Shown here: in pieces, positions 1 to 43,970 of the stretch
Layout of the letters: every line of letters starts with the position of its first letter
Numbering within the stretch: the first letter of the stretch is position 1
DNA from: a virus
Length of the DNA: 43,970 bases
Reading direction: 5' to 3' (one strand)
IMG/VR virus record: IMGVR_UViG_3300004457_000002
Location: 1-43,970 of that record
Notes under the pieces: generated by a model
What the model was told of the DNA's origin: nothing
The model's input: the letters and a program-made list of their open reading frames with translations, nothing else
Database searches by the model: none
Translations under genes and position numbers: made by a program

Positions 1-33
1 AAAGCCCGGCCTGTTAATTCAGCGCCGGGCTTA
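1..33 (-). terminator. Intrinsic terminator closing the leftward arm
   Basis: A perfect 8-bp stem (AGCCCGGC with GCCGGGCT) lies just beyond the last leftward stop codon and runs into T residues at the window edge when read on the minus strand. It is well placed to end the long leftward late transcript. Confidence 0.75.
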
Positions 34-53
34 TTTATTTGGGTTGGTTAGGG

Positions 54-764
54 TTATTTTGGTTGGGATTGCCGCAAAAACTCTGCAAGATCATTTGCAA
101 TGTCTCTGTTTTCCCTAGAATAACTCCAATAATTTTGAAGCAATTCAATCATTTCAAACTGAACGTTAGTAAGCTGGTTGTACGCCTCGCACAACGCCCA
201 AAGATTGCAGTACATTTTCATACTCCACAATGCGCTCAAATTCCCCTCGGAATACGCTGTTTTGAATTTTGCGGAGGCAAATACAGCATTGAAATAGCGT
301 CTCGCCTCTGCTCGAATTTGCGCCCGATTCATTTCTTTTGGTTCTTCCCAACCTAGTAGTAAAACTGGAATTGTTCGCTCAGTTGCTTTAGTCGGAGCAG
401 AAAGTACAGCGGCCGATCCAATGTAGGTTGTTTGACCTGTTGGGGTAAATTCAAATCGCTTAGGCTCGTTTTCTTGCTTTTCCGCATCCGCTTTTAGCTT
501 TTCTGGCGTTTCGTTTAGTGCTGGAATCCCGTTGCTTGGATTTAGTACTGCGCGTTTGATCTTTTCTGTTTCCGTCAACTGTCCTGGATTTCCAGTTAGT
601 TCCTCGCTTTTTTTTTGTGCGCGGCGTTCTAGTTCGGCGTATGCGCGGGCGATTGAAATCTCAAGGGATTTACTTTCTTCGCTATTTGGCTTGATTGCAA
701 TCCCATTTTGCATTGCCTTGATTAATTCGTGAATGTCTTGGTCTGAATATTGTGAAAGTTTCAT
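54..764 (-). CDS. Hypothetical protein, last gene of leftward arm
   Basis: 236 residues, family not recognised. The protein is charged and largely helical, with an acidic, Glu/Lys-rich N-terminal third and an aromatic C-terminal part rich in Tyr, Trp and Asn. No signal peptide, membrane segment or catalytic motif is visible. Its ATG overlaps the TGA of the preceding -1 reading frame (ATGA, 761-764), which argues for translational coupling and for that upstream frame being translated. It is followed directly by an intrinsic terminator. The position at the end of the late operon would suit an accessory or host-interaction gene, but nothing in the sequence gives a function. Confidence 0.75.
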   Translation of the reverse strand: MKLSQYSDQDIHELIKAMQNGIAIKPNSEESKSLEISIARAYAELERRAQKKSEELTGNPGQLTETEKIKRAVLNPSNGIPALNETPEKLKADAEKQENEPKRFEFTPTGQTTYIGSAAVLSAPTKATERTIPVLLLGWEEPKEMNRAQIRAEARRYFNAVFASAKFKTAYSEGNLSALWSMKMYCNLWALCEAYNQLTNVQFEMIELLQNYWSYSRENRDIANDLAEFLRQSQPK

Positions 765-952
765 GCGAATATTTTTGCAGCCTCAAGTGCTTTGATTAAA
801 ATTCTGGTTTTGATTTGCTCATTTTCGTCTTGGAATACCATTGCAGCGTTTAGGGCATCTATCAATGCGTCTAAACTTATTTCAGCAAGCAAGCTTTCGT
901 CCTCATCGTAATCAGGGGTAACAGGTTGAACACTCTCTGTTACCCCTGGATA
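761..952 (-). CDS. 63-codon -1 frame extension (probable frameshift product)
   Basis: This open frame has no ATG near its beginning. It opens right after a TGA at the heptamer GGGTTTT (952-958) and adds 63 residues to the membrane protein ending at 940 if ribosomes slip back one base. The peptide is acidic at first (YDEDES) and then helical. Its TGA overlaps the next gene's ATG, a coupling typical of translated genes. A 12-bp perfect hairpin (913-924 with 937-948) starts 3 nt after the heptamer. The alternative is independent initiation at a TTG around 893. Translation is likely; the mechanism is inferred. Confidence 0.55.
   Translation of the reverse strand, partial: YPGVTESVQPVTPDYDEDESLLAEISLDALIDALNAAMVFQDENEQIKTRILIKALEAAKIFA
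913..948 (-). promoter_or_regulatory. 12-bp hairpin downstream of slippery heptamer
   Basis: CAGGGGTAACAG and CTGTTACCCCTG form a perfect 12-bp inverted repeat around a 12-nt loop. The stop codon of the upstream gene (940-942) is inside the stem. There is no U-tract, so it is unlikely to be a terminator. Directly behind GGGTTTT in the correct phase, it fits a -1 frameshift stimulator, although the 3-nt spacer is shorter than the usual 5-9 nt. Confidence 0.55.
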
Positions 953-1980
953 AAACCCTCAGCAGCCGCGCTTGTCACGTCACGGTAATCAACTTTTCCG
1001 TCTTGGTTTGCATCTACTGGATTGCCCAGGAATAATACGACAAGCATAATGCGAATCAATCCAGCAATGCACTTTGCAAAGAAGCCCAACCAAATGAACA
1101 TGGTAGATGTACCCGTAACTAAGGCTGTATTTCGTCCAGCAATTGCGGTATTTTCAGCCAGTGCGCTTGAATCGGTTGCAGCAATGATCTGCGAACGGTA
1201 CGCAAGATCGCGCGTCCTTTGTTGCTCTAATTCTGCTTTGTTTTGACGAAGGGTCAAGAGTTGGTTATTTAAGCCAGCCGTTTCTTTACTCTGCTTTGCC
1301 TTCATTTGCCCAACAGCCCACCCGTTGTGGTCGCGTTCAATTAGTTTCCGCAGTTTTGATTCTGAATTGTAGACGCGGGTTTTGGTCGATTCAATTTGGC
1401 GTTCAGTGCTGCGAATATCTGCCTGGACTGCGTTGATTGCTTCGACAACCGCCCCTACCCTTGCCTGTTCTTGCCCATCCACAACCCGGCGCAAACTATC
1501 TGCGTTGATTGCCTTTTCTTTTTTTACCATGTTGGCTACTGGGTTACGTACCGCATCTACGGAGTAATAATCGAAAAGGAACATACCAGCGATGAGTGCG
1601 CACATACAAGCCCATGCAACCAACTGCATTGCCCGCATGAATAGCGTGTCTTTCAATCCCTTGACCCATGAAAATTTGAAGAAAACAAAAAAGTCAAACG
1701 CCCCTTTCTGGATAAAGTATTTTACCCCCACATCCGTGATCGCAGTAGCCAGGCCAAAAAGGACGATAGCAGTAACCCAGCGCACCCACTCCCAATCGGT
1801 GTAACCGGACGCAAGTAAGTACCCATAAGCAGCAACCGCGACCCCTGAAACAATTGCAACGACTATGATTGAAGCCCGTTCGCATGCCAAAAGGATTTTG
1901 AAAATTAGTTTTTCATCTTGCACCGGGTTTACTTCACCTAGTGCAAAAAGTTTCTTGATTTTTTCAATAATGTTGCCCAT
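940..1980 (-). CDS. Membrane protein with coiled coil and EF-hand/dockerin-like loop
   Basis: 346 residues from the ATG at 1980; the frame extends upstream only to a TTG, which is less likely to be used. Hydrophobic segments lie near residues 31-57, 66-87 and 115-137, and again at about 290-317. A long charged coiled coil (about 160-270) separates them. Near the C-terminus DANQDGKVDYRDV resembles a calcium-binding EF-hand or dockerin loop. The layout (N-terminal membrane segments, long coiled coil, final membrane segment) is like DUF4407-type proteins. It has its own promoter after a terminator. The in-frame end is IQG-stop, but a -1 slip at 952-958 would replace that with a 63-residue acidic tail. 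Function unknown; a lysis or envelope role is possible. Confidence 0.75.
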   Translation of the reverse strand: MGNIIEKIKKLFALGEVNPVQDEKLIFKILLACERASIIVVAIVSGVAVAAYGYLLASGYTDWEWVRWVTAIVLFGLATAITDVGVKYFIQKGAFDFFVFFKFSWVKGLKDTLFMRAMQLVAWACMCALIAGMFLFDYYSVDAVRNPVANMVKKEKAINADSLRRVVDGQEQARVGAVVEAINAVQADIRSTERQIESTKTRVYNSESKLRKLIERDHNGWAVGQMKAKQSKETAGLNNQLLTLRQNKAELEQQRTRDLAYRSQIIAATDSSALAENTAIAGRNTALVTGTSTMFIWLGFFAKCIAGLIRIMLVVLFLGNPVDANQDGKVDYRDVTSAAAEGFIQG

Positions 1981-2050
1981 AATTTTATGCTTTTTTTCTG
2001 ATTCTTTGCATATACGCAAGATTTCAGAAACTTTTCAGAAAGATTTCATG

Positions 2051-2081
2051 CAACATTACGAAAGTTTGAACACTTGTTCAA
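2051..2081 (-). promoter_or_regulatory. Promoter with overlapping 16-bp palindrome
   Basis: On the minus strand TTG (2079-2081), a 20-nt spacer and TAATGTTG (2051-2058) approximate the Bacteroidota promoter. A perfect palindrome, TTGAACACTTGTTCAA (2066-2081), covers the -33 element and spacer and could be an operator. It drives the gene starting at 1980. Confidence 0.5.
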
Positions 2082-2104
2082 GAAAATTATAAGAAATATT
2101 TTAG

Positions 2105-2143
2105 GAAAAATAAAAAAGGGCTATCAAGTCGCCCCGATAGCCC
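2105..2143 (-). terminator. Intrinsic terminator after the 194-aa gene
   Basis: GGGCTATC (2118-2125) pairs with GATAGCCC (2136-2143). On the minus strand the stem is followed by a T-rich tract. It separates the 194-aa gene from the membrane protein gene. Confidence 0.85.
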
Positions 2144-2169
2144 CGCTAACAAATTATAATCCCATAAGG

Positions 2170-2754
2170 TTACTTAGTCTCGCTCCCTGCCAGCAAACGG
2201 GCTTGATCTGCATCTAGTTCATTCCCTTGGATCAAATTGAAGAATGCACCAAAGACAGAAATGATCAAACTGATCAATCCTTTGTCCTTACTGTAAGTTT
2301 CAGCCAATGCGCGTACTTGGCCAATAATTACAGTGCGGAACTCGTCCGACTTGATGTAGGATTCAAAATACGCCTTCAATTGTGCGTTGTTGTTGTCCTG
2401 GTTGTCGGTAAGCAACAGAGCTGCACCAACCACCGTACCCGCTAAGCTGGTAACCAGTGCGCGCGTTTCAGGGCTTTCAATCCCTTCCAGAGTAGGAGCA
2501 ATGGCTTCACCAACTGCGGGAATCACATCCTCATTCAAGTAGGCTAACCAAACGGCAGCTACTTGATCCGCGTTTGCCGCGTTGTCGTCTGTGATCGCTT
2601 CAATCGTTTGGCGCACTCGATCAAAGCCACGATCTGCCAGTTTTTGCGGTAGCTGCTTGCCTTCAAGGGCTGCAAATACCTTGTCATCAATGTACCCAAT
2701 TCCGAGTTTTGCAATCAGCTCAGAAATAGGATTCAATAATTTAATTTTAGACAT
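2170..2754 (-). CDS. Hypothetical helical protein
   Basis: 194 residues, not recognised. It appears all-helical and acidic, with a hydrophobic stretch around 103-115 (LVTSLAGTVVGAALLL) and another near 160-172 (LISLIISVFGAFFNLI). These may be amphipathic or membrane-associated helices. Small, acidic, weakly hydrophobic proteins of this kind occur near lysis genes of Bacteroidota phages, but that is only context. It is monocistronic: about 220 bp of non-coding DNA lies upstream and a strong terminator follows. Confidence 0.7.
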   Translation of the reverse strand: MSKIKLLNPISELIAKLGIGYIDDKVFAALEGKQLPQKLADRGFDRVRQTIEAITDDNAANADQVAAVWLAYLNEDVIPAVGEAIAPTLEGIESPETRALVTSLAGTVVGAALLLTDNQDNNNAQLKAYFESYIKSDEFRTVIIGQVRALAETYSKDKGLISLIISVFGAFFNLIQGNELDADQARLLAGSETK

Positions 2755-2852
2755 GTCAATATTGATTTTATGGTTGAAAAATTATAACTTGTACTTGGTT
2801 TTTGAGATATGTGTTTTTTGTTTATGTTGATGCAAAGTGATTACGATTAATT

Positions 2853-2879
2853 GAGCCGGGCAAATTGTTCGGCTTTTTT
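2853..2879 (+). terminator. Plus-strand terminator-like hairpin
   Basis: AGCCG and CGGCT (2854-2858, 2870-2874) enclose an 11-nt loop and run into T6 on the plus strand. No plus-strand gene precedes it, so it may insulate the small plus-strand unit at 2.9-3.5 kb or end a short untranslated transcript. Nothing else is seen in 2755-2887. Confidence 0.5.
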
Positions 2880-2887
2880 ATTGCAAA

Positions 2888-2936
2888 AATACCATGTTTT
2901 GGGTATTGAAGTTGAAATCTGGTTGAACTACTTTTG
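2888..2936 (+). promoter_or_regulatory. Element-type promoter, site A (AATACC-N7-GGGTATT)
   Basis: The 20-mer AATACCATGTTTTGGGTATT (2888-2907) is followed by exactly 21 nt and then TACTTTTG (2929-2936), a good match to the -7 consensus TAnnTTTG. The same 20-mer occurs at 38151-38170, and close variants at 28030-28049 and 31443-31462, all with the same 21-nt spacing and in the same sense to the next gene. It drives the plus-strand gene at 2979. Confidence 0.65.
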
Positions 2937-2978
2937 TTCTATGCAAAGCAATTAAGCGGAGCAGTAAAATCAAACAAA

Positions 2979-3257
2979 ATGGCATTTGTCGAAAGTACAC
3001 GAGGAGGTAACGATTTTTTTCTGGAGGAATACTCCAGTGGATTCCGGGTTAGCCGGGCTGATTACAAAATGAAACCCCTCTTCATTGAAGAGGTGATGGA
3101 AGCTGTAAAAGATTTTTTGAGTGAAAGAGGTAGACCGATACCCGAAAAAGAAAACCTTCTAGTATCTGGAGACGGATACTATACCCTATCCTTAAAGGAT
3201 AGGCAAATTATGCCCGGTGAAAAAACGGACAATCGTCCGTTACGCCGATCCTTTTAA
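2979..3257 (+). CDS. Small orphan protein in opposite orientation to neighbours
   Basis: 92 residues from the ATG at 2979, preceded by an A-rich context (aaacaaaATG). It is charged, with a helical middle part (FIEEVMEAVKDFLSERG), and no family is recognised. It is one of very few plus-strand genes within the leftward arm, has its own element-type promoter (site A), and is followed by a terminator, which is the layout of an independently expressed moron gene. Three hairpins follow each other at its 3' end: CTATCCTTAAAGGATAG near 3186-3202, ACGGAC-aat-CGTCCGT near 3224-3239, and the terminator. Confidence 0.65.
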   Translation: MAFVESTRGGNDFFLEEYSSGFRVSRADYKMKPLFIEEVMEAVKDFLSERGRPIPEKENLLVSGDGYYTLSLKDRQIMPGEKTDNRPLRRSF

Positions 3258-3266
3258 TTTCATCCT

Positions 3267-3287
3267 GCCCCGAAAGGGGCTTTTCTT
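3267..3287 (+). terminator. Intrinsic terminator between two small plus-strand genes
   Basis: GCCCC-GAAA-GGGGC followed by TTTTCTTT. It sits only about 13 nt before the next ATG (3301), so the second gene probably depends on read-through or on its own weak promoter. Confidence 0.8.
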
Positions 3288-3300
3288 TAATCTACAAACA

Positions 3301-3459
3301 ATGTCAAAGACCAGCAATCTATTACCAACCGAAACCACCGGAAAAGTGGTTTACACAAAAGAGGCTGCAAAGAAAGCCATTAAGGACAACCCAGGCAAAG
3401 CGGTGATCCTTATCAAGGCCACTGCCAAAACGTATATTAATGACACGTTAGGCAGATAG
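3301..3459 (+). CDS. Small basic protein
   Basis: 52 residues, Lys- and Thr-rich (YTKEAAKKAIKDNPGKAVILIKA). The ATG at 3301 has the context taatctacaaacaATG. No known family. The length and basic charge would suit a small nucleic-acid-binding or inhibitor protein, but this is not shown by any motif. It is convergent with the minus-strand cluster that ends at 3483. Confidence 0.55.
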   Translation: MSKTSNLLPTETTGKVVYTKEAAKKAIKDNPGKAVILIKATAKTYINDTLGR

Positions 3460-3482
3460 CACCCATTTCATATGAATCATAA

Positions 3483-3662
3483 TCATATTTCTTTCCACGC
3501 CGTAAACATCCTCACCTTCCCGTGTTCATCCCTCCAGTCGGATAATTCAGGAGCGGCTAAAAATGGAGTCACCCACCGAACTGTAAACGGGTGATTTTCT
3601 CCGTTCCTTACCAAAATCCAAGACCCATCTTTCGGGGCTGTATCTTTACTGTTCCACTTCAT
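3483..3662 (-). CDS. Small DUF551-like phage protein
   Basis: 59 residues from the ATG at 3662, overlapping the end of the holin-like gene by 17 nt. The start WNSKDTAPKDGSWILVRNGE and the later WRDEHGKV resemble the short DUF551-type proteins common in phages (pattern W-x2-K/E-TAPKDG-x3-L). The molecular role of that family is not established. Last gene of the cluster running down from 9.5 kb. Confidence 0.6.
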   Translation of the reverse strand: MKWNSKDTAPKDGSWILVRNGENHPFTVRWVTPFLAAPELSDWRDEHGKVRMFTAWKEI

Positions 3663-3924
3663 TTTTTTCTGTTTTTTCAGGCATGTGTTGCGTCGTTCTT
3701 GACTGTATTGCTCCCATCGCAAGCGGTAAGGCGACATTTATCATTTTCAGTAAATCTACCCGCGCTGGATCTGTATAATAGCCAGTGAGCAATAGGTGAT
3801 TTGTTAATGCCCAAGAAGCATACATTCCAAGAACAAAGCCTGTATAGATAACAGGGTTTTTGACTTTTAGCTTATCTACGTACGGAGCTAAGGTTTCGAT
3901 AAGAAAATTTAGTTGGTTATTCAT
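3646..3924 (-). CDS. Holin-like two-helix membrane protein
   Basis: 92 residues from the ATG at 3924. Two hydrophobic segments near residues 25-44 (NPVIYTGFVLGMYASWALTN) and 60-76 (LLKMINVALPLAMGAIQS) are followed by a highly charged C-terminus (EKTEKNEVEQ). Small size, two membrane spans, a charged tail and position after tail and lipoprotein genes are classical holin traits, but sequence alone cannot prove it. Its ATG overlaps the stop of the upstream gene. Confidence 0.5.
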   Translation of the reverse strand: MNNQLNFLIETLAPYVDKLKVKNPVIYTGFVLGMYASWALTNHLLLTGYYTDPARVDLLKMINVALPLAMGAIQSRTTQHMPEKTEKNEVEQ

Positions 3925-4609
3925 CGTTTTTTGTTTTGGTGAATAATTCAATCTTATCAACATATTTTGAAAATGCACTTTGTATTCCTCCATGCATTGT
4001 TCGTACAAAACTTACATCTTTCTTAGGTATACCGCTATCCACATGCGTTGCATAAGAACAAAACAAAAGCATATCGTTTGTATCATCCAGCGCCATTCTG
4101 ATCACCGGGCAAACTAATGAGCTTGTAACGCCTTCATTTTTATAAATGCTGTATAGTAGCGAATCTTCACTAAGAAACTCGGTTTCAATCAGCACTTTCC
4201 CCCGTTTTTCAACGTCAGTTAGCATCTGTTTGTAGGCTGAATCAATCCCAACATGCGTATACCTTCCTACCGCATTTATATCAATCCGCCTAGCTGGTTC
4301 CCCTGAAATACTTTTATGCCTTTCATATACAACGCTTACCACGTTGAAAACGTCTCGGCCATTCACGGCAATAATTAGTAAAAATCGGTCAATGCAACTA
4401 TTTTCAAATATTTCATCGACTCGATTGGAAATTAACCCGATCAATTCAAAATCAATTAGCAAGGAAAGAGCAGAAAAATTCTTGCTTGATTCCCGTATTT
4501 GTATGTCTTTCCGTTTCGATTCCTTTCGCAATCGTTCTAACCGTATTGCTTGGTAAGAAGCAATTAAGGCTACTATAATAGCCCCGATCTGTGTTATAAG
4601 TACTTCCAT
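3917..4609 (-). CDS. Membrane-anchored protein, possible GAF-like domain
   Basis: 230 residues. An N-terminal membrane segment (about 5-24, ITQIGAIIVALIASYQAI) is followed by a basic stretch and then a soluble alpha/beta domain (about 45-215). The soluble part has the alternation expected of a GAF-like sensor fold (SSLVCPVIRMALDDTNDMLL, then FCSYATHVDSG), but this is a weak fold impression. It lies between the lipoprotein and the holin-like gene, in the probable lysis region. Confidence 0.55.
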   Translation of the reverse strand: MEVLITQIGAIIVALIASYQAIRLERLRKESKRKDIQIRESSKNFSALSLLIDFELIGLISNRVDEIFENSCIDRFLLIIAVNGRDVFNVVSVVYERHKSISGEPARRIDINAVGRYTHVGIDSAYKQMLTDVEKRGKVLIETEFLSEDSLLYSIYKNEGVTSSLVCPVIRMALDDTNDMLLFCSYATHVDSGIPKKDVSFVRTMHGGIQSAFSKYVDKIELFTKTKNDE

Positions 4610-4638
4610 TTCTCATTTTGTCGGGGGAACTGGTGTAG

Positions 4639-5253
4639 TTAAAAATCCATTTGCAAAGACATTCGGTGTGGTGCTGTTCTATTCCCTCCGAACCAAGCGG
4701 AGTTTCTCCCAATTGTGCGGTATTGTATCGGGTTCTCTTGTTTCCCAAGTGTGTCCAAGTTTAGCAGTGCGGCATATCGTCCATTCTGTTCTAGTAGGGT
4801 AGCGGCGTAAAATCGGTTGCTCATTACACAAATTATCCGGTCTTCATGTGGCCGGTTTGCGTTGTTGATATTTTCATACAGGCAAACCTCAAACGCATTG
4901 CGCCTGGTCAAATAAGGCCGCCAGGCAATCATGGCGGCGTTCCTATTCTTCTTGTAATCGTCCCACTTGTAGACCCCAAAAAGCTTATTCCAGTCCAGAT
5001 TGTCAACACCCAGCGACGTGTAGTAGCAGGATGAATCCAGCATAAACGTAACGACGTAGGTTTTGGCCTGTTCTGGTAGTGGAAACGGGCTTGGCTTGAA
5101 GTCATGTTGTCCTTTCTGGACTGTGTAGGTTTTTGGTACACGTTCGTTTGTGTCATCCGGTTTGGTACAACTAGATAGCCAGAAAATGAGCGCGGCAATG
5201 AGGATGACCCAAAGCCACGGTTCTTTTAGCATATCCTTGAGTAGTCCGTTCAT
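4639..5253 (-). CDS. Putative lipoprotein
   Basis: 204 residues from the ATG at 5253, whose ATGA overlaps the stop of the upstream gene. A hydrophobic signal region (WLWVILIAALIFWLSSC) ends in a lipobox-like LSSC near residue 29, so the mature protein is probably lipidated. The rest is soluble with scattered Tyr, Arg and Asn and no recognised domain. A surface or outer-membrane lipoprotein could serve lysis or superinfection exclusion; neither is shown by the sequence. Confidence 0.65.
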   Translation of the reverse strand: MNGLLKDMLKEPWLWVILIAALIFWLSSCTKPDDTNERVPKTYTVQKGQHDFKPSPFPLPEQAKTYVVTFMLDSSCYYTSLGVDNLDWNKLFGVYKWDDYKKNRNAAMIAWRPYLTRRNAFEVCLYENINNANRPHEDRIICVMSNRFYAATLLEQNGRYAALLNLDTLGKQENPIQYRTIGRNSAWFGGNRTAPHRMSLQMDF

Positions 5254-5738
5254 ATGCAATCAGCTATTGTTTTTTCACTCCCAAGCGGTAAACCGTAGAT
5301 GTTCCCAACTGAAAGCAAATAAGATTCACCTAAACCAACGCCATTATCCGCTGCGTCTTCGTCACTGTCGTACACTACAACTGCGTCTACACTTGTTGTT
5401 GTTTGCATTTCAGTCAAGTTCCAACAACCATTTAGAACCGAAATATCTGTCGTTCCATCATTTACAGCTACTTCATACGTTCCAGCCCGGACAGTATATC
5501 CCTCAACCCGTGACGCTTCGATAAGTACTTGAATGTTCCCGATTTCATCACCCAAGGCAACATCTGTCGTATTGAATGAATCGACTGAAAAACCCGTGTC
5601 GCGCTGGTATAGCCTTAATTCCCCTGTGTACCCACTTGTAAGGTCAACCGGAACACCTGCAATTTCATACGTGAATGAAAGGACAGAATCATACATTTCC
5701 GACATTGATATTTTTTCGATTGCGGTTGAACTTGCCAT
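5250..5738 (-). CDS. Putative tail/baseplate accessory protein (BppU-like N-terminus)
   Basis: 162 residues, beta-rich and acidic. The opening VLSFTYEIAGVPVDLTSGYT and the following ELRLYQRD resemble the N-terminal sandwich of BppU-type baseplate proteins, which attach receptor-binding proteins to a baseplate. Its ATG overlaps the stop of the tail spike gene (TAATG), so the two are co-translated and probably work together in the tail tip. The family assignment is weak. Confidence 0.55.
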   Translation of the reverse strand: MASSTAIEKISMSEMYDSVLSFTYEIAGVPVDLTSGYTGELRLYQRDTGFSVDSFNTTDVALGDEIGNIQVLIEASRVEGYTVRAGTYEVAVNDGTTDISVLNGCWNLTEMQTTTSVDAVVVYDSDEDAADNGVGLGESYLLSVGNIYGLPLGSEKTIADCI

Positions 5739-8700
5739 TATTTTGTAACTGTTACTTTGAATGTTCCGCTTGCTGGATCTTCTGACCCTACAAGAATAGT
5801 TGGGCTAAATCGAACGGTTACAGTATTCGCAGCAGAAACCCACGCGAAATATCTTCCTGTTGCAGTTACCGAGGCGTTAGGCACACCTAAACTTACTACA
5901 TCCCCATCGGCTGCGCCAGTAACCGTAATTGTTAAGTCGGTTACCGCCCCTGCTGCTGTGCTTCCGAAGTCTAGCGTTGCGCTGCCTCTCAATCCGATAA
6001 AAGCTTCATTCCAGTTTGTATTCCCTGTGCCTGCCCTTTTAACGTATAAGGCAGGGTTAGTTCCATCTGAGTTGACAAAAAGCGAACCAGGGTTTGCAGT
6101 GGTGACACCTTCAGGTGATCCTGTACCTATAAATTCTCCGACAGTATTTGCAGTGTTTCGATAAATTGTTGAAGTAGTAGTTATTACTCCATTGTTTGCT
6201 ACCCTGAATCTTGCAGTATTATCTAAACTAAATGCAGAGAATGAATAACTTGTAGCGGAGTTTGAAAGCCCACGTACAGATAACCGACTTGAGTCTTGCC
6301 TTGTTGTGCTATGCCCTATGGTTACGTTCTTCCCAACATTAATCCGCATCGCTATATCATTAAGCTGCGCATCGAACGAGATCATAGGTCTAGTTAAATT
6401 TGAGTATCCGTCACCAGCTTGAAAAGAAATGCTAGGTTGTGATCCAGTATCCCCACTTGCATCATTTTGCGCGATGAAAGCAAGGTGAGGTGAGGCATTT
6501 GAACTACTTCGGCTGTAAATAAATGGTGAAAATATACCAGGAGTTGACGTTTGAGACCAAAGGCCAAAGAAGCCAGAAGACGAAGAAACACCTTCCCGTG
6601 TTATGTTCCATCCCCTATTTCCTGTGCTTGGCATCACAACATTTAATGGAAAATCGCCCGACGTTCCTGGTGCTGAAATAGTTGTAACTGCTTGTGTTCC
6701 CTTCACTCTATTACCAATAAGTTGAGCCTTTGACCCTGAATTAAGTGTTGGGTCTGATGTCGAATTGAACCAAATATTATTAGTATAGATGAGTTCTGTT
6801 GAGTTTGTCACAACATGGTCAGTTGTGCATTCAATATTATTATTTACAAATTGAATGCTATTTGATTCGTTGATCGTTAGGTTGGGCGCGGCAAAAAAAT
6901 TGCACCCTGTGATTAAAAGCCCAAGTGAAATAGAGTCTATTTCTAAGGATTTTGAAGAGTTGTGATTGCTTGATAGACCCGTAATTGAAGTATGTGCGTT
7001 ATTTGCACCTCCATCTATACTAATCCCAATTGAATTTGAATTAGTTGATCCTCCCACGATAGAGCAGTTACCTGCTCTAATGTACATACCAGTCGTGTTT
7101 TGTTCGCATAAATTATCTAGTAATTGAACGTATTCAGCGCGTTGTCCCATATAAATGCCAGTTACACAGCTTTTGATTGAGTTGCCTCTAATTTTAGAGG
7201 ATAGATAAGGACCATAACCAACAGAATCGACTCTAATTCCCTGGATCATATCGGTTATATAGCAATTTAATACCGTTACCCCAACTACATTTAATCCTTT
7301 CCAAGATACTCCAACTTGCCCCGCCGCGTCTGTACCATCAATTGTTACGTTTTCAATTGATGAATTTAATCGCATTCTTACTACTGTATCACCCGCACTA
7401 ATAGAGATGATTGAGTTTGCGCCACTGCCAAGGATTTTACCTCCCACGGGAATAGCTAATGTCCCAGACACTTTAAAATTTCCATTTGGAATATAAATTG
7501 CGCCATATGTATTCAACCCGTTTTGAATGACCGTTAAGTTGTCGGTTGTACCGTCACCAACTGCTCCAAGATTCACGATGTTTATAATGTCGGTTGTGCC
7601 ACTTCCCCCGCTTGCGGGTCGTGGTGCATATTTACTACCTGTCCATGTCAATACATCATTTGTAGATGCTCCTGTTTGCGCTAAATCATTTGGGCTAAGA
7701 TTTGCTGCTTTTGTAGAATCAACAGCATTACTTGCAATTTTTACTGCTGTAGCAGAACCATCTACTAATTCAGAAGTATTAACTGATCTTGGAGCTAGAC
7801 GAGTAGAATCAATTGTATTTGAAGCTATCTTTGCATTAGTCACCGCATTGGCTGAAATAGTAGCCGTAACACTTCCCGTCCCCGAAGCAGTCACATCTCC
7901 CGTTAAAGCAGTGATTCCAGAACCTCCTGATGGACTAGACACGAATACAGGAACGCCTGACTGCCATTCAATCATTTTGTTTCCTGAACCTGGCGCAGAG
8001 TTAGGGAAGACGTATTTGTTGTTGTAGAAAGATATTCGGTTACTGGTTGTGTCAGTGTCAAGGTTATCTATCTTGAACCAATCGAATTTAGGGGGAGGGT
8101 TGCCAGTAAAAAGCGTTTGTACTGTAAAAGCTTGATTTATACTATATCCCTGACCTGCACTACCTAAATTTTGTATATACCCTTTAATAAACCCCCCAAA
8201 GTGCGATCTTCCACCTGATGATAAACTATCAAATTTTACATTAAATCCCCCAGATTGCCAGTTTCTAGTAGAATCTATTCCTAGTATTGAGGATGTATAC
8301 TTTCTAATCCCAGGCAATACTACACTCCCAAGTAAATATCCATCAATCTGAGAGCTAGTAAAGTTTAAAATACCTTCATTTTTTAACGTTAAAGATCTTC
8401 CATTTCTATTTATAGAGCCATTATTAAACGCATTTACAGTATTGGTACTTAAAGCATTGTTTGTAAGGTTAGCTGTTGCTCCGCTTACTGATGATGATAT
8501 TCCAATGCCTTTAAGAAAACTGTATGTATATAAAGTCATACTTGCTCCACTCCCTAGGGTTATTGTTCTAGCTATTTCAGATGGTATTGTCCCGTCTGTC
8601 CTAAATAAACTTGAATCCCTAGCCCATCCAACTAACCCAGTAGTTGAGTTATATTTCAGTACTTGCCCACCCGTTGCGCCTGTTTTGTTGATTTTAATTG

Positions 8701-9508
8701 GAGTGATTGCACCGTTTTTAATTTTGTTACTATCGATAGTTTGGCTTGCTAGGTCTGCATTCACCAAAGTCCCGTCTAGTACGTAAGCCGAAATGATTTT
8801 ACTATTCCCGATTGTAGGGTTTGGATAAGTTCCGGTAAGATCACCACCAGCCGCCCCGGTTGGCGCGCCCCCTGAACCCGAAACCGACTTACTCTTGATG
8901 TATGCTTTATCGGAAAATTTTGCAGCAACTACAAGCGCCTCACCAACTGTTATGCTATCCATGCTTTCCGGAGTAATGAACATCGAATCTGACTTTGCCC
9001 GAAATCCTATGTTATTCCAACGCATTGAAGCACCTGTAAGAGTATCAGCGCTTATCGAGATAGTTTGTCCACCCTTGAGCAGTGACAACGTGCTAGACCC
9101 TGAACGGCTTAATTGAACCCTGTTAACCCACCCGCTACCCCATGATGTAGTATTGAAGTTAAGACCGCCAAGTCCCGAAAGAGTAAGCGAGTTTGTAGCA
9201 GCGGCAACCGTCACGCTACCAATTGGCAATTGTGACATAAGGCCACCGGGAATGTATTGAAGCGAATCCGACCCCGAAACGTAGCCCAAAACGTAGCGGT
9301 TAGTAGGGGATACCCTTGTGACAGGCCGAGGCATAATGAAAGCCCGCATCAAATCCGCTGAAACCTTGCGCCAATTACCGCCCGTGTTGACCGTTGGGAA
9401 CGGAGTTGTAGGAGTAACAGAGGATGCACTAGGCAGTGTATTAAAATTGATTTGCCCAATCAATGAAAGAGGCAAAAGGAAAGCCAAAAAAAGGATGATA
9501 TTTTTCAT
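5738..9508 (-). CDS. Tail spike/fibre with pectate-lyase-like beta-helix and signal peptide
   Basis: 1256 residues, the largest protein here. Residues 1-19 form a clear Sec signal (MKNIILFLAFLLPLSLIGQ), unusual for a virion protein. Fibre-type repeats follow, with the motif TGDVTASGTGSVTATI near 530-545. Residues about 640-950 open with INIVNLGAVGDGTTDNLTVI, the hallmark of the Pectate_lyase_3 right-handed beta-helix used by tail spikes to bind or cleave polysaccharide. The C-terminal 250 residues carry PGSLFVNSDGTNPALYVKRA and a terminal beta-domain, typical of trimerising fibre tips. Expected to be the receptor-binding or capsule-degrading protein. Catalytic residues cannot be assigned. Confidence 0.8.
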   Translation of the reverse strand: MKNIILFLAFLLPLSLIGQINFNTLPSASSVTPTTPFPTVNTGGNWRKVSADLMRAFIMPRPVTRVSPTNRYVLGYVSGSDSLQYIPGGLMSQLPIGSVTVAAATNSLTLSGLGGLNFNTTSWGSGWVNRVQLSRSGSSTLSLLKGGQTISISADTLTGASMRWNNIGFRAKSDSMFITPESMDSITVGEALVVAAKFSDKAYIKSKSVSGSGGAPTGAAGGDLTGTYPNPTIGNSKIISAYVLDGTLVNADLASQTIDSNKIKNGAITPIKINKTGATGGQVLKYNSTTGLVGWARDSSLFRTDGTIPSEIARTITLGSGASMTLYTYSFLKGIGISSSVSGATANLTNNALSTNTVNAFNNGSINRNGRSLTLKNEGILNFTSSQIDGYLLGSVVLPGIRKYTSSILGIDSTRNWQSGGFNVKFDSLSSGGRSHFGGFIKGYIQNLGSAGQGYSINQAFTVQTLFTGNPPPKFDWFKIDNLDTDTTSNRISFYNNKYVFPNSAPGSGNKMIEWQSGVPVFVSSPSGGSGITALTGDVTASGTGSVTATISANAVTNAKIASNTIDSTRLAPRSVNTSELVDGSATAVKIASNAVDSTKAANLSPNDLAQTGASTNDVLTWTGSKYAPRPASGGSGTTDIINIVNLGAVGDGTTDNLTVIQNGLNTYGAIYIPNGNFKVSGTLAIPVGGKILGSGANSIISISAGDTVVRMRLNSSIENVTIDGTDAAGQVGVSWKGLNVVGVTVLNCYITDMIQGIRVDSVGYGPYLSSKIRGNSIKSCVTGIYMGQRAEYVQLLDNLCEQNTTGMYIRAGNCSIVGGSTNSNSIGISIDGGANNAHTSITGLSSNHNSSKSLEIDSISLGLLITGCNFFAAPNLTINESNSIQFVNNNIECTTDHVVTNSTELIYTNNIWFNSTSDPTLNSGSKAQLIGNRVKGTQAVTTISAPGTSGDFPLNVVMPSTGNRGWNITREGVSSSSGFFGLWSQTSTPGIFSPFIYSRSSSNASPHLAFIAQNDASGDTGSQPSISFQAGDGYSNLTRPMISFDAQLNDIAMRINVGKNVTIGHSTTRQDSSRLSVRGLSNSATSYSFSAFSLDNTARFRVANNGVITTTSTIYRNTANTVGEFIGTGSPEGVTTANPGSLFVNSDGTNPALYVKRAGTGNTNWNEAFIGLRGSATLDFGSTAAGAVTDLTITVTGAADGDVVSLGVPNASVTATGRYFAWVSAANTVTVRFSPTILVGSEDPASGTFKVTVTK

Positions 9509-10149
9509 ACCTCTAAAAATTGATCTGAGTTATCTGTTAGGAAATCGCCTGAATTATCAATCAGGTATCCAGAATACAAATCAGCATTCACAAAATCAGG
9601 TACATAAGCGCCAAGTGGGTCAACATCAGACGCAAATTCGATGCGGATTCGCCCTAATTCAAAGTCATTCCCACCTGGCAGTAAAGGCAAAACAGCGGAA
9701 ACAACTAGCGGCTTAATGCCAGTAGCCCCGCCAAATAACCAATCTCCTGCCGTGAAGTACCAGAACCGGAAATCAATCAGGCCGCGTTGCATTTTTCGCA
9801 GTATTTCGCGGGTTTGGCTATTTACGGTTAATTCAAAATCCAGATTGTAGCGACGGCGGGTAATGCGGCGGTCAATCTTGCCTAAGCTTACACTCGCATC
9901 TGATGGATCAGGTAACCCACCTTTGCCATGAAGGATTCGCCCAAAAGCAACCGTAGCACTCGAATTATTCACAACCGCTTCCCAATCTTCGCCAACTGTC
10001 CAATCCGCTGGTAATTGCGCTGCGTTTGGCAGAATAACCAAGCGTGTAATTTGCGAAAAGATTGGCTTGCGTACACACACAGGTGCAGCGGGCAAACTAT
10101 ATAAGTCGCACCCGCTACAATCCGTATATGTGTTAAGGTTGCTAGTCAT
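9505..10149 (-). CDS. Tail protein, paralogue of the next upstream gene
   Basis: 214 residues. It aligns along its length with the neighbour at 10153-10746: both begin with a Cys-containing segment (CSGCDLYSLPAAPVC here), share a central I-x-R-x-Y-x-L-x-F motif, and end with FWYFTAGDWLFGGATGIKPL against FWYGNAADQLFGDTGGIKVK, then a strand pair and DPLG against DPLR. This is a tandem duplication. Size, predicted beta content and position suggest tail-tube or tail-tip subunits. ATGA overlap with the tail spike gene. Confidence 0.65.
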   Translation of the reverse strand: MTSNLNTYTDCSGCDLYSLPAAPVCVRKPIFSQITRLVILPNAAQLPADWTVGEDWEAVVNNSSATVAFGRILHGKGGLPDPSDASVSLGKIDRRITRRRYNLDFELTVNSQTREILRKMQRGLIDFRFWYFTAGDWLFGGATGIKPLVVSAVLPLLPGGNDFELGRIRIEFASDVDPLGAYVPDFVNADLYSGYLIDNSGDFLTDNSDQFLEV

Positions 10150-10152
10150 TCG

Positions 10153-10746
10153 TTACAGTGGGTTGGTGAACCTCAAAGGATCGCCGTTCGATGTGCGGTA
10201 AGTGATGATGATTTGGGCTTCTTGAAAGTCCGTTGCGCCTTCACCTTGTGGCATCTGAACGTTGATGTCCTTCACCTTGATCCCGCCCGTGTCCCCAAAC
10301 AGTTGATCGGCTGCGTTGCCATACCAAAACGTGTAGTTTACGTTACCGCATTGCAAGTATCGAAGCAGGGTGTAAACCGCCGCCTCTGTGGGTACTACCT
10401 TAAAGGTAAGCGTGTAGTCGCGGTAAACAGTAATTGTCGCACCTGCTGGGGCTTCATAGGTGATTGGTGCATGTTCGGCAATGCCTCCCTTCCCATACAG
10501 CGAAAGGGATTTTGTATTATCGCCAAGGGTGTTGTTGATCGCACCAGATACCGCCGTCGCTGTTCCGCCTGAATGCGTAAAAGGAACGGTAGCCCCTGAT
10601 GGAGTGAGGTACAACCAATTGATTTGGGATAGCCTTGGAGCAATACCGCAATCTTGAGCGGCGGCAATTGCGGGTAACAGTAGTACATCCGCGCAATCGT
10701 CCGGGCAAGTTGGAGTAGTCCAGGTATTGATATTAATTCCTGCCAT
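10153..10746 (-). CDS. Tail protein, tandem paralogue (tail-tube candidate)
   Basis: 197 residues, beta-rich, paralogous to the following gene (see the shared FWY-x5-LFG-x-TGIK motif near residues 145-160). The N-terminus carries TCPDDCADVLLLPA, a Cys-Asp motif echoed by APDDCACY at the start of the gene upstream. The region around 110-130 (ITVYRDYTLTFKVVPTEAAV) looks like a tube-protein beta-sandwich. The more canonical of the two copies and a good major tail protein candidate, without direct proof. Confidence 0.65.
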   Translation of the reverse strand: MAGININTWTTPTCPDDCADVLLLPAIAAAQDCGIAPRLSQINWLYLTPSGATVPFTHSGGTATAVSGAINNTLGDNTKSLSLYGKGGIAEHAPITYEAPAGATITVYRDYTLTFKVVPTEAAVYTLLRYLQCGNVNYTFWYGNAADQLFGDTGGIKVKDINVQMPQGEGATDFQEAQIIITYRTSNGDPLRFTNPL

Positions 10747-10763
10747 TGTTTTTTAATTTTGAT

Positions 10764-11831
10764 TTAAACCAATATTGCCCGAACGGTTGGGCTGTTCTTT
10801 GTGCAATCCCAGCAGTCGGAGGCGTTATCTGGAAGGTTCTGAGCAAGCCACAATATTTTTTCATCATAGCTTTGCTGCATCATAGCCCGCCGTTCTAAGG
10901 CTGCCTCACCTGCAAGGATTGTGTGCTGGTTAATCCGGTTCGTCTCTATCGTTGCACTGATTGCCTTAACGGTTGTTTTAGCTTGAATTGCCCGACCTAC
11001 CACGTTTTTGATCTGGAATTGCGCTATGTTTTCAAGCTCACAAATCCAGTCCAGCGACGCGCAAGTAAAGTAACCCTCGAAAGCTAGGCCGTTGAAATCA
11101 GTGCCTCCGATATACTCGTTCGTTTCGACAAAATCCGACGTAGTGAAGCCCCCTGCGTTTAAATGCACCATCCATGCCGGGCTAGCACCGCCGCAACACC
11201 GTTTTGCATTGTTCTGGAAAAACCTGATACCAGCCGCTTCATACTTGAAGTTGTAGTACAGGTCATTGATTCCAGAAACATACATTGGTAGCGTCTTTGC
11301 GGTTGGTAGGGTAGTCTTTACGAATCGGTTTGCAGTGGCATTCAATGTGATTGTGTTGGCCACATAGTCCGGGTCTGTGCTGCTTACTTCTAAGTCAACC
11401 GTTCCCGTCACATTGCCACCAAACCAAACCGCTGTAAGTACAAAAGCACCGCCTTTGATCGCCTTTCGCGGGGCAATCTGCGCACCTGCATAGGTATTCG
11501 TGGTTTGGCTTAACGTCGTGCCTTGAGCGTTACCTATTGCGCCATTCCATTGAACTATTCGAGATTTTCGAGTAGTTGCCAAGGCTGCGCTCATGTCGGT
11601 CTTGAAGTCCCGTATGGCATCCGCCCGACATTGTACCAGCAAATCCCACACATCCGATTCAAGGCAATTTGTCGAGTTAAGCAACGAATCAAGAACAGGA
11701 TAACCATACTCTCGATCCGTTGCGTAATAGCCTGTGCTGCTTGTCGCAAAACCAGCATCCCACCCGGCTGCGTAACATGCGCAATCGTCCGGGGCAATCC
11801 CAATTATCGTATCTAAGCAGGTTAGGCTCAT
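10764..11831 (-). CDS. Structural protein of unknown role, Cys-rich
   Basis: 355 residues. Begins with LTCLDTIIGIAPDDCACY and has further Cys pairs (KRCCGG near 216, CWDC near 343). The C-terminal third is helical (about 270-340), the middle beta-rich. No characterised family is recognised, but its position between the capsid genes and tail-tube-like genes suggests a virion component such as a tail-sheath-like or connector protein. It shares the PDDCA motif with the next gene downstream. Confidence 0.6.
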   Translation of the reverse strand: MSLTCLDTIIGIAPDDCACYAAGWDAGFATSSTGYYATDREYGYPVLDSLLNSTNCLESDVWDLLVQCRADAIRDFKTDMSAALATTRKSRIVQWNGAIGNAQGTTLSQTTNTYAGAQIAPRKAIKGGAFVLTAVWFGGNVTGTVDLEVSSTDPDYVANTITLNATANRFVKTTLPTAKTLPMYVSGINDLYYNFKYEAAGIRFFQNNAKRCCGGASPAWMVHLNAGGFTTSDFVETNEYIGGTDFNGLAFEGYFTCASLDWICELENIAQFQIKNVVGRAIQAKTTVKAISATIETNRINQHTILAGEAALERRAMMQQSYDEKILWLAQNLPDNASDCWDCTKNSPTVRAILV

Positions 11832-11832
11832 G

Positions 11833-12300
11833 TTAATTTGCTCGTTTTGCGACGAATCGACCTGTGTAAGTGCAAACTTGCGTACCCGTCCCTGTGATGA
11901 TAACCCTCGCTCGAAGTCCCGACATTACCGGGGTAGTTGCACTGGCATATCGGAAAACGTCCTTATCTGCCGAACCTGACGTAGTAACAGCACTGCCTAC
12001 ATCCTGCCAAAGTGTTGCGCTTGTACCAACTAATTTGCTGGATTCTTGAAACTTGAATGAAAGGTTTTGTGTACCTGAACTTTGCACCGTCTCGAAAAAC
12101 AACACTGGAATCCAGGCATCCAAAAATTGCGCTGGAATATTGATTGTGTCGCTTTCAGTGTTGGTGATTGAACCGGCCGGAAATTCATACCGATACGCAT
12201 CACTCACTGGAGCGATCTTTGTTTCAGTCTTATTCGTACTGGCAAAAAGCAAGGCCATGCAGACGATCACAAGCCCCGTGAAATATTTCAAATGTTTCAT
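11833..12300 (-). CDS. Virion-region protein with signal peptide
   Basis: 155 residues. Residues 1-22 (MKHLKYFTGLVIVCMALLFA) are a basic-hydrophobic signal peptide. The remainder is a beta-rich domain with many Ser and Thr and ends in a strand (TCTYTGRFVAKRAN). It sits between the major capsid candidate and the 355-aa structural gene, so it may be a decoration or adhesion protein. The signal peptide would send it to the periplasm, which is at odds with cytoplasmic virion assembly. Confidence 0.6.
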   Translation of the reverse strand: MKHLKYFTGLVIVCMALLFASTNKTETKIAPVSDAYRYEFPAGSITNTESDTINIPAQFLDAWIPVLFFETVQSSGTQNLSFKFQESSKLVGTSATLWQDVGSAVTTSGSADKDVFRYASATTPVMSGLRARVIITGTGTQVCTYTGRFVAKRAN

Positions 12301-12330
12301 TTCAAAATCAGTTTTTAAGGTTGTGAAAAA

Positions 12331-13440
12331 TTACACCAATTGGAATTTCAGAATACCCGTGTGGTTGTCCTCGCTGGCAGGGGCTTGAACCAAGCCGCCT
12401 TGAAGACGCACTTCGTACTTGTGTGAAATTTGGTGCTTCAATGTCGAGCTATTCCGGGCGCTACACACTTTTTGGTAGACGACGTTGTACATAACTGGAA
12501 CAAGTTGCCCTGTACCATTCTTGTACTTCCAAATTGGGTCAGGCATCATTGCAACCCATTTGGTTTCATCAATTTGAGTAAACTGCGTGCTGTCGTATAC
12601 CTCAGTATTCCAGAACAGGTAAGAACCCTCGCCAACAGAAAACAGGTTTTTACCCGTCAATGAAGAATCTAGGTTCTTCACATCGAAAAACATGTTGTAA
12701 TTGTCGAAGCGCACCAAATCGGCTTCATCGGCATTCAAACGGCGGTATTCAGCATTCACGATCGCATTGTAGAACGAGTTGCGACCACCAACCCAAAAGG
12801 CGGCGTCCATCGCGTTGTTGGCTACAATCGTATCGAGTACAGTCAAGCTATCGGGCGTGTTCCAAGGCAGGACGGTAGAAGATACACTGAATGTTGAAGA
12901 GGCGAAAGATACACCGTCTACGTTCCCAGCGGTTACATCTGCATCATTGTTTACGGCGGATTTTGCACCATCAAGGAACGTAATTGCGCGGGCGTTGAAA
13001 CTTGCGCGAATGTCGAACATTGCGCGTGCAATTTGTGAGGCGCTGAGGGTCTGGAAATCCCAAATGTTGCCGCAAACATTGTCCAGGATGTTTACGTTCG
13101 CAATTTCTACAACGTTGTTGTTATAGGTCTGCGAGTTGGCAATAGCTCCTTCACCTGCTGCAAGATCGCAAGACAAGGAAAGAGAAGGGCTTGAACCCGT
13201 GCCTGTGTAGCTCAAGGAAGTACTGCCCTTAGTTAACCAGTGTACTTGAGTTGCGACACATTCGCCGTCTGCCATAATCATGGTTGTAGAGGGCGTACCG
13301 TCGTTGTTTTCGGTGATTGCACGGGCTGTTCCGATGAAATCCTTGTAAGGGTATTTCGACGGCGTGTTACCTGCGTACATTTCGGACAACTTGATTTGAA
13401 CATCATTCAAGTCGCCCGTGCTAACGTTTTGTGCTGCCAT
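12331..13440 (-). CDS. Major capsid protein candidate
   Basis: 369 residues. It follows the scaffold-like gene, the usual place of an HK97-type capsid gene. A short N-arm is followed by a mixed alpha/beta body; features compatible with the HK97 fold include a long helix near 130-150 (SASQIARAMFDIRASFNARA), the region WVGGRNSFYNAIVNAEYRRL, and a beta-rich C-terminal part. No invariant motif defines this fold, so the call depends on context and size. It starts after a terminator/attenuator, suggesting separate control of capsid expression. Confidence 0.65.
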   Translation of the reverse strand: MAAQNVSTGDLNDVQIKLSEMYAGNTPSKYPYKDFIGTARAITENNDGTPSTTMIMADGECVATQVHWLTKGSTSLSYTGTGSSPSLSLSCDLAAGEGAIANSQTYNNNVVEIANVNILDNVCGNIWDFQTLSASQIARAMFDIRASFNARAITFLDGAKSAVNNDADVTAGNVDGVSFASSTFSVSSTVLPWNTPDSLTVLDTIVANNAMDAAFWVGGRNSFYNAIVNAEYRRLNADEADLVRFDNYNMFFDVKNLDSSLTGKNLFSVGEGSYLFWNTEVYDSTQFTQIDETKWVAMMPDPIWKYKNGTGQLVPVMYNVVYQKVCSARNSSTLKHQISHKYEVRLQGGLVQAPASEDNHTGILKFQLV

Positions 13441-13467
13441 AAGGCGTTAATTTTTTAAGGTTACTGC

Positions 13468-13505
13468 AATAAAAAAAAGCCCCGACACAATGAAGTATCG
13501 AGGCT
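13468..13505 (-). terminator. Terminator/attenuator between scaffold and capsid genes
   Basis: Arms 13478-13488 and 13495-13505 form an 11-bp stem with two G-U pairs on the minus strand, followed by T9. It lies between the scaffold-like stop and the capsid ATG and should set their expression ratio. Confidence 0.75.
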
Positions 13506-13533
13506 CTTGATAGACCGCTTTCGGGCGACTATC

Positions 13534-14430
13534 TTATTTTGGCTTCCCATTAGGGAATTGTGCATTCATTGCTTTTTGCAATTCCATCCGGTCTTTTGCA
13601 TTGTTCGACGTGCGAACAGCCTTGTCGGCTGCTTCGTACGAATCGAACTTAATTCCGGTGGATTGCTGTTGTTGGCCTGTTTTTCCTGCTGCTGGTTGTG
13701 GGGTTTTCTTGTCAGGGTCAATTGCTGTAAATCCTACAAGACTATCCCACTCAGCAATAACGAGGTCGTCAAACTTTATCTTGGTTTGAGTCTTGCTATC
13801 AACGATTGGAACGCCTTCTTGGTCAACAAGAATTGGATTTTCATCTTCATCAAGGTCAAGAAAACCGTAATCCTCAATGCTTTTCAGCAATGTTTTGATT
13901 TGCTTTTCTTGGTTGCGAAACTTGACGTTTTTAGCAGGATCAGAAAGTAAGGCCAAAGCCCGTTTTTGAGAAACAGAGCTAATTTTTTCAAACTTTTGCG
14001 CCTTTAAGGTTTTCTCATAGGTCGCTTTCAGTTCGTTCAATTCAGCCTCTTTAGCCTGCTGGAACTCCACGAAGCTTGGAATTTTAGCCAACTGGTTTGC
14101 TTTCAAGGTTGTCAGGTCGAAACTGTCTCCGTCCTTCCCTTGCCCACTAGCTTTTAGATCTGCTAGTTTCTGTACAGCGTCTTCAACTCCGTCAAAATCT
14201 TTAACACCCGCATCCTTGACAATCTTTTCAAGGCTTTTTGATATTTTTGATTTTGCAATGTCAAATTGGCGCTGTGTATTCTCTTTGATCCGATCACCAA
14301 CTAATTCGGCAATGATCCCCGGAGCGTTTTCAAGAGGTTCTCCACCCTCACCTTTCAACAACAATTCAAGATCATCAACCTTTTTTTCGGTCAGCCTTGC
14401 TAGTTGTTGGAGCGTCAACTCTATTTTCAT
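13534..14430 (-). CDS. Scaffold-like protein
   Basis: 298 residues, highly charged and helical, with coiled-coil character at about 50-190 (Lys, Glu and Gln rich) and a Gln/Pro-rich linker near 245-265 (PQPAAGKTGQQQQ). It ends in a short helical segment (AKDRMELQKAMNAQFPNGK). Composition, length and position directly before the capsid gene match head scaffolding proteins. No protease domain is visible. Confidence 0.65.
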   Translation of the reverse strand: MKIELTLQQLARLTEKKVDDLELLLKGEGGEPLENAPGIIAELVGDRIKENTQRQFDIAKSKISKSLEKIVKDAGVKDFDGVEDAVQKLADLKASGQGKDGDSFDLTTLKANQLAKIPSFVEFQQAKEAELNELKATYEKTLKAQKFEKISSVSQKRALALLSDPAKNVKFRNQEKQIKTLLKSIEDYGFLDLDEDENPILVDQEGVPIVDSKTQTKIKFDDLVIAEWDSLVGFTAIDPDKKTPQPAAGKTGQQQQSTGIKFDSYEAADKAVRTSNNAKDRMELQKAMNAQFPNGKPK

Positions 14431-14593
14431 TCAGTTCTGCTTTACTATCCTGGTCGGGTAGGGCATCCAATGGAGCAGGAGCAGACGGTAATTCAACCAA
14501 ACGGGCTACAAGGTTTTTGTAAACCGGGTTGGCTTTCATTGTTTCGTAGTCTACCTGTGTATATTCAGCTCCACTTTGGTTATCCTTCCACAT
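14375..14593 (-). CDS. Small hypothetical protein overlapping the scaffold start
   Basis: 72 residues. Overlaps the scaffold start by 56 nt and the upstream small gene by 14 nt. N-terminal half helical (TQVDYETMKANPVYKNLVAR), C-terminal half Ala/Pro/Asp-rich and likely disordered, ending in DRKKG. Not recognised. Dense overlaps suggest translational coupling. Confidence 0.55.
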   Translation of the reverse strand: MWKDNQSGAEYTQVDYETMKANPVYKNLVARLVELPSAPAPLDALPDQDSKAELNENRVDAPTTSKADRKKG

Positions 14594-14849
14594 TGTCTTT
14601 GGTTTTGCGGGTTGTTTTTGCGTCGGTTGGTTCTGGAACTTGCTTTACTTCAACCCAACCTAAAGACTCCATCGCGGCCTTGTTTTTCACGGGGTATATT
14701 TCAAAAACCTGGTTGCCTTCACCATCTTTCTTTGGAGGGATCGAATACCCCTTGTATTGGTCACCCGCTTCAACGCCTACCGACTTCATAACGATGTGCG
14801 TTTTGAACTGCTTAACACGTGGGTCGTTGAAAAATACGCTCAAATCCAT
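14580..14849 (-). CDS. Small hypothetical protein upstream of scaffold
   Basis: 89 residues, beta strands followed by a charged C-terminus. FEIYPVKNKAAMESLGWVEV suggests a small alpha/beta fold. Located between the tape measure end and the head genes. It may belong to the head-completion set, but no family is recognised. Confidence 0.6.
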   Translation of the reverse strand: MDLSVFFNDPRVKQFKTHIVMKSVGVEAGDQYKGYSIPPKKDGEGNQVFEIYPVKNKAAMESLGWVEVKQVPEPTDAKTTRKTKDNVEG

Positions 14850-14903
14850 AATAACTTATTTGATTACAAAAGTATGAAACATTTGCGAATAAACCAAACT
14901 GAA

Positions 14904-17459
14904 TTATTCAATCTGATTTTGCACCTCAATCTGCCTAATAACCCTATTCCCCTCTTTCCATTCCGTAACCATCTCCCCCGCCTCATTCCGATAATGGATA
15001 GGCCGTGTACGCCAATAGTCGATCTGCTTATCTGCTGCCATCAAAGCAGCTTCTTTGTATGCGTCCTTCATTACGTCAACTTGCAACGATAATTTGCTTT
15101 CTTCGAGCTTGCTTTGTTGCCCACGTAACCCCATAGCAAAGGCAAACAGCGGATCGGAGTGTACGCGCTGCCCAAGTAGGGCATAATGCACCAATTGCTT
15201 ATTGGACATTCGTTCAAATCCTAAACGGGCGTTGTCGCTGGATTTAATCACTCGCTCGTCTTTAGATAAATTGACAGGTATACTATCACTTGTCCACGTT
15301 CCTTCACCCCGGATACGCTCCGTACCTGTTGCAAAGTTTTGGGTTTTACCTGCTTCACTTGCTGCCTGTGAACGCCCAGCGGCAACCAGTCGGGAAATGA
15401 TAGCCAAACCACCAACGGCCAAGACAAGGCCAATAAGACCTTTTGAGGCTTCCGCGCTAATCAGTTTTGCAACGGCTAATGTTAATTCAACGGCCTGTTG
15501 CCCGGCTGCGATGATCTTACGTTGGTTCGCTGCCTTGCGTTCAATTTCCAGTTTCTTGTTTTCGCTGTCTCGCAAAAGGCGCTCTTGTTCTGCAACCCGT
15601 TTCTTTGCCCCGTCAACATCATTTGCCAACCCTTCATCGGCTAACTTTTGCTGTTCTTCTAGGGCTTTCTTTTCGACTCCGAGGCGTTCGTTTATTTTTT
15701 CAATAAGTGCATCCTGTTGGGCTATACGTAGTTCAAACCGGGCTTGTTCAGCTTCAAAAAAAGCATTGATTGCTTCGGGTGCAAGTTGGCCTATTAACTG
15801 CTTTGCGGCCTCGTTCCCTTTTTCTTTTTGCCTGGCCGATTCCAGGCTTTGACCTTGAGCTATAGCTGTTGCAAGTGCTTTACCTGCTTCCAGTCCATCA
15901 GCGCGCAATCTTTCAGCTAGTGGCTTTGCGGTTTGGGAAGAAACAAGATCGGCAATATTCCCGGTTACTGGATCGGTAGCGGCTTTCAATAGTCGCTCTA
16001 ATCCGCCCGTGACAACTTCAAGCGACTTGCCAAAACTTGCCCGCTCAAAATCAATATCGGCAATATCCTGTAAAGGTTTGAACAGTCGTTCAATATCTTG
16101 AGCAGTTTCACCCGTCCCAAGTTCTTTTGCAAGTCGGGTGTATTCAGCTCGAAGCCTTTCGACCTCAGCAGTAGCGTTTGCAAATTGCAATTGAATGCCG
16201 TCGTTTTCATCGCCAAGCTTTACTCTTGCCTCTGTGGTTGTGGTGAGTAGGTCTTGGATAGACTTTTGTAGCCCTTCAATGCGCTGCTTTTCGGCTGCTG
16301 CTGCTTGCGATTGTTCAGCGCGGATAGATTGTGCCTGGTTGAACGCTTCGGATTGAATACCAAGTAGGGTTTCTTGTGCGTCGCCAAGTTCCCCAATTTG
16401 GGCAAAAATTGTACTTGCGCGCTTGAATGCTTCGGCAGGGCTAACCCCTTGTATTCTTTTTGCAAGAATTTCAGTTGTTAGTATCCCTTGATTCGACAAG
16501 TCTACAATCTGCTTTGCTGACTTAATTTGCTGCTCTTGCCCACCTGCTACTCTTGCATTTAAGGCAATTTCAGTAAGTATTCTTTTCTCGTCTGCTCTTG
16601 CTTGAAGTTCTGACAATGCGCCACGCTTTTTGGCTGCGGCTTCACGTACTGCAAAGGTTTTAGTTGTATTATCTGCAATTAGGTTTAATTCTTCAATTTC
16701 CTTTTTCCTTAATGAAGCTGTTGCGGCCTGTTCTTGCTTTTGTCGCTCCAACCCAATGCGCTGCGTTTCAAGCTTACCTTCAAGTGCGATTTGTTGCCGT
16801 ATCTGAATATTGAAATCTGCTGTTTCCGCTGCTGCATCCCTTACCGCATCCCTCAGCGACTTTTGACCGGTTGCGGCCTGTATCAACTGGTTGCCCCATT
16901 TTCCAAGCGCGGTAATGCCAATATCAAGCGCAATTTTACCTTGCGCCAAGCCTACACGTACTTTATCCAAGTTGCCTTGGAATTTAGAGAACGCAGCAAC
17001 CAACGCAGCGCCAACAACGGCAACTAAGGCCAATGCACCCAGGCGAAGCACGCCAAACCCTTTTGCAGCACCCGCCGCATCCTTAGCCGCACCCTGGCTA
17101 CTTGAGCCAACATCTTTTAACCCGCCCTTTACATTTTGTAAGCTATCGGATAGGTCGTTAAGCGATACGCCGCCAACAGAGATGTTACCAAACAGCGATT
17201 TCAAGCCCCGCCCAAAGCGCCCGGTTTCCTGTTCAGCTTCCTTGGTTTTCTTCGCTGTCTTTTCGACTTGCCCGGCGTATTGGTCTAGCTGTTTTGCTGT
17301 TTTCGAGGTATTATCTGCAATGGCTTGGAGTGCGCCTGTCGCGTCCTGCTCTAACTTTTTATATTCATTATCGGTGCGTTCGATCTGGTCAGCGATCCCC
17401 GCCATGACTTGTTCGACATTCGTATCATCAACCCGAAACCGAAAAGTTGTATCTGCCAT
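14904..17459 (-). CDS. Tape measure protein
   Basis: 851 residues, mostly long helices and coiled coil (about 1-120 and 220-690) with hydrophobic stretches near 140-160 (GVLRLGALALVAVVGAALVA) and 675-705 (LISAEASKGLIGLVLAVGGL). This is the typical make-up of a phage tail tape measure protein, which sets tail length and may pass through the host membrane. It follows the frameshifting tail chaperone genes, as expected, apart from the inserted ParB-like gene. The order is unusual: it precedes the scaffold and capsid genes. Confidence 0.85.
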   Translation of the reverse strand: MADTTFRFRVDDTNVEQVMAGIADQIERTDNEYKKLEQDATGALQAIADNTSKTAKQLDQYAGQVEKTAKKTKEAEQETGRFGRGLKSLFGNISVGGVSLNDLSDSLQNVKGGLKDVGSSSQGAAKDAAGAAKGFGVLRLGALALVAVVGAALVAAFSKFQGNLDKVRVGLAQGKIALDIGITALGKWGNQLIQAATGQKSLRDAVRDAAAETADFNIQIRQQIALEGKLETQRIGLERQKQEQAATASLRKKEIEELNLIADNTTKTFAVREAAAKKRGALSELQARADEKRILTEIALNARVAGGQEQQIKSAKQIVDLSNQGILTTEILAKRIQGVSPAEAFKRASTIFAQIGELGDAQETLLGIQSEAFNQAQSIRAEQSQAAAAEKQRIEGLQKSIQDLLTTTTEARVKLGDENDGIQLQFANATAEVERLRAEYTRLAKELGTGETAQDIERLFKPLQDIADIDFERASFGKSLEVVTGGLERLLKAATDPVTGNIADLVSSQTAKPLAERLRADGLEAGKALATAIAQGQSLESARQKEKGNEAAKQLIGQLAPEAINAFFEAEQARFELRIAQQDALIEKINERLGVEKKALEEQQKLADEGLANDVDGAKKRVAEQERLLRDSENKKLEIERKAANQRKIIAAGQQAVELTLAVAKLISAEASKGLIGLVLAVGGLAIISRLVAAGRSQAASEAGKTQNFATGTERIRGEGTWTSDSIPVNLSKDERVIKSSDNARLGFERMSNKQLVHYALLGQRVHSDPLFAFAMGLRGQQSKLEESKLSLQVDVMKDAYKEAALMAADKQIDYWRTRPIHYRNEAGEMVTEWKEGNRVIRQIEVQNQIE

Positions 17460-17489
17460 TGCTAAGAATTTGTTTGCAAGTTACAAATG

Positions 17490-17654
17490 TTAATTCAGTA
17501 GTTCAAACTCCTGAATGTAGTAATATGGGGTTCGTTGTCGTTTAGATTTCTTCCATTTTTCATATAGTTCGGTTATTTTAGCATTGGCACTATCTCGACT
17601 TGAGAATGCAAATTTAGCTTGGCCAGCCCCATTAAATAGAATATACACCATCAT
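17490..17654 (-). CDS. Small basic hypothetical protein
   Basis: 54 residues from the ATG at 17654 (a second ATG follows at once). Sequence features: a short beta start (MVYILFNGAGQAKFAF) and a Lys/Arg-rich helix (ELYEKWKKSKRQR). Not recognised. Lies between the terminator of the ParB-like gene and the tape measure gene. Confidence 0.55.
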   Translation of the reverse strand: MMVYILFNGAGQAKFAFSSRDSANAKITELYEKWKKSKRQRTPYYYIQEFELLN

Positions 17655-17680
17655 TTTTCTTTGCAAGTTAGGCAATTTTG

Positions 17681-17715
17681 ACAAAATAAAAAAGCCGGGC
17701 ATTTCTACCCGGCTT
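17681..17715 (-). terminator. Intrinsic terminator after ParB-like gene
   Basis: AAGCCGGG (17692-17699) and CCCGGCTT (17708-17715), followed on the minus strand by a T-rich tract. It ends the autonomously transcribed ParB-like unit. Confidence 0.85.
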
Positions 17716-17720
17716 AGTTG

Positions 17721-18527
17721 TTATATTGGTCTTAGCCTTTTTTCCGTTTCTTGATGATAGGTCAATGTTTTTAACTCGACCCCACTTCTTATTGCATTCC
17801 AAGCCTTAAAGATTAAGGCAAGTCTTGCGTCATGCGTCATTTTTGACTCTTTATTTATCTTATCATCAAAGAGTTTTTTTCGCAAAAGCAAAATAACTTT
17901 ATCTCTTACGTCGCCTGTACATAATTGGTTGAAAAAAGAATCTGCCTGTTGTTTGTCGATTTCAGATAAAAACATATATATGGCGCAAATTTCAGACAAA
18001 ACAAGGCATTTTGACATTGATTCATACCATCTTCCAGCCTTCATTATAGACAAATCCCATTCCCCAGCCTTTTCTTTATATTTAGATAATACCTCCTGGT
18101 TTGTTAGCTTTGTTGTTCTTGCTCCTGACCTCCTAAATGCGTATTCGTTTTTTATTCTATCATAAACTTGAATAGATGTACTAACCCTGATTGCATTAGG
18201 TATTCCATACACGGAAAGCGTATCGCCACCAGACCTTCCCCTACCTGTATCTATAACATCGAATACTTGATCATCTAATCCATAAACAATAAGGCACTTA
18301 ACAGAAACACCACTTTTTATTATTGCATTTAATCGATGTTGTCCATCGAGCAATCTATTTGTTTTTGATACTTTTATAGACTCACCCGTTTGCCCTCTCC
18401 ATTTTCCGGTTCTCATGTCGTCAGTGTACCTTAGTAGCAAGTCCTCCTTTAGTGGCCTGTTTTTATCGTTGCCTTCTAGTAAGTGGGCTGCATAAACTGG
18501 ATCAATCAATACTTCTTTAAATTCCAT
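17721..18527 (-). CDS. ParB-like nuclease-domain protein
   Basis: 268 residues from the ATG at 18527; a longer in-frame GTG start at 18617 would place translation through a terminator and a hairpin loop and is unlikely. The motif LLDGQHRLNAIIKSG near residues 60-74 is the ParB/Srx-type DGQHRL signature, which binds nucleotide in this superfamily. The rest is helical and resembles phage proteins annotated as ParB-like or DNA-binding. It has its own consensus promoter, a structured leader ending in a terminator just before the ATG, and its own terminator, so it is a self-contained cassette between the tail chaperones and tape measure. Confidence 0.75.
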   Translation of the reverse strand: MEFKEVLIDPVYAAHLLEGNDKNRPLKEDLLLRYTDDMRTGKWRGQTGESIKVSKTNRLLDGQHRLNAIIKSGVSVKCLIVYGLDDQVFDVIDTGRGRSGGDTLSVYGIPNAIRVSTSIQVYDRIKNEYAFRRSGARTTKLTNQEVLSKYKEKAGEWDLSIMKAGRWYESMSKCLVLSEICAIYMFLSEIDKQQADSFFNQLCTGDVRDKVILLLRKKLFDDKINKESKMTHDARLALIFKAWNAIRSGVELKTLTYHQETEKRLRPI

Positions 18528-18535
18528 TGTGAGTA

Positions 18536-18630
18536 AAATAAAAAATGGCCGTCCGGTAGAGTGCGAACGGCCAAAGGTTAGCAAATTGTTTGCTAATTTG
18601 TCAACCCGGCGGTACACTCTACCTTACCGC
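18536..18630 (-). ncRNA. Structured leader with kissing-loop terminator (attenuator)
   Basis: Read on the minus strand: first hairpin GCGGTA/TACCGC (18609-18630) with loop AGGTAGAGTG; second hairpin TTAGCAAA/TTTGCTAA (18578-18596); third hairpin TGGCCGT/ACGGCCA (18546-18573) followed by T6. The loop of the third holds CACTCTACC, the perfect 9-nt complement of GGTAGAGTG in the first loop. The T-tract ends about 10-14 nt before the ATG at 18527. This is either a transcription attenuator controlled by a loop-loop contact, or a short stand-alone RNA of about 100 nt. I know no named class with this structure. Confidence 0.65.
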
Positions 18631-18641
18631 TAGGTCTATGT

Positions 18642-18672
18642 CAAAGATAGCACAATATTTCGATTCTCCAAA
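18642..18672 (-). promoter_or_regulatory. Consensus Bacteroidota promoter for ParB-like unit
   Basis: On the minus strand TTTG (18669-18672), 19 nt, then TATCTTTG (18642-18649), a perfect match to TTTG-N19-TAnnTTTG. It lies directly after the previous terminator and 12 nt before the first leader hairpin. Confidence 0.8.
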
Positions 18673-18705
18673 TAAAAAAGCCCGCACATTTCTGCACGGG
18701 CTTAA
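18668..18705 (-). terminator. Intrinsic terminator after tail chaperone genes
   Basis: An 11-bp stem with two G-U pairs (AAGCCCGTGCA with TGTGCGGGCTT on the minus strand) followed by T6. It separates the tail chaperones from the ParB-like cassette; its T-tract abuts the -33 element of the next promoter. Confidence 0.8.
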
Positions 18706-18729
18706 CAAAACCTGATTTATGGAAAATTA

Positions 18730-19023
18730 CTACTTGCTTTTTGTTTTTTCAATTTGGTTCATTCTCATTTCTGCGATTTCGTCCGATTTAACTAGCAACC
18801 TCAGAAATTCAGGGTAGGGCGTAACCCAAAGATCGGCCATCGACATTTCAAGCATTTGAGCGACAAACAACACCATTTCGGTATACTTTTCGTCAATCAA
18901 ATCCGATGTATTTTCCCACTTGCCCCGCTGACTTGTTACAAATCCGTGAAGCCGAACACCCGCGCCGCTTTTTTGACTCTTTCCAATAATTGCGCTTGCA
19001 ATGTGAGTTTGTAGGTACTCCAT
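18730..19023 (-). CDS. Tail assembly chaperone, gpT-like frameshift part
   Basis: 97 residues from its own ATG, but better read as the -1 extension of the overlapping 220-aa gene: the frame opens immediately after a TGA at TTTTTTT (19038-19044) and overlaps the upstream gene for about 100 nt. A slip there gives a 289-residue fusion. The peptide is helical (ALMEMSM-type helix, then charged ERM segment). Two overlapping frames joined by a -1 slip and located upstream of the tape measure are the hallmark of gpG/gpGT tail chaperones, which coat the tape measure during tail assembly. Confidence 0.7.
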   Translation of the reverse strand: MEYLQTHIASAIIGKSQKSGAGVRLHGFVTSQRGKWENTSDLIDEKYTEMVLFVAQMLEMSMADLWVTPYPEFLRLLVKSDEIAEMRMNQIEKTKSK

Positions 19024-19598
19024 TGCATAGCTAAGGTAAAAAAATCATCCTCAATCAAGCCCTCCGCAGCCCAATCCTCTATTTTCCGGTTTGCATGGTC
19101 AATATCCCATGTTTTCAAATCCTCGCCCGGTTCGTAGATGAACAGCGTACACATTATCAAGGACGCTTGCCACTTGCGGTTAGACTCGCTCAAGCCCCGT
19201 TCCAAGTTGACAATTTCTTCCACTAGCCCGGTAAAATTCGCGTCCTTGCCACCTACAAGGGAGTTGCAAATTTTCTTCATTCTGGATAGACTGGAAATAA
19301 CTTCACCAAGCCCGGCGTTAAACGGAACTACAACAGACATTTTTTCTAGTTCCCGTTGGCGGCGTAGGGGTAGCCCGTCCTTTGGGTTGCGAATATAATA
19401 TTCCTTTCCATTTGCCGTGAAGCCCAGTATCCAGGTTCCGTCCTCCGTAACAAGCCGCTGAACTTGACCCTGTTGCTTAGTAGTGTAGTATTCCGCAATG
19501 TCTGCGCCCAACGTCGTGCGCAATACCTCTGCCACGTCCTGCGTATCTTGTAGCCTTTCCTTAAGCGCATCTGCTTTGCTTTTTCGTTTATTAAACAT
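18936..19598 (-). CDS. Tail assembly chaperone, gpG-like
   Basis: 220 residues, charged and mostly helical (FNKRKSKADALKERLQ at the start, ERVKKAARVFGFTDL at the end). Residues 185-187 (D-F-F) are encoded by gaT TTT TTT, a U-UUU-UUU slippery heptamer in the correct phase. A hairpin (TGCAATG-GAG with CTC-A-CATTGCA) begins 10 nt downstream. By position and overlap it corresponds to gpG of siphophages, although sequence identity to known chaperones cannot be judged here. Confidence 0.65.
   Translation of the reverse strand: MFNKRKSKADALKERLQDTQDVAEVLRTTLGADIAEYYTTKQQGQVQRLVTEDGTWILGFTANGKEYYIRNPKDGLPLRRQRELEKMSVVVPFNAGLGEVISSLSRMKKICNSLVGGKDANFTGLVEEIVNLERGLSESNRKWQASLIMCTLFIYEPGEDLKTWDIDHANRKIEDWAAEGLIEDDFFTLAMQWSTYKLTLQAQLLERVKKAARVFGFTDL
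19003..19044 (-). promoter_or_regulatory. -1 frameshift site in tail chaperone genes
   Basis: TTTTTTT at 19038-19044 is phased as X-XXY-YYZ in the 220-aa gene. The -1 frame is closed by TGA directly before it and open after it. A hairpin of 7 bp plus 3 bp starts at 19027 after a 10-nt spacer. Confidence 0.7.
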
Positions 19599-19919
19599 TT
19601 ATGCAAAATATTTTTGGTCAATGATGTGCGCAATCACGCTTGATAACCCAGCGCAAAGCAGGCTATCAATAATCGAATTGCCCCGTGAAATTGAGATCCA
19701 GAAAGCCAATTGCCCGGCCTGGCAAGTTGCGCAAGTGATGAGGATTTTTTCAGTCGCTTTATGTACGCCGCTCCATTTGTCGTAATTGATTGGCATAATC
19801 TTGTAAACCAACCCAGGCCACCAAGCTAATAACCCGCCGTCTTGGATTAAGTAGCGGCGAAAAGTAATGGCCAAAGAAGCAGTCATTAGGCAGTAAATTG
19901 AAGCTTGTATGTTAGTCAT
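19599..19919 (-). CDS. Small membrane protein with CxxC motif
   Basis: 106 residues from the ATG that overlaps the upstream stop (TAATG). Hydrophobic stretches occur near residues 8-25, 33-42 and 88-100. The centre carries CATCQAGQLAFW, a CxxC motif next to a hydrophobic helix, reminiscent of short integral-membrane phage proteins of unknown function. Its place between tail-completion and tail-chaperone genes is odd for a membrane protein. Confidence 0.6.
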   Translation of the reverse strand: MTNIQASIYCLMTASLAITFRRYLIQDGGLLAWWPGLVYKIMPINYDKWSGVHKATEKILITCATCQAGQLAFWISISRGNSIIDSLLCAGLSSVIAHIIDQKYFA

Positions 19920-20518
19920 TAGCACTCAATTGGATCATCAATCGTAATCAAGGACGCACAATTTTTAGGAACTACAAAAGTAAATTCAAAGTCAACCGAA
20001 AAGAACTCAAACGGCTGAACAAACAAATGTTTTTTGCCAACGTAACTGTAATCGCCAAAGATCGCGTTTTCGTCTACCTCGGTAATACTTGCCCGTGTGA
20101 CTGACAACGTAACTGGGACACTTGAAACCGTCGCACCTTGGACGCTAGAAACCCGGCTCACAAAATCGTTGGCATAGATCGAACTCAACCCGTAAACAGG
20201 CGTTACCCCTTGCTTTTTCGGGTTTATCCAAGCAACAAAACGCAGTGTTGCCGTTCCTGTAACGTAGCGGCGTTCACTGCTGTCTATTCGTGTTGCCCCG
20301 GCTTGCTCCCAGTACACCACGCTTTTAAATGCGTCGTCCGGTGTGATAGGGGTATACGGGTCTGTTTCACTACAAAGCGGGTCGGAGTTGTACGCCACAA
20401 TTGGGTATACCTCGTTTGTTTTTGGATCGTTGTATTTATTCACGACACCTCCGTATTTCTCAACCCAGTTCAAAGCCTGGATAGCGGGGCGAAAGACTTG
20501 TTCAAGTAGGTAGATCAT
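19919..20518 (-). CDS. Tail completion/terminator-like protein
   Basis: 199 residues. An N-terminal helical segment (LLEQVFRPAIQALNWVEKYG) is followed by a beta-rich body. Order after the gp10-like gene and before the tail chaperones is that of the tail terminator or neck protein in siphophages. No signature motif is visible, so the call is by synteny. ATGA overlap with the upstream gene. Confidence 0.5.
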   Translation of the reverse strand: MIYLLEQVFRPAIQALNWVEKYGGVVNKYNDPKTNEVYPIVAYNSDPLCSETDPYTPITPDDAFKSVVYWEQAGATRIDSSERRYVTGTATLRFVAWINPKKQGVTPVYGLSSIYANDFVSRVSSVQGATVSSVPVTLSVTRASITEVDENAIFGDYSYVGKKHLFVQPFEFFSVDFEFTFVVPKNCASLITIDDPIEC

Positions 20519-20955
20519 ATTTGTAAGTATTTTTGCACCCGTGCATTATTGGCCTGTTCAGCCAAATCCAATTCCTCCTGCGATGGTCTAAGGATATTAC
20601 CCCGCTTCTTTACAGCTCCTTCCACTTTGTCAATATTATCCTGTCCATGTGCAGAAATCACAACTTCTATAATCGAGCCGTTGCCTTTCAAATCAGGGTA
20701 CACGCTTGAAAAAAGTCGCCCTGTTCTAGTGAAGTCTACGTAATTGATTTGGAAGCCTTTCTTTACCCGCTGCTTTTCATACCCCGCTGTGTATGGGCTG
20801 AACTTAGTATTCAGGTAGTTTTCACCACTGCCTTGAATGCGTAACTTTATCAGGGTTGAAAGGTCAGCCCCAATTATTTGCAATTCCCGCTCCCGGTTTG
20901 CCCGCAGGTCTGCTAGGTTTTGGCGGATTTTGGCGGCGGTTTGTGCGGCGGTCAT
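20515..20955 (-). CDS. HK97 gp10-like / virion morphogenesis protein
   Basis: 146 residues from the ATG at 20955; a longer frame would overlap the HNH gene. N-terminal helix followed by the region GSGENYLNTKFSPYTAGYEK and the phrase VDFTRTGRLFSSV, typical of HK97-gp10-like head-tail joining proteins (conserved F-x-P-x5-Y and TG-x-L elements). It probably completes the head-tail interface and is coupled to the downstream tail-completion gene. Confidence 0.65.
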   Translation of the reverse strand: MTAAQTAAKIRQNLADLRANRERELQIIGADLSTLIKLRIQGSGENYLNTKFSPYTAGYEKQRVKKGFQINYVDFTRTGRLFSSVYPDLKGNGSIIEVVISAHGQDNIDKVEGAVKKRGNILRPSQEELDLAEQANNARVQKYLQI

Positions 20956-20989
20956 AAGTAAGGTTTTGTTATTGCAATTTACGAAAAAA

Positions 20990-21478
20990 TCAATCAACAA
21001 TATTCAATCTTGCAAATTCCCCAAATAACTCAATAGCTGCTTTGTTGTAAGCTTTTGCAGCTTCTTTAGGGCATTTAAAGTATCCAAGGTGCCTTACCTT
21101 GTAATTGAGCTTTATTTCAGCCTTATACCCGTTCACCCGCTTAACTGCACACACACCTTTATAGCCTGTTTTGTTTCGCTTGTTGAGTTTTTGGTTTCTT
21201 GAGTTCTCAGCGACCGTGCAAATACGAAGGTTTTCTTTCCGGTTATCGAATGTGTTTCCATTAATATGGTCAACAACATAACCTTTTTTACCTTCAAATC
21301 GCAAGACAAACCAATGTAACCTAGTTTTAGTATATCGCTTTTTGCCGTCAATTGTTTTTGAGTTGTTGCGACCTATATAGTTATTTTTCCCATAAAACCA
21401 CTTTAAGGCAGCAACCCGGTCAAAGTCTTCGTCATCCAAAATGACTTTCAATCCCTTATTGATTTCTAATTCTCGCAT
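20990..21478 (-). CDS. HNH endonuclease with AP2 DNA-binding domain
   Basis: 162 residues from the ATG at 21478. The HNH nuclease part carries VVDHINGNTFDNRKENLRIC near residues 65-84, with the catalytic His in DHINGN and Asn residues in DNRKENLR. The C-terminal half (GYKGVCAVKRVNGYKAEI to the final LFGEFARLN) is an AP2-type beta-sheet DNA-binding domain. This is the layout of free-standing phage homing endonucleases. It lies between the MuF-type and gp10-like genes, slightly separating an otherwise tight late operon, as expected for a selfish insertion. Confidence 0.9.
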   Translation of the reverse strand: MRELEINKGLKVILDDEDFDRVAALKWFYGKNNYIGRNNSKTIDGKKRYTKTRLHWFVLRFEGKKGYVVDHINGNTFDNRKENLRICTVAENSRNQKLNKRNKTGYKGVCAVKRVNGYKAEIKLNYKVRHLGYFKCPKEAAKAYNKAAIELFGEFARLNIVD

Positions 21479-21528
21479 GTTTAGAATTTTCAATAAAGGT
21501 ACATATATGACGGCAAAAATAAAAGCAT

Positions 21529-22413
21529 TCAGCCTAAAATGTCTACAGATAAGCCCCTCTTTTTTAGTAGCTCTACCATTTGCTCACTCAGCCAAGACAA
21601 ATGATCTCTACACCCGTACCCGCCTAATGTTTCCTTTACATCGGTTCCGGGAATCTTACCCTCCCACACGTCACCATTCCAGCTTTCAATCACTGCTTTT
21701 GAAAATATCCGGCCTTTGCGTTTCTTACACCATGTTCGACTAGTCTTAATTTCCGTACCCGCAAAAAGAGCAAAGCCCAACCCCAAATCAGTAGCAACCG
21801 TATTTTGCACAGTCCTATCGAACATTTGGAAACTATCTTGTGCAACCCGTTCAAAGTTCTTGACAACCGTCCCCGTCGTTTGGGCGTTGCTAACAAAATC
21901 CGCTTTAAATGTCTTGGTGAACGTCTTCAAATCCATACCGCCGCCGATGCCCGACATTAGCCGCTGTCCTACCGATTCAGCTACACTTTGCACATTGAAC
22001 GCGGTTTGCAGGAATCCACCGGGAACGGGTTTTTGTTTATCAACATCCCAACCCCAACGGAGCAACACCAAACGCTTGGCGGCATCATACGCGCTTTCCT
22101 GGCGCTTTTCCACTTGGTTGAAGTACGAAACATTAATCCCAAATAAGGATAGGAAACGGTTTGCAATCCACTTGCCAAAGTCGAATAGTTTATTTTGAAG
22201 CCAACCCGAAAAAGACAGCACACCGGATTGCACCCGGCGCACGTTGGCGGCTTTGAAAACTAATCTACCCTCTACTGTGTCCAACCCATTCACTAGTTCC
22301 GCAATGAATCCCCAGCTATCCGACTCGATACCACGCAAACGGGTTGTGGCCTGTGCTTCTGCATCGGTAATCAACTTTTCCCGGCGCTTTATCAAGTCTT
22401 CAAATTTGGCCAT
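21529..22413 (-). CDS. Phage head morphogenesis protein, MuF/SPP1 gp7-like
   Basis: 294 residues. The C-terminal part carries TSRTWCKKRKGRIFSKAVIE and later GGYGCRDHLSWL, resembling the conserved Cys/His pattern (C-x2-R/K-x-G, then GC-R-H) of the phage Mu F minor head family. The N-terminal 200 residues are helical with an amphipathic stretch (LFDFGKWIANRFLSLFG). Such proteins bind the portal and may be ejected with DNA. Normally it follows the portal directly; here the five-gene csf/cysH cluster separates them. Confidence 0.8.
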   Translation of the reverse strand: MAKFEDLIKRREKLITDAEAQATTRLRGIESDSWGFIAELVNGLDTVEGRLVFKAANVRRVQSGVLSFSGWLQNKLFDFGKWIANRFLSLFGINVSYFNQVEKRQESAYDAAKRLVLLRWGWDVDKQKPVPGGFLQTAFNVQSVAESVGQRLMSGIGGGMDLKTFTKTFKADFVSNAQTTGTVVKNFERVAQDSFQMFDRTVQNTVATDLGLGFALFAGTEIKTSRTWCKKRKGRIFSKAVIESWNGDVWEGKIPGTDVKETLGGYGCRDHLSWLSEQMVELLKKRGLSVDILG

Positions 22414-22415
22414 TG

Positions 22416-23105
22416 TTAAGCATATTGTAGGTCAAAGATACTAACTTTTGGTATATGGCATCGAAATTGATGCTTTGGCTCCCAGTACGAAGGGCGGATA
22501 CCATACAGAGTATCACCGTCAGCAGATGGTACAGCCCGCATAAGTTTGCCGTTATTATCTTCCACGCTCCAATCTGAATGCCATTGCTCAACATACCAAG
22601 ATAACACCGACCCGCAACCCTGGTCGTACTTTTTCCCTAAGTGGGTCAAAAAAGGCAGGAATAGTTTGATTTGCTTTTCATCACCAACCAAGTACCAAGA
22701 TACGTAAGGCGAAGAAATAGCGTAATCAGTTTGGAACATGTTTTTATACTCCCCCCGATTAGTGTACACATTTCCTCGTTTCCCGTCAAAATCTACATAC
22801 TTGGTAGCTAGTCCAGTCCTGAACCGCTTTGCGTAGTTGTGTTTTTCAGGCACCGCCATTTCAGGCCACTGGGCAAATGAACAGGCATAAAACCATTCCC
22901 GGCCTGATTCAAGGTTATACCGTTCAAGTGGTAAAACCTTCCCAGACCACTCAGGGACATTACTTTTGCGGGCTTCGCTTTTGTGTTGCGCTCCAAATAA
23001 ATCACGGATGAAAGTATGGTACAAGACACCATCAAGTGGCAAAAAACCGTCTGTGATTACCGGGGTTTGCAGGATCGCGGTTATTTTCAAGGGTTGGAAA
23101 TTCAT
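22416..23105 (-). CDS. csf3: Csf3-like (Cas5 family) type IV CRISPR protein
   Basis: 229 residues. The opening FQPLKITAILQTPVITDGFL with PLDGVLYHTFI is the N-terminal strand and helix pattern of Csf3, the Cas5-family subunit of type IV complexes, which in known systems caps the crRNA 5' handle. The C-terminal part has a Gly-rich turn (KKYDQGCGSVLSWYVEQW) as in RAMP proteins. It is the last gene of the module, overlaps cysH by 4 nt (ATGA), and ends 2 nt before the MuF gene. The call combines the N-terminal pattern, length and neighbours; a profile search should confirm it. Confidence 0.75.
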   Translation of the reverse strand: MNFQPLKITAILQTPVITDGFLPLDGVLYHTFIRDLFGAQHKSEARKSNVPEWSGKVLPLERYNLESGREWFYACSFAQWPEMAVPEKHNYAKRFRTGLATKYVDFDGKRGNVYTNRGEYKNMFQTDYAISSPYVSWYLVGDEKQIKLFLPFLTHLGKKYDQGCGSVLSWYVEQWHSDWSVEDNNGKLMRAVPSADGDTLYGIRPSYWEPKHQFRCHIPKVSIFDLQYA

Positions 23106-23779
23106 AACAAATCGTTGAGGTCTGAATAGATAGCGTTTAATTCATTCCATGCGGTAGGATTAAATTGTCGAAGATGCTGGAAGGATTCAAAAGCAAAACC
23201 GTTGTGCGGCAATCCGGTTGTAGTACGTGCGCTTGTTCCCATATCCTTGTATTTTTTCAGCAATGGAATATTATTAATGTATGTGTAGGCAATCACATCT
23301 TTTTCACCCCACCAGGCAATTGGACAAATCCTAATGCGTTCTGTTCTCTTTTGCTTATGTAACATGCCATGCGTTTTCAATGTCATTGCCCGACCTTTAC
23401 TTTCCTCAGCTCGCAAGCCCACAAAAAAAGAATCACTATTGTCTGACTCTAGTGCGTCACGTTGTGTATTTCCTCTAGTTTCCTTTGCATTATCTCGATG
23501 TAGGTAAATTTCTTGCAGGTTGATGTCTGACCACTGCGCTAGTATTTCATCATAATTGCCCAACAACCTAGTTTCTGGATGTGTTACGAACTTAACCGGA
23601 ATAGTTGGTGCAAATTGGCGGACTAGATGAAGCATCACTGAGCTATCCTTGCCGAACGAACAAGCGACATAGGGACTTTTCACCTTAGATAGACTTTCTT
23701 GGATGAATCCTAAAGTTCGGCGGACTAGTGCCCGGTGTTGTGGCATAGTAGCAAATAGTAGTGCTTCTTCTCGTCTCAT
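23102..23779 (-). CDS. cysH: CysH-like PP-loop ATPase of the type IV-B module
   Basis: 225 residues. The PP-loop SFGKDSS (41-47) follows the strand SPYVAC; GLRAEES is at 121-127; ICPIAWWGEKDVIAY (151-165) is the C-terminal element of PAPS-reductase-family adenine nucleotide alpha-hydrolases. The ECGxH cysteine motif of true sulfate-reducing CysH is absent, so assimilatory PAPS reduction is unlikely. CysH-like genes are a known companion of type IV-B csf operons, and it sits here between csf2 and csf3 with 4-nt overlaps on both sides. Its substrate is unknown; AMP transfer or thiolation-type chemistry would fit the fold. Confidence 0.85.
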   Translation of the reverse strand: MRREEALLFATMPQHRALVRRTLGFIQESLSKVKSPYVACSFGKDSSVMLHLVRQFAPTIPVKFVTHPETRLLGNYDEILAQWSDINLQEIYLHRDNAKETRGNTQRDALESDNSDSFFVGLRAEESKGRAMTLKTHGMLHKQKRTERIRICPIAWWGEKDVIAYTYINNIPLLKKYKDMGTSARTTTGLPHNGFAFESFQHLRQFNPTAWNELNAIYSDLNDLL

Positions 23780-24672
23780 ATCATCTTTAGGAATGCCCGA
23801 ACAGCAGGTTTTGAATCCTTGATCATTTTCGCGTACAGGCTTTCGGTTGTTTCGTTCGTAATTTCAAGCACTTCGCCTTGTTTTGATACGTCGTGCCATT
23901 TCATTTCCAAAAATTCCAGTTGGCCAAACCCCACGCTTTCTTTTCCTCCTACCGTTTGCACGGCTTCCCATCGCTTCATAAAAGACAGGAAGAAATCATA
24001 CTCTAGTTCGGTCACATCCCTTAACACCACCTTCCAGTAGAACGGCGTTCCAGCGGCTAAGGTTTCGGTGTAGTAGATCATTTGCGAGTTCTCAAACTTG
24101 GTATCTTCGTTCTTGTCGATATACTGCTGAAAATGCGGGTCTTTTGAGTTTTCCTTTCGGGTGTACATTTCCTGCTGAATGTAGGTGTACACGCTTTTCA
24201 ATCCGGTTTCGGCGAAAAACTCTAAGATTTCATCAGGAAGGATATGGTGCGTTTCAAGGGCAATAGGAATGAGCGGGTTAATGTTCATCTTACCCGGAAT
24301 AATCGCGTTACCGTACGCAGTACCAAACAAAGCTACAACAGGTAGATTCTCATACAGTTTTTTCCAGGCGTCTACATCGCCTTCAGTGTTTCCTGCTGTC
24401 AACGCCCCGCCTGAAAACAACATCTGGAAGACATGTAGCGGTACTTTGTGTGGCGTTTCCTCTTCACCCAACATATGCAACATATGCTCGCTTGCTACAT
24501 CTCTAAGCTTGCCCCGCACACCATTCCCTGACACAACAGGAATTTCAAAAGCCCTTGCCCCTTGAATCACCTTGGTGCGGCGAAACATAGCCACGTTCCC
24601 ATTAAGCTCGCCACCGTTGTGGCTAATTTGGGTTTTGGCTTGTACAATGCCCTCCATTATTAGCGTTCTCAT
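23776..24672 (-). CDS. csf2: Csf2-like (Cas7 family) backbone protein
   Basis: 298 residues. Near the N-terminus ISHNGGELNGNVAMFRRTKV is followed by FEIPVVSGNGVRGKLRDVAS (42-61), a hallmark of Csf2: a conserved His-Asn-Gly segment and the SGN-x-(I/V)RG-x-LRD helix start of Cas7-type RAMPs. A C-terminal glycine-rich segment (GGKESVGFGQLEFLEM) matches the RAMP G-loop. In type IV complexes Csf2 polymerises along the guide RNA. Overlaps both neighbours by 4 nt. The best-supported member of the cluster. Confidence 0.85.
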   Translation of the reverse strand: MRTLIMEGIVQAKTQISHNGGELNGNVAMFRRTKVIQGARAFEIPVVSGNGVRGKLRDVASEHMLHMLGEEETPHKVPLHVFQMLFSGGALTAGNTEGDVDAWKKLYENLPVVALFGTAYGNAIIPGKMNINPLIPIALETHHILPDEILEFFAETGLKSVYTYIQQEMYTRKENSKDPHFQQYIDKNEDTKFENSQMIYYTETLAAGTPFYWKVVLRDVTELEYDFFLSFMKRWEAVQTVGGKESVGFGQLEFLEMKWHDVSKQGEVLEITNETTESLYAKMIKDSKPAVRAFLKMI

Positions 24673-25028
24673 ACAATAGCGTTTTTGGCGGCCTCATATG
24701 CTTCCTTCTTTTCGTTATTAAGGGCGCGGGTGAGTAATACAAGATAGGCGCATTCGGAACGAAGTAGGTCTAATAATATGTGGTCGTCGCCTGCTGATAG
24801 CACAGCAAGTACACTTTCTTCGTGGCGTTGTTGCCAGTCCATTGGGAGTAGTTGTTTCAGCTTCCCAAAGAATTGGGCTAGGTTTTCGGCGCATGCGGCG
24901 GACTTAACGAAGTTCTCGAACATTCCCCAGGCATCACCCTTGTATTTTTTTTTGAAGTCGCTATCCACACACTGCCATAGAGGGAATAGCAAATCTTTCG
25001 CTACGTTTTGTTTTACGTGGTTTTCCAT
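24669..25028 (-). CDS. cas11: Small-subunit (Cas11-like) protein of the type IV module
   Basis: 119 residues, predicted all-helical with long amphipathic helices (FPLWQCVDSDFKKKYKGD, AQFFGKLKQLLPMDW, LLRSECAYLVLLTRALNN). This is the size and architecture of the Cas11 small subunit, encoded between csf1 and csf2 in type IV-B loci. There is no diagnostic motif, so the call depends on gene order. Its stop overlaps the csf2 start (ATGA). Confidence 0.6.
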   Translation of the reverse strand: MENHVKQNVAKDLLFPLWQCVDSDFKKKYKGDAWGMFENFVKSAACAENLAQFFGKLKQLLPMDWQQRHEESVLAVLSAGDDHILLDLLRSECAYLVLLTRALNNEKKEAYEAAKNAIV

Positions 25029-25029
25029 A

Positions 25030-25680
25030 TTATTTTGGTTGTGAATACATTAGCCAAGCGGCAAAATCAAACATCGGCGTTTTTCGGGCTGACTTGATCT
25101 TGTTTTCAAGACTTTGCCAGTTGTCCAACCCTGCTACTAAGATACGATTTGCGGCGTAATTTCCGGTAATTACTTCGGCTTGCGTGAAGCCCAACGAAAG
25201 TAGTTGCATCATCACCCCGTGGATGTGATTAAATAACGGGAGGTTTGGTTCAACAAAAGTATCATCAAGCTGCCAAAGACCGGGGCGATGCTTGAAAAAT
25301 ACGTGCTTTTGTCCGCTATCGGTTAGGCAGATAATTTCTGGGGAATCTTGAATGATTGACACAATTCGCTGTTTATCTGCCTTGGTGCAGCACAACCATT
25401 CATCATTCCAAACGATATGCGAATAGGTACGGAATTTTTGCGGCTTGTCTCGGTTCTGCTTTTCTTGGATCAATTTGGAATCCTCGACAAAACAAAAAGC
25501 GGCCTCGTTTGAGATGATTGTACCGGGGTGCAAGCAGTCATGGTTTGTGAATGTATCCTTTACCCACTTTTTGAAAGGCATTCCGTTTGACTCTTTACCT
25601 GTAAATCGGCAAACGCCTTTTGTGGTCCCGACTTGAAACCCTTGCCCGGCTATCTGATAGACTCTTTCACATGGGTGCAT
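25030..25680 (-). CDS. csf1: Csf1-like large subunit
   Basis: 216 residues. Family Csf1 proteins begin with a zinc-finger segment of the form C-x2-C, Gly, a hydrophobic F-x2-(S/T)F-T and then C-x2-C. Here residues 24-67 retain the outline: C24 RFTGK, the block FKKWVKDTFTNHDC (36-49) and C63 in AAFCFVED, but the second Cys of each pair is missing, so zinc may not be bound. The C-terminal helix (ENKIKSARKTPMFDFAAWLM) is as expected. It begins 9 nt after the portal stop and is the first gene of the module. Confidence 0.65.
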   Translation of the reverse strand: MHPCERVYQIAGQGFQVGTTKGVCRFTGKESNGMPFKKWVKDTFTNHDCLHPGTIISNEAAFCFVEDSKLIQEKQNRDKPQKFRTYSHIVWNDEWLCCTKADKQRIVSIIQDSPEIICLTDSGQKHVFFKHRPGLWQLDDTFVEPNLPLFNHIHGVMMQLLSLGFTQAEVITGNYAANRILVAGLDNWQSLENKIKSARKTPMFDFAAWLMYSQPK

Positions 25681-25689
25681 ACGTGTAAT

Positions 25690-27480
25690 TTACTGAAATA
25701 CTGGGAATGAATTTACAGAATTTTCTTGAGGAATTTCAGCAATTAAGATTTGTATTTTTTCATTAATCAGCTCTTTTTGACGAACTAATGGATATAATGA
25801 AAATAATCCACTTTCGCCTATCTCGCTCATTATTGCATGTTGTATTTCCTGCCAGTTCTCCCAGGCCACCCGCTTAGGATCGGTTTTGGCACGGGTTGAA
25901 AGGATCATGGCAAGTTCTTCCGGCGACTTGTCGGAGAACGGTTTGAGCGCATCAAAGGCCAATTGGTCATTCACAAAAGACGGGTTATCCTTATGCTTTT
26001 TCTTTAGCAGCGCATCTGAAATAGCTTTTTGGACTGAATACGGCGCACCTGCTTGTTTTGCCGCTGCAAGGTCTGCGATCAATTCGCTTTCCTTCTTCAT
26101 TGCAAAGTCCATCGGGAATGTGACGTGATAGTTGTCGCCATCCCTGAAAGCACCGTAGTACTGCATTGCAACCCGGTAGGCCAAAGATTCGACTTGCCCG
26201 ACCTTCAAGGCGATTGGATACAATTTGTTGTATATTCTGCTGTAATTGATCGTTATTTCGGTTGCCGTCTTAATGCTGACCGCCTCGGTTTGCTCCTGGC
26301 TGTAAATTACATACGTCAAAATTGTCGATAGCTTGTCGATCTGCTCTTGTTGGTTGGTTAGTACCTCCATTGGCAGACTCATATAGTGCGCCACCTGCGC
26401 TAAGTCCACAAACTCATCCTTGCTATCTGGAAACTTAAACGTTACAGCGTCTTGTTCGCCGCCGTGAACGATCTTTCCAGTACCGCCACACGTTGCGCAA
26501 GGTCGCTTGTGATCCGCTGCGTAATACCCGCCAATACAGGCCAATCCTTCGCCATCAACCGCCTCGCAAGCCTTAACGTATTGGAAGAGTTTCGGGTACA
26601 TGTGGAGCATACGGTTAAGATCGTAGCTAGACTTCAAGCCCATGAGGTCAAGCAAATGCCCCCTTGCTGGTTCATACAGCAATTCACACGGCGCGTTCAC
26701 ATCCAATTCAGATTGGTAAGCCCCTAATCGGATTGCAGGGGTTTCCAGTGTACCGGTGACGAATATCCAGATCAGGTAGTCATCAACCCCGTCAATGGTG
26801 TAGGATTGATCTTCATAACGCGGTGCGGTATCATCACACATGTACTGAGCAAATGCAGCATACCCCGGCGCATACAAATAATAATGATTGACTTGTGAGA
26901 TCTCTTGCCCGCCTTGAATTTGGGTTGATTGATATTCCTCTTCTGAGAAAACAAGGTACTTCAAGTTCCCGTTCACGTCGTACTTCCAATCAACGGCGCG
27001 TTCGGATTCGACCAACACAGGATAGAATGTGTACCCGGCTGCGTTGGGTAACTCTTTGCGCTCAAAGATCAACCAGCTATTTGGGTCTTGTTCATTCGCC
27101 ATTTTAACGGCGTTGAAAGAAAAATCCTGGATTGATTGTCCGGCGTAGTATTGGCCTAAGCTTTGTTCAACTTCCTGAAAGCGGGTTGTATCCTGGAACA
27201 TGCCTACTCGGTGAACACCGTCCGTGCGTTGCAGCTCTTCAACATAGGCGAGTGCTGGACTGATTGCGGCGGCGGTGATTGGGTTGGTAAGCCTTAATCG
27301 TTGTTTGGCCTGTTCTGGCGTTTCCCGTAGTCGTTGCGTGCTGATATAATCCCCTTGTTCTGCTGCGGTCTTTGCAAAAACCATTTCGGCAAATTCATAA
27401 GCTTCTGTGGCTTCGGCTTGGTACGGGCTGCACCCGCCTTGAATGACGTTGGAAAGTATGGTAAGGATTTGCTCTTGCTC
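25690..27480 (-). CDS. Portal protein
   Basis: 596 residues from the ATG at 27480 (the frame extends upstream through a half-terminator and is unlikely to be translated there). Position after the terminase, length, and an alpha/beta body with a long helical C-terminal crown (MAILSTRAKTDPKRVAWENW region) fit a dodecameric portal. Near residue 330, CATCGGTGKIVHGG is a DnaJ-like CxxCxGxG zinc ribbon half, which occurs in one family of Bacteroidota phage portals. Promoter-like sequence with TAACTTGC lies about 25 nt upstream of the ATG. Confidence 0.75.
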   Translation of the reverse strand, partial: EQEQILTILSNVIQGGCSPYQAEATEAYEFAEMVFAKTAAEQGDYISTQRLRETPEQAKQRLRLTNPITAAAISPALAYVEELQRTDGVHRVGMFQDTTRFQEVEQSLGQYYAGQSIQDFSFNAVKMANEQDPNSWLIFERKELPNAAGYTFYPVLVESERAVDWKYDVNGNLKYLVFSEEEYQSTQIQGGQEISQVNHYYLYAPGYAAFAQYMCDDTAPRYEDQSYTIDGVDDYLIWIFVTGTLETPAIRLGAYQSELDVNAPCELLYEPARGHLLDLMGLKSSYDLNRMLHMYPKLFQYVKACEAVDGEGLACIGGYYAADHKRPCATCGGTGKIVHGGEQDAVTFKFPDSKDEFVDLAQVAHYMSLPMEVLTNQQEQIDKLSTILTYVIYSQEQTEAVSIKTATEITINYSRIYNKLYPIALKVGQVESLAYRVAMQYYGAFRDGDNYHVTFPMDFAMKKESELIADLAAAKQAGAPYSVQKAISDALLKKKHKDNPSFVNDQLAFDALKPFSDKSPEELAMILSTRAKTDPKRVAWENWQEIQHAIMSEIGESGLFSLYPLVRQKELINEKIQILIAEIPQENSVNSFPVFQ

Positions 27481-27500
27481 CATTGCGCTAGTTTGGTGCA

Positions 27501-27538
27501 AGTTACGGAAAAGATGGGAAATAAAAAAGCCCCGAAAG
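27501..27538 (-). promoter_or_regulatory. Promoter region of portal with truncated terminator (25-bp repeat copy 1)
   Basis: Positions 27509-27533 repeat, base for base, the 25 nt at 31209-31233. On the minus strand it reads as the 3' arm and T-tract of a terminator (GGGGCTTTTTT) continuing into ATTTCCCATCTTTT, then TAACTTGC as the -7 element. The 5' arm of the terminator is missing in this copy. About 220 bp upstream of the portal ATG hold no convincing gene. Confidence 0.5.
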
Positions 27539-27703
27539 TGCGAACATGAGTTGTAGTACATGGGGTATGCGGGTGATCGGGTTGTTTAGGCGCATTAAAA
27601 TAGTGTATGCGGAGAGGATGGAGACATGAATCCATAATCAACATGATTTTGATCTACAATAACATCCAATTCCTTTATTTCTGTTACTTCCAAATCAACA
27701 AAA

Positions 27704-27955
27704 TTATGCTTTGTATTCCTCCATTGAATTAATGAAGTTGTGATCTTCAATTGTGTGGTGGGCAAAGTTATTAACCCATAATTCTTTTTCGTGATCGGTT
27801 GGGTTTATTGCCTCGGCTTCAACGCTTCCGTTGTCCCATCCACGCATCATAGGGAATTGACCTTCGATTGGAGACCAATTGCGCCCTTTATTATCACGGT
27901 AAAGCCCAGTAAACTTTTTTGCTTCAAAAGTTTCGTTGTTGTATTTGATTTTCAT
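27704..27955 (-). CDS. Small orphan protein under element-type promoter B
   Basis: 83 residues, acidic, not recognised. Starts IKYNNETFEAKKFTGLY and has a His-rich region (NNFAHHTIEDHNF). Its leader contains a GGGAGG/CCTCCC hairpin (27971-27990) and a 22-nt segment shared with the leader of the plus-strand gene at 42893. Promoter site B lies 74 nt upstream. A self-contained moron-like unit between tail-tip and portal genes. Confidence 0.65.
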   Translation of the reverse strand: MKIKYNNETFEAKKFTGLYRDNKGRNWSPIEGQFPMMRGWDNGSVEAEAINPTDHEKELWVNNFAHHTIEDHNFINSMEEYKA

Positions 27956-27999
27956 TTTCTTTGATTTTATGGGAGGCTTTGTTCCCTCCCGATTACCTT

Positions 28000-28050
28000 A
28001 CAAATATCGGGTAAAAACTTAACCCACGAAATACCCTAAAAACGGTATTT
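28000..28050 (-). promoter_or_regulatory. Element-type promoter, site B
   Basis: In gene sense AATACCGTTTTTAGGGTATT (28030-28049), 21 nt, then GATATTTG (28001-28008). The element overlaps the stop of the 577-aa gene. Same layout as sites A, C and D. Confidence 0.65.
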
Positions 28051-29783
28051 CAATATCTCAAATTCAAACTAAGCCGACACGTCAAAGTATCGTAATCATC
28101 CTTCGTAACCTCCCCAACCCCCAGCGCCGTTTCAATAGTACTACCCGGCTCGAATACATCCCAAAAGCTTGTATTCGACAAGATAATTTCAATCGGTTCC
28201 CCAACCAGCCGCCGCCGGGACGAATCGAATGTAATAGGATCGCCGTTCATTGTACCGGTAGGGTAGAGGCGATCATAGGCGTGGTAGTGAGCAAGCAGGT
28301 TTGCCCAGGCCAAATGGGAATTAGGGTATAGGTTCCCATCTACCAAGTTTGTTTCTTGCACTAAATAGTAATCCGACCCGTTGCGATAGGCTGCTACTGG
28401 AACAAACCCCTTATCATCCACCCTATCGGGGTTGCCTTGGATGTAAAGAACGTCGCTATTCATATCCTCAGCCGTGTACGGTATTTCGTATTGTGCGTCC
28501 GATAAAAGGCATTCCTCATCATACCGGATAGGCTCACAAGTGAACATGGGGCTTACCGTTTCCATCCATAACCAGCGTTCCGACTTCGCCGCATCGGTGT
28601 TGTCGTAGGTGGTTGAAATCTTCCCGTCAATCTGATCAGAATAAGGCGAGGCGGTTAAGTCAAGCCCGGTTGCCTGGGTGAAGTAGGAGACGTGTTCAAT
28701 GCGAAGTTCAGTGCCTGCGATCCGGTAACGGGTATCGTACATCACCTCAAGCACCGCCATAAGTTTTTTGAACGAGGTTTTACCCGCCGTTGCAATGTTC
28801 GATGCCGTTGGGCGCTTAACGTCGGATTTCTGGAAGTGAAGTAAGTCTTGTAAGTTTTCTAGTGCTTCCGTGTACGGGGTATTTGTCGGCGCTGTGCTGT
28901 CTGAATTGATTCCAAAAAAGTCCGAAACGATGGAGAGCGAACAAGGGGTAAAGGTGGTAAGAATGTCATCCATGCGCACCCCGTTTGGAATTGGAACACT
29001 GGAAAAGTCTTCACCCAACCCGGTCACGTCGTAGGCTTGGATAATCTGGTTCGGGTTTGGGTCGAGTATAAACGACCGCGCCGGGCTGTACACTCTGGAA
29101 ATACGCCGGGCAAAACCGCCACTTACACTTATCCATCCGTCACCCGGTGGAGTACTACCCCCCGCTACAAATTCACGGGCGTATGTCGTAGTGATGTTTG
29201 TTTCGGCGCGGTACAAAAAGGGTGATACCTGCGTTGCTCCGTTGATCTCGTTTCGGATAATTGTCCAACCTTGCGCGGATGTGTAAAAACTCGATTGAGC
29301 TGTGCGAGGGCTTGATAGTGGCCATGTTGCCGGGGTTGCGGGTGCTGGTTCAACAACTGTTCTAATTTCGATTGTGCCAAGGAAAGGTTTGACGCTGTGC
29401 TTAGTCGTTCCTTCTAGGATGTTTATTTCCTGATCGTACTCCTTGAGAAAACAGGTATAATCGTCATTACTATCAAGTTTGGCGGTAATGGTGCAAAGCA
29501 GCTCGTTGATGTTGGTTGCGCTGGCGTTGAGCTTGATATTGGCGTTGTACTTTGTAACCCCGTTGAATTTGATTTGGATAGGAATGTCGCAAGTGCCAAG
29601 GGCGCGTTCGGCAATGATTTCTTGATAAGATGCGCCCAGGAACAGTAATTCGGTATTCAGCACCCGGCGGTAGATACCTGTCTTGTCGTCCCGTGTGTCC
29701 TGGAAGTTGAGGGACTGGTAAACTGTAGAGGCAGTTAGGTCAACTGTACCGTTAGTGAATGTACCGAATATTGTGTAGCTCAT
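28050..29783 (-). CDS. Large tail-tip/baseplate hub candidate
   Basis: 577 residues. Beta-rich throughout; N-terminal immunoglobulin-like strands (YTIFGTFTNGTVDLTASTVY), a central region with YSPARSFILDPNPNQIIQAY, and a C-terminal part ending EVTKDDYDTLTCRLSLNLRY that resembles the last domain of distal tail or gp27/gp44-type hub proteins. No catalytic motif. It is coupled to the 370-aa gene upstream. Two tail-like genes between terminase and portal are out of the usual order. Confidence 0.5.
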   Translation of the reverse strand: MSYTIFGTFTNGTVDLTASTVYQSLNFQDTRDDKTGIYRRVLNTELLFLGASYQEIIAERALGTCDIPIQIKFNGVTKYNANIKLNASATNINELLCTITAKLDSNDDYTCFLKEYDQEINILEGTTKHSVKPFLGTIEIRTVVEPAPATPATWPLSSPRTAQSSFYTSAQGWTIIRNEINGATQVSPFLYRAETNITTTYAREFVAGGSTPPGDGWISVSGGFARRISRVYSPARSFILDPNPNQIIQAYDVTGLGEDFSSVPIPNGVRMDDILTTFTPCSLSIVSDFFGINSDSTAPTNTPYTEALENLQDLLHFQKSDVKRPTASNIATAGKTSFKKLMAVLEVMYDTRYRIAGTELRIEHVSYFTQATGLDLTASPYSDQIDGKISTTYDNTDAAKSERWLWMETVSPMFTCEPIRYDEECLLSDAQYEIPYTAEDMNSDVLYIQGNPDRVDDKGFVPVAAYRNGSDYYLVQETNLVDGNLYPNSHLAWANLLAHYHAYDRLYPTGTMNGDPITFDSSRRRLVGEPIEIILSNTSFWDVFEPGSTIETALGVGEVTKDDYDTLTCRLSLNLRY

Positions 29784-30895
29784 TAGCAGGTTGTCATATT
29801 ATCCTCGCAGGCCACAAAAGCCCGGTTGGTTTCGTACGAAAATGTTCCTTTCAAAATGACATCGGCCTCAACTAGTGTAAACTCGAACGTAGGCCGTCCG
29901 GTTGCTATGCTTGTTCCTTGTCCGGTCATGGTGTCGTATAGGGTCACACTGGAATGATTTTGCAGGGCATTCAATACAGCGGCTAAGTAGTCAGGAACAG
30001 GTGCAAAGTCCATGGTAAATTTCTCAGCGATGGTTTGCGAGTTGAAAAATGGCGTTCCCTTCGCGTTGGCCTGTTGCCGGGTTTCCTGAACAACTAGCGG
30101 CGCACGTTGGTAGCCTTTGAGATAGAGTTTTTGTGTGTATCCTTCTTGATAGAACAACCCCAAGTCCCGTATGTCGTTGGCGTTGGTGAACGTGACCAAA
30201 TAATATTGCTCATTAGCAATGTTGTATAATGATTCCAGCAGGGTAAAGCTGATTGTTCCCGCCACATCGGAGCTATTGAAAGCAAGTACATATGTTTCCA
30301 TCCATGTGCTGCCTTCAAATTCATGGGTAAACGTAACGATGGTTGAAACGCTACCTGTCCCGTCTACCTCTGTGAGGGTCAAGGTTGAAATATTGGCGCT
30401 ATTCCACACTGTCCGGTTCACGGTATTACCCGACTGCTCGAATGGGATCGTGCGCCGCCCGTGACCTATGGCAGTGGTAAAGGAGAAAGTAAGCACATAT
30501 TCATCGACTACCGTTTGCTGGATGGTGTAATCAATCACCTTTTCGTACATCTGGCCAAATCGGCTATCCACGCAAAAAGGGTGCGAATAGTAAGTGGTGG
30601 AATCCAATACAACCTTAAACTGATACTTCCCGTCTGCCAAACCTGCCGGGGCTGCATTGGCCTTATATGTGGCAAACCCGCCGTAAGCCGTGGTGCAAGC
30701 TGTTTCTATCCTACTTGTGTCCATGTCCTGCTCGGTGCCATCCTCTGCGATAATAACAAACTCGGTTATGGTGGTAATTGTGGTTTTGCGGATTTGGAAA
30801 GACAATAGCGACGGGGCGCATACCAGTGGCGCGGGTTCATCAAAGCCCATTTGATAGGAATAGAAAGCGAGGATGTTATACGGGTTGACTTGCAT
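29783..30895 (-). CDS. Distal-tail-like structural protein
   Basis: 370 residues, beta-rich and Thr/Tyr/Phe-rich, with few charged helices. Starts VNPYNILAFYSYQMGFDEPA. A segment near 180-200 (STLTLTEVDGTGSVSTIVTF) and the C-terminal domain (GRPTFEFTLVEADVILKGTF) look like stacked beta-sandwiches. Partner of the 577-aa protein, with which it overlaps at the start/stop. No recognised family; a tail-tip or fibre-attachment role is inferred from fold impression and pairing. Confidence 0.5.
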   Translation of the reverse strand: MQVNPYNILAFYSYQMGFDEPAPLVCAPSLLSFQIRKTTITTITEFVIIAEDGTEQDMDTSRIETACTTAYGGFATYKANAAPAGLADGKYQFKVVLDSTTYYSHPFCVDSRFGQMYEKVIDYTIQQTVVDEYVLTFSFTTAIGHGRRTIPFEQSGNTVNRTVWNSANISTLTLTEVDGTGSVSTIVTFTHEFEGSTWMETYVLAFNSSDVAGTISFTLLESLYNIANEQYYLVTFTNANDIRDLGLFYQEGYTQKLYLKGYQRAPLVVQETRQQANAKGTPFFNSQTIAEKFTMDFAPVPDYLAAVLNALQNHSSVTLYDTMTGQGTSIATGRPTFEFTLVEADVILKGTFSYETNRAFVACEDNMTTC

Positions 30896-31181
30896 TTTTC
30901 ATTTCTTTTTTGAATTGACGAACCCACCTCCAAATAGATACCCCGCTTCGTTCAACACCATCACAGTTGGATATAATCATTTCGCCCACCTCTTTGCTGA
31001 TCTTTTGTGCCCGTCTAAATCCGTTCCCTCTGAATAACTCTCCATCTGAGTTTACGATATTGTAACGTGGTTCATCATGGGCTGTCATGTCCCTAAAGAA
31101 TCCAACACAAAAGTGATCACCAGGATCGCCGTCGCTGTATTTTGTCGCTACAACATAATCGCCTTGTTTTAGATTTGACAT
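30876..31181 (-). CDS. Small hypothetical protein (beta-barrel-like start)
   Basis: 101 residues. LKQGDYVVATKYSDGDPGDH and the next FCVGFFRD suggest an SH3-like barrel, followed by a charged C-terminal helix (WRWVRQFKKEMKN). Overlaps the next gene start by 20 nt. Preceded by a terminator and a promoter-like segment (TATCTTGC near 31198-31205). Function unknown. Confidence 0.6.
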   Translation of the reverse strand: MSNLKQGDYVVATKYSDGDPGDHFCVGFFRDMTAHDEPRYNIVNSDGELFRGNGFRRAQKISKEVGEMIISNCDGVERSGVSIWRWVRQFKKEMKNASQPV

Positions 31182-31208
31182 GTCGTTGAATTTGAGGGCA
31201 AGATAAGA

Positions 31209-31242
31209 AAAAGATGGGAAATAAAAAAGCCCCTTTCGGGGC
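31209..31242 (-). terminator. Terminator after the 48-aa gene (25-bp repeat copy 2)
   Basis: GCCCC-GAAA-GGGGC on the minus strand followed by TTTTTTATTT, 3 nt after the stop of the 48-aa gene. Positions 31209-31233 are identical to 27509-27533 and lead into the -7-like TATCTTGC of the 101-aa gene, so one repeat holds both a terminator tail and a promoter front. Confidence 0.8.
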
Positions 31243-31244
31243 AG

Positions 31245-31391
31245 TTATGCAAGCATCCAAACTTTGTAACGTGGGCTATCCACGATTGGGGTGAGGTCTT
31301 TTATTTTGTTTTGTGCTTCTTCGTTTGAGATGCGCACCCATCCGTGGGCTTCCGTTTTTTGGTAGTAGCGATTTTCGTCTAGCTTGATCAT
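31245..31391 (-). CDS. 48-residue orphan protein under element-type promoter C
   Basis: MIKLDENRYYQKTEAHGWVR begins a 48-residue protein that ends SPRYKVWMLA. The ATG at 31391 is preceded by an A-rich context. It is basic in the middle and not recognised. Its own promoter (site C) and its own terminator frame it as an independent unit between the large terminase and the 101-aa gene. Confidence 0.65.
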   Translation of the reverse strand: MIKLDENRYYQKTEAHGWVRISNEEAQNKIKDLTPIVDSPRYKVWMLA

Positions 31392-31412
31392 TTCTTTTGC
31401 GTTTTGTTCCCT

Positions 31413-31463
31413 ACAAAGTACGGGGTTTTTAAGTTACTAAAACATACCCTAAAAACGGTATTT
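31413..31463 (-). promoter_or_regulatory. Element-type promoter, site C
   Basis: In gene sense AATACCGTTTTTAGGGTATG (31443-31462), 21 nt, then GTACTTTG (31414-31421). It overlaps the terminase stop codon. Differs from site B in one base of the 20-mer. Confidence 0.65.
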
Positions 31464-32790
31464 AAATCATCTTGGCAAACTTCTTGATCGGCAACTCAAA
31501 CACCATGCGCATCATTAAGCTTTCTGCACGGTCGGGAGAAAATCCTAACAACTGCTTCATTGCTTCTTTTGGTGTTATAGTTATCTTCCCGTCCTTCTCG
31601 GTATGGTGCTTTCGGATGTTTTCCAATTCTAGTATATCCTGTTCTCTTCCATCGGTTGACTTAATGTAAATACCGTTCTCGCTGATCTTCTTTGCCAGCA
31701 TGTAGAAACACTGCGCTTTGAGGTGCAAGTAGTTGATTTTGTGCTTACCATCCTGAATTGGAGCAGCACCGTTATTGAATGGTTGCGCCGTCTTGAGATA
31801 CCCACGCAGGAACGCCCCTACCCCATCCGCATCATAGGCAATGTTTCTTTGTGGCACGCCGTACTCCAAAGCCTTTTCCCTTAGCATCAGTTCCACTTCG
31901 TCCGCGTCGCACTTGTCAACTACATACGTCGCAATTACCACCCATCCATGCCAAACGCGAATAACAAAGCGGTCAGAGCCGTGCAGGGCAATGTCGGCGG
32001 TGATGTACTTTTGACCTGTTTCCTGTATGAAGGAATTGGTGTACATGTCCTCCAGCGCTTTCTCTGGAAACAAAATTGAATCGTCACTTACCCCTTCGGC
32101 CAAATATAGCGCCGTGAATACCGAAAGCGGCAAATCCTGCCTTGCCTGTTCAATTTCCTTTTCATCCAAGATTCCAGCTCGTACTGCGTCGTATGCTGTG
32201 ACTCGGAAGGCAGCGTATTCGGCTGGGTCGGTTTTGGCTTTGTTGGTGAGCTTATGCCCCCAATTGCTTTGTCCGGTGTAGTTGCCGATAAATTTGACCG
32301 GGGCTTTGGTGAACGTGACAGTAGAACGGAGTGCAAACCAAGCCGCCTGTTTGGCGCGGGTGAACTCATCGAAAACAACGCCGTAAACATCCTCGCCATA
32401 AAGGTTGTCCGGCGTATCGGCTGACTTGAAAGATATGATAGTGCCTTTTGGGGTTGTGATTGCTAAATCTGAGTTATTGAATTTATAACCAGGTGCATTA
32501 AGGATGTGGCGTTTCATACGGGCAAAGGCGATCTTTGCTTGTGAGTACACCGGGGCAACCCACCAATAGTTTTGGCCGGGCTTTACATTGTCTGTGTACC
32601 ATACCGGATCAAGGCCATGAGCCAACCGGAAAAGCCAATAAATGTGTGAGAATGTTTTGCCCGTCTTTGTGGATGCCTCGACAACCGAAAACCGTTGCGG
32701 GCAATTCAGGAAAGCCTTTTGGTAGTCTGCAAGCTTTGGGGGCTTAATGGTAATTTTAATTCGGCTGTTATTCCTCGTTACTACTGTCAT
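31462..32790 (-). CDS. terL: Terminase large subunit
   Basis: 442 residues from the ATG at 32790. The ATPase half has a Walker A variant EASTKTGKT near residues 39-47 and Walker B VYGVVFDEF near 135-143. The nuclease half shows the RNase H-like acidic residues in ITADIALHGSDR, IAYDADGVGAFL and a final SPDRAESLMM. These are the conserved elements of terminase large subunits that translocate DNA into the procapsid. Overlaps the small subunit by 23 nt. Confidence 0.92.
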   Translation of the reverse strand: MTVVTRNNSRIKITIKPPKLADYQKAFLNCPQRFSVVEASTKTGKTFSHIYWLFRLAHGLDPVWYTDNVKPGQNYWWVAPVYSQAKIAFARMKRHILNAPGYKFNNSDLAITTPKGTIISFKSADTPDNLYGEDVYGVVFDEFTRAKQAAWFALRSTVTFTKAPVKFIGNYTGQSNWGHKLTNKAKTDPAEYAAFRVTAYDAVRAGILDEKEIEQARQDLPLSVFTALYLAEGVSDDSILFPEKALEDMYTNSFIQETGQKYITADIALHGSDRFVIRVWHGWVVIATYVVDKCDADEVELMLREKALEYGVPQRNIAYDADGVGAFLRGYLKTAQPFNNGAAPIQDGKHKINYLHLKAQCFYMLAKKISENGIYIKSTDGREQDILELENIRKHHTEKDGKITITPKEAMKQLLGFSPDRAESLMMRMVFELPIKKFAKMI

Positions 32791-33106
32791 CAAATGATAT
32801 TTCAGCCTCGGTATAAGTAACCTCCTGTTTTTCGCTTTGCCCTAGTCTATTCTTTCCTAACCAAATCAGCATCGCCTTATCGCCCTCTTTAGCTATGTCG
32901 TATTGTACCTTTCTCAATATTGCATCGCCATTTGCTCTTTTAGTAGCTCGATAAGCAGCAAAACCCATTCCTTTTTCTTTCTCACACGCCCGGTATAACG
33001 TATCTGGATGTACACCTAAAACAGCAGCTACCTCCGTACCTTCGCATCCTGCTTCAAGGTAGTCATCTACAATAGTCCAACTAATTGAAGTTCCTTTTGC
33101 TGCCAT
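32768..33106 (-). CDS. terS: Terminase small subunit
   Basis: 112 residues. An N-terminal helix-turn-helix (IVDDYLEAGCEGTEVAAVLG, then HPDTLYRACEKEKG) is followed by a charged helix and an acidic tail (EAEISFDDSSNEE). This is the small-terminase layout, which recognises packaging DNA. It directly precedes terL and has a perfect consensus promoter, so packaging and structural genes can be transcribed from here. Confidence 0.8.
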   Translation of the reverse strand: MAAKGTSISWTIVDDYLEAGCEGTEVAAVLGVHPDTLYRACEKEKGMGFAAYRATKRANGDAILRKVQYDIAKEGDKAMLIWLGKNRLGQSEKQEVTYTEAEISFDDSSNEE

Positions 33107-33124
33107 TATGTAACTAATTTAGTA

Positions 33125-33156
33125 CAAATTTACGCGAAAAAAGTGATAAAATCAAA
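33125..33156 (-). promoter_or_regulatory. Consensus promoter of the terminase operon
   Basis: On the minus strand TTTG (33153-33156), 20 nt, TAAATTTG (33125-33132): perfect match to the Bacteroidota promoter consensus. The TSS is expected near 33118, about 12 nt before the terS ATG. Likely main promoter for packaging genes. Confidence 0.8.
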
Positions 33157-33161
33157 GCAAT

Positions 33162-33385
33162 CTACAATTCGTACTCTTTGGGTTTTTCGTAGGCGGCTAT
33201 TGTCTTGATTACATCCCCACTTGCTTGTGCCTGAATCGCTGCGTTAATATCTTGACGCATAAACTCAGCAGCGAATTTCCCAGCGCCGCCAGGAATTTGC
33301 AAATATTCATCCCGAATCTTTCCGACTCGTTCAATCTGCCAGGGTAGAGCATCGCCTAAATTGTTTGGTTCTTGGTTGTTTTCAT
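33162..33385 (-). pseudogene. Small phage protein with frameshifted or unusual start
   Basis: The coding frame (… DALPWQIERVGKIRDEYLQI, ending AAYEKPKEYEL) is clearly protein-like, about 74 residues, but has no in-frame ATG near its beginning. The nearest ATG (33383-33385) is one base out of phase and would need one more A in the run ATGAAAAC to read MKNNQEPNNLGDALPW. Either a one-base deletion, a homopolymer sequencing error, a -1 slip, or a non-ATG start in the frame that continues from the upstream RNA ligase stop. Function unknown. Confidence 0.5.
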
Positions 33386-33396
33386 CACTTCCTATT

Positions 33397-33415
33397 TTGC
33401 GGATGATAAATTAAA
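33397..33415. repeat. 19-bp direct repeat flanking RNA ligase gene, copy 1
   Basis: TTGCGGATGATAAATTAAA occurs here, at the RNA ligase stop, and again at 34133-34151, just before its start. The similarity continues imperfectly to a following ATG in both copies. Confidence 0.75.
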
Positions 33416-34121
33416 TTAATCCTGATTCATTCCAAACATCTTGCCCTAAATACTTGCCCGTCTCAAAATCAGGCCGAACATACTTTGCGAGAAAGTCAAC
33501 TTTCCCTTTGCGTTCGACTCGGTAAATTAAGCCCTCTGGTTTTTCAAGGCACTGCGCAGAATATGTAAATTTTGAGTCTTCTAAAATCCTCCACGCCTGA
33601 TCTATGTGAATTGCTCCACCCATAAACAACATCCTTGGGAAAGAAACACGATCAATCCCAATAAATCGACCAACTACTTCTTTGTAAGGCATTCGCTCCA
33701 TGCATCGCATTAGGTCAAACCAAATAACCGGATTGTTAGCATCTATTCGATATTTTAATCCATGTGCCATTAACATCAACTCGCCACAAAGTCGTTCACC
33801 GTCTTGAAGGGTTTCGACAAACAAATCTTGATTGTCTTTCACCCACTTTGCGAAAATGTGGTGCATCTCATGTGGTGATGTTTCCGCTAAATATCCCGGC
33901 CTGGTCAACGCGACAATTTGCCCATTGATTTTTGCCACCGCCACATTAGAACCGTCGAACTTTTCTTGAACAATGATAACGTCGTGCTTGTCGCGGGTTT
34001 TGACTGTGCAAATATCGTGTTGACCTTGTGGCACCGTGTGATCACCCTCGCCAACCTTTGAGCCGATCAGGTGCGGAATTGAACCGTATGCTTTTTGGCC
34101 TAGTGGCTTTTCTGGTTTCAT
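33411..34121 (-). CDS. ATP-dependent RNA ligase family protein
   Basis: 236 residues. The nucleotidyltransferase motif I is EKFDGSNV with the adenylated lysine at residue 54 (K-x-DG-x-N). Motif III-like and IV-like elements follow (IWFDLMR; PEGLIYRVERKGKVDFLAKY with motif V Lys). The N-terminal YGSIPHLIGSKVGEGDH is shared by RNA ligases of the Rnl2/DRB0094-like group. It probably joins or caps RNA 5'-phosphate ends, for example in repair of host-cleaved tRNA. It is bordered by 19-bp direct repeats, suggesting cassette insertion. ATGA overlap with the lipoprotein gene. Confidence 0.85.
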   Translation of the reverse strand: MKPEKPLGQKAYGSIPHLIGSKVGEGDHTVPQGQHDICTVKTRDKHDVIIVQEKFDGSNVAVAKINGQIVALTRPGYLAETSPHEMHHIFAKWVKDNQDLFVETLQDGERLCGELMLMAHGLKYRIDANNPVIWFDLMRCMERMPYKEVVGRFIGIDRVSFPRMLFMGGAIHIDQAWRILEDSKFTYSAQCLEKPEGLIYRVERKGKVDFLAKYVRPDFETGKYLGQDVWNESGLI

Positions 34122-34363
34122 TTTCTTCTATCTTGCGGATGATAAATTAAAACCCGTTCATTCTTCAAGCTATCGCAGTTAACACAAACCGCGTTCATCG
34201 ACCTGTAACTATTCGCCACCAAGTAACACAACCCCGTGCGGGCATTCTTGACGTAGATACCGTTTTCAAGATAAACCAAACATTCTCGCTCATACATGCG
34301 GGCAATCCATGTAGTTGAACAGGATTGAAGTAAGAAAGTAAAAATCAGGATTGCGTATTTCAT
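34118..34363 (-). CDS. Small lipoprotein, possible o-spanin
   Basis: 81 residues. MKYAILIFTFLLQSCSTTW is a lipoprotein signal with lipobox LQSC (Cys15). Further Cys residues occur in the mature part (ECLVYLEN; GLCYL; VCVNCDS). It overlaps the upstream gene, a membrane protein with an exposed soluble part, by 4 nt. An inner-membrane protein followed by an overlapping lipoprotein is the layout of i-/o-spanin pairs, but coiled-coil and proline-rich hallmarks are weak. Confidence 0.55.
   Translation of the reverse strand: MKYAILIFTFLLQSCSTTWIARMYERECLVYLENGIYVKNARTGLCYLVANSYRSMNAVCVNCDSLKNERVLIYHPQDRRK
34133..34151. repeat. 19-bp direct repeat flanking RNA ligase gene, copy 2
   Basis: Identical to 33397-33415. 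Here it encodes the end of the lipoprotein (LIYHPQ). The other copy is non-coding or out of frame, which suggests this copy is the original. Confidence 0.75.
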
Positions 34364-34632
34364 CCTACGATATTGAAATCAGATTCAATCTCCCAGTCGG
34401 TATAAACTCGCTGGTTTTTCTGTTCATCGGTTCTAGGCAACACTATTTTGGGTGCTTTCGGGTTGAAACCTTCGATTTCTTTATCCCAAATCTGCTTTGG
34501 TTGTGGCGCACTCACTACCGCTTTCGGCTTACTCTGCTCAAGTGCGGCAATTCGGGCAGCGTGGTTATTTGAAGCAACCCACAGGCGATAAAGCCAGTAA
34601 GATTGCAAGGCGGCAAAAGTAAAGAGAATCAT
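34360..34632 (-). CDS. Membrane-anchored small protein, possible i-spanin
   Basis: 90 residues. N-terminal hydrophobic segment (MILFTFAALQSYWLYRLWVA) then a helical, coiled-coil-like stretch (NNHAARIAALEQSKPK) and a Pro-rich soluble tail (APQPKQIWDKEIEGFNPKAP). Overlaps both neighbours by 4 nt. The topology and pairing with a lipoprotein suggest an inner-membrane spanin. However, it is at the start of the leftward arm, away from the holin-like gene. Confidence 0.5.
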   Translation of the reverse strand: MILFTFAALQSYWLYRLWVASNNHAARIAALEQSKPKAVVSAPQPKQIWDKEIEGFNPKAPKIVLPRTDEQKNQRVYTDWEIESDFNIVG

Positions 34633-34877
34633 ATCCTAAAGTATTTTTCGATGAAAGCCGAGTTAATAAACCCAGTGTAAAACCGACCCTCGCTATCCTC
34701 ACCTTCAACCTCACCCGCCATTTTGGAAAGTTCCTCCCACCCATCCAGCAAGGTGTTAATTGCCTGGTTTGCAGTGGTGTTAACGCCACTACGGGTTTGC
34801 AGTTGCGCGATTAGCTTTAGTAAGCGCGTATGGGTTGCCTCATTTAAGGCGATACTTTTCTTTTTGATTAGATCCAT
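34629..34877 (-). CDS. Ribbon-helix-helix-like DNA-binding protein
   Basis: 82 residues. KKKSIALNEATHTRLLKLIA followed by AQLQTRSGVNTTANQAINTL is a plausible ribbon-helix-helix pattern: a short strand (SIALNE), helix A and helix B after a turn. The acidic tail EVEGEDSEGRF would be outside the fold. First gene of the leftward arm, behind a promoter and a leader terminator, which is a typical place for an early regulator. Confidence 0.6.
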   Translation of the reverse strand: MDLIKKKSIALNEATHTRLLKLIAQLQTRSGVNTTANQAINTLLDGWEELSKMAGEVEGEDSEGRFYTGFINSAFIEKYFRI

Positions 34878-34885
34878 TTTGAACT

Positions 34886-34910
34886 TTTAAAAACCGGGCG
34901 CATAACCCGG
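34886..34910 (-). terminator. Leader terminator of the leftward arm
   Basis: CCGGG-TTATGCG-CCCGG followed by TTTTT on the minus strand, 9-13 nt before the ATG at 34877. A terminator placed before the first gene implies attenuation or antitermination. The loop has no obvious complement in the leader. Confidence 0.65.
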
Positions 34911-34948
34911 CTGAATAGGTAGTATGAAAAAACTGTAACTCTGCAAAA

Positions 34949-34956
34949 CAAAGATA
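34949..34956 (-). promoter_or_regulatory. -7 element of the leftward promoter
   Basis: TATCTTTG on the minus strand matches TAnnTTTG; no good TTTG is seen at -33, where the DNA is A/T-rich. Transcripts would begin near 34942 with a GCAGAGT-AC-TTTTTTCAT segment that is also found at the start of the rightward transcript. Confidence 0.55.
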
Positions 34957-34996
34957 CACACTATTTTTATATTTTTTATAGTTTTATCGTAAAAAG

Positions 34997-35028
34997 TTTG
35001 CGGGTTTGAAAAATAGGTTGTAGATTTG
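34997..35028 (+). promoter_or_regulatory. Rightward consensus promoter 1
   Basis: TTTG (34997-35000), 20 nt, TAGATTTG (35021-35028): perfect consensus. It is divergent from the leftward promoter; between them is an A/T-rich 40-bp stretch. Expected transcript start near 35035. Confidence 0.75.
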
Positions 35029-35034
35029 TATCAC

Positions 35035-35098
35035 TAGCAGAGTACTTTTTTTCATGAGAAGATGTTGTTTGGTTCCCGGTATTGAGCCGGGTTTTTTT
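35035..35098 (+). ncRNA. Short leader or small RNA ending in terminator
   Basis: From promoter 1 to the terminator CCCGG-TATTGAG-CCGGG-T7 (35075-35098) is about 64 nt without a convincing open frame. It starts with GCAGAGTAC-TTTTTTTCAT, shared with the leftward leader. It could be a small RNA or an attenuated leader requiring antitermination. Confidence 0.55.
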
Positions 35099-35127
35099 GA
35101 AAGAAGCGGGAAAGCTCGTTTAAATAT

Positions 35128-35236
35128 GGGGACGCAGTTAATTCTGGTGAGACTAGTTAATCATCGGAGGCGAAACAGCCGGATTGTATACCCGGTGTCT
35201 AGTACTATTGCAGGTTCGAGTCCTGTCCGTACCCAC
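35128..35236 (+). tRNA. Degenerate tRNA-like sequence
   Basis: The 3' part holds a textbook T-arm, GCAGG-TTCGAGT-CCTGT, followed by CCGTACCCACA. The 5' part, GGGGACG then AGTT-AATTCTGGTGA-GACT, looks like an acceptor strand and D-arm with the GG pair in the loop. Acceptor pairing GGGGACG/CGTACCC has one mismatch and a 1-nt offset. A CCGG/CCGG hairpin with loop ATTGTATAC could be an anticodon arm (GTA, Tyr), but about 24 nt too many separate it from the D-arm. A remnant tRNA, a tRNA mimic or an attachment-site core are all possible; a functional tRNA is doubtful. Confidence 0.4.
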
Positions 35237-35242
35237 AAATCA

Positions 35243-35300
35243 GGCCACAGAGGGGTAATTGCCGGAGAATTGAGTCAACGGATTTACCCCGATGTAGGCC
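35243..35300 (+). other. Nested inverted repeat in control region
   Basis: GGCC (35243) with GGCC (35297), GGGGTAA (35252-35258) with TTACCCC (35284-35290), and an inner CCG/CGG pair can form a three-tier stem. It is non-coding. It could be part of the tRNA-like transcript, a protein-binding site or a replication-origin element. The rest of 34878-35473 holds only the promoters, terminators and leaders listed separately. Confidence 0.45.
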
Positions 35301-35308
35301 GGGAAGAA

Positions 35309-35338
35309 TTGATTTTTTGATTTTATTTTGTATCTTTG
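35309..35338 (+). promoter_or_regulatory. Rightward promoter 2 (replication genes)
   Basis: TTG (35309-35311), 19 nt of T-rich spacer, TATCTTTG (35331-35338). Close to the consensus and immediately upstream of the second kissing-loop leader. Confidence 0.7.
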
Positions 35339-35342
35339 CAGT

Positions 35343-35446
35343 AAATACGATTGGACGTGGAACCCCTACCGTATTTTCTTTATGGGATTATAGTTACAAG
35401 AATGCCTGTCGGTTCCACAACTTTAGACGGGCATTTTCTTTTTTTG
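35343..35446 (+). ncRNA. Structured leader with kissing-loop terminator (attenuator)
   Basis: First hairpin AAATACG/CGTATTT (35343-35349, 35370-35376) with a 20-nt loop containing GTGGAACC (35357-35364). Terminator hairpin AATGCCTGTC/GACGGGCATT (35401-35410, 35426-35435), one G-U pair, then TTTTCTTTTTTT. Its loop begins with GGTTCCAC (35411-35418), the exact complement of GTGGAACC. The T-tract ends 28 nt before the ATG at 35474. Same plan as the leader at 18.54-18.63 kb but with unrelated sequence. Confidence 0.65.
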
Positions 35447-35473
35447 TACTTTCGTAACTTAACCATAAAGACA

Positions 35474-36472
35474 ATGAAACAAGTTTTAAAAGCACTTCAC
35501 CAGCGGCCTATCGCTGTTTATCCAATCTACATTGATTTAACAGGTTCAATTTCCGGGGGCTTACTCCTTTCGCAACTGCTATATTGGCTTGAAAAAGTAG
35601 ACCGGGAAATCTGGAAAACGGATGCCGAGATAATGGCAGAAACGCGGTTAACTCAAACTGAATTTAGAAACGCCAAAAAAGCTATATCTGCCTTGCCTTT
35701 CGTTTCTGTAACTAAACGAGGCATACCCCCTAAGACTTTTTATGCTGTTGATTGGGATGGATTAGCTAATGAAATAGACTCTCTCATTTCGTCGGTTACC
35801 TACAAAATGGATCGTAGGTTACCTACGAATAAAAGGGGAGGTAACCTACCAAATGTACGGTCGGTAACCAACGGCGTAATACATAGACTACATTCAGAGA
35901 ATACAACAAAGATTACTTTTGAACCTCAAAATGAAATTGAAGGAAATGATTTGCTTGTAACAACGATTGATGAAGTAGACGAAACAGAGGTTAAGGTTAT
36001 AGAAATCATTCCTTCAATACAAGAACAAACCCCACCCCTCAATTCCGCAACACCCCCCGCCCCAAAGAAAGCGAAGCGAGAACCAAAATACATCTACCCC
36101 CCCACCCAGGAGGAATTGGTTCCACTGTTCTATGCGAAATTCCAAGAAAAGAAACGCGACCACTCAAATATTATCGACTGCTGGAATTGGTCAAACATGG
36201 AAGCGGAAAAGTTCTTTTTGCATTGGGAGCGTAAAGGATGGACTATTCAGAAGCTAGGCAATGCGATCGCAACATGGGTGAACGGCTCGATCACATTTGG
36301 TACTGTCACCAAACCCTGCCCTATCCAGTACAAGAACAACCCCGCGAACGCACAACCAGCGGCGCAACCTACCAACCTGCACGTAGAAACCAGACTTCCA
36401 GAACAAGACAAAGCAGCCCGCAAAGCTATGTTTGCAGCGGCTAAGGCGGAGTTAAACCAAATTGGAGCATGA
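35474..36472 (+). CDS. Replication initiator, wHTH replisome-organiser type
   Basis: 332 residues from the ATG at 35474 (the frame extends upstream only through the terminator). The N-terminal domain reads KALHQRPIAVYPIYIDLTGS followed by LLLSQLLYWLEK and IWKTDAEIMAETRLTQTEFR, the winged-helix pattern of phage replication proteins that bind the origin. A Pro/Thr/Glu-rich linker (about 165-225) leads to a C-terminal helical domain (about 245-290, WNWSNMEAEKFFLHWERKGW) as in helicase-loader partners. First gene of the replication operon, next to the structured control region, with attenuated expression. Confidence 0.75.
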   Translation: MKQVLKALHQRPIAVYPIYIDLTGSISGGLLLSQLLYWLEKVDREIWKTDAEIMAETRLTQTEFRNAKKAISALPFVSVTKRGIPPKTFYAVDWDGLANEIDSLISSVTYKMDRRLPTNKRGGNLPNVRSVTNGVIHRLHSENTTKITFEPQNEIEGNDLLVTTIDEVDETEVKVIEIIPSIQEQTPPLNSATPPAPKKAKREPKYIYPPTQEELVPLFYAKFQEKKRDHSNIIDCWNWSNMEAEKFFLHWERKGWTIQKLGNAIATWVNGSITFGTVTKPCPIQYKNNPANAQPAAQPTNLHVETRLPEQDKAARKAMFAAAKAELNQIGA

Positions 36473-36801
36473 ACCACGACCAATTTGCAGCAGCCGTAAA
36501 AGCCTTGCATGCTCCCGCTGAACGTCAAAAGATATTAGCCGATGCGATGGGCGAAAAGTACGGCGCGCATTCAAAGCAATACAAAGATGAATTTGCAAAG
36601 TACTGTCGAATTATGCTTTCGATTGTCCCACAGGAATGGGAAATATGGTGCGAGTACTGTATTTTCTTGTTTGCAAACGGAGTTGAGCAAAAAGGAAAGG
36701 CCGCTATTTTAAAGAACATTATTGATATGTCAACTGATATGGCGGAAGAAAAAAAACCAGCATGGCGCAAAGTGTACACTACAATCAAATCATTACCATG
36801 A
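36469..36801 (+). CDS. Small helical protein between initiator and helicase
   Basis: 110 residues, all helical (AAVKALHAPAERQKILADAM; FAKYCRIMLSIVPQEWEIWC). ATGA overlaps on both sides tie it to the initiator and the DnaB-type helicase. A helicase-loader or replication accessory role is suggested by place only. Confidence 0.65.
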   Translation: MNHDQFAAAVKALHAPAERQKILADAMGEKYGAHSKQYKDEFAKYCRIMLSIVPQEWEIWCEYCIFLFANGVEQKGKAAILKNIIDMSTDMAEEKKPAWRKVYTTIKSLP

Positions 36802-38150
36802 AAAAGTCAAAAAAAACTACTATCCACGTCGAAGCCTCAATTGTCGGAACGCTTTTTTCATGGCCTGATGGGTTTGAAAAGGCATCTTTACACCTTAAAC
36901 CAGAAATGTTTACACATTTTAGGTCATGTTATGAATGGATGTGTAAACAGTTTGACGAGCAACGCAGTTGGGATATTCAGATTTGCGCCGCAAAATTTGG
37001 GGATATTACCGATCTCATTGTAGCAAGCGAACCCGAAACGCTTTTTTCAGCAATCGCTTTTTTAACCGAGGAATATAACCGGGAACAAGATATTTCATCT
37101 TATTACGGAGCTATTGGCATGCTGGAAGGTCACGACGTAGGTGAAGTAAGACAGTACGTAATGTCCCGTATCACCGATAACCCCGCTCCTATTGAAGATG
37201 AACGTCGTAGAGGTGATAAGATCAAAGAGGCACTTGATAGCATTGAAGACATGGACAACGGCGTTCCGGTTAGCATTGAGGATTGGAATGAGAAGTTAGG
37301 CGGGTTCAAGGGGTCAGAGCTTACTTTTTTAGGCGGTCGCCCTGGAACCGGAAAAACCCGCCAGGCTATTTCGTTGCTGCTGGATTTGGCGAAGCAAGGA
37401 ACACCAACACTTTTTGTTTCTATCGAAATGCCCGAAAGGAAGGTATATTTGGAATGCGTTTCGATAATGACGGGCATCGATAAATACCGGATGATGCGCG
37501 GCGGGTTAGAATTGCATGAGGTTAGAGAATGCACACAGGCCGGAATTGAGCTTTCAAAGCTTCCGTTTTACATCCTAGATTACAGACAAGCAACAAACAA
37601 ATGGACGATGATAAGCCGGGTTGTACGGCGCTACAAGAGAGATTTTGGAGTGAAAGTGTTTGGCCTGGACTATATCCAGATCATCCACAGTGGGATTGAT
37701 AAGATCGACAACGGCAATATTTTGCACCGATTAACCCGCGTTTCAAACGATCTCTTCATGTTTTGCAACGCTACTGAACTAGATTGCATTGCTTGCGCTC
37801 AGTTAGGCCGTCAGGTAGAAAGCAAGCCAATGAAACGCCCTACCAGTATGTCGGATTTGAAAGAGGCTGGAGCATTTGAACAGGATGCGGATAAGGTTGT
37901 AAACCTTTGGCGGCCTACCTCCTGCGGAGTTGAACGAGATGAGGAAGGCCGTGAATATAAGAAAAGCGAAACGGAGTGGATTATTGTGAAGAACCGCCGC
38001 TTTGACATTATAGGATCGTTTTGGACTGGAAGAGAGGTACAACCCGCATCTAACCAGTTCCCTGTAAAGTCAGAGCAGCCACACGTAGCACCACTACAAG
38101 AACCGATCCAGGCAGACAACCGGAATTTTGAAGGGGTGTTGCCGTTCTAA
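36798..38150 (+). CDS. dnaB: Replicative DNA helicase, DnaB type
   Basis: 450 residues from the ATG at 36798, inside the previous stop (CCATGA). The N-terminal helical domain (EASIVGTLFSWPDGFEKASL) is followed by a RecA-fold domain with Walker A GGRPGTGKTRQA (about 187-198), Walker B VFGLDYIQIIH, and the DnaB motif SMSDLKEAGAFEQDADKVVN near residues 350-370. Acts as the hexameric fork helicase of phage replication. C-terminal tail is Pro/Gln-rich and probably disordered. Confidence 0.92.
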   Translation: MKKSKKTTIHVEASIVGTLFSWPDGFEKASLHLKPEMFTHFRSCYEWMCKQFDEQRSWDIQICAAKFGDITDLIVASEPETLFSAIAFLTEEYNREQDISSYYGAIGMLEGHDVGEVRQYVMSRITDNPAPIEDERRRGDKIKEALDSIEDMDNGVPVSIEDWNEKLGGFKGSELTFLGGRPGTGKTRQAISLLLDLAKQGTPTLFVSIEMPERKVYLECVSIMTGIDKYRMMRGGLELHEVRECTQAGIELSKLPFYILDYRQATNKWTMISRVVRRYKRDFGVKVFGLDYIQIIHSGIDKIDNGNILHRLTRVSNDLFMFCNATELDCIACAQLGRQVESKPMKRPTSMSDLKEAGAFEQDADKVVNLWRPTSCGVERDEEGREYKKSETEWIIVKNRRFDIIGSFWTGREVQPASNQFPVKSEQPHVAPLQEPIQADNRNFEGVLPF

Positions 38151-38199
38151 AATACCATGTTTTGGGTATTTATAGTGTGAAAAAGTAGGCGTAAATTGC
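38151..38199 (+). promoter_or_regulatory. Element-type promoter, site D
   Basis: AATACCATGTTTTGGGTATT (38151-38170), 21 nt, then TAAATTGC (38192-38199). The 20-mer is identical to site A. It begins right after the helicase stop codon. Confidence 0.65.
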
Positions 38200-38224
38200 A
38201 TCATCATTTAAAACAACAAACGAC

Positions 38225-38575
38225 ATGAATATCTCAATCATCGACTACTCACTTTCCGACCTGGTTGCTGTTGTTTCTACTGACAGCGCAAGACCAGAAC
38301 CAAATACATTTAGCTTTAATTTTACCTGCGAAGACGTAGCGGTTGCTGCCATTGAATTGGGTATTATTGGGCAACCGTATGATATGAATGGGTGTAAAGC
38401 TGGACAAGAATTTCGCATTGGCTACCAAATGGCGGGTGAACGCGGTGAAACTCAGTATTTTGATTACAAGACAATGATTTGGTGGATTTCAGGCGAAGAC
38501 CGCGAAGTCATTGTTTTAAATCTGGCAATGCAACAGCCAGAAATTAGCAATCAGATTTTAGCTGAATTGATTTAA
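38225..38575 (+). CDS. Orphan protein under element-type promoter D
   Basis: 116 residues, acidic, not recognised. Starts NISIIDYSLSDLVAVVSTDS and continues with NTFSFNFTCEDVAVAAIELG; short alpha/beta fold likely. The start context is aacaaacgacATG. Its promoter element shows it belongs to the same transcription class as the genes at 2979, 27955 and 31391, which have no visible sequence relation to it. Confidence 0.65.
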   Translation: MNISIIDYSLSDLVAVVSTDSARPEPNTFSFNFTCEDVAVAAIELGIIGQPYDMNGCKAGQEFRIGYQMAGERGETQYFDYKTMIWWISGEDREVIVLNLAMQQPEISNQILAELI

Positions 38576-38598
38576 TCACATTCTGAAAAACTTAAACC

Positions 38599-39066
38599 AT
38601 GGCAAAGACCCACTGGAAAAAACTACACAACCCGGACTACCTGGGTGCTTACTCGCTTGATACTCCGACTATGGTGGTTGAAATCAAAAGGGTTGAGAAA
38701 AAAGAAATCATTGGATCGGAAGGCAAAAAAGATGAGGCCATTGTGGCTCAACTTATTGGCCAAAAACCAATGATTTTAAATGCAACGAATTGTAAAACAA
38801 TCGCCAGCCTTTACGGCAACTACATCGAGGATTGGGCTGGCAAGCAGATTACGTTGTTTATCGCAAACGTGAAGGCTTACGGTACTACTGTCGAAGCGTT
38901 ACGGGTTGAGTCAAAAGTTCCAAAATCTGGATTGCCTGAGCTTACCCCGTCACATCCAAAATGGAACGATGCAAAGTCCTCTATACAAAACGGGTTTACC
39001 GTTGAACAAATCCGGGTAAAATATCAAGTTTCACCCGAAAACGAGAAACTGCTATGTTCAAAATAA
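38599..39066 (+). CDS. Recombination/replication accessory protein
   Basis: 155 residues. The start AKTHWKKLHNPDYLGAYSLD and the phrase KPMILNATNCKTIASLYGNY followed by IEDWAGKQITLFI occur in phage proteins encoded next to YqaJ-type exonucleases; the core looks like an OB-like fold. An ssDNA-annealing or ssDNA-binding partner of the exonuclease is plausible. It overlaps the exonuclease start by 13 nt. The family's biochemistry is not known to me. Confidence 0.6.
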   Translation: MAKTHWKKLHNPDYLGAYSLDTPTMVVEIKRVEKKEIIGSEGKKDEAIVAQLIGQKPMILNATNCKTIASLYGNYIEDWAGKQITLFIANVKAYGTTVEALRVESKVPKSGLPELTPSHPKWNDAKSSIQNGFTVEQIRVKYQVSPENEKLLCSK

Positions 39067-39710
39067 GATCCTCTTCAATTGGGCATATTATGGCCTACCC
39101 TGATAAACCAGAACTTCCAAAAGGTGCGGAAACGCACCTAAGGAACTGGTCAAAATCAAAACTTTATAGCCGATCAAAAGAGATTGGCTCAAAGTATCTC
39201 ACAAAGGGCAATAAAGTCGAAGAACAGGCAATTGACTTGCTTGCTGAATACATGGGCGAAGGATTTTTATTCAAAAATGAAGAGCATTTTGAAGACGATC
39301 ACATCACCGGAATGCCTGACGTTTTGCGCTCAGATCGAGTGATAGAAATCAAATCGCCGTGGGACTGGTCAACTTTCCCAGCATTTGAGCAGAAAATACC
39401 CGAATCGAACTACTGGTGGCAATGCCAAGGCTACATGGCCTTAACTGGAAAGGATTTTGCACAATTGTGCTATGTTCTTTGCGATACCCCTGAGGAACAA
39501 ATACAGAAAGAGGCGAAATGGAAAGCTTACGAACTTGGTTGCGATATTGACGATATTATCGAACAGATTGAGCAGTCGATGACGTATTCAGATATCCAGC
39601 TTGAAAGTAGGATTAAGATATTTGATATCAATCGAGACGAAAAAGCAATTGAGAGCATACGCAGACGGGTTGAATCCTGCCGGGTATTTTTATCTCAATT
39701 GCAATATTAA
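39054..39710 (+). CDS. YqaJ-like (lambda-exonuclease family) PD-(D/E)XK nuclease
   Basis: 218 residues. Conserved elements: GNKVEEQAIDLL (an acidic helix), ITGMPDVLRSDRVIEIKSPW with the D and E-x-K active-site residues, and YWWQCQGYMALTG with the Gln-containing motif of this family. These are typical of YqaJ/lambda-exo enzymes, which resect dsDNA for annealing-type recombination. Likely partner: the preceding 155-aa protein. Confidence 0.8.
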   Translation: MFKIRSSSIGHIMAYPDKPELPKGAETHLRNWSKSKLYSRSKEIGSKYLTKGNKVEEQAIDLLAEYMGEGFLFKNEEHFEDDHITGMPDVLRSDRVIEIKSPWDWSTFPAFEQKIPESNYWWQCQGYMALTGKDFAQLCYVLCDTPEEQIQKEAKWKAYELGCDIDDIIEQIEQSMTYSDIQLESRIKIFDINRDEKAIESIRRRVESCRVFLSQLQY

Positions 39711-39729
39711 GCTAATCAGTCGTTTGTTT

Positions 39730-39758
39730 CCCCGGTGGTCACGGCTGCCGGGGTTTTT
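39730..39758 (+). terminator. Intrinsic terminator after exonuclease gene
   Basis: CCCCGG (39730-39735) and CCGGGG (39748-39753), then T5. Located 12 nt before the next ATG; the loop has no obvious complement upstream, so it appears to be an ordinary terminator. Confidence 0.75.
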
Positions 39759-39770
39759 AAAACTTAAACA

Positions 39771-39965
39771 ATGGAACAGTTAAAAAGCAACTTAAAGCAA
39801 AGCCTGCTTGAAAACCTAGCAGATTGGTTGAACAGCGAGTATGTTCGTTTTGAAATCAACTTTTGCAATCTTGAAGAAAGCGATGAATGCCACTTAAAAA
39901 TGTGTGACGCTGCTTTTAATGAACTTGTAAAAGATTTGTTTCACCCTGAAAAACAAGAACAATGA
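39771..39965 (+). CDS. Small acidic protein
   Basis: 64 residues, helical, Leu/Glu-rich (SNLKQSLLENLADWLNSEYV) with two Cys residues. Not recognised. Stop overlaps the next ATG (ATGA). Confidence 0.6.
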   Translation: MEQLKSNLKQSLLENLADWLNSEYVRFEINFCNLEESDECHLKMCDAAFNELVKDLFHPEKQEQ

Positions 39966-40141
39966 TCCTGACTTTCATCATTTCAATCGCTATGGACACG
40001 CTTCCAGTGCGGCCAGTAAAAACGCTTTTGCCGCGTCCGGTGAAAAGCGAAAAAACCAAAGCCAATGAAAAACCCAGAAAAGAAAATAATGACAATCGCG
40101 GAGGTAATCGGGTTTATCCTGTTTCTGTGGTTGCTCGCTAA
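39962..40141 (+). CDS. 59-residue protein, hydrophobic start and basic tail
   Basis: Reads MILTFIISIAMDTLPVRPVK and then a Lys/Arg/Pro-rich tail (KTKANEKPRKENNDN). ATGA overlap with the upstream gene supports translation. The short hydrophobic start may insert in the membrane or be a signal sequence. A second, shorter gene overlaps its end in another frame. Confidence 0.5.
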   Translation: MILTFIISIAMDTLPVRPVKTLLPRPVKSEKTKANEKPRKENNDNRGGNRVYPVSVVAR

Positions 40142-40154
40142 GAAGTTCATCTGA
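40065..40154 (+). CDS. 29-residue transmembrane microprotein
   Basis: MKNPEKKIMTIAEVIGFILF then LWLLAKKFI: a single membrane helix flanked by lysines. It is nested in another frame of the 59-aa gene, and its TGA overlaps the next ATG (TGATG), as expected for a translated gene. Too short for family assignment. Confidence 0.5.
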   Translation: MKNPEKKIMTIAEVIGFILFLWLLAKKFI

Positions 40155-40648
40155 TGAAGTTCAAAATCATCTTTCAGAATGGGAAATTACACCCCGTATC
40201 ACGTCAAATCCTAAAGGAACAAATTGATGTGATGCGGGAAAAAGGAAAGGTCTGGACAATTACAGCAACGCAGCGCAATTACACCCCTACCCGCTACAAG
40301 TATTTATTTGATTGCGTTTACAAAGATGCTTTGCAAGTTGCTGCAAAAAAGTACAAGATTTGGAATCCTGAAAAACAAGATTTTGAATTTATCGAAACAG
40401 CCGGTCAACTTCATATCTGTATGCTTTATGAGTTTAACAGCGTTCAGGTTGTAAATACAAGTACAGGCGAACTTTTCCGGGTTGCGGAAAGCTCAACTAA
40501 GTTGGAAGACTCGAATTTTTACGAAGTATTTGAGGAAAAAGTGATACAGCAATTGACTGAGATGGGATGTTATGACGCTGATGGGTGCATGAGCCGTGAC
40601 GAATGGGCGGAAAAGAAATATCCTAAAAATGATTTACAAAACCAATAA
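40154..40648 (+). CDS. NinB-like recombination protein
   Basis: 164 residues. The pattern of an N-terminal FQNGKLHPVSRQILKEQIDV, then RNYTPTRYKYLFDCVYKDAL and a helical region resembles NinB/Orf-type phage proteins that bind ssDNA and modulate recombination. The residues R-x(Y)-x5-R-x-KYLF are those shared with the family as I remember it; identity elsewhere is low. Start overlaps the preceding stop. Confidence 0.5.
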   Translation: MKFKIIFQNGKLHPVSRQILKEQIDVMREKGKVWTITATQRNYTPTRYKYLFDCVYKDALQVAAKKYKIWNPEKQDFEFIETAGQLHICMLYEFNSVQVVNTSTGELFRVAESSTKLEDSNFYEVFEEKVIQQLTEMGCYDADGCMSRDEWAEKKYPKNDLQNQ

Positions 40649-40655
40649 AATCAAC

Positions 40656-41246
40656 ATGAGCAAACCAATTGTACCACCAACCCGCCCAAACTTGACCCGC
40701 GCAGAGGCAGAGGCATATTTTGCCGCGCCTTACAGCGGGTTGGACTTTGAGAAATATCCGTTGTACTGCTTAGGTATTCGCGGATACTACACCAAAAGCA
40801 TGGGCGATCCAACCCGTAACGACCTTGGTATTTACGATGATGCAATATTTTTGATTGGCAAAGATTTGTTTTTGCCTTTCAATTCCAATACCGACCCGGC
40901 AAAGATGTTACGAGGTAGCGCAAGCGGCAAAGGGACGGCTATGCTTGTGCCTGGACAATACTTTTGCCACACAATTGATCTACACCAGCGTCGTTACCCT
41001 GCGCTCTGCCAGCGGGCTGGAAAGGTCTCCGTTTACCGATACAAGACAGACGGTACGCGCTGGGTTGATACTGCTGCTGATTTTGGAATAAACATCCATT
41101 GTGGTGGATCTGGTAACACTAACTCCGAAGGATGCCAGACAATTCATCCTTACCAGTGGCCTGAATTTATTTACACTGTGACCGAAACAATCACTTTAAC
41201 CGGATGGGGCAAAACTGTTGTTCCTTATCTGCTTATTGAATACTAG
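40656..41246 (+). CDS. L,D-transpeptidase-like (YkuD) protein, candidate endolysin
   Basis: 196 residues from the ATG at 40656. A conserved set of motifs, LGIRGYYTKSMGDPTRND, then GIYDDAIFLIG, a middle VPGQYFCHTIDLH, and GINIHCGGSGNTNSEGCQTI near 150-169, matches the YkuD-type catalytic pattern (H-x-G… S-x-GC with the catalytic Cys). Proteins of this type occur in phages as peptidoglycan-active enzymes. It has no signal peptide. No other endolysin was found in the window, so it is the best candidate, although it lies in the replication arm. Confidence 0.6.
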   Translation: MSKPIVPPTRPNLTRAEAEAYFAAPYSGLDFEKYPLYCLGIRGYYTKSMGDPTRNDLGIYDDAIFLIGKDLFLPFNSNTDPAKMLRGSASGKGTAMLVPGQYFCHTIDLHQRRYPALCQRAGKVSVYRYKTDGTRWVDTAADFGINIHCGGSGNTNSEGCQTIHPYQWPEFIYTVTETITLTGWGKTVVPYLLIEY

Positions 41247-41247
41247 G

Positions 41248-41574
41248 ATGAAAAAACCAAATCCAAAAGCCTACGGGAAAGAAAACGAACTATGGGAGAA
41301 AGGAGGGAAAAAGGCTTATGAGGCCGCCTATTTACAATGGGCTGAATACCGCGAAAAGTACGGACAAGGCCACAGGCGAACTCGCCCGATCCATAAAAGC
41401 TGGAATGAAATCTTGAAGCACTTTGACTCATCCAACCCTGAAAGAAGCCAAGGCGCATTTTGCAGATGGGCAAATATTAACCCATCTTCGTTTAGCTCAA
41501 AGAAGGTGAAGCCGTTGGGAGATGATATGGAAAGGTTTATTTTGGAATGGGTTGTAAATAGTGGTAATGAGTAG
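41248..41574 (+). CDS. Hypothetical basic protein
   Basis: 108 residues from the ATG 2 nt after the previous stop. Lys/Trp-rich (ENELWEKGGKKAYEAAYLQW), with HRRTRPIHKSWNEILKHFDS in the middle. Not recognised; DNA binding is possible from its composition. Overlaps the next gene. Confidence 0.6.
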   Translation: MKKPNPKAYGKENELWEKGGKKAYEAAYLQWAEYREKYGQGHRRTRPIHKSWNEILKHFDSSNPERSQGAFCRWANINPSSFSSKKVKPLGDDMERFILEWVVNSGNE

Positions 41575-42028
41575 AGCCAATCAAATGGCTTTAAATGCCA
41601 TCAATACCGCAAACCTCCAAGGGTGTAACGTAAGCCGAAGCAACACTGTCGGAATATTTGACCAAAAAGTAGCAACTGAAAAGCTTTGGAAGATCGTGCA
41701 AAGCCCAAAAGCAACACGCGCGGACATTCAAAAAGCTCTACAAGAATCCTACCGGAAAAGCCACGAACGATTAGGCAAAAGCGACATTACCGGATTTGAT
41801 CCATTTGGCCGATTTATGGCAATCGAAATAAAGTGGGGTAAAGATGAACTATCTATCTATCAAAACCAGTACTTGAAAGAAGTTGCTGATAAAACTGGGC
41901 TTGCTTTTGTCATTGCTCAGTATCCGGACAAAGTAAAATTCAAGGTATTTGGAAGCCATAAAATTATTGTGACAACTGATTTTGAGTTTTCAAAGGCGCT
42001 CTATAGCCAAATTCATTTACCGTTTTAA
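41567..42028 (+). CDS. VRR-NUC-type nuclease
   Basis: 153 residues from the ATG at 41567, which overlaps the previous stop (a GTG lies 6 nt upstream). The segment SDITGFDPFGRFMAIEIKWG, then LSIYQNQYLKEVADKTG and LAFVIAQ, is the VRR-NUC/PD-(D/E)XK pattern: D in SDITG, E-x-K in IEIKWG and Q in YQNQYL. In phages such enzymes act as Holliday-junction or flap nucleases. The N-terminal helices are specific to this protein. Confidence 0.75.
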   Translation: MSRANQMALNAINTANLQGCNVSRSNTVGIFDQKVATEKLWKIVQSPKATRADIQKALQESYRKSHERLGKSDITGFDPFGRFMAIEIKWGKDELSIYQNQYLKEVADKTGLAFVIAQYPDKVKFKVFGSHKIIVTTDFEFSKALYSQIHLPF

Positions 42029-42038
42029 AGCCAATCAC

Positions 42039-42116
42039 ATGGACTATAACACCTTGTTTTGCATTGCCCTTTGCCTAGCAGTTGCTTTTATCTTGTACCA
42101 AAAATCTGAGGAATGA
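42039..42116 (+). CDS. 25-residue transmembrane microprotein
   Basis: MDYNTLFCIALCLAVAFILY followed by QKSEE: one membrane helix with an acidic tail. Its TGA overlaps the next gene's ATG (ATGA), a coupling that supports translation. Function unknown. Confidence 0.5.
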   Translation: MDYNTLFCIALCLAVAFILYQKSEE

Positions 42117-42694
42117 ACTACAAAATCAAATTCAGCAACCAAGCCCACGCGGAAGAAATACAACTCGAACTGCTTGCAATGGGCTGTATTTACGATACCG
42201 GAAAACAGGAAGTAAGGAAGTGCTACGGCCTGATGGTGAAGGATGGGAATATTTATACGGCAGGTAACAAACATGCGTTTAACGCGTATGGAGTACCCAA
42301 AGTACGGTCTATTCCAATTGATAACCCAAAGCCCGTTTTTAAGCCTAAGGCAGCGCCAAAGCCTAAGGCAGACTACAAAGTATCGACCATCCCAGGCAGA
42401 ACCGCGTATAAAGCCCGGATTGAGGCCGAAAAGTCGAAACTTGTGTTTATTATTCAGGAAGTTTTGGCAGGAATGAAAACGCAGATTCCAAACCTGTTTG
42501 GGACAAATACAAAATCCTATACCCGCCGTTGTGCCTGGGAACAGGTTTTAGTGGCTTGCCTTGAGAAATATGGCGGTAAGTTTTCCGAAAATACGTGGAG
42601 AAACGCGGCGAGGGTCGTACTAGATAGCTACGCCATGGTTTATTCGATTCCGGGTAGCCGGATAATTCGAGACACCATTAAGGCAGCAGAGTGA
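42113..42694 (+). CDS. Hypothetical protein with Lys/Pro linker
   Basis: 193 residues. An N-terminal beta-rich domain (about 1-60) is joined through a Lys/Pro/Ala linker (KPVFKPKAAPKPKADYK) to a helical C-terminal domain (about 95-190, including YTRRCAWEQVLVACLEKYGG). No family recognised. Last gene before a terminator. Confidence 0.65.
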   Translation: MNYKIKFSNQAHAEEIQLELLAMGCIYDTGKQEVRKCYGLMVKDGNIYTAGNKHAFNAYGVPKVRSIPIDNPKPVFKPKAAPKPKADYKVSTIPGRTAYKARIEAEKSKLVFIIQEVLAGMKTQIPNLFGTNTKSYTRRCAWEQVLVACLEKYGGKFSENTWRNAARVVLDSYAMVYSIPGSRIIRDTIKAAE

Positions 42695-42725
42695 TTTTGT
42701 GTTTTTTCATAGTATCGATGTATTT

Positions 42726-42757
42726 AGCCTCATCATTTTGGTGGGGCTTTTTTATTT
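42726..42757 (+). terminator. Intrinsic terminator
   Basis: AGCCTCA pairs with the G-rich GTGGGGCT (G-U pairs included), then TTTTTTATTTT. Ends the replication and nuclease operon. Confidence 0.7.
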
Positions 42758-42817
42758 TCGTTAACTACCCTATTGATAGTATTTTTTATATTTTCTGTAA
42801 AATAGTTCTCTCGAAAT

Positions 42818-42848
42818 TTTGATGTGGTGTTATTTACCCCTATATTTG
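42818..42848 (+). promoter_or_regulatory. Consensus promoter for the right-end genes
   Basis: TTTG (42818-42821), 19 nt, TATATTTG (42841-42848). The 22 nt at 42842-42863 are identical to the leader of the minus-strand gene at 27955 (27986-28007). Confidence 0.75.
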
Positions 42849-42863
42849 TAAGGTAATCGGGAG
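42842..42863 (+). repeat. 22-nt shared leader segment (second copy at 27986-28007, minus)
   Basis: ATATTTGTAAGGTAATCGGG plus AG is found in both leaders, preceded by TTTACCC in both. It spans the -7 element and the first transcribed bases. Confidence 0.7.
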
Positions 42864-42892
42864 ACAAACAAACCTGATATAAATCAAACAAC

Positions 42893-43210
42893 ATGAAACT
42901 CAACGCACACAAAATAGCACTTATTGAAGCCCAAGAAAACGGAACTATCGTAACCGTTGCCCGCGCTAGAGCAATCGAATGTTTTCGCCTTGCTGGCTTA
43001 AAGCAAATGGGCGGTCGCAACGAGTGGAGCGAAGAAGAGTTTTACAACGCCTTTATTATAGAGGCCGCAGAATTGGTAGCTGAAAAAGCAGCGGAGCAAG
43101 CGCCAAAAGCAAAAAGCAGCTACAACGGGCGCCGCAACGAGGTAATTGCAAGAAACGGTTTTGCTGGAACTACTCGAGATCATGCACGCGGATTTGACGG
43201 CATCGAATAA
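42893..43210 (+). CDS. Hypothetical helical protein
   Basis: 105 residues. Helical N-terminal half (LNAHKIALIEAQENGTIVTV), then an Ala/Glu-rich helix (EAAELVAEKAAEQAPKAKSS) and a basic tail with YNGRRNEVIARNGF. Not recognised. It has its own consensus promoter and a long leader shared in part with the orphan gene at 27955. Confidence 0.6.
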   Translation: MKLNAHKIALIEAQENGTIVTVARARAIECFRLAGLKQMGGRNEWSEEEFYNAFIIEAAELVAEKAAEQAPKAKSSYNGRRNEVIARNGFAGTTRDHARGFDGIE

Positions 43211-43260
43211 AAAAACACAATCGGACTAAGTTGGGATTGTTCACTATAAAAAAATAAAAC

Positions 43261-43494
43261 ATGAAAAAGAAAATTTCAAACGCCGCATTGAACCGTATCA
43301 TTACCGCTCAAAAAGTACGCGGTACTTTCAATGCTTATGTGCTTAATTTTAGCAAAGCACAAGCCCGCTTTGAAGGATTAACCGAACAACAAGTCACCGA
43401 TGCGCATCAAGCTTTTTGTGACTACCACGGCAGCACAGTTACCAAGCCCGAAATGGTCGAGGTTGTTTACGCCGCAATAGCTGAAACAGAATGA
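43261..43494 (+). CDS. Small hypothetical protein
   Basis: 77 residues, helical (NAALNRIITAQKVRGTFNAY; QVTDAHQAFCDYHG). Start context aaaataaaacATG. A weak ACAATC/GATTGT hairpin precedes it. Stop overlaps the next ATG (ATGA). Confidence 0.55.
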   Translation: MKKKISNAALNRIITAQKVRGTFNAYVLNFSKAQARFEGLTEQQVTDAHQAFCDYHGSTVTKPEMVEVVYAAIAETE

Positions 43495-43967
43495 CAGCCG
43501 AACTACTAACCGCAATCCGCCGCTCAGCCAAAGAAAAAAAACTTTCTGGTTATGCGCTGGCAAAAATCACCCTGCTGGATGCTAGGCACATCTACCGGGT
43601 GCTGAATAACGAGCATAGCCCTAGCCTAGACACGGTTTTGAAATTGTGTGAGGCAGTTGGGGTAGAGTTAAAAATTGTAAACACGGGTGAAGTGCCCGCA
43701 AAACCAAACGTTATGACATACCAAACAACTTGCGGATTAGGGGATGAAACCCCCAAAGGGATGAAATTTAAGGCAATTAAATTTGCCGGAGAATGCCAAT
43801 GTGGACAAGGAGGCTGCATTGGAGAATGGGGTAGCTTTATCCAAGATTGCGAAAGCTGCGGTCAGCCAGGAGGAAGTAAAATCCACGGGCTTTGCCCTCA
43901 ATGCGAAAAGCATAGCATTGCTATGCAGGATATGGACACTCAGTCGTGGATTAGGGAAAGTGTCTAA
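43491..43967 (+). CDS. XRE-type regulator fused to Cys-rich zinc-binding region
   Basis: 158 residues. Residues 1-60 are an XRE helix-turn-helix: KKLSGYALAKITLLDARHIY followed by RVLNNEHSPSLDTVLKLCEA. Residues 85-140 have Cys clusters CQCGQGGC, CESCGQPGG and LCPQCEKH, as in zinc ribbons. The pair suggests a transcriptional regulator with a metal-stabilised C-terminal domain; it is the only clear repressor-type HTH in the window. Ends a few bases from the window edge. Confidence 0.75.
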   Translation: MTAELLTAIRRSAKEKKLSGYALAKITLLDARHIYRVLNNEHSPSLDTVLKLCEAVGVELKIVNTGEVPAKPNVMTYQTTCGLGDETPKGMKFKAIKFAGECQCGQGGCIGEWGSFIQDCESCGQPGGSKIHGLCPQCEKHSIAMQDMDTQSWIRESV

Positions 43968-43970
43968 ACA

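What the first reader, a model, noticed from the sequence alone, without database searches (positions are those of the whole stretch)
18536..18672. Kissing-loop attenuator in front of the ParB-like gene
A perfect promoter (TTTG-N19-TATCTTTG) is followed at once by hairpin 1 (GCGGTA/TACCGC) with loop AGGTAGAGTG, hairpin 2, and a terminator whose loop contains CACTCTACC. The two loops are complementary over 9 nt. The terminator ends just before the ATG, so read-through must be controlled. A loop-loop contact between a first hairpin and a terminator is an unusual switch design.
Basis: partly seen in the sequence, partly recalled or inferred. Interest (0 to 1): 0.75.

Follow-up and report, generated by a model that had tools for sequence, protein, structure and literature searches.

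The report
Kissing-loop terminator leaders in Bacteroidota phages
In front of some genes of viruses that infect Bacteroidota, the first RNA hairpin and the loop of a built-in stop signal carry matching letters that stay matched while the letters themselves change, so the RNA very likely folds back on itself to decide whether the gene is read.

Summary
On the minus strand (18678-18527) a TTTG-N19-TATCTTTG promoter is followed by hairpin H1, hairpin H2, a terminator hairpin T and the ATG of a ParB-like gene; the H1 and T loops are complementary over 9 nt. Three related phage contigs keep the leader with different letters (GTGATGTAC/GTACATCAC), still complementary. The window holds a second element (+35331-35437), also kept in relatives with changed, still complementary loops. 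A descriptor scan of 1.41 Mb of phage contigs gave 44 elements against 1 with flipped loops; 43 of 44 precede an ORF. In a search whose pattern left the complement out, 54 of 63 unique matches have the exact 7-nt complement, one has a G-U wobble, and eight look like chance. Public phages with it: Flavobacterium 11b, Cellulophaga phi10:1 and phi19:1, Bacteroides LoVEphage. Cargo: mainly HNH homing nucleases, then replication genes; with nucleases, promoter, leader and gene are missing together at empty sites. No Rfam family matches. Most likely it is a cis-acting transcription attenuator whose terminator is clamped by a kissing loop. The RNA architecture is well supported; attenuation, the direction of the kiss effect and any signal are inferred.

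The parts
18678..18703 (-). Terminator of the upstream tail-gene transcript, just before the promoter
   Evidence: 11 pairs, then TTTTATTT; conserved in L003 and L004
18642..18672 (-). Bacteroidota-type promoter TTTG-N19-TATCTTTG
   Evidence: the -7 box TATCTTTG is conserved in L003 and L004
18609..18630 (-). H1 hairpin GCGGTA/TACCGC; loop AGGTAGAGTG; kissing segment 18623-18615
   Evidence: homologues with other stem and loop letters
18578..18596 (-). H2 hairpin in the spacer, TTAGCAAA-CAA-TTTGCTAA; nearly unchanged in the relatives
18546..18573 (-). T: intrinsic terminator hairpin; its 8-nt loop CACTCTAC pairs with the H1 loop (with one stem base, 9 nt, 18563-18555)
18534..18545 (-). U-run TTTTTTATTTT
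17721..18527 (-). Cargo gene: ParB-like protein, 268 aa (phrog_5931; weak hit to phrog_12305, ParB-like partition protein)
17692..17715 (-). Terminator after the cargo gene; closes the cassette between two terminators
35309..35338 (+). Promoter of the second element (TTG...TATCTTTG)
35343..35376 (+). H1 of the second element; kissing segment GTGGAACC 35357-35364
35399..35437 (+). T of the second element; GGTTCCAC in its loop (35411-35418), then a U-run
35474..36472 (+). Cargo of the second element: replication-initiation (O-like) protein, 332 aa from this ATG
   Evidence: phrog_9773, on the longer reading 35351-36472

Best explanation
A cis-acting RNA attenuator. RNA polymerase starts at a Bacteroidota promoter and at once makes a small 5' hairpin (H1; loop typically 8 nt). 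After a mostly AU-rich spacer (14 nt or more, sometimes with a hairpin of its own) it makes an intrinsic terminator hairpin whose apical loop (typically 8 nt) holds 7-9 nt complementary to the H1 loop. As this loop leaves the polymerase it kisses H1; the contact pre-organises and clamps the terminator, so most transcripts end at the U-run as leader RNA of roughly 100 nt, and the hairpin near the start codon probably also hinders initiation on the few that pass. The gene, which starts a few tens of nt further on and has no room for another promoter, is expressed by the read-through fraction. Shown here: anatomy, recurrence, compensatory change of the loops, joint presence and absence with nuclease genes. 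Inferred: that T terminates in vivo, that the kiss favours termination, that there is a regulated state at all.
For: Loop complementarity kept through letter changes: W, L003, L004 at two loci; 54 exact + 1 wobble of 63 unique matches, 8 chance-like; kiss helix 100% of cells paired in 50 distinct sequences, two pairs changed on both sides; whole structure 99.3% against 30-61% for slid partners. Excess over controls: 32 v 1; 65 v 5; 44 v 1; >=6-nt match in 43 of 74 leaders with ATG v a permuted mean of about 4. Position: 43 of 44 followed by an ATG-started ORF of at least 30 aa; a run of 4-9 T directly after the basal stem in 51 of 52, not selected for. Kiss compatible with closed hairpins: the complement stops at the loop edges in 43 of 43 and the nested best fold equals H1+T in 32 of 43; no spacer under 14 nt in 63 elements, about what is needed to bridge closed T, kiss and H1. 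H1 loop 8 nt in 40 of 63 and T apical loop 8 nt in 52 of 63.
Against: No transcript, termination or probing data were available. In the window's own element the unconstrained nested fold is a long loop-loop helix that opens both hairpins, 1.2 kcal/mol better than H1+H2+T without the kiss, so an antiterminator-like fold is possible there. Spacer length correlates negatively with helix length (rho -0.68), against a simple bridging rule; long spacers often contain a hairpin, but I only saw this by eye. No signal or partner was found. Five type-A leaders (L148, L154, L162, L164, L214) show no ATG directly after the U-run.
Confidence: 0.6

Rival explanations
1. The kiss is an antiterminator: pairing of the emerging T loop with H1 delays or blocks closure of the terminator, so the default is read-through, and termination needs H1 to be occupied or altered.
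For: T loops are made before the 3' arm of the terminator; in the window's own element and some others a nested loop-loop helix that opens the hairpins is as good as H1+T; strong promoters with a gene right behind make sense if it is read.
Against: Complementarity is confined to the loops (0 of 43 extend into a stem) and 32 of 43 nested best folds are H1+T; spacers of at least 14 nt would let the kiss coexist with a closed terminator.
Confidence: 0.22
2. The product is the terminated RNA: an abundant small RNA of about 100 nt, with one kissing fold, that acts in trans; the gene behind is secondary.
For: Strong promoter plus terminator; each genome's elements carry different loops (16 pairs in 10 genomes, none identical; 3 records with two type-A terminators, all different). 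IsrK and the P4 CI RNA show phage leaders that do both (passages of PMC4825925).
Confidence: 0.13
3. Post-transcriptional lock: T with its kiss mainly hides the ribosome binding region; termination is minor.
For: The ATG lies a few tens of nt or less behind T.
Against: The U-run directly after a G+C-rich stem is kept in 51 of 52, which a translational lock would not need.
Confidence: 0.05

Closest known systems
pT181-type antisense transcription attenuator
   Same: Hairpin-loop kissing that ends in an intrinsic terminator in a leader; interior loops in the hairpins (passages of PMC4878617)
   Different: There the kiss is with a separate antisense RNA and works by sequestering an anti-terminator; here both loops lie in one transcript, no anti-terminator pairing is seen in most elements and no antisense promoter of the local type was found near the element
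Phage P4 CI RNA / seqA-seqC immunity leader
   Same: Phage leader with internal complementary segments and premature termination before replication genes (as told in PMC4825925, passages)
   Different: There a processed RNA acts as antisense on seqA and seqC; here an intrinsic hairpin terminator carries one loop and the other is at the 5' end; trans action not tested
IsrK of prophage Gifsy-1
   Same: One promoter gives a short RNA ending at a terminator and a read-through mRNA (abstract and passages of PMC4825925)
   Different: IsrK works by refolding the mRNA for translation; no H1-terminator kiss is described in the passages read
Guanidine-II riboswitch (mini-ykkC)
   Same: Two small hairpins proposed to touch by their loops in a leader (abstract in the search listing)
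   Different: Ligand-binding conserved loops there (recalled); here loop letters vary freely and no Rfam family matches
ColE1 RNA I - RNA II kissing complex (recalled)
   Same: 7-nt loop-loop helix between two hairpins
   Different: Two molecules, primer control; here one nascent transcript and a terminator

Membership tests
Transcription attenuator (leader with intrinsic terminator) | Promoter, then intrinsic terminator with U-run, before the regulated gene, no promoter between | tested here: met
   (43 of 44 followed by an ORF)
Transcription attenuator (leader with intrinsic terminator) | Alternative antiterminator fold that excludes the terminator | tested here: inconclusive
   Not seen in 32 of 43; a competing nested fold exists in the window's element
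Transcription attenuator (leader with intrinsic terminator) | Measured change of termination with a signal | not testable with these tools
   needs transcription assays
pT181-type antisense attenuator | Antisense RNA gene opposite the leader | tested here: not met
   no TTG-N17..23-TAnnTTTG promoter on the + strand near 18.5 kb; the sub-threshold Rfam hit ctRNA_pT181 has 19.6 bits against a gathering score of 56
Guanidine-II riboswitch and other Rfam families | Match to the covariance model at gathering score | tested here: not met
   0 matches in the window and in five loci with elements
Phage P4-type immunity RNA | Processed leader RNA acts in trans to end transcription | not testable with these tools
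   no expression data

The most novel reading that the evidence does not exclude
A family of orthogonal RNA locks: each leader has its own loop pair, the terminated leader RNA can pair in trans with nascent leaders of the same loop type, and loop identity therefore works as a specificity code that limits expression of mobile nuclease cassettes or replication genes (self-limitation or superinfection immunity, as with the P4 CI RNA), with new specificities arising by paired loop changes.
Probability: 0.13. Interest if true: 0.92.

Novelty: new variant of a known kind. Interest (0 to 1): 0.74.

Why it matters
It defines an RNA element class for which I found no description: a 5' hairpin that kisses the loop of an intrinsic terminator, with freely variable but matched loops. 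It recurs in front of homing nucleases and replication genes of Bacteroidota phages, where transcription control is poorly known. It is small, modular and naturally orthogonal, so it allows direct tests of how a tertiary contact in nascent RNA changes termination, and it occurs in named phages (11b, phi10:1, phi19:1, LoVEphage).

Tried and rejected
Chance: rejected by flips, shuffles, permutations and the pattern that did not include the complement. Known RNA family: none at gathering score; sub-threshold hits are far below their cut-offs. Mutually exclusive antiterminator: not supported in most elements, possible in the window's own. H2 as a general part: H2 letters found only in the relatives of this phage (the fourth hit, L007, has no such leader by eye). 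Pattern on the conserved ATGGGATTATA of the second locus: 8 stretches, only L017 and L018 are leaders. ParB-like protein as a probe: one distant viral locus, none in genome contigs. Cellular copies: the type-A pattern gave 0 of 10 genomes and 0 of 299 genomes drawn from the genus of G009; this covers only that loop type. Of 16 public Bacteroidota phage records scanned (15, 11b; 50,000 of 53,664 bases of phi10:1), 4 have an element; a weak P12002L candidate was not counted. Dropped rows: L115, L120, L189 (+6172) and L133 (+7547), as chance-like; overlapping copies of the same loci left out. (113 upstream regions of 22 cargo families): 71 had a loop match of 6 nt or more, but many are AT-rich and not meaningful; of the misses, L254, L011, W and L017 do hold the complement in larger loops; the other misses look like operon-internal genes (by eye).

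Full report
What is there. The feature lies on the minus strand of a 43,970-base virus record. Reading 5' to 3': a terminator of the upstream transcript (18703-18678), promoter TTTG-N19-TATCTTTG (18672-18642), H1 with loop AGGTAGAGTG, H2 in the spacer, and T, an intrinsic terminator with an 8-nt loop. A U-run follows, then the ATG (18527) of a 268-aa ParB-like protein (phrog_5931, E 6e-58; weak hit to a ParB-like partition family) and a further terminator (17715-17692). Promoter, leader and gene thus sit between two terminators. They lie between two overlapping ORFs that look like a tail-chaperone frameshift pair (18936-19598 and 18730-19023) and a long ORF that may be the tape measure (14904-17459, no family hit); these two roles are my inference from order, overlap and length.

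Is it more than chance? GGTAGAGTG and its complement occur only in this element. A descriptor asking for a -7 box, H1 within 25 nt, a terminator within 170 nt and complementary loops finds exactly two elements with 8 nt or more in the window, and none in 150 dinucleotide shuffles. The second element is on the plus strand at 35331-35437, before a replication-initiation gene.

Relatives. A portal-protein search found three contigs with the portal at 89% identity. All keep the leader at the same place. In L003 and L005 (identical there) and L004, H1 has other letters with GTGATGTAC in its loop, and the terminator loop has GTACATCAC: a nine-base exchange on both sides. The gene behind differs: a diverged ParB-like protein in L003, an unrelated one in L004. 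At the second locus the pairs are GTGGAACC, GGAGAGAG and GTGAGACCC with their complements, again before different genes.

A class. The same design is in Flavobacterium phage 11b (CGGGCAGG/CCTGCCCG before a small ORF) and Cellulophaga phage phi10:1. Eighty contigs with an 11b-like terminase were scanned. With at least 3 G/C in the match, 32 elements against 1 with flipped loops were found over all loci then held. Over 2.41 Mb the count was 65 against 5. In 1.41 Mb of records fetched whole or nearly so it was 44 against 1, and 43 of 44 are followed by an ATG-started ORF of at least 30 aa. In a count not selected on complementarity, 43 of 74 promoter-H1-terminator-ATG leaders match over 6 nt or more, against a permuted mean of about 4. 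Many of the other 31 lie in coding sequence or had the wrong hairpin picked by the script (L058, for instance, does hold a 7-nt match), judged by eye.

Test without selection on the complement. The pattern GTAG-NGTNGTNG-CTAC, 15-45 nt, GATAAAG fixes H1 and one flank of the terminator loop but not the complement. In viral contigs it hit 105 stretches, 80 listed. In the loci held there were 113 matches, 63 unique: 54 carry the exact 7-nt complement, one (L213) has a single change that leaves a G-U pair, and eight lack promoter and terminator by eye and look like chance. On 50 distinct sequences (of 52 aligned) the kiss helix is paired in 100% of cells, with two pairs changed on both sides, and the terminator stem has five such pairs; the whole structure is 99.3% paired against 30-61% for slid partners. 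A run of 4-9 T follows the stem directly in 51 of 52.

Anatomy. T is composite: basal stem, often an internal loop, an apical stem, and an apical loop that is 8 nt in 52 of 63; the H1 loop is 8 nt in 40 of 63. In several elements the internal loop reads AGUA opposite GAA (11b, G026, G027, G038, L052, L057, strand-swapped in G048), which resembles the bulged-G motif (recalled), or UGA-type letters that could form tandem G-A pairs (the type-A group). Others, the window's included, have none. The summed kiss duplex averages about -10.6 kcal/mol without any loop penalty. Complementarity never extends into a stem (0 of 43), and in 32 of 43 the nested best fold equals H1+T. In the window's own element a nested loop-loop helix is 1.2 kcal/mol better than H1+H2+T without the kiss. 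No spacer is shorter than 14 nt; by a rough estimate that is the length needed to bridge the closed complex. However, spacer length falls as helix length rises (rho -0.68), so bridging alone does not set it.

Cargo and mobility. Of 48 downstream proteins scanned, 12 match HNH_3 and 11 NUMOD4; three are helicases, two have DUF3987, one is a cytosine methylase and one a GIY-YIG nuclease (PHROGs agree for HNH). For several cassettes, relatives lack promoter, leader and gene together, with the flanks meeting within a few bases: L070_2367 (gap 1), L113_1285 (gap -2, many loci), L044_17834 (gap -1 in three loci). The leader therefore seems to travel with the nuclease gene. Within one cargo family the loops differ between phages yet match: three helicases with CTACCAC, CCACTAC and GTTGCAG; the 761/758-aa proteins with CATCCAC, GCATCAC and TGGTGG.

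Spread. Of 16 public Bacteroidota phage records, four have an element: 11b, phi10:1, phi19:1 and LoVEphage. In LoVEphage it lies between a repressor-like gene (S24/LexA-like, leftward) and the rightward genes, where an early lytic leader would be expected. The type-A pattern is in 0 of 299 genomes drawn from the genus of a Flavobacterium genome and 0 of 10 others.

How it most likely works. The gene can be reached only by read-through, so the leader acts as an attenuator. Because the contact is confined to the loops and both hairpins can stay closed, I think it clamps the terminator, lowers read-through and keeps a nuclease or replication gene low. The opposite sign cannot be excluded. Different loops within one genome (16 pairs in 10 genomes, none identical; 3 of 49 records with two type-A terminators, all different) hint at avoidance of cross-talk, but about one identical pair is all that chance would give, so this is only suggestive.

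Known relatives by mechanism. pT181-type attenuators use kissing with a separate antisense RNA and an anti-terminator (passages of PMC4878617). The P4 CI RNA and IsrK are phage leaders with premature termination or read-through (passages of PMC4825925). None of the papers listed in searches appears, by title and start of abstract, to describe a 5' hairpin kissing the loop of an intrinsic terminator; the library is partial. No Rfam family matches at its gathering score.

Noticed in passing
window 35382-35393 (+): ATGGGATTATA is kept in the spacer of the second-locus leader in all three phages (ATG GGA TTA TAG in the window, a possible three-codon ORF); its role is unknown.
   Followed up: partly
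window 18578-18596 (-): H2 (TTAGCAAA..TTTGCTAA) keeps its letters while H1 and T have changed completely in the relatives; it could be a protein or DNA site.
   Followed up: partly
window 18968-18974 (-): AAAAAAG lies in the overlap of ORFs 18936-19598 and 18730-19023: a likely -1 frameshift site of tail chaperone genes.
   Followed up: no
L148 3889-3962, L154 4189-4262, L162 5951-6024, L164 6418-6491, L214 13417-13490: Type-A leaders followed by TATAAC.. without an ATG directly behind the U-run; possibly leaders whose gene was lost or replaced.
   Followed up: no
L013 2531-2619 (-), L016, L020: CATGGGATTATA behind a TATATTTG box but without a kissing pair, shortly before what looks like a tRNA gene; not explained.
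   Followed up: no
L343 (LoVEphage record position 10810, -): A second, weaker candidate element whose kissing segment contains the palindrome GTTAAC, so it could also pair between molecules; the downstream reading is not an annotated gene.
   Followed up: partly
window 35150-35240 (+): A stretch that looks tRNA-like by eye just upstream of the second promoter (also in L003, with other letters); ARAGORN finds no tRNA in the window.
   Followed up: partly

Follow-up and report, generated by a model that had tools for sequence, protein, structure and literature searches.

A type IV-B CRISPR effector module among the head genes of a probable Bacteroidota phage

Gene content of the locus

The window, that is the whole stretch of DNA analysed, is the full length (43,970 bases) of the IMG/VR record IMGVR_UViG_3300004457_000002, which is from a virus. 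Its ORF list includes five minus-strand reading frames at 22416-25680, in the order csf1-cas11-csf2-cysH-csf3, which were assigned as follows:

25030..25680, minus strand, csf1 (Cas8-like large subunit), 216 aa; PADLOC Csf1_0_IV 2.0e-12
24669..25028, minus strand, cas11 (small subunit), 119 aa; PADLOC Cas11_1_IV 6.7e-14
23776..24672, minus strand, csf2 (Cas7), 298 aa, RAMP fold; PADLOC Csf2_0_IV 3.8e-60, PDB 7jhy, AlphaFold2 model
23102..23779, minus strand, cysH-like PP-loop protein, 225 aa; Pfam PAPS_reduct 4.8e-15, alignment of 21 homologues
22416..23105, minus strand, csf3 (Cas5), 229 aa; PADLOC Csf3_0_IV 9.8e-45, and NCBIfam TIGR03116 at 6.7e-13, under that family's curated cutoff

The original prediction of a type IV-B-like module of csf1, cas11, csf2, cysH and csf3, made from the sequence alone and submitted here to the HMM search that it called for, is confirmed by significant profile matches for all five proteins (PADLOC for Csf1, Cas11, Csf2 and Csf3, Pfam PAPS_reduct for the CysH-like protein). 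The prediction depended above all on the Cas7 and Cas5 character of the 298-aa and 229-aa proteins, and these gave the two strongest PADLOC matches, the Csf2 model being RAMP-like. By sequence the window Csf2 matches the type IV-B Csf2 of PDB 7jhy at 8.1e-14, and its AlphaFold2 model (pLDDT 82.7) has as top PDB matches type IV-A Csf2/Cas7 (2e-13), type IV-B 7jhy (5e-12) and the type III protein Csm3.

The large subunit is Csf1 (Csf1_0_IV 2e-12, 216 aa) and not the Cas10-like HD protein of type IV-C; the module contains no other such subunit. The window Csf1 is 55% identical to that of contig L097 and has lost most of its Zn-finger cysteines, CRFTG standing in place of the CxxCG of several relatives. 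In the alignment of CysH homologues the PP-loop SxGKxS is invariant (21/21), and the window protein retains SFGKDS and GLRAEES..R. No counterpart of the C-terminal catalytic cysteine of true CysH is apparent in the aligned homologues, and the same cysteine was reported missing from type IV-B CysH (PMC8175902).

The absence of an array, cas6 and dinG, also foreseen from the letters, was borne out. A scan of the window for 18-nt repeats (up to 2 mismatches, 40-95 nt spacing) revealed no CRISPR array, nor was one present among the direct repeats, and the profiles of the DinG-type helicase (PF13307) and Cas6 (PF10040) found no match across the whole record, which may be incomplete. The carrier is a mobile element, namely a virus whose record includes genes for a terminase, a portal protein and a DnaB-type helicase. 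Every sequence feature tested for type IV-B was thus found (csf2, csf3, csf1, cas11 and cysH, no array, cas6 or DinG, and a mobile carrier), and the features of type IV-A, namely DinG helicase, cas6 and array, were not found in this record. To judge from these features, it is virtually certain that the five genes constitute a complete array-less type IV-B effector set.

The host is likely a member of the Bacteroidota, as had been proposed, judging from promoter-like sites and terminase relatives. The two-part promoter TTTG-N17-21-TANNTTTG occurs at 6 sites against 1.86 expected, a count of six being reached in 1 of 100 shuffles, and five of the six sit just upstream of ORFs; the excess over shuffles holds for the two-part motif, the -7 element alone being at chance level. 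The relatives of the terminase are found in Flavobacterium and Cellulophaga phages, and a 58%-identical terminase segment lies in a genome sharing its phylum with a Bacteroidetes MAG.

Insertion into the head operon and transcription

The surroundings of the module comprise the following features:

25690..27561, minus strand, portal gene, directly upstream of csf1; PHROG 7376 portal 2.8e-14
21529..22413, minus strand, putative minor head gene, 294 aa, directly downstream of csf3; synteny with relatives
31462..32793, minus strand, terminase large subunit, same block; PHROG 2 terminase 2e-22
33125..33156, minus strand, Bacteroidota-type promoter-like site of the two-part form, at the head of the packaging/head gene block
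22415..25836, no strand assigned, DNA missing from three sequenced relatives (module and portal 3' end); blastn of the window against G001, L008 and L010

The comparison with the three relative contigs, which show about 78-87% DNA identity over most of the aligned genome and portal proteins 88-89% identical, indicated that all of them are devoid of the module. The portal stop overlaps the start of the next gene (TAATG) in L008 and L010, and in L009/G001 a 97-aa ORF of no recognised kind occupies the place of the module; a distant relative, L056, whose portal is 30% identical, also has no module. Because the portal gene of the relatives directly adjoins the head gene that follows it, the module is, on these alignments, a clean 3.4-kb acquisition, in agreement with the predicted insertion into a structural operon. 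DNA similarity to the relatives resumes at 25837, inside the portal gene, and the last ~50 portal residues are divergent in the window phage. Since the relatives agree among themselves over this stretch, the block probably came by recombination from another phage, in which the module already followed a related portal gene. An argument for import from unusual composition was discarded, the GC content being 0.42-0.46 in the module genes and 0.47-0.49 in the neighbouring head genes.

The module starts 9 nt past the portal stop (25690) and ends 2 nt ahead of the ATG, at 22413, of the head gene that follows, both distances being as originally reported. The description of five overlapping genes holds for the 4-nt overlaps at three of the four internal junctions (cas11/csf2, csf2/cysH and cysH/csf3) and fails for csf1 and cas11, which are separated by a 1-nt gap. 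No terminator-like site was found on the minus strand at 22414-25690. After the minus-strand two-part promoter-like site at 33125-33156 the next one on that strand is at 18642-18672, with none inside the module, and a sigma-70 promoter scan gave sites no commoner than in shuffles. As this packing leaves no room for a promoter or terminator of its own, the module is most likely transcribed with the packaging and head genes, i.e. late in infection. The earlier statement, which made expression with late virion genes a necessity, is too firm in its wording, the packing alone being its basis, although the inference from packing is strong. A terminator-like site at 31242-31229, between terminase and portal, means that the promoter of the terminase may not drive the module. 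A natural insertion with shared transcription is, taken as a whole, held with high confidence.

As regards the flanks, named portal and MuF-type in the prediction, the upstream gene is a portal gene by its PHROG match and the downstream gene keeps the MuF position in relatives, its MuF identity being suggested by synteny only. Homologues of the 294-aa protein, 90% and 60% identical, are found in relatives directly after the portal or after one small gene. The MuF label was not adopted for this protein, which has no Pfam PF04233 match, no hhalign support and a poor AlphaFold2 model; its counterpart in contig L044 matches PF04233 at 1.5e-10.

Occurrence in other viruses

Alignment-based scans located such modules on 87 different viral contigs; 79 of these have the complete core of four genes and 72 have cysH close by. 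Alignment queries were needed, the window Csf2 as a single-protein query having found nothing in viral contigs, and the initial alignment of Csf2 sequences proved too diverse to yield patterns for scanning. In the genome collection no more than three module matches were obtained with the A5 query, whose patterns are one residue longer so that the counts are not strictly comparable with those of the viral scans; a Csf2 match was present in 4 of 395 genomes from the phylum of the Bacteroidetes MAG.

Of the 87 contigs, 18 have the gene order of the window and 53 have cysH following csf3. Most contigs with cysH between csf2 and csf3 group together in a quick tree of concatenated proteins, the window module lying within this group; in the Csf2 tree the placement of the window protein has no starred support.

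The same insertion, which the prediction suggested looking for in related phages, was found in an unrelated one. The order in L044 is TerL-portal-[csf1 cas11 csf2 cysH csf3]-MuF-capsid, with a 4-nt overlap of portal and csf1, and its structural proteins are unrelated by blastp to those of the window phage, so that the portal/MuF position recurs in an unrelated phage. Other arrangements are TerL-[module]-portal in L018 and TerL-[module]-portal-like in L097 and L103, the contigs with the closest modules (45% and 43% identity over four concatenated proteins), in which the module is flanked by conserved small genes. On L047, a contig of the Bacteroidetes MAG, the module is upstream of the terminase genes. 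A packaging or head gene lies on the strand of the module, mostly 2-6 kb downstream, in 32 of the 34 contigs with such a gene in the fetched stretch; this shared orientation is weak evidence, since many phages are read in one direction. L018 also has a 19-nt repeat, present twice ahead of csf1 and absent from all other fetched loci.

These data bear on whether the module might be a passenger or an assembly chimera with no function for the phage. Such an origin would fit the fact that one contig only of this phage lineage bears the module. However, all frames are open, the junctions are tight on both sides and the 3' end of the portal gene was exchanged along with the module, which speaks against a chimera; the same arrangement in the unrelated L044 and the conservation of the frames across many phages argue against a useless passenger. 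This explanation is regarded as very improbable.

Replacement of cysH by other enzyme genes

In 15 of the 87 contigs cysH was not found near the module. Four of these are also without csf3, another two (L154, L161) break off directly behind it, and in all nine that remain, whose flanks are readable, another enzyme gene is located directly after csf3 or, in L125, between csf2 and csf3. Five of the nine enzymes belong to the radical SAM proteins: they contain CxxxCxxC, and their profile matches RimO/MiaB-type enzymes at 4e-9. Two of the contigs concerned, L156 and L157, seem to be near-copies of each other, so that not every one of the nine cases is independent. Three further enzymes have in common a DSGA motif recalling tRNA-guanine transglycosylases, with no PDB match, and one has a weak match (0.005) to the archaeal transferase PH0793 and would be methyltransferase-like; the identities of the enzymes other than radical SAM are thus proposed from motifs or weak matches. 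None of the three kinds was detected in cysH-bearing loci with profiles seeded from the same loci.

The Mycobacterium type IV-B complex was found to form a filament on a heterogeneous mix of RNAs that do not come from CRISPR arrays, and it was proposed to act as a sponge (PMC7937560). By analogy, the Csf filament of the phage might only bind or titrate host small RNAs, including crRNAs, and so shield the phage, the enzyme being secondary; the absence of array-like repeats and of cas6 from the window is in line with this. A pure sponge does not account for the enzyme gene retained by each of the nine cysH-less modules that could be tested, and it also leaves the invariant PP-loop of CysH unexplained; we consider a sponge rather unlikely. 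Rather than a passive sponge for RNA, the exchange of enzymes favours a ribonucleoprotein (RNP) that would cooperate with an enzyme modifying nucleic acids. Enzyme action of CysH on RNA or on bound nucleic acid has been proposed (PMC8175902), and its replacement by other modifying enzymes would lend new support to that proposal.

Proposed function

It is tempting to regard the locus as cargo, a type IV-B effector module that a phage, probably of Bacteroidota, picked up between its portal gene and the next head gene, and that is most likely transcribed late, together with the packaging and head genes. By analogy with the Mycobacterium complex, the Csf proteins would most likely form a Csf2/Cas11 filament on short RNAs, and the PP-loop protein would most likely modify the RNA held by the filament, or nucleic acid bound by it, through ATP-dependent adenylation or a related chemistry. 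The phage could benefit against host defences or rival elements. As a whole, this explanation is given about even chances, as is the purpose assigned to it, counter-defence or competition between elements; the combination of RNP and modifying enzyme, considered by itself, is placed slightly below that. More tentative is the general proposal that phage IV-B-like complexes, expressed with head genes, are RNP platforms for exchangeable enzymes, which would place chemical modifications on RNA or DNA rather than cut or merely bind them.

A different use of the complex is conceivable, in which it would load crRNAs produced by CRISPR systems of the host and, without cutting them, silence the phages or plasmids that compete with its carrier, in the way that type IV-A uses crRNAs of its own. 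The subunits that bind crRNA in type IV-A are homologues of Csf2 and Csf3, and the use of crRNAs in trans was suggested for type IV-B; nevertheless, I-E crRNAs, even though co-expressed, were not the RNA held by the IV-B complex studied (PMC8175902), and the phage lacks array, cas6 and DinG-type helicase. Borrowed guides are therefore judged improbable.

Late expression counts against the preferred explanation of an RNP with a modifying enzyme, as it would come too late against defences that act when the DNA is injected, except if the complex were packaged or directed at superinfecting elements. The RNP or its enzyme could be virion cargo, delivered with the DNA and acting at the start of the next infection, and the location of the module among head genes here and in L044, and between terminase and portal or a portal-like gene in L018, L097 and L103, agrees with this. 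Position is the sole support, however, and elsewhere the module is mostly 2-6 kb upstream of terminase or portal; we know of no packaging signal, and consider packaging quite improbable.

Relation to known systems

The role of type IV-B and its pairing with CysH are a standing question in CRISPR biology (PMC7937560, PMC8175902). The dozens of phage copies, the repeated insertion at head genes, the existence of a named and host-assigned phage (SPI1, see below) and the one-for-one exchange of CysH allow concrete tests of type IV-B, making accessible the timing of expression, the RNA held and the effect of the enzyme on that RNA.

Reviews (PMC8730458, PMC11656645) list type IV systems in prophages and in some free phages, and type IV-B with CysH was reported from an archaeal virus (PMC10848311). 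The suggestion that a phage-borne module in this position is undescribed must therefore be narrowed, phage-borne type IV being already known, to the insertion in the head block: neither this nor enzyme exchange was found in searchable open-access papers. The head-operon insertion, its recurrence and the pattern of enzyme exchange appear to be new.

The closest studied counterpart, the plasmid-borne Csf complex of Mycobacterium sp. JS623 (PDB 7jhy), likewise includes csf1, cas11, csf2 and csf3, with no array, cas6 or dinG, and ancillary cysH is usual in type IV-B generally. The window module differs from that of JS623 in being borne by a tailed phage in a block of head genes, in having cysH between csf2 and csf3, and in the degenerate CxxC of its Csf1. 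The type IV-B system of Fuxivirus, a Bathyarchaeia virus, is also virus-borne, with a CysH-like protein and no adaptation genes; it belongs, however, to an archaeal virus, has a two-repeat mini-array, and keeps its cas genes (1-5) at a distance from those for terminase and portal (27 and 28) (PMC10848311). L044 (IMG/VR 3300037826_000040) also has all five genes, ordered as in the window, and carries them between portal and MuF, but with unrelated structural genes and a Csf2 only ~33% identical to that of the window. In Skermania phage SPI1, Orf40-44 (KR011061) are homologues of csf1-cas11-csf2-csf3-cysH in one co-directed block, annotated as hypothetical only; SPI1 differs in being an actinomycete phage in which cysH is last and the block follows the tail genes and precedes the lysin.

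Surroundings of the module

The interval between the portal gene and the next head gene, which holds the type IV-B module in the window phage, may be a cargo site, since in a relative without the module (L009) it contains a 97-aa ORF of unknown kind (11845-12138). The putative minor head gene is closely followed by an HNH endonuclease gene (window 20990-21493), which was not seen at the corresponding place when relatives were compared with the window by blastn. A protein with an RNA ligase domain (PF09414, 1.6e-14) is encoded at window 33411-34121.

Modules in other phages

A complete type IV-B module was found in Skermania phage SPI1 (KR011061.1, 32609-36242). This phage is named and its host is assigned, and the genes of its module are annotated as hypothetical proteins. 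Three viral modules (L019, L020 and L027) contain two csf3 copies, and in L019 and L020 a second PAPS-reductase-like gene lies upstream. Where a phage type IV module lacks cysH, the neighbour of csf3 codes for a different enzyme, which is either TGT-like, a radical SAM protein or methyltransferase-like.

Enzyme genes adjoining csf3 in cysH-less modules (viral contig, positions)
L022 10023-10709
L037 7401-8123
L140 9712-10428
L034 11585-13126
L042 11697-13238
L156 7459-8781
L157 10124-11467
L158 9516-10955
L125 4167-4649

L018, with its module between terminase and portal, carries an exact 19-nt direct repeat (8876-8894 and 8952-8970, spacing 76 nt) immediately 5' of csf1; this pair is insufficient to be called a mini-array. 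Two PHROGs families of 'unknown function' matched the window proteins, phrog_22746 with Csf2 (1.3e-45) and phrog_34599 with Csf3 (6.5e-19).

Follow-up and report, generated by a model that had tools for sequence, protein, structure and literature searches.

Analysis of the window, a virus record of 43,970 bases numbered from its first base, revealed two leaders in which a 5′ hairpin (hp1) and a downstream predicted terminator hairpin carry exactly complementary loops. We propose, with a probability of roughly 0.58, that these leaders represent a class of kissing-loop attenuators found in tailed-phage contigs with Bacteroidota-type promoters, for which termination and read-through are predicted. 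Members of the class share a plan in which a promoter box lies from a few to about 12 nt ahead of hp1, the terminator follows after a linker of 13–31 nt and usually stands just ahead of the first codon, and the two loops are exactly complementary over 7–10 nt.

Leader I precedes a replication initiator gene at 35.3 kb. The initial annotation had described at 35309–35447 a promoter, a hairpin and terminator with complementary loops, a T tract and an ATG, and the sequence does read in this way. The features below also draw on a scanner for paired loops and on a related viral contig of 44,330 bases, IMGVR_UViG_3300022745_000060 (G001), whose aligned DNA is mostly 78–87% identical to the window.

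35309–35338, + strand: promoter of leader I, TTG ... TATCTTTG, of the −33/−7 type of Bacteroidota (motif match; start predicted)
35331–35338, + strand: TATCTTTG, the −7-type box of this promoter (read from the sequence)
35343–35376, + strand: hp1, stem AAATACG (35343–35349) / CGTATTT (35370–35376) (from the sequence; stem also kept in G001)
35357–35364, + strand: kissing sequence GTGGAACC within the hp1 loop (sequence and scanner)
35377–35400, + strand: linker of 24 nt that includes GGGATTATA, kept in G001 (comparison with G001)
35401–35435, + strand: predicted intrinsic terminator hairpin with a 10-bp stem and a 15-nt loop (from the sequence)
35411–35418, + strand: kissing sequence GGTTCCAC at the start of the terminator loop (sequence and scanner)
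35434–35445, + strand: T-rich tract of the terminator (from the sequence)
35474–36472, + strand: gene for an O-like replication initiator of 332 aa, with its ATG at 35474 (phrog_9773)

The 7-bp stem of hp1 is followed by an internal loop and a 2-bp GG/CC helix that closes the 10-nt apical loop ACGTGGAACC, while the terminator stem is formed by AATGCCTGTC (35401–35410) and GACGGGCATT (35426–35435); GTGGAACC and GGTTCCAC are exact complements over 8 nt. The arrangement is that of an intrinsic-terminator attenuator, with a promoter and then a terminator hairpin and U tract ahead of the first gene. The protein encoded by this gene has a match in phrog_9773, "replication initiation O-like" (E 4.9e-16), and downstream of it lies a gene for a DnaB-like helicase.

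Immediately upstream of leader I, a segment of about 200 nt (35095–35300 in the window; 2218–2430 in contig L003) is conserved and structured, and its constant ends (GAAAGAAGCGGGAAA... and CAAATCAGGCCACAGA.GGGTAATTGCC...TTACCCCGATGTAGGCC) flank a variable core. The core is tRNA-like in the window (tRNA-Sec model, 24 bits, E 0.018, below the cut-off) and different in G001, and ARAGORN found no tRNA in the segment. A gene for an RNA ligase (33411–34121, − strand; PF09414, E 1.6e-14) lies near this tRNA-like segment.

Leader II, at 18.6 kb on the minus strand, was expected from the initial annotation to have the same architecture without sequence similarity, and both expectations hold: the kissing sequences GGTAGAGTG (18623–18615) and CACTCTACC (18563–18555) sit in the hp1 and terminator loops and are exactly complementary over 9 nt, and no obvious sequence is common to the two leaders except the promoter and the plan.

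18642–18649, − strand: TATCTTTG promoter box of leader II (motif match)
18609–18630, − strand: hp1, GCGGTA-AGGTAGAGTG-TACCGC (sequence and scanner)
18546–18573, − strand: terminator hairpin, followed by TTTTTTATTTT (sequence and scanner)
17721–18527, − strand: gene for a 268-aa ParB-like (DGQHRL) protein, phrog_5931 (profile match)

A protein search with the product of this gene against viral and bacterial contigs found nothing. Elsewhere in the window, a palindrome-like motif, AAATACC...GGGTATTT, is repeated in non-coding stretches ahead of genes (about 2885–2910, 27985–28015, 31435–31465 and 38150–38171); it is also present in G001 and G002 and may serve a phage regulator as operator or as upstream promoter element.

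The scanner, which searches for two hairpins with exactly complementary loops of at least 7 nt and a T tract after the second, found leaders I and II in the window and no other site. A shuffled background had been named beforehand as the test of the proposal; run as 100 dinucleotide shuffles of the window, it gave three scanner hits, none of them beside a promoter box, and the proposal was not refuted. Ten whole contigs (276 kb), picked because each carries one leader or more or is related to the window, contained 12 promoter-linked sites, and 20 shuffles of the full set contained none. A chance origin of the loop pairs was ruled out by these shuffles.

Comparison with relatives revealed that the loops change in a compensated manner. 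Both leaders are present in G001 at the same positions as in the window. The leader I loops read GTGAGACC(C) and GGTCTCAC in G001 against GTGGAACC and GGTTCCAC in the window, so that two neighbouring loop pairs are swapped, and both stems have changed compatibly. The leader II loops read GTGATGTAC and GTACATCAC against GGTAGAGTG and CACTCTACC, with a conserved linker hairpin and terminator frame. Family A, six contigs that were found by sequence instead of pairing (three of them known before), contains the loop pairs GTAGCCG/CGGCTAC, GTAGCAG/CTGCTAC, GTTGCAG/CTGCAAC and ATAGCGG/CCGCTAT. All 42 cells of its 7-bp kissing helix are paired and three of the seven columns have changed on both sides, whereas the hp1 stem is nearly invariant, with one one-sided change among ten pairs; the loops thus change faster than the stems yet stay complementary. 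In family B (L093, G007 and G006), all three variants are paired and the four varying columns are all compensated (hand count). These compensatory changes, which keep the pairing in the relatives, bear out the earlier suggestion that the loop–loop contact itself is under selection.

We assembled 16 distinct leaders, which fall into eight unrelated families. Each hp1 loop matches its own terminator loop over 7–10 nt and any other over at most 6 nt, in a set of which part was found through pairing; unbiased support therefore comes from the pattern scans that are blind to pairing and from the relatives found by sequence. The two loops are Watson–Crick complementary and covary, as in a kissing-loop RNA, and the complementarity stops at the loops without extension into the stems. 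Beneath the apical loop of 7–10 nt, the hp1 helix of most leaders is interrupted by one or two internal mismatches or by a small internal loop. Within the hp1 loop, R-U-N-R is the usual start of the kiss, with the UNR core but without the preceding pyrimidine of a strict YUNR; this pyrimidine is found in the other loop of two leaders, L212 and L019. The YUNR U-turn in a recognition loop is a feature of antisense control RNAs (PMC6562991), for which interior loops in kissing hairpins are known as well as U-turn loops (PMC4878617, PMC6562991). By a hand estimate, formation of the kiss together with full stems is only just possible in the tightest leaders, which have a 13-nt linker.

Two patterns that ignore loop pairing were used to assess the breadth of the class. 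The first, a promoter box with a T tract 70–100 nt further on, was applied to viral contigs, and among the matches listed (at least 120) a genuine terminator hairpin was present at 33 loci. Of these 33, 12 have a sequence further upstream that is complementary to the loop of the terminator (p < 0.06), and the rest have p ≥ 0.33. A stricter promoter and terminator pattern, applied exhaustively to 2.9 million viral contigs, gave 24 loci. The kissing plan is present at 17 of them, nine of which had appeared in the first set while the other eight were new. The same pattern on 84,980 bacterial genomes, likewise scanned in full, gave 69 loci, none with the kissing plan. Judged from their sequence, these are largely signal recognition RNA genes, and the few low p values among them arise mainly from that RNA's own long helix. 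The scanner found no promoter-linked kissing site in 504 kb around the bacterial loci. The class thus looks viral; since it is rare or absent in bacterial chromosomes, its carriers may be non-integrating phages.

A DNA search with leaders and genes against cultured phages gave only short matches within the gene. No leader was seen close to the initiators in five records of isolate-derived Bacteroidota phages, nor in Flavobacterium phage 11b; the phages checked were those of Flavobacterium, Porphyromonas, Croceibacter and Parabacteroides. When the two-row alignment A1 was used for scanning, poor peptide patterns were chosen and only two additional copies came up. The initial annotation had envisaged a new class of leader, possibly common to this phage group, and the plan does occur in many viral contigs with unrelated leader sequence. 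Since the plan recurs in many unrelated viruses with Bacteroidota-type promoters, it looks like an RNA switch of a class not described so far.

Most leaders precede replication initiators, which are of different kinds and have several unrelated N-termini: O-like in the window and, by sequence resemblance, in L212; HTH_36 in L019 and L021; Lin1244_N in L093; and DUF1376-like in L211 (weak match). The leader of L106 precedes an HNH protein, and the genes of leader II and of the family B leaders lie in the tail region. Outside family B, the ATG follows 12–40 nt after the terminator stem in nearly all leaders; family B leaders have no gene for about 300 nt downstream. The gene behind the same leader can be swapped, as seen for leader II (an unrelated 211-aa gene in G001, the ParB-like protein in the window and L011), for L021 and L093, and for L068 and L211. 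The initiator behind leader I in G001 differs from that of the window in its N-terminal half. Initiators behind the same leader in L021, L093, L003, L211 and L217 likewise have exchanged N-terminal domains and a common C-terminal part, which indicates that the leader is a recombination boundary. The non-coding stretch of about 300 nt behind the family B leader (12375–12697 in L093 and the equivalent place in G006 and G007) has a conserved start (GATTGGGTCTTAACACGGGTTCACCCCAAC), with its own TATCTTTG box in the L093 copy, and is perhaps another RNA.

In the mechanism that we propose, most transcripts would end at the terminator and yield a compact RNA of about 100 nt, which the kiss would close, and a minority would read through into the gene, usually a replication initiator. 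The kiss would form once the terminator loop leaves the polymerase and would support termination, so that expression would rise when a factor or a competing RNA prevents it. Pairing that involves loops only does not reveal whether termination is favoured or hindered; we lean slightly towards the former because the kiss leaves both stems intact and never competes with the terminator. A classical attenuator with an antiterminator was rejected in 13 of 13 leaders, in which the best upstream pairing with either terminator arm is at chance level, and a motif test revealed no promoter opposite leader I or II that would point to antisense control. With neither an antiterminator nor an opposing promoter found, the leaders do not appear to be classical or antisense attenuators.

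The short terminated RNA could itself be the end product: a stable small RNA, with the two hairpins and the kiss to guard its ends, and with the downstream gene incidental or served by leaky read-through only. Promoter, 5′ hairpin and terminator do form a complete small-RNA gene, the genes behind the same leader are exchanged, and in family B, where about 300 nt of non-coding DNA follows, the short RNA may indeed be the product. We nevertheless consider this unlikely for the class, as coincidence would hardly place an ATG, mostly that of an initiator, so soon after the stem in nearly all other leaders. It is also conceivable, if slightly less so, that the contact forms between molecules and that short leader RNAs of sibling genomes pair with nascent leaders through the same loops. 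The resulting signal would report the number of genome copies or keep out a superinfecting relative, by analogy with plasmid copy control or P4/IsrK-type RNAs. Loops that diverge faster than stems, remain complementary and pair poorly with the loops of close relatives resemble specificity determinants, and Gifsy-1 IsrK, whose short terminated isoform acts on its own read-through transcript, offers a precedent (PMC4825925). Against this, the partner always lies in the same molecule 13–31 nt away, so that pairing in cis should win, and drift under a pairing constraint would also explain the divergence. Were the contact between molecules real, the fast, compensated change of the loop code would separate relatives, as in plasmid incompatibility, and act as a self/non-self signal.

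Processive antitermination, in which the folded leader would ride the polymerase through this and later terminators, is improbable. The leaders do follow promoters directly, one that of the replication operon and the other in the late region, and the put RNA of phage HK022 is a precedent (PMC9378689). Here, however, the terminator hairpin itself is one of the kissing partners, and no sequence shared by all leaders was noticed that could bind the polymerase. Least probable is that the 7–10-mers form an inverted repeat in DNA, two half-sites that co-evolve with a regulator and involve no RNA contact. Half-site covariation and the lack of G–U pairs in the kiss would fit, but both copies sit in hairpin loops in every leader and the terminator stems vary compatibly too. 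The sequences also differ between the two leaders of one phage, so that one protein could not read both, and a pair of DNA operators is accordingly disfavoured.

An attenuating kiss would differ from known systems in its design. Attenuators normally choose between two folds; in the phage leaders, two hairpins coexist, tied by a loop–loop contact, and the sequence of this contact is freely replaceable if both sides match. In the ColE1 RNAI–RNAII system, loops are complementary over about 7 nt and the loop sequence is exchangeable between relatives. The phage leaders are alike in both respects, although the ColE1 kiss is intermolecular and acts on a primer, whereas the leader kiss would act in cis on a predicted terminator. 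The HK022 put RNA is not known to include the terminator. It is likewise a structured leader RNA in phage early transcripts that controls termination, but it binds RNA polymerase, unlike the action proposed here (PMC9378689). The attenuators of the pT181 and pIP501 rep genes also place a terminator in a replication gene's leader and let kissing hairpins decide the outcome, but they use an antisense RNA and an antiterminator, neither of which was found for the phage leaders, whose partners lie in the same RNA (PMC4878617). P4 CI RNA and Gifsy-1 IsrK are likewise phage leaders in which one promoter gives rise both to a short RNA that ends at a terminator and to an mRNA that reads through it; they act in trans on other segments, and the abstract consulted describes no loop–loop design of 5′ hairpin and terminator (PMC4825925). 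In the sources consulted, none of the four systems has the full plan and each has one part.

Literature searches, with most subscription journals outside their scope, found no such leader described. Rfam release 15 gave no match to the leaders at the gathering score and only sub-threshold matches at chance level; one of these, of the terminator to ctRNA_p42d, scores 19 bits, far below the cut-off of 50. The plan is simple enough for scanning and is covered by no RNA family, and in many uncultured viruses it stands ahead of the replication gene, which is essential. Should termination be set by the kiss, this would constitute a compact RNA switch that draws its specificity from only 7–10 base pairs. 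Away from the leader of L106, positions 389–425 of that contig match the DUF805b RNA above the cut-off.
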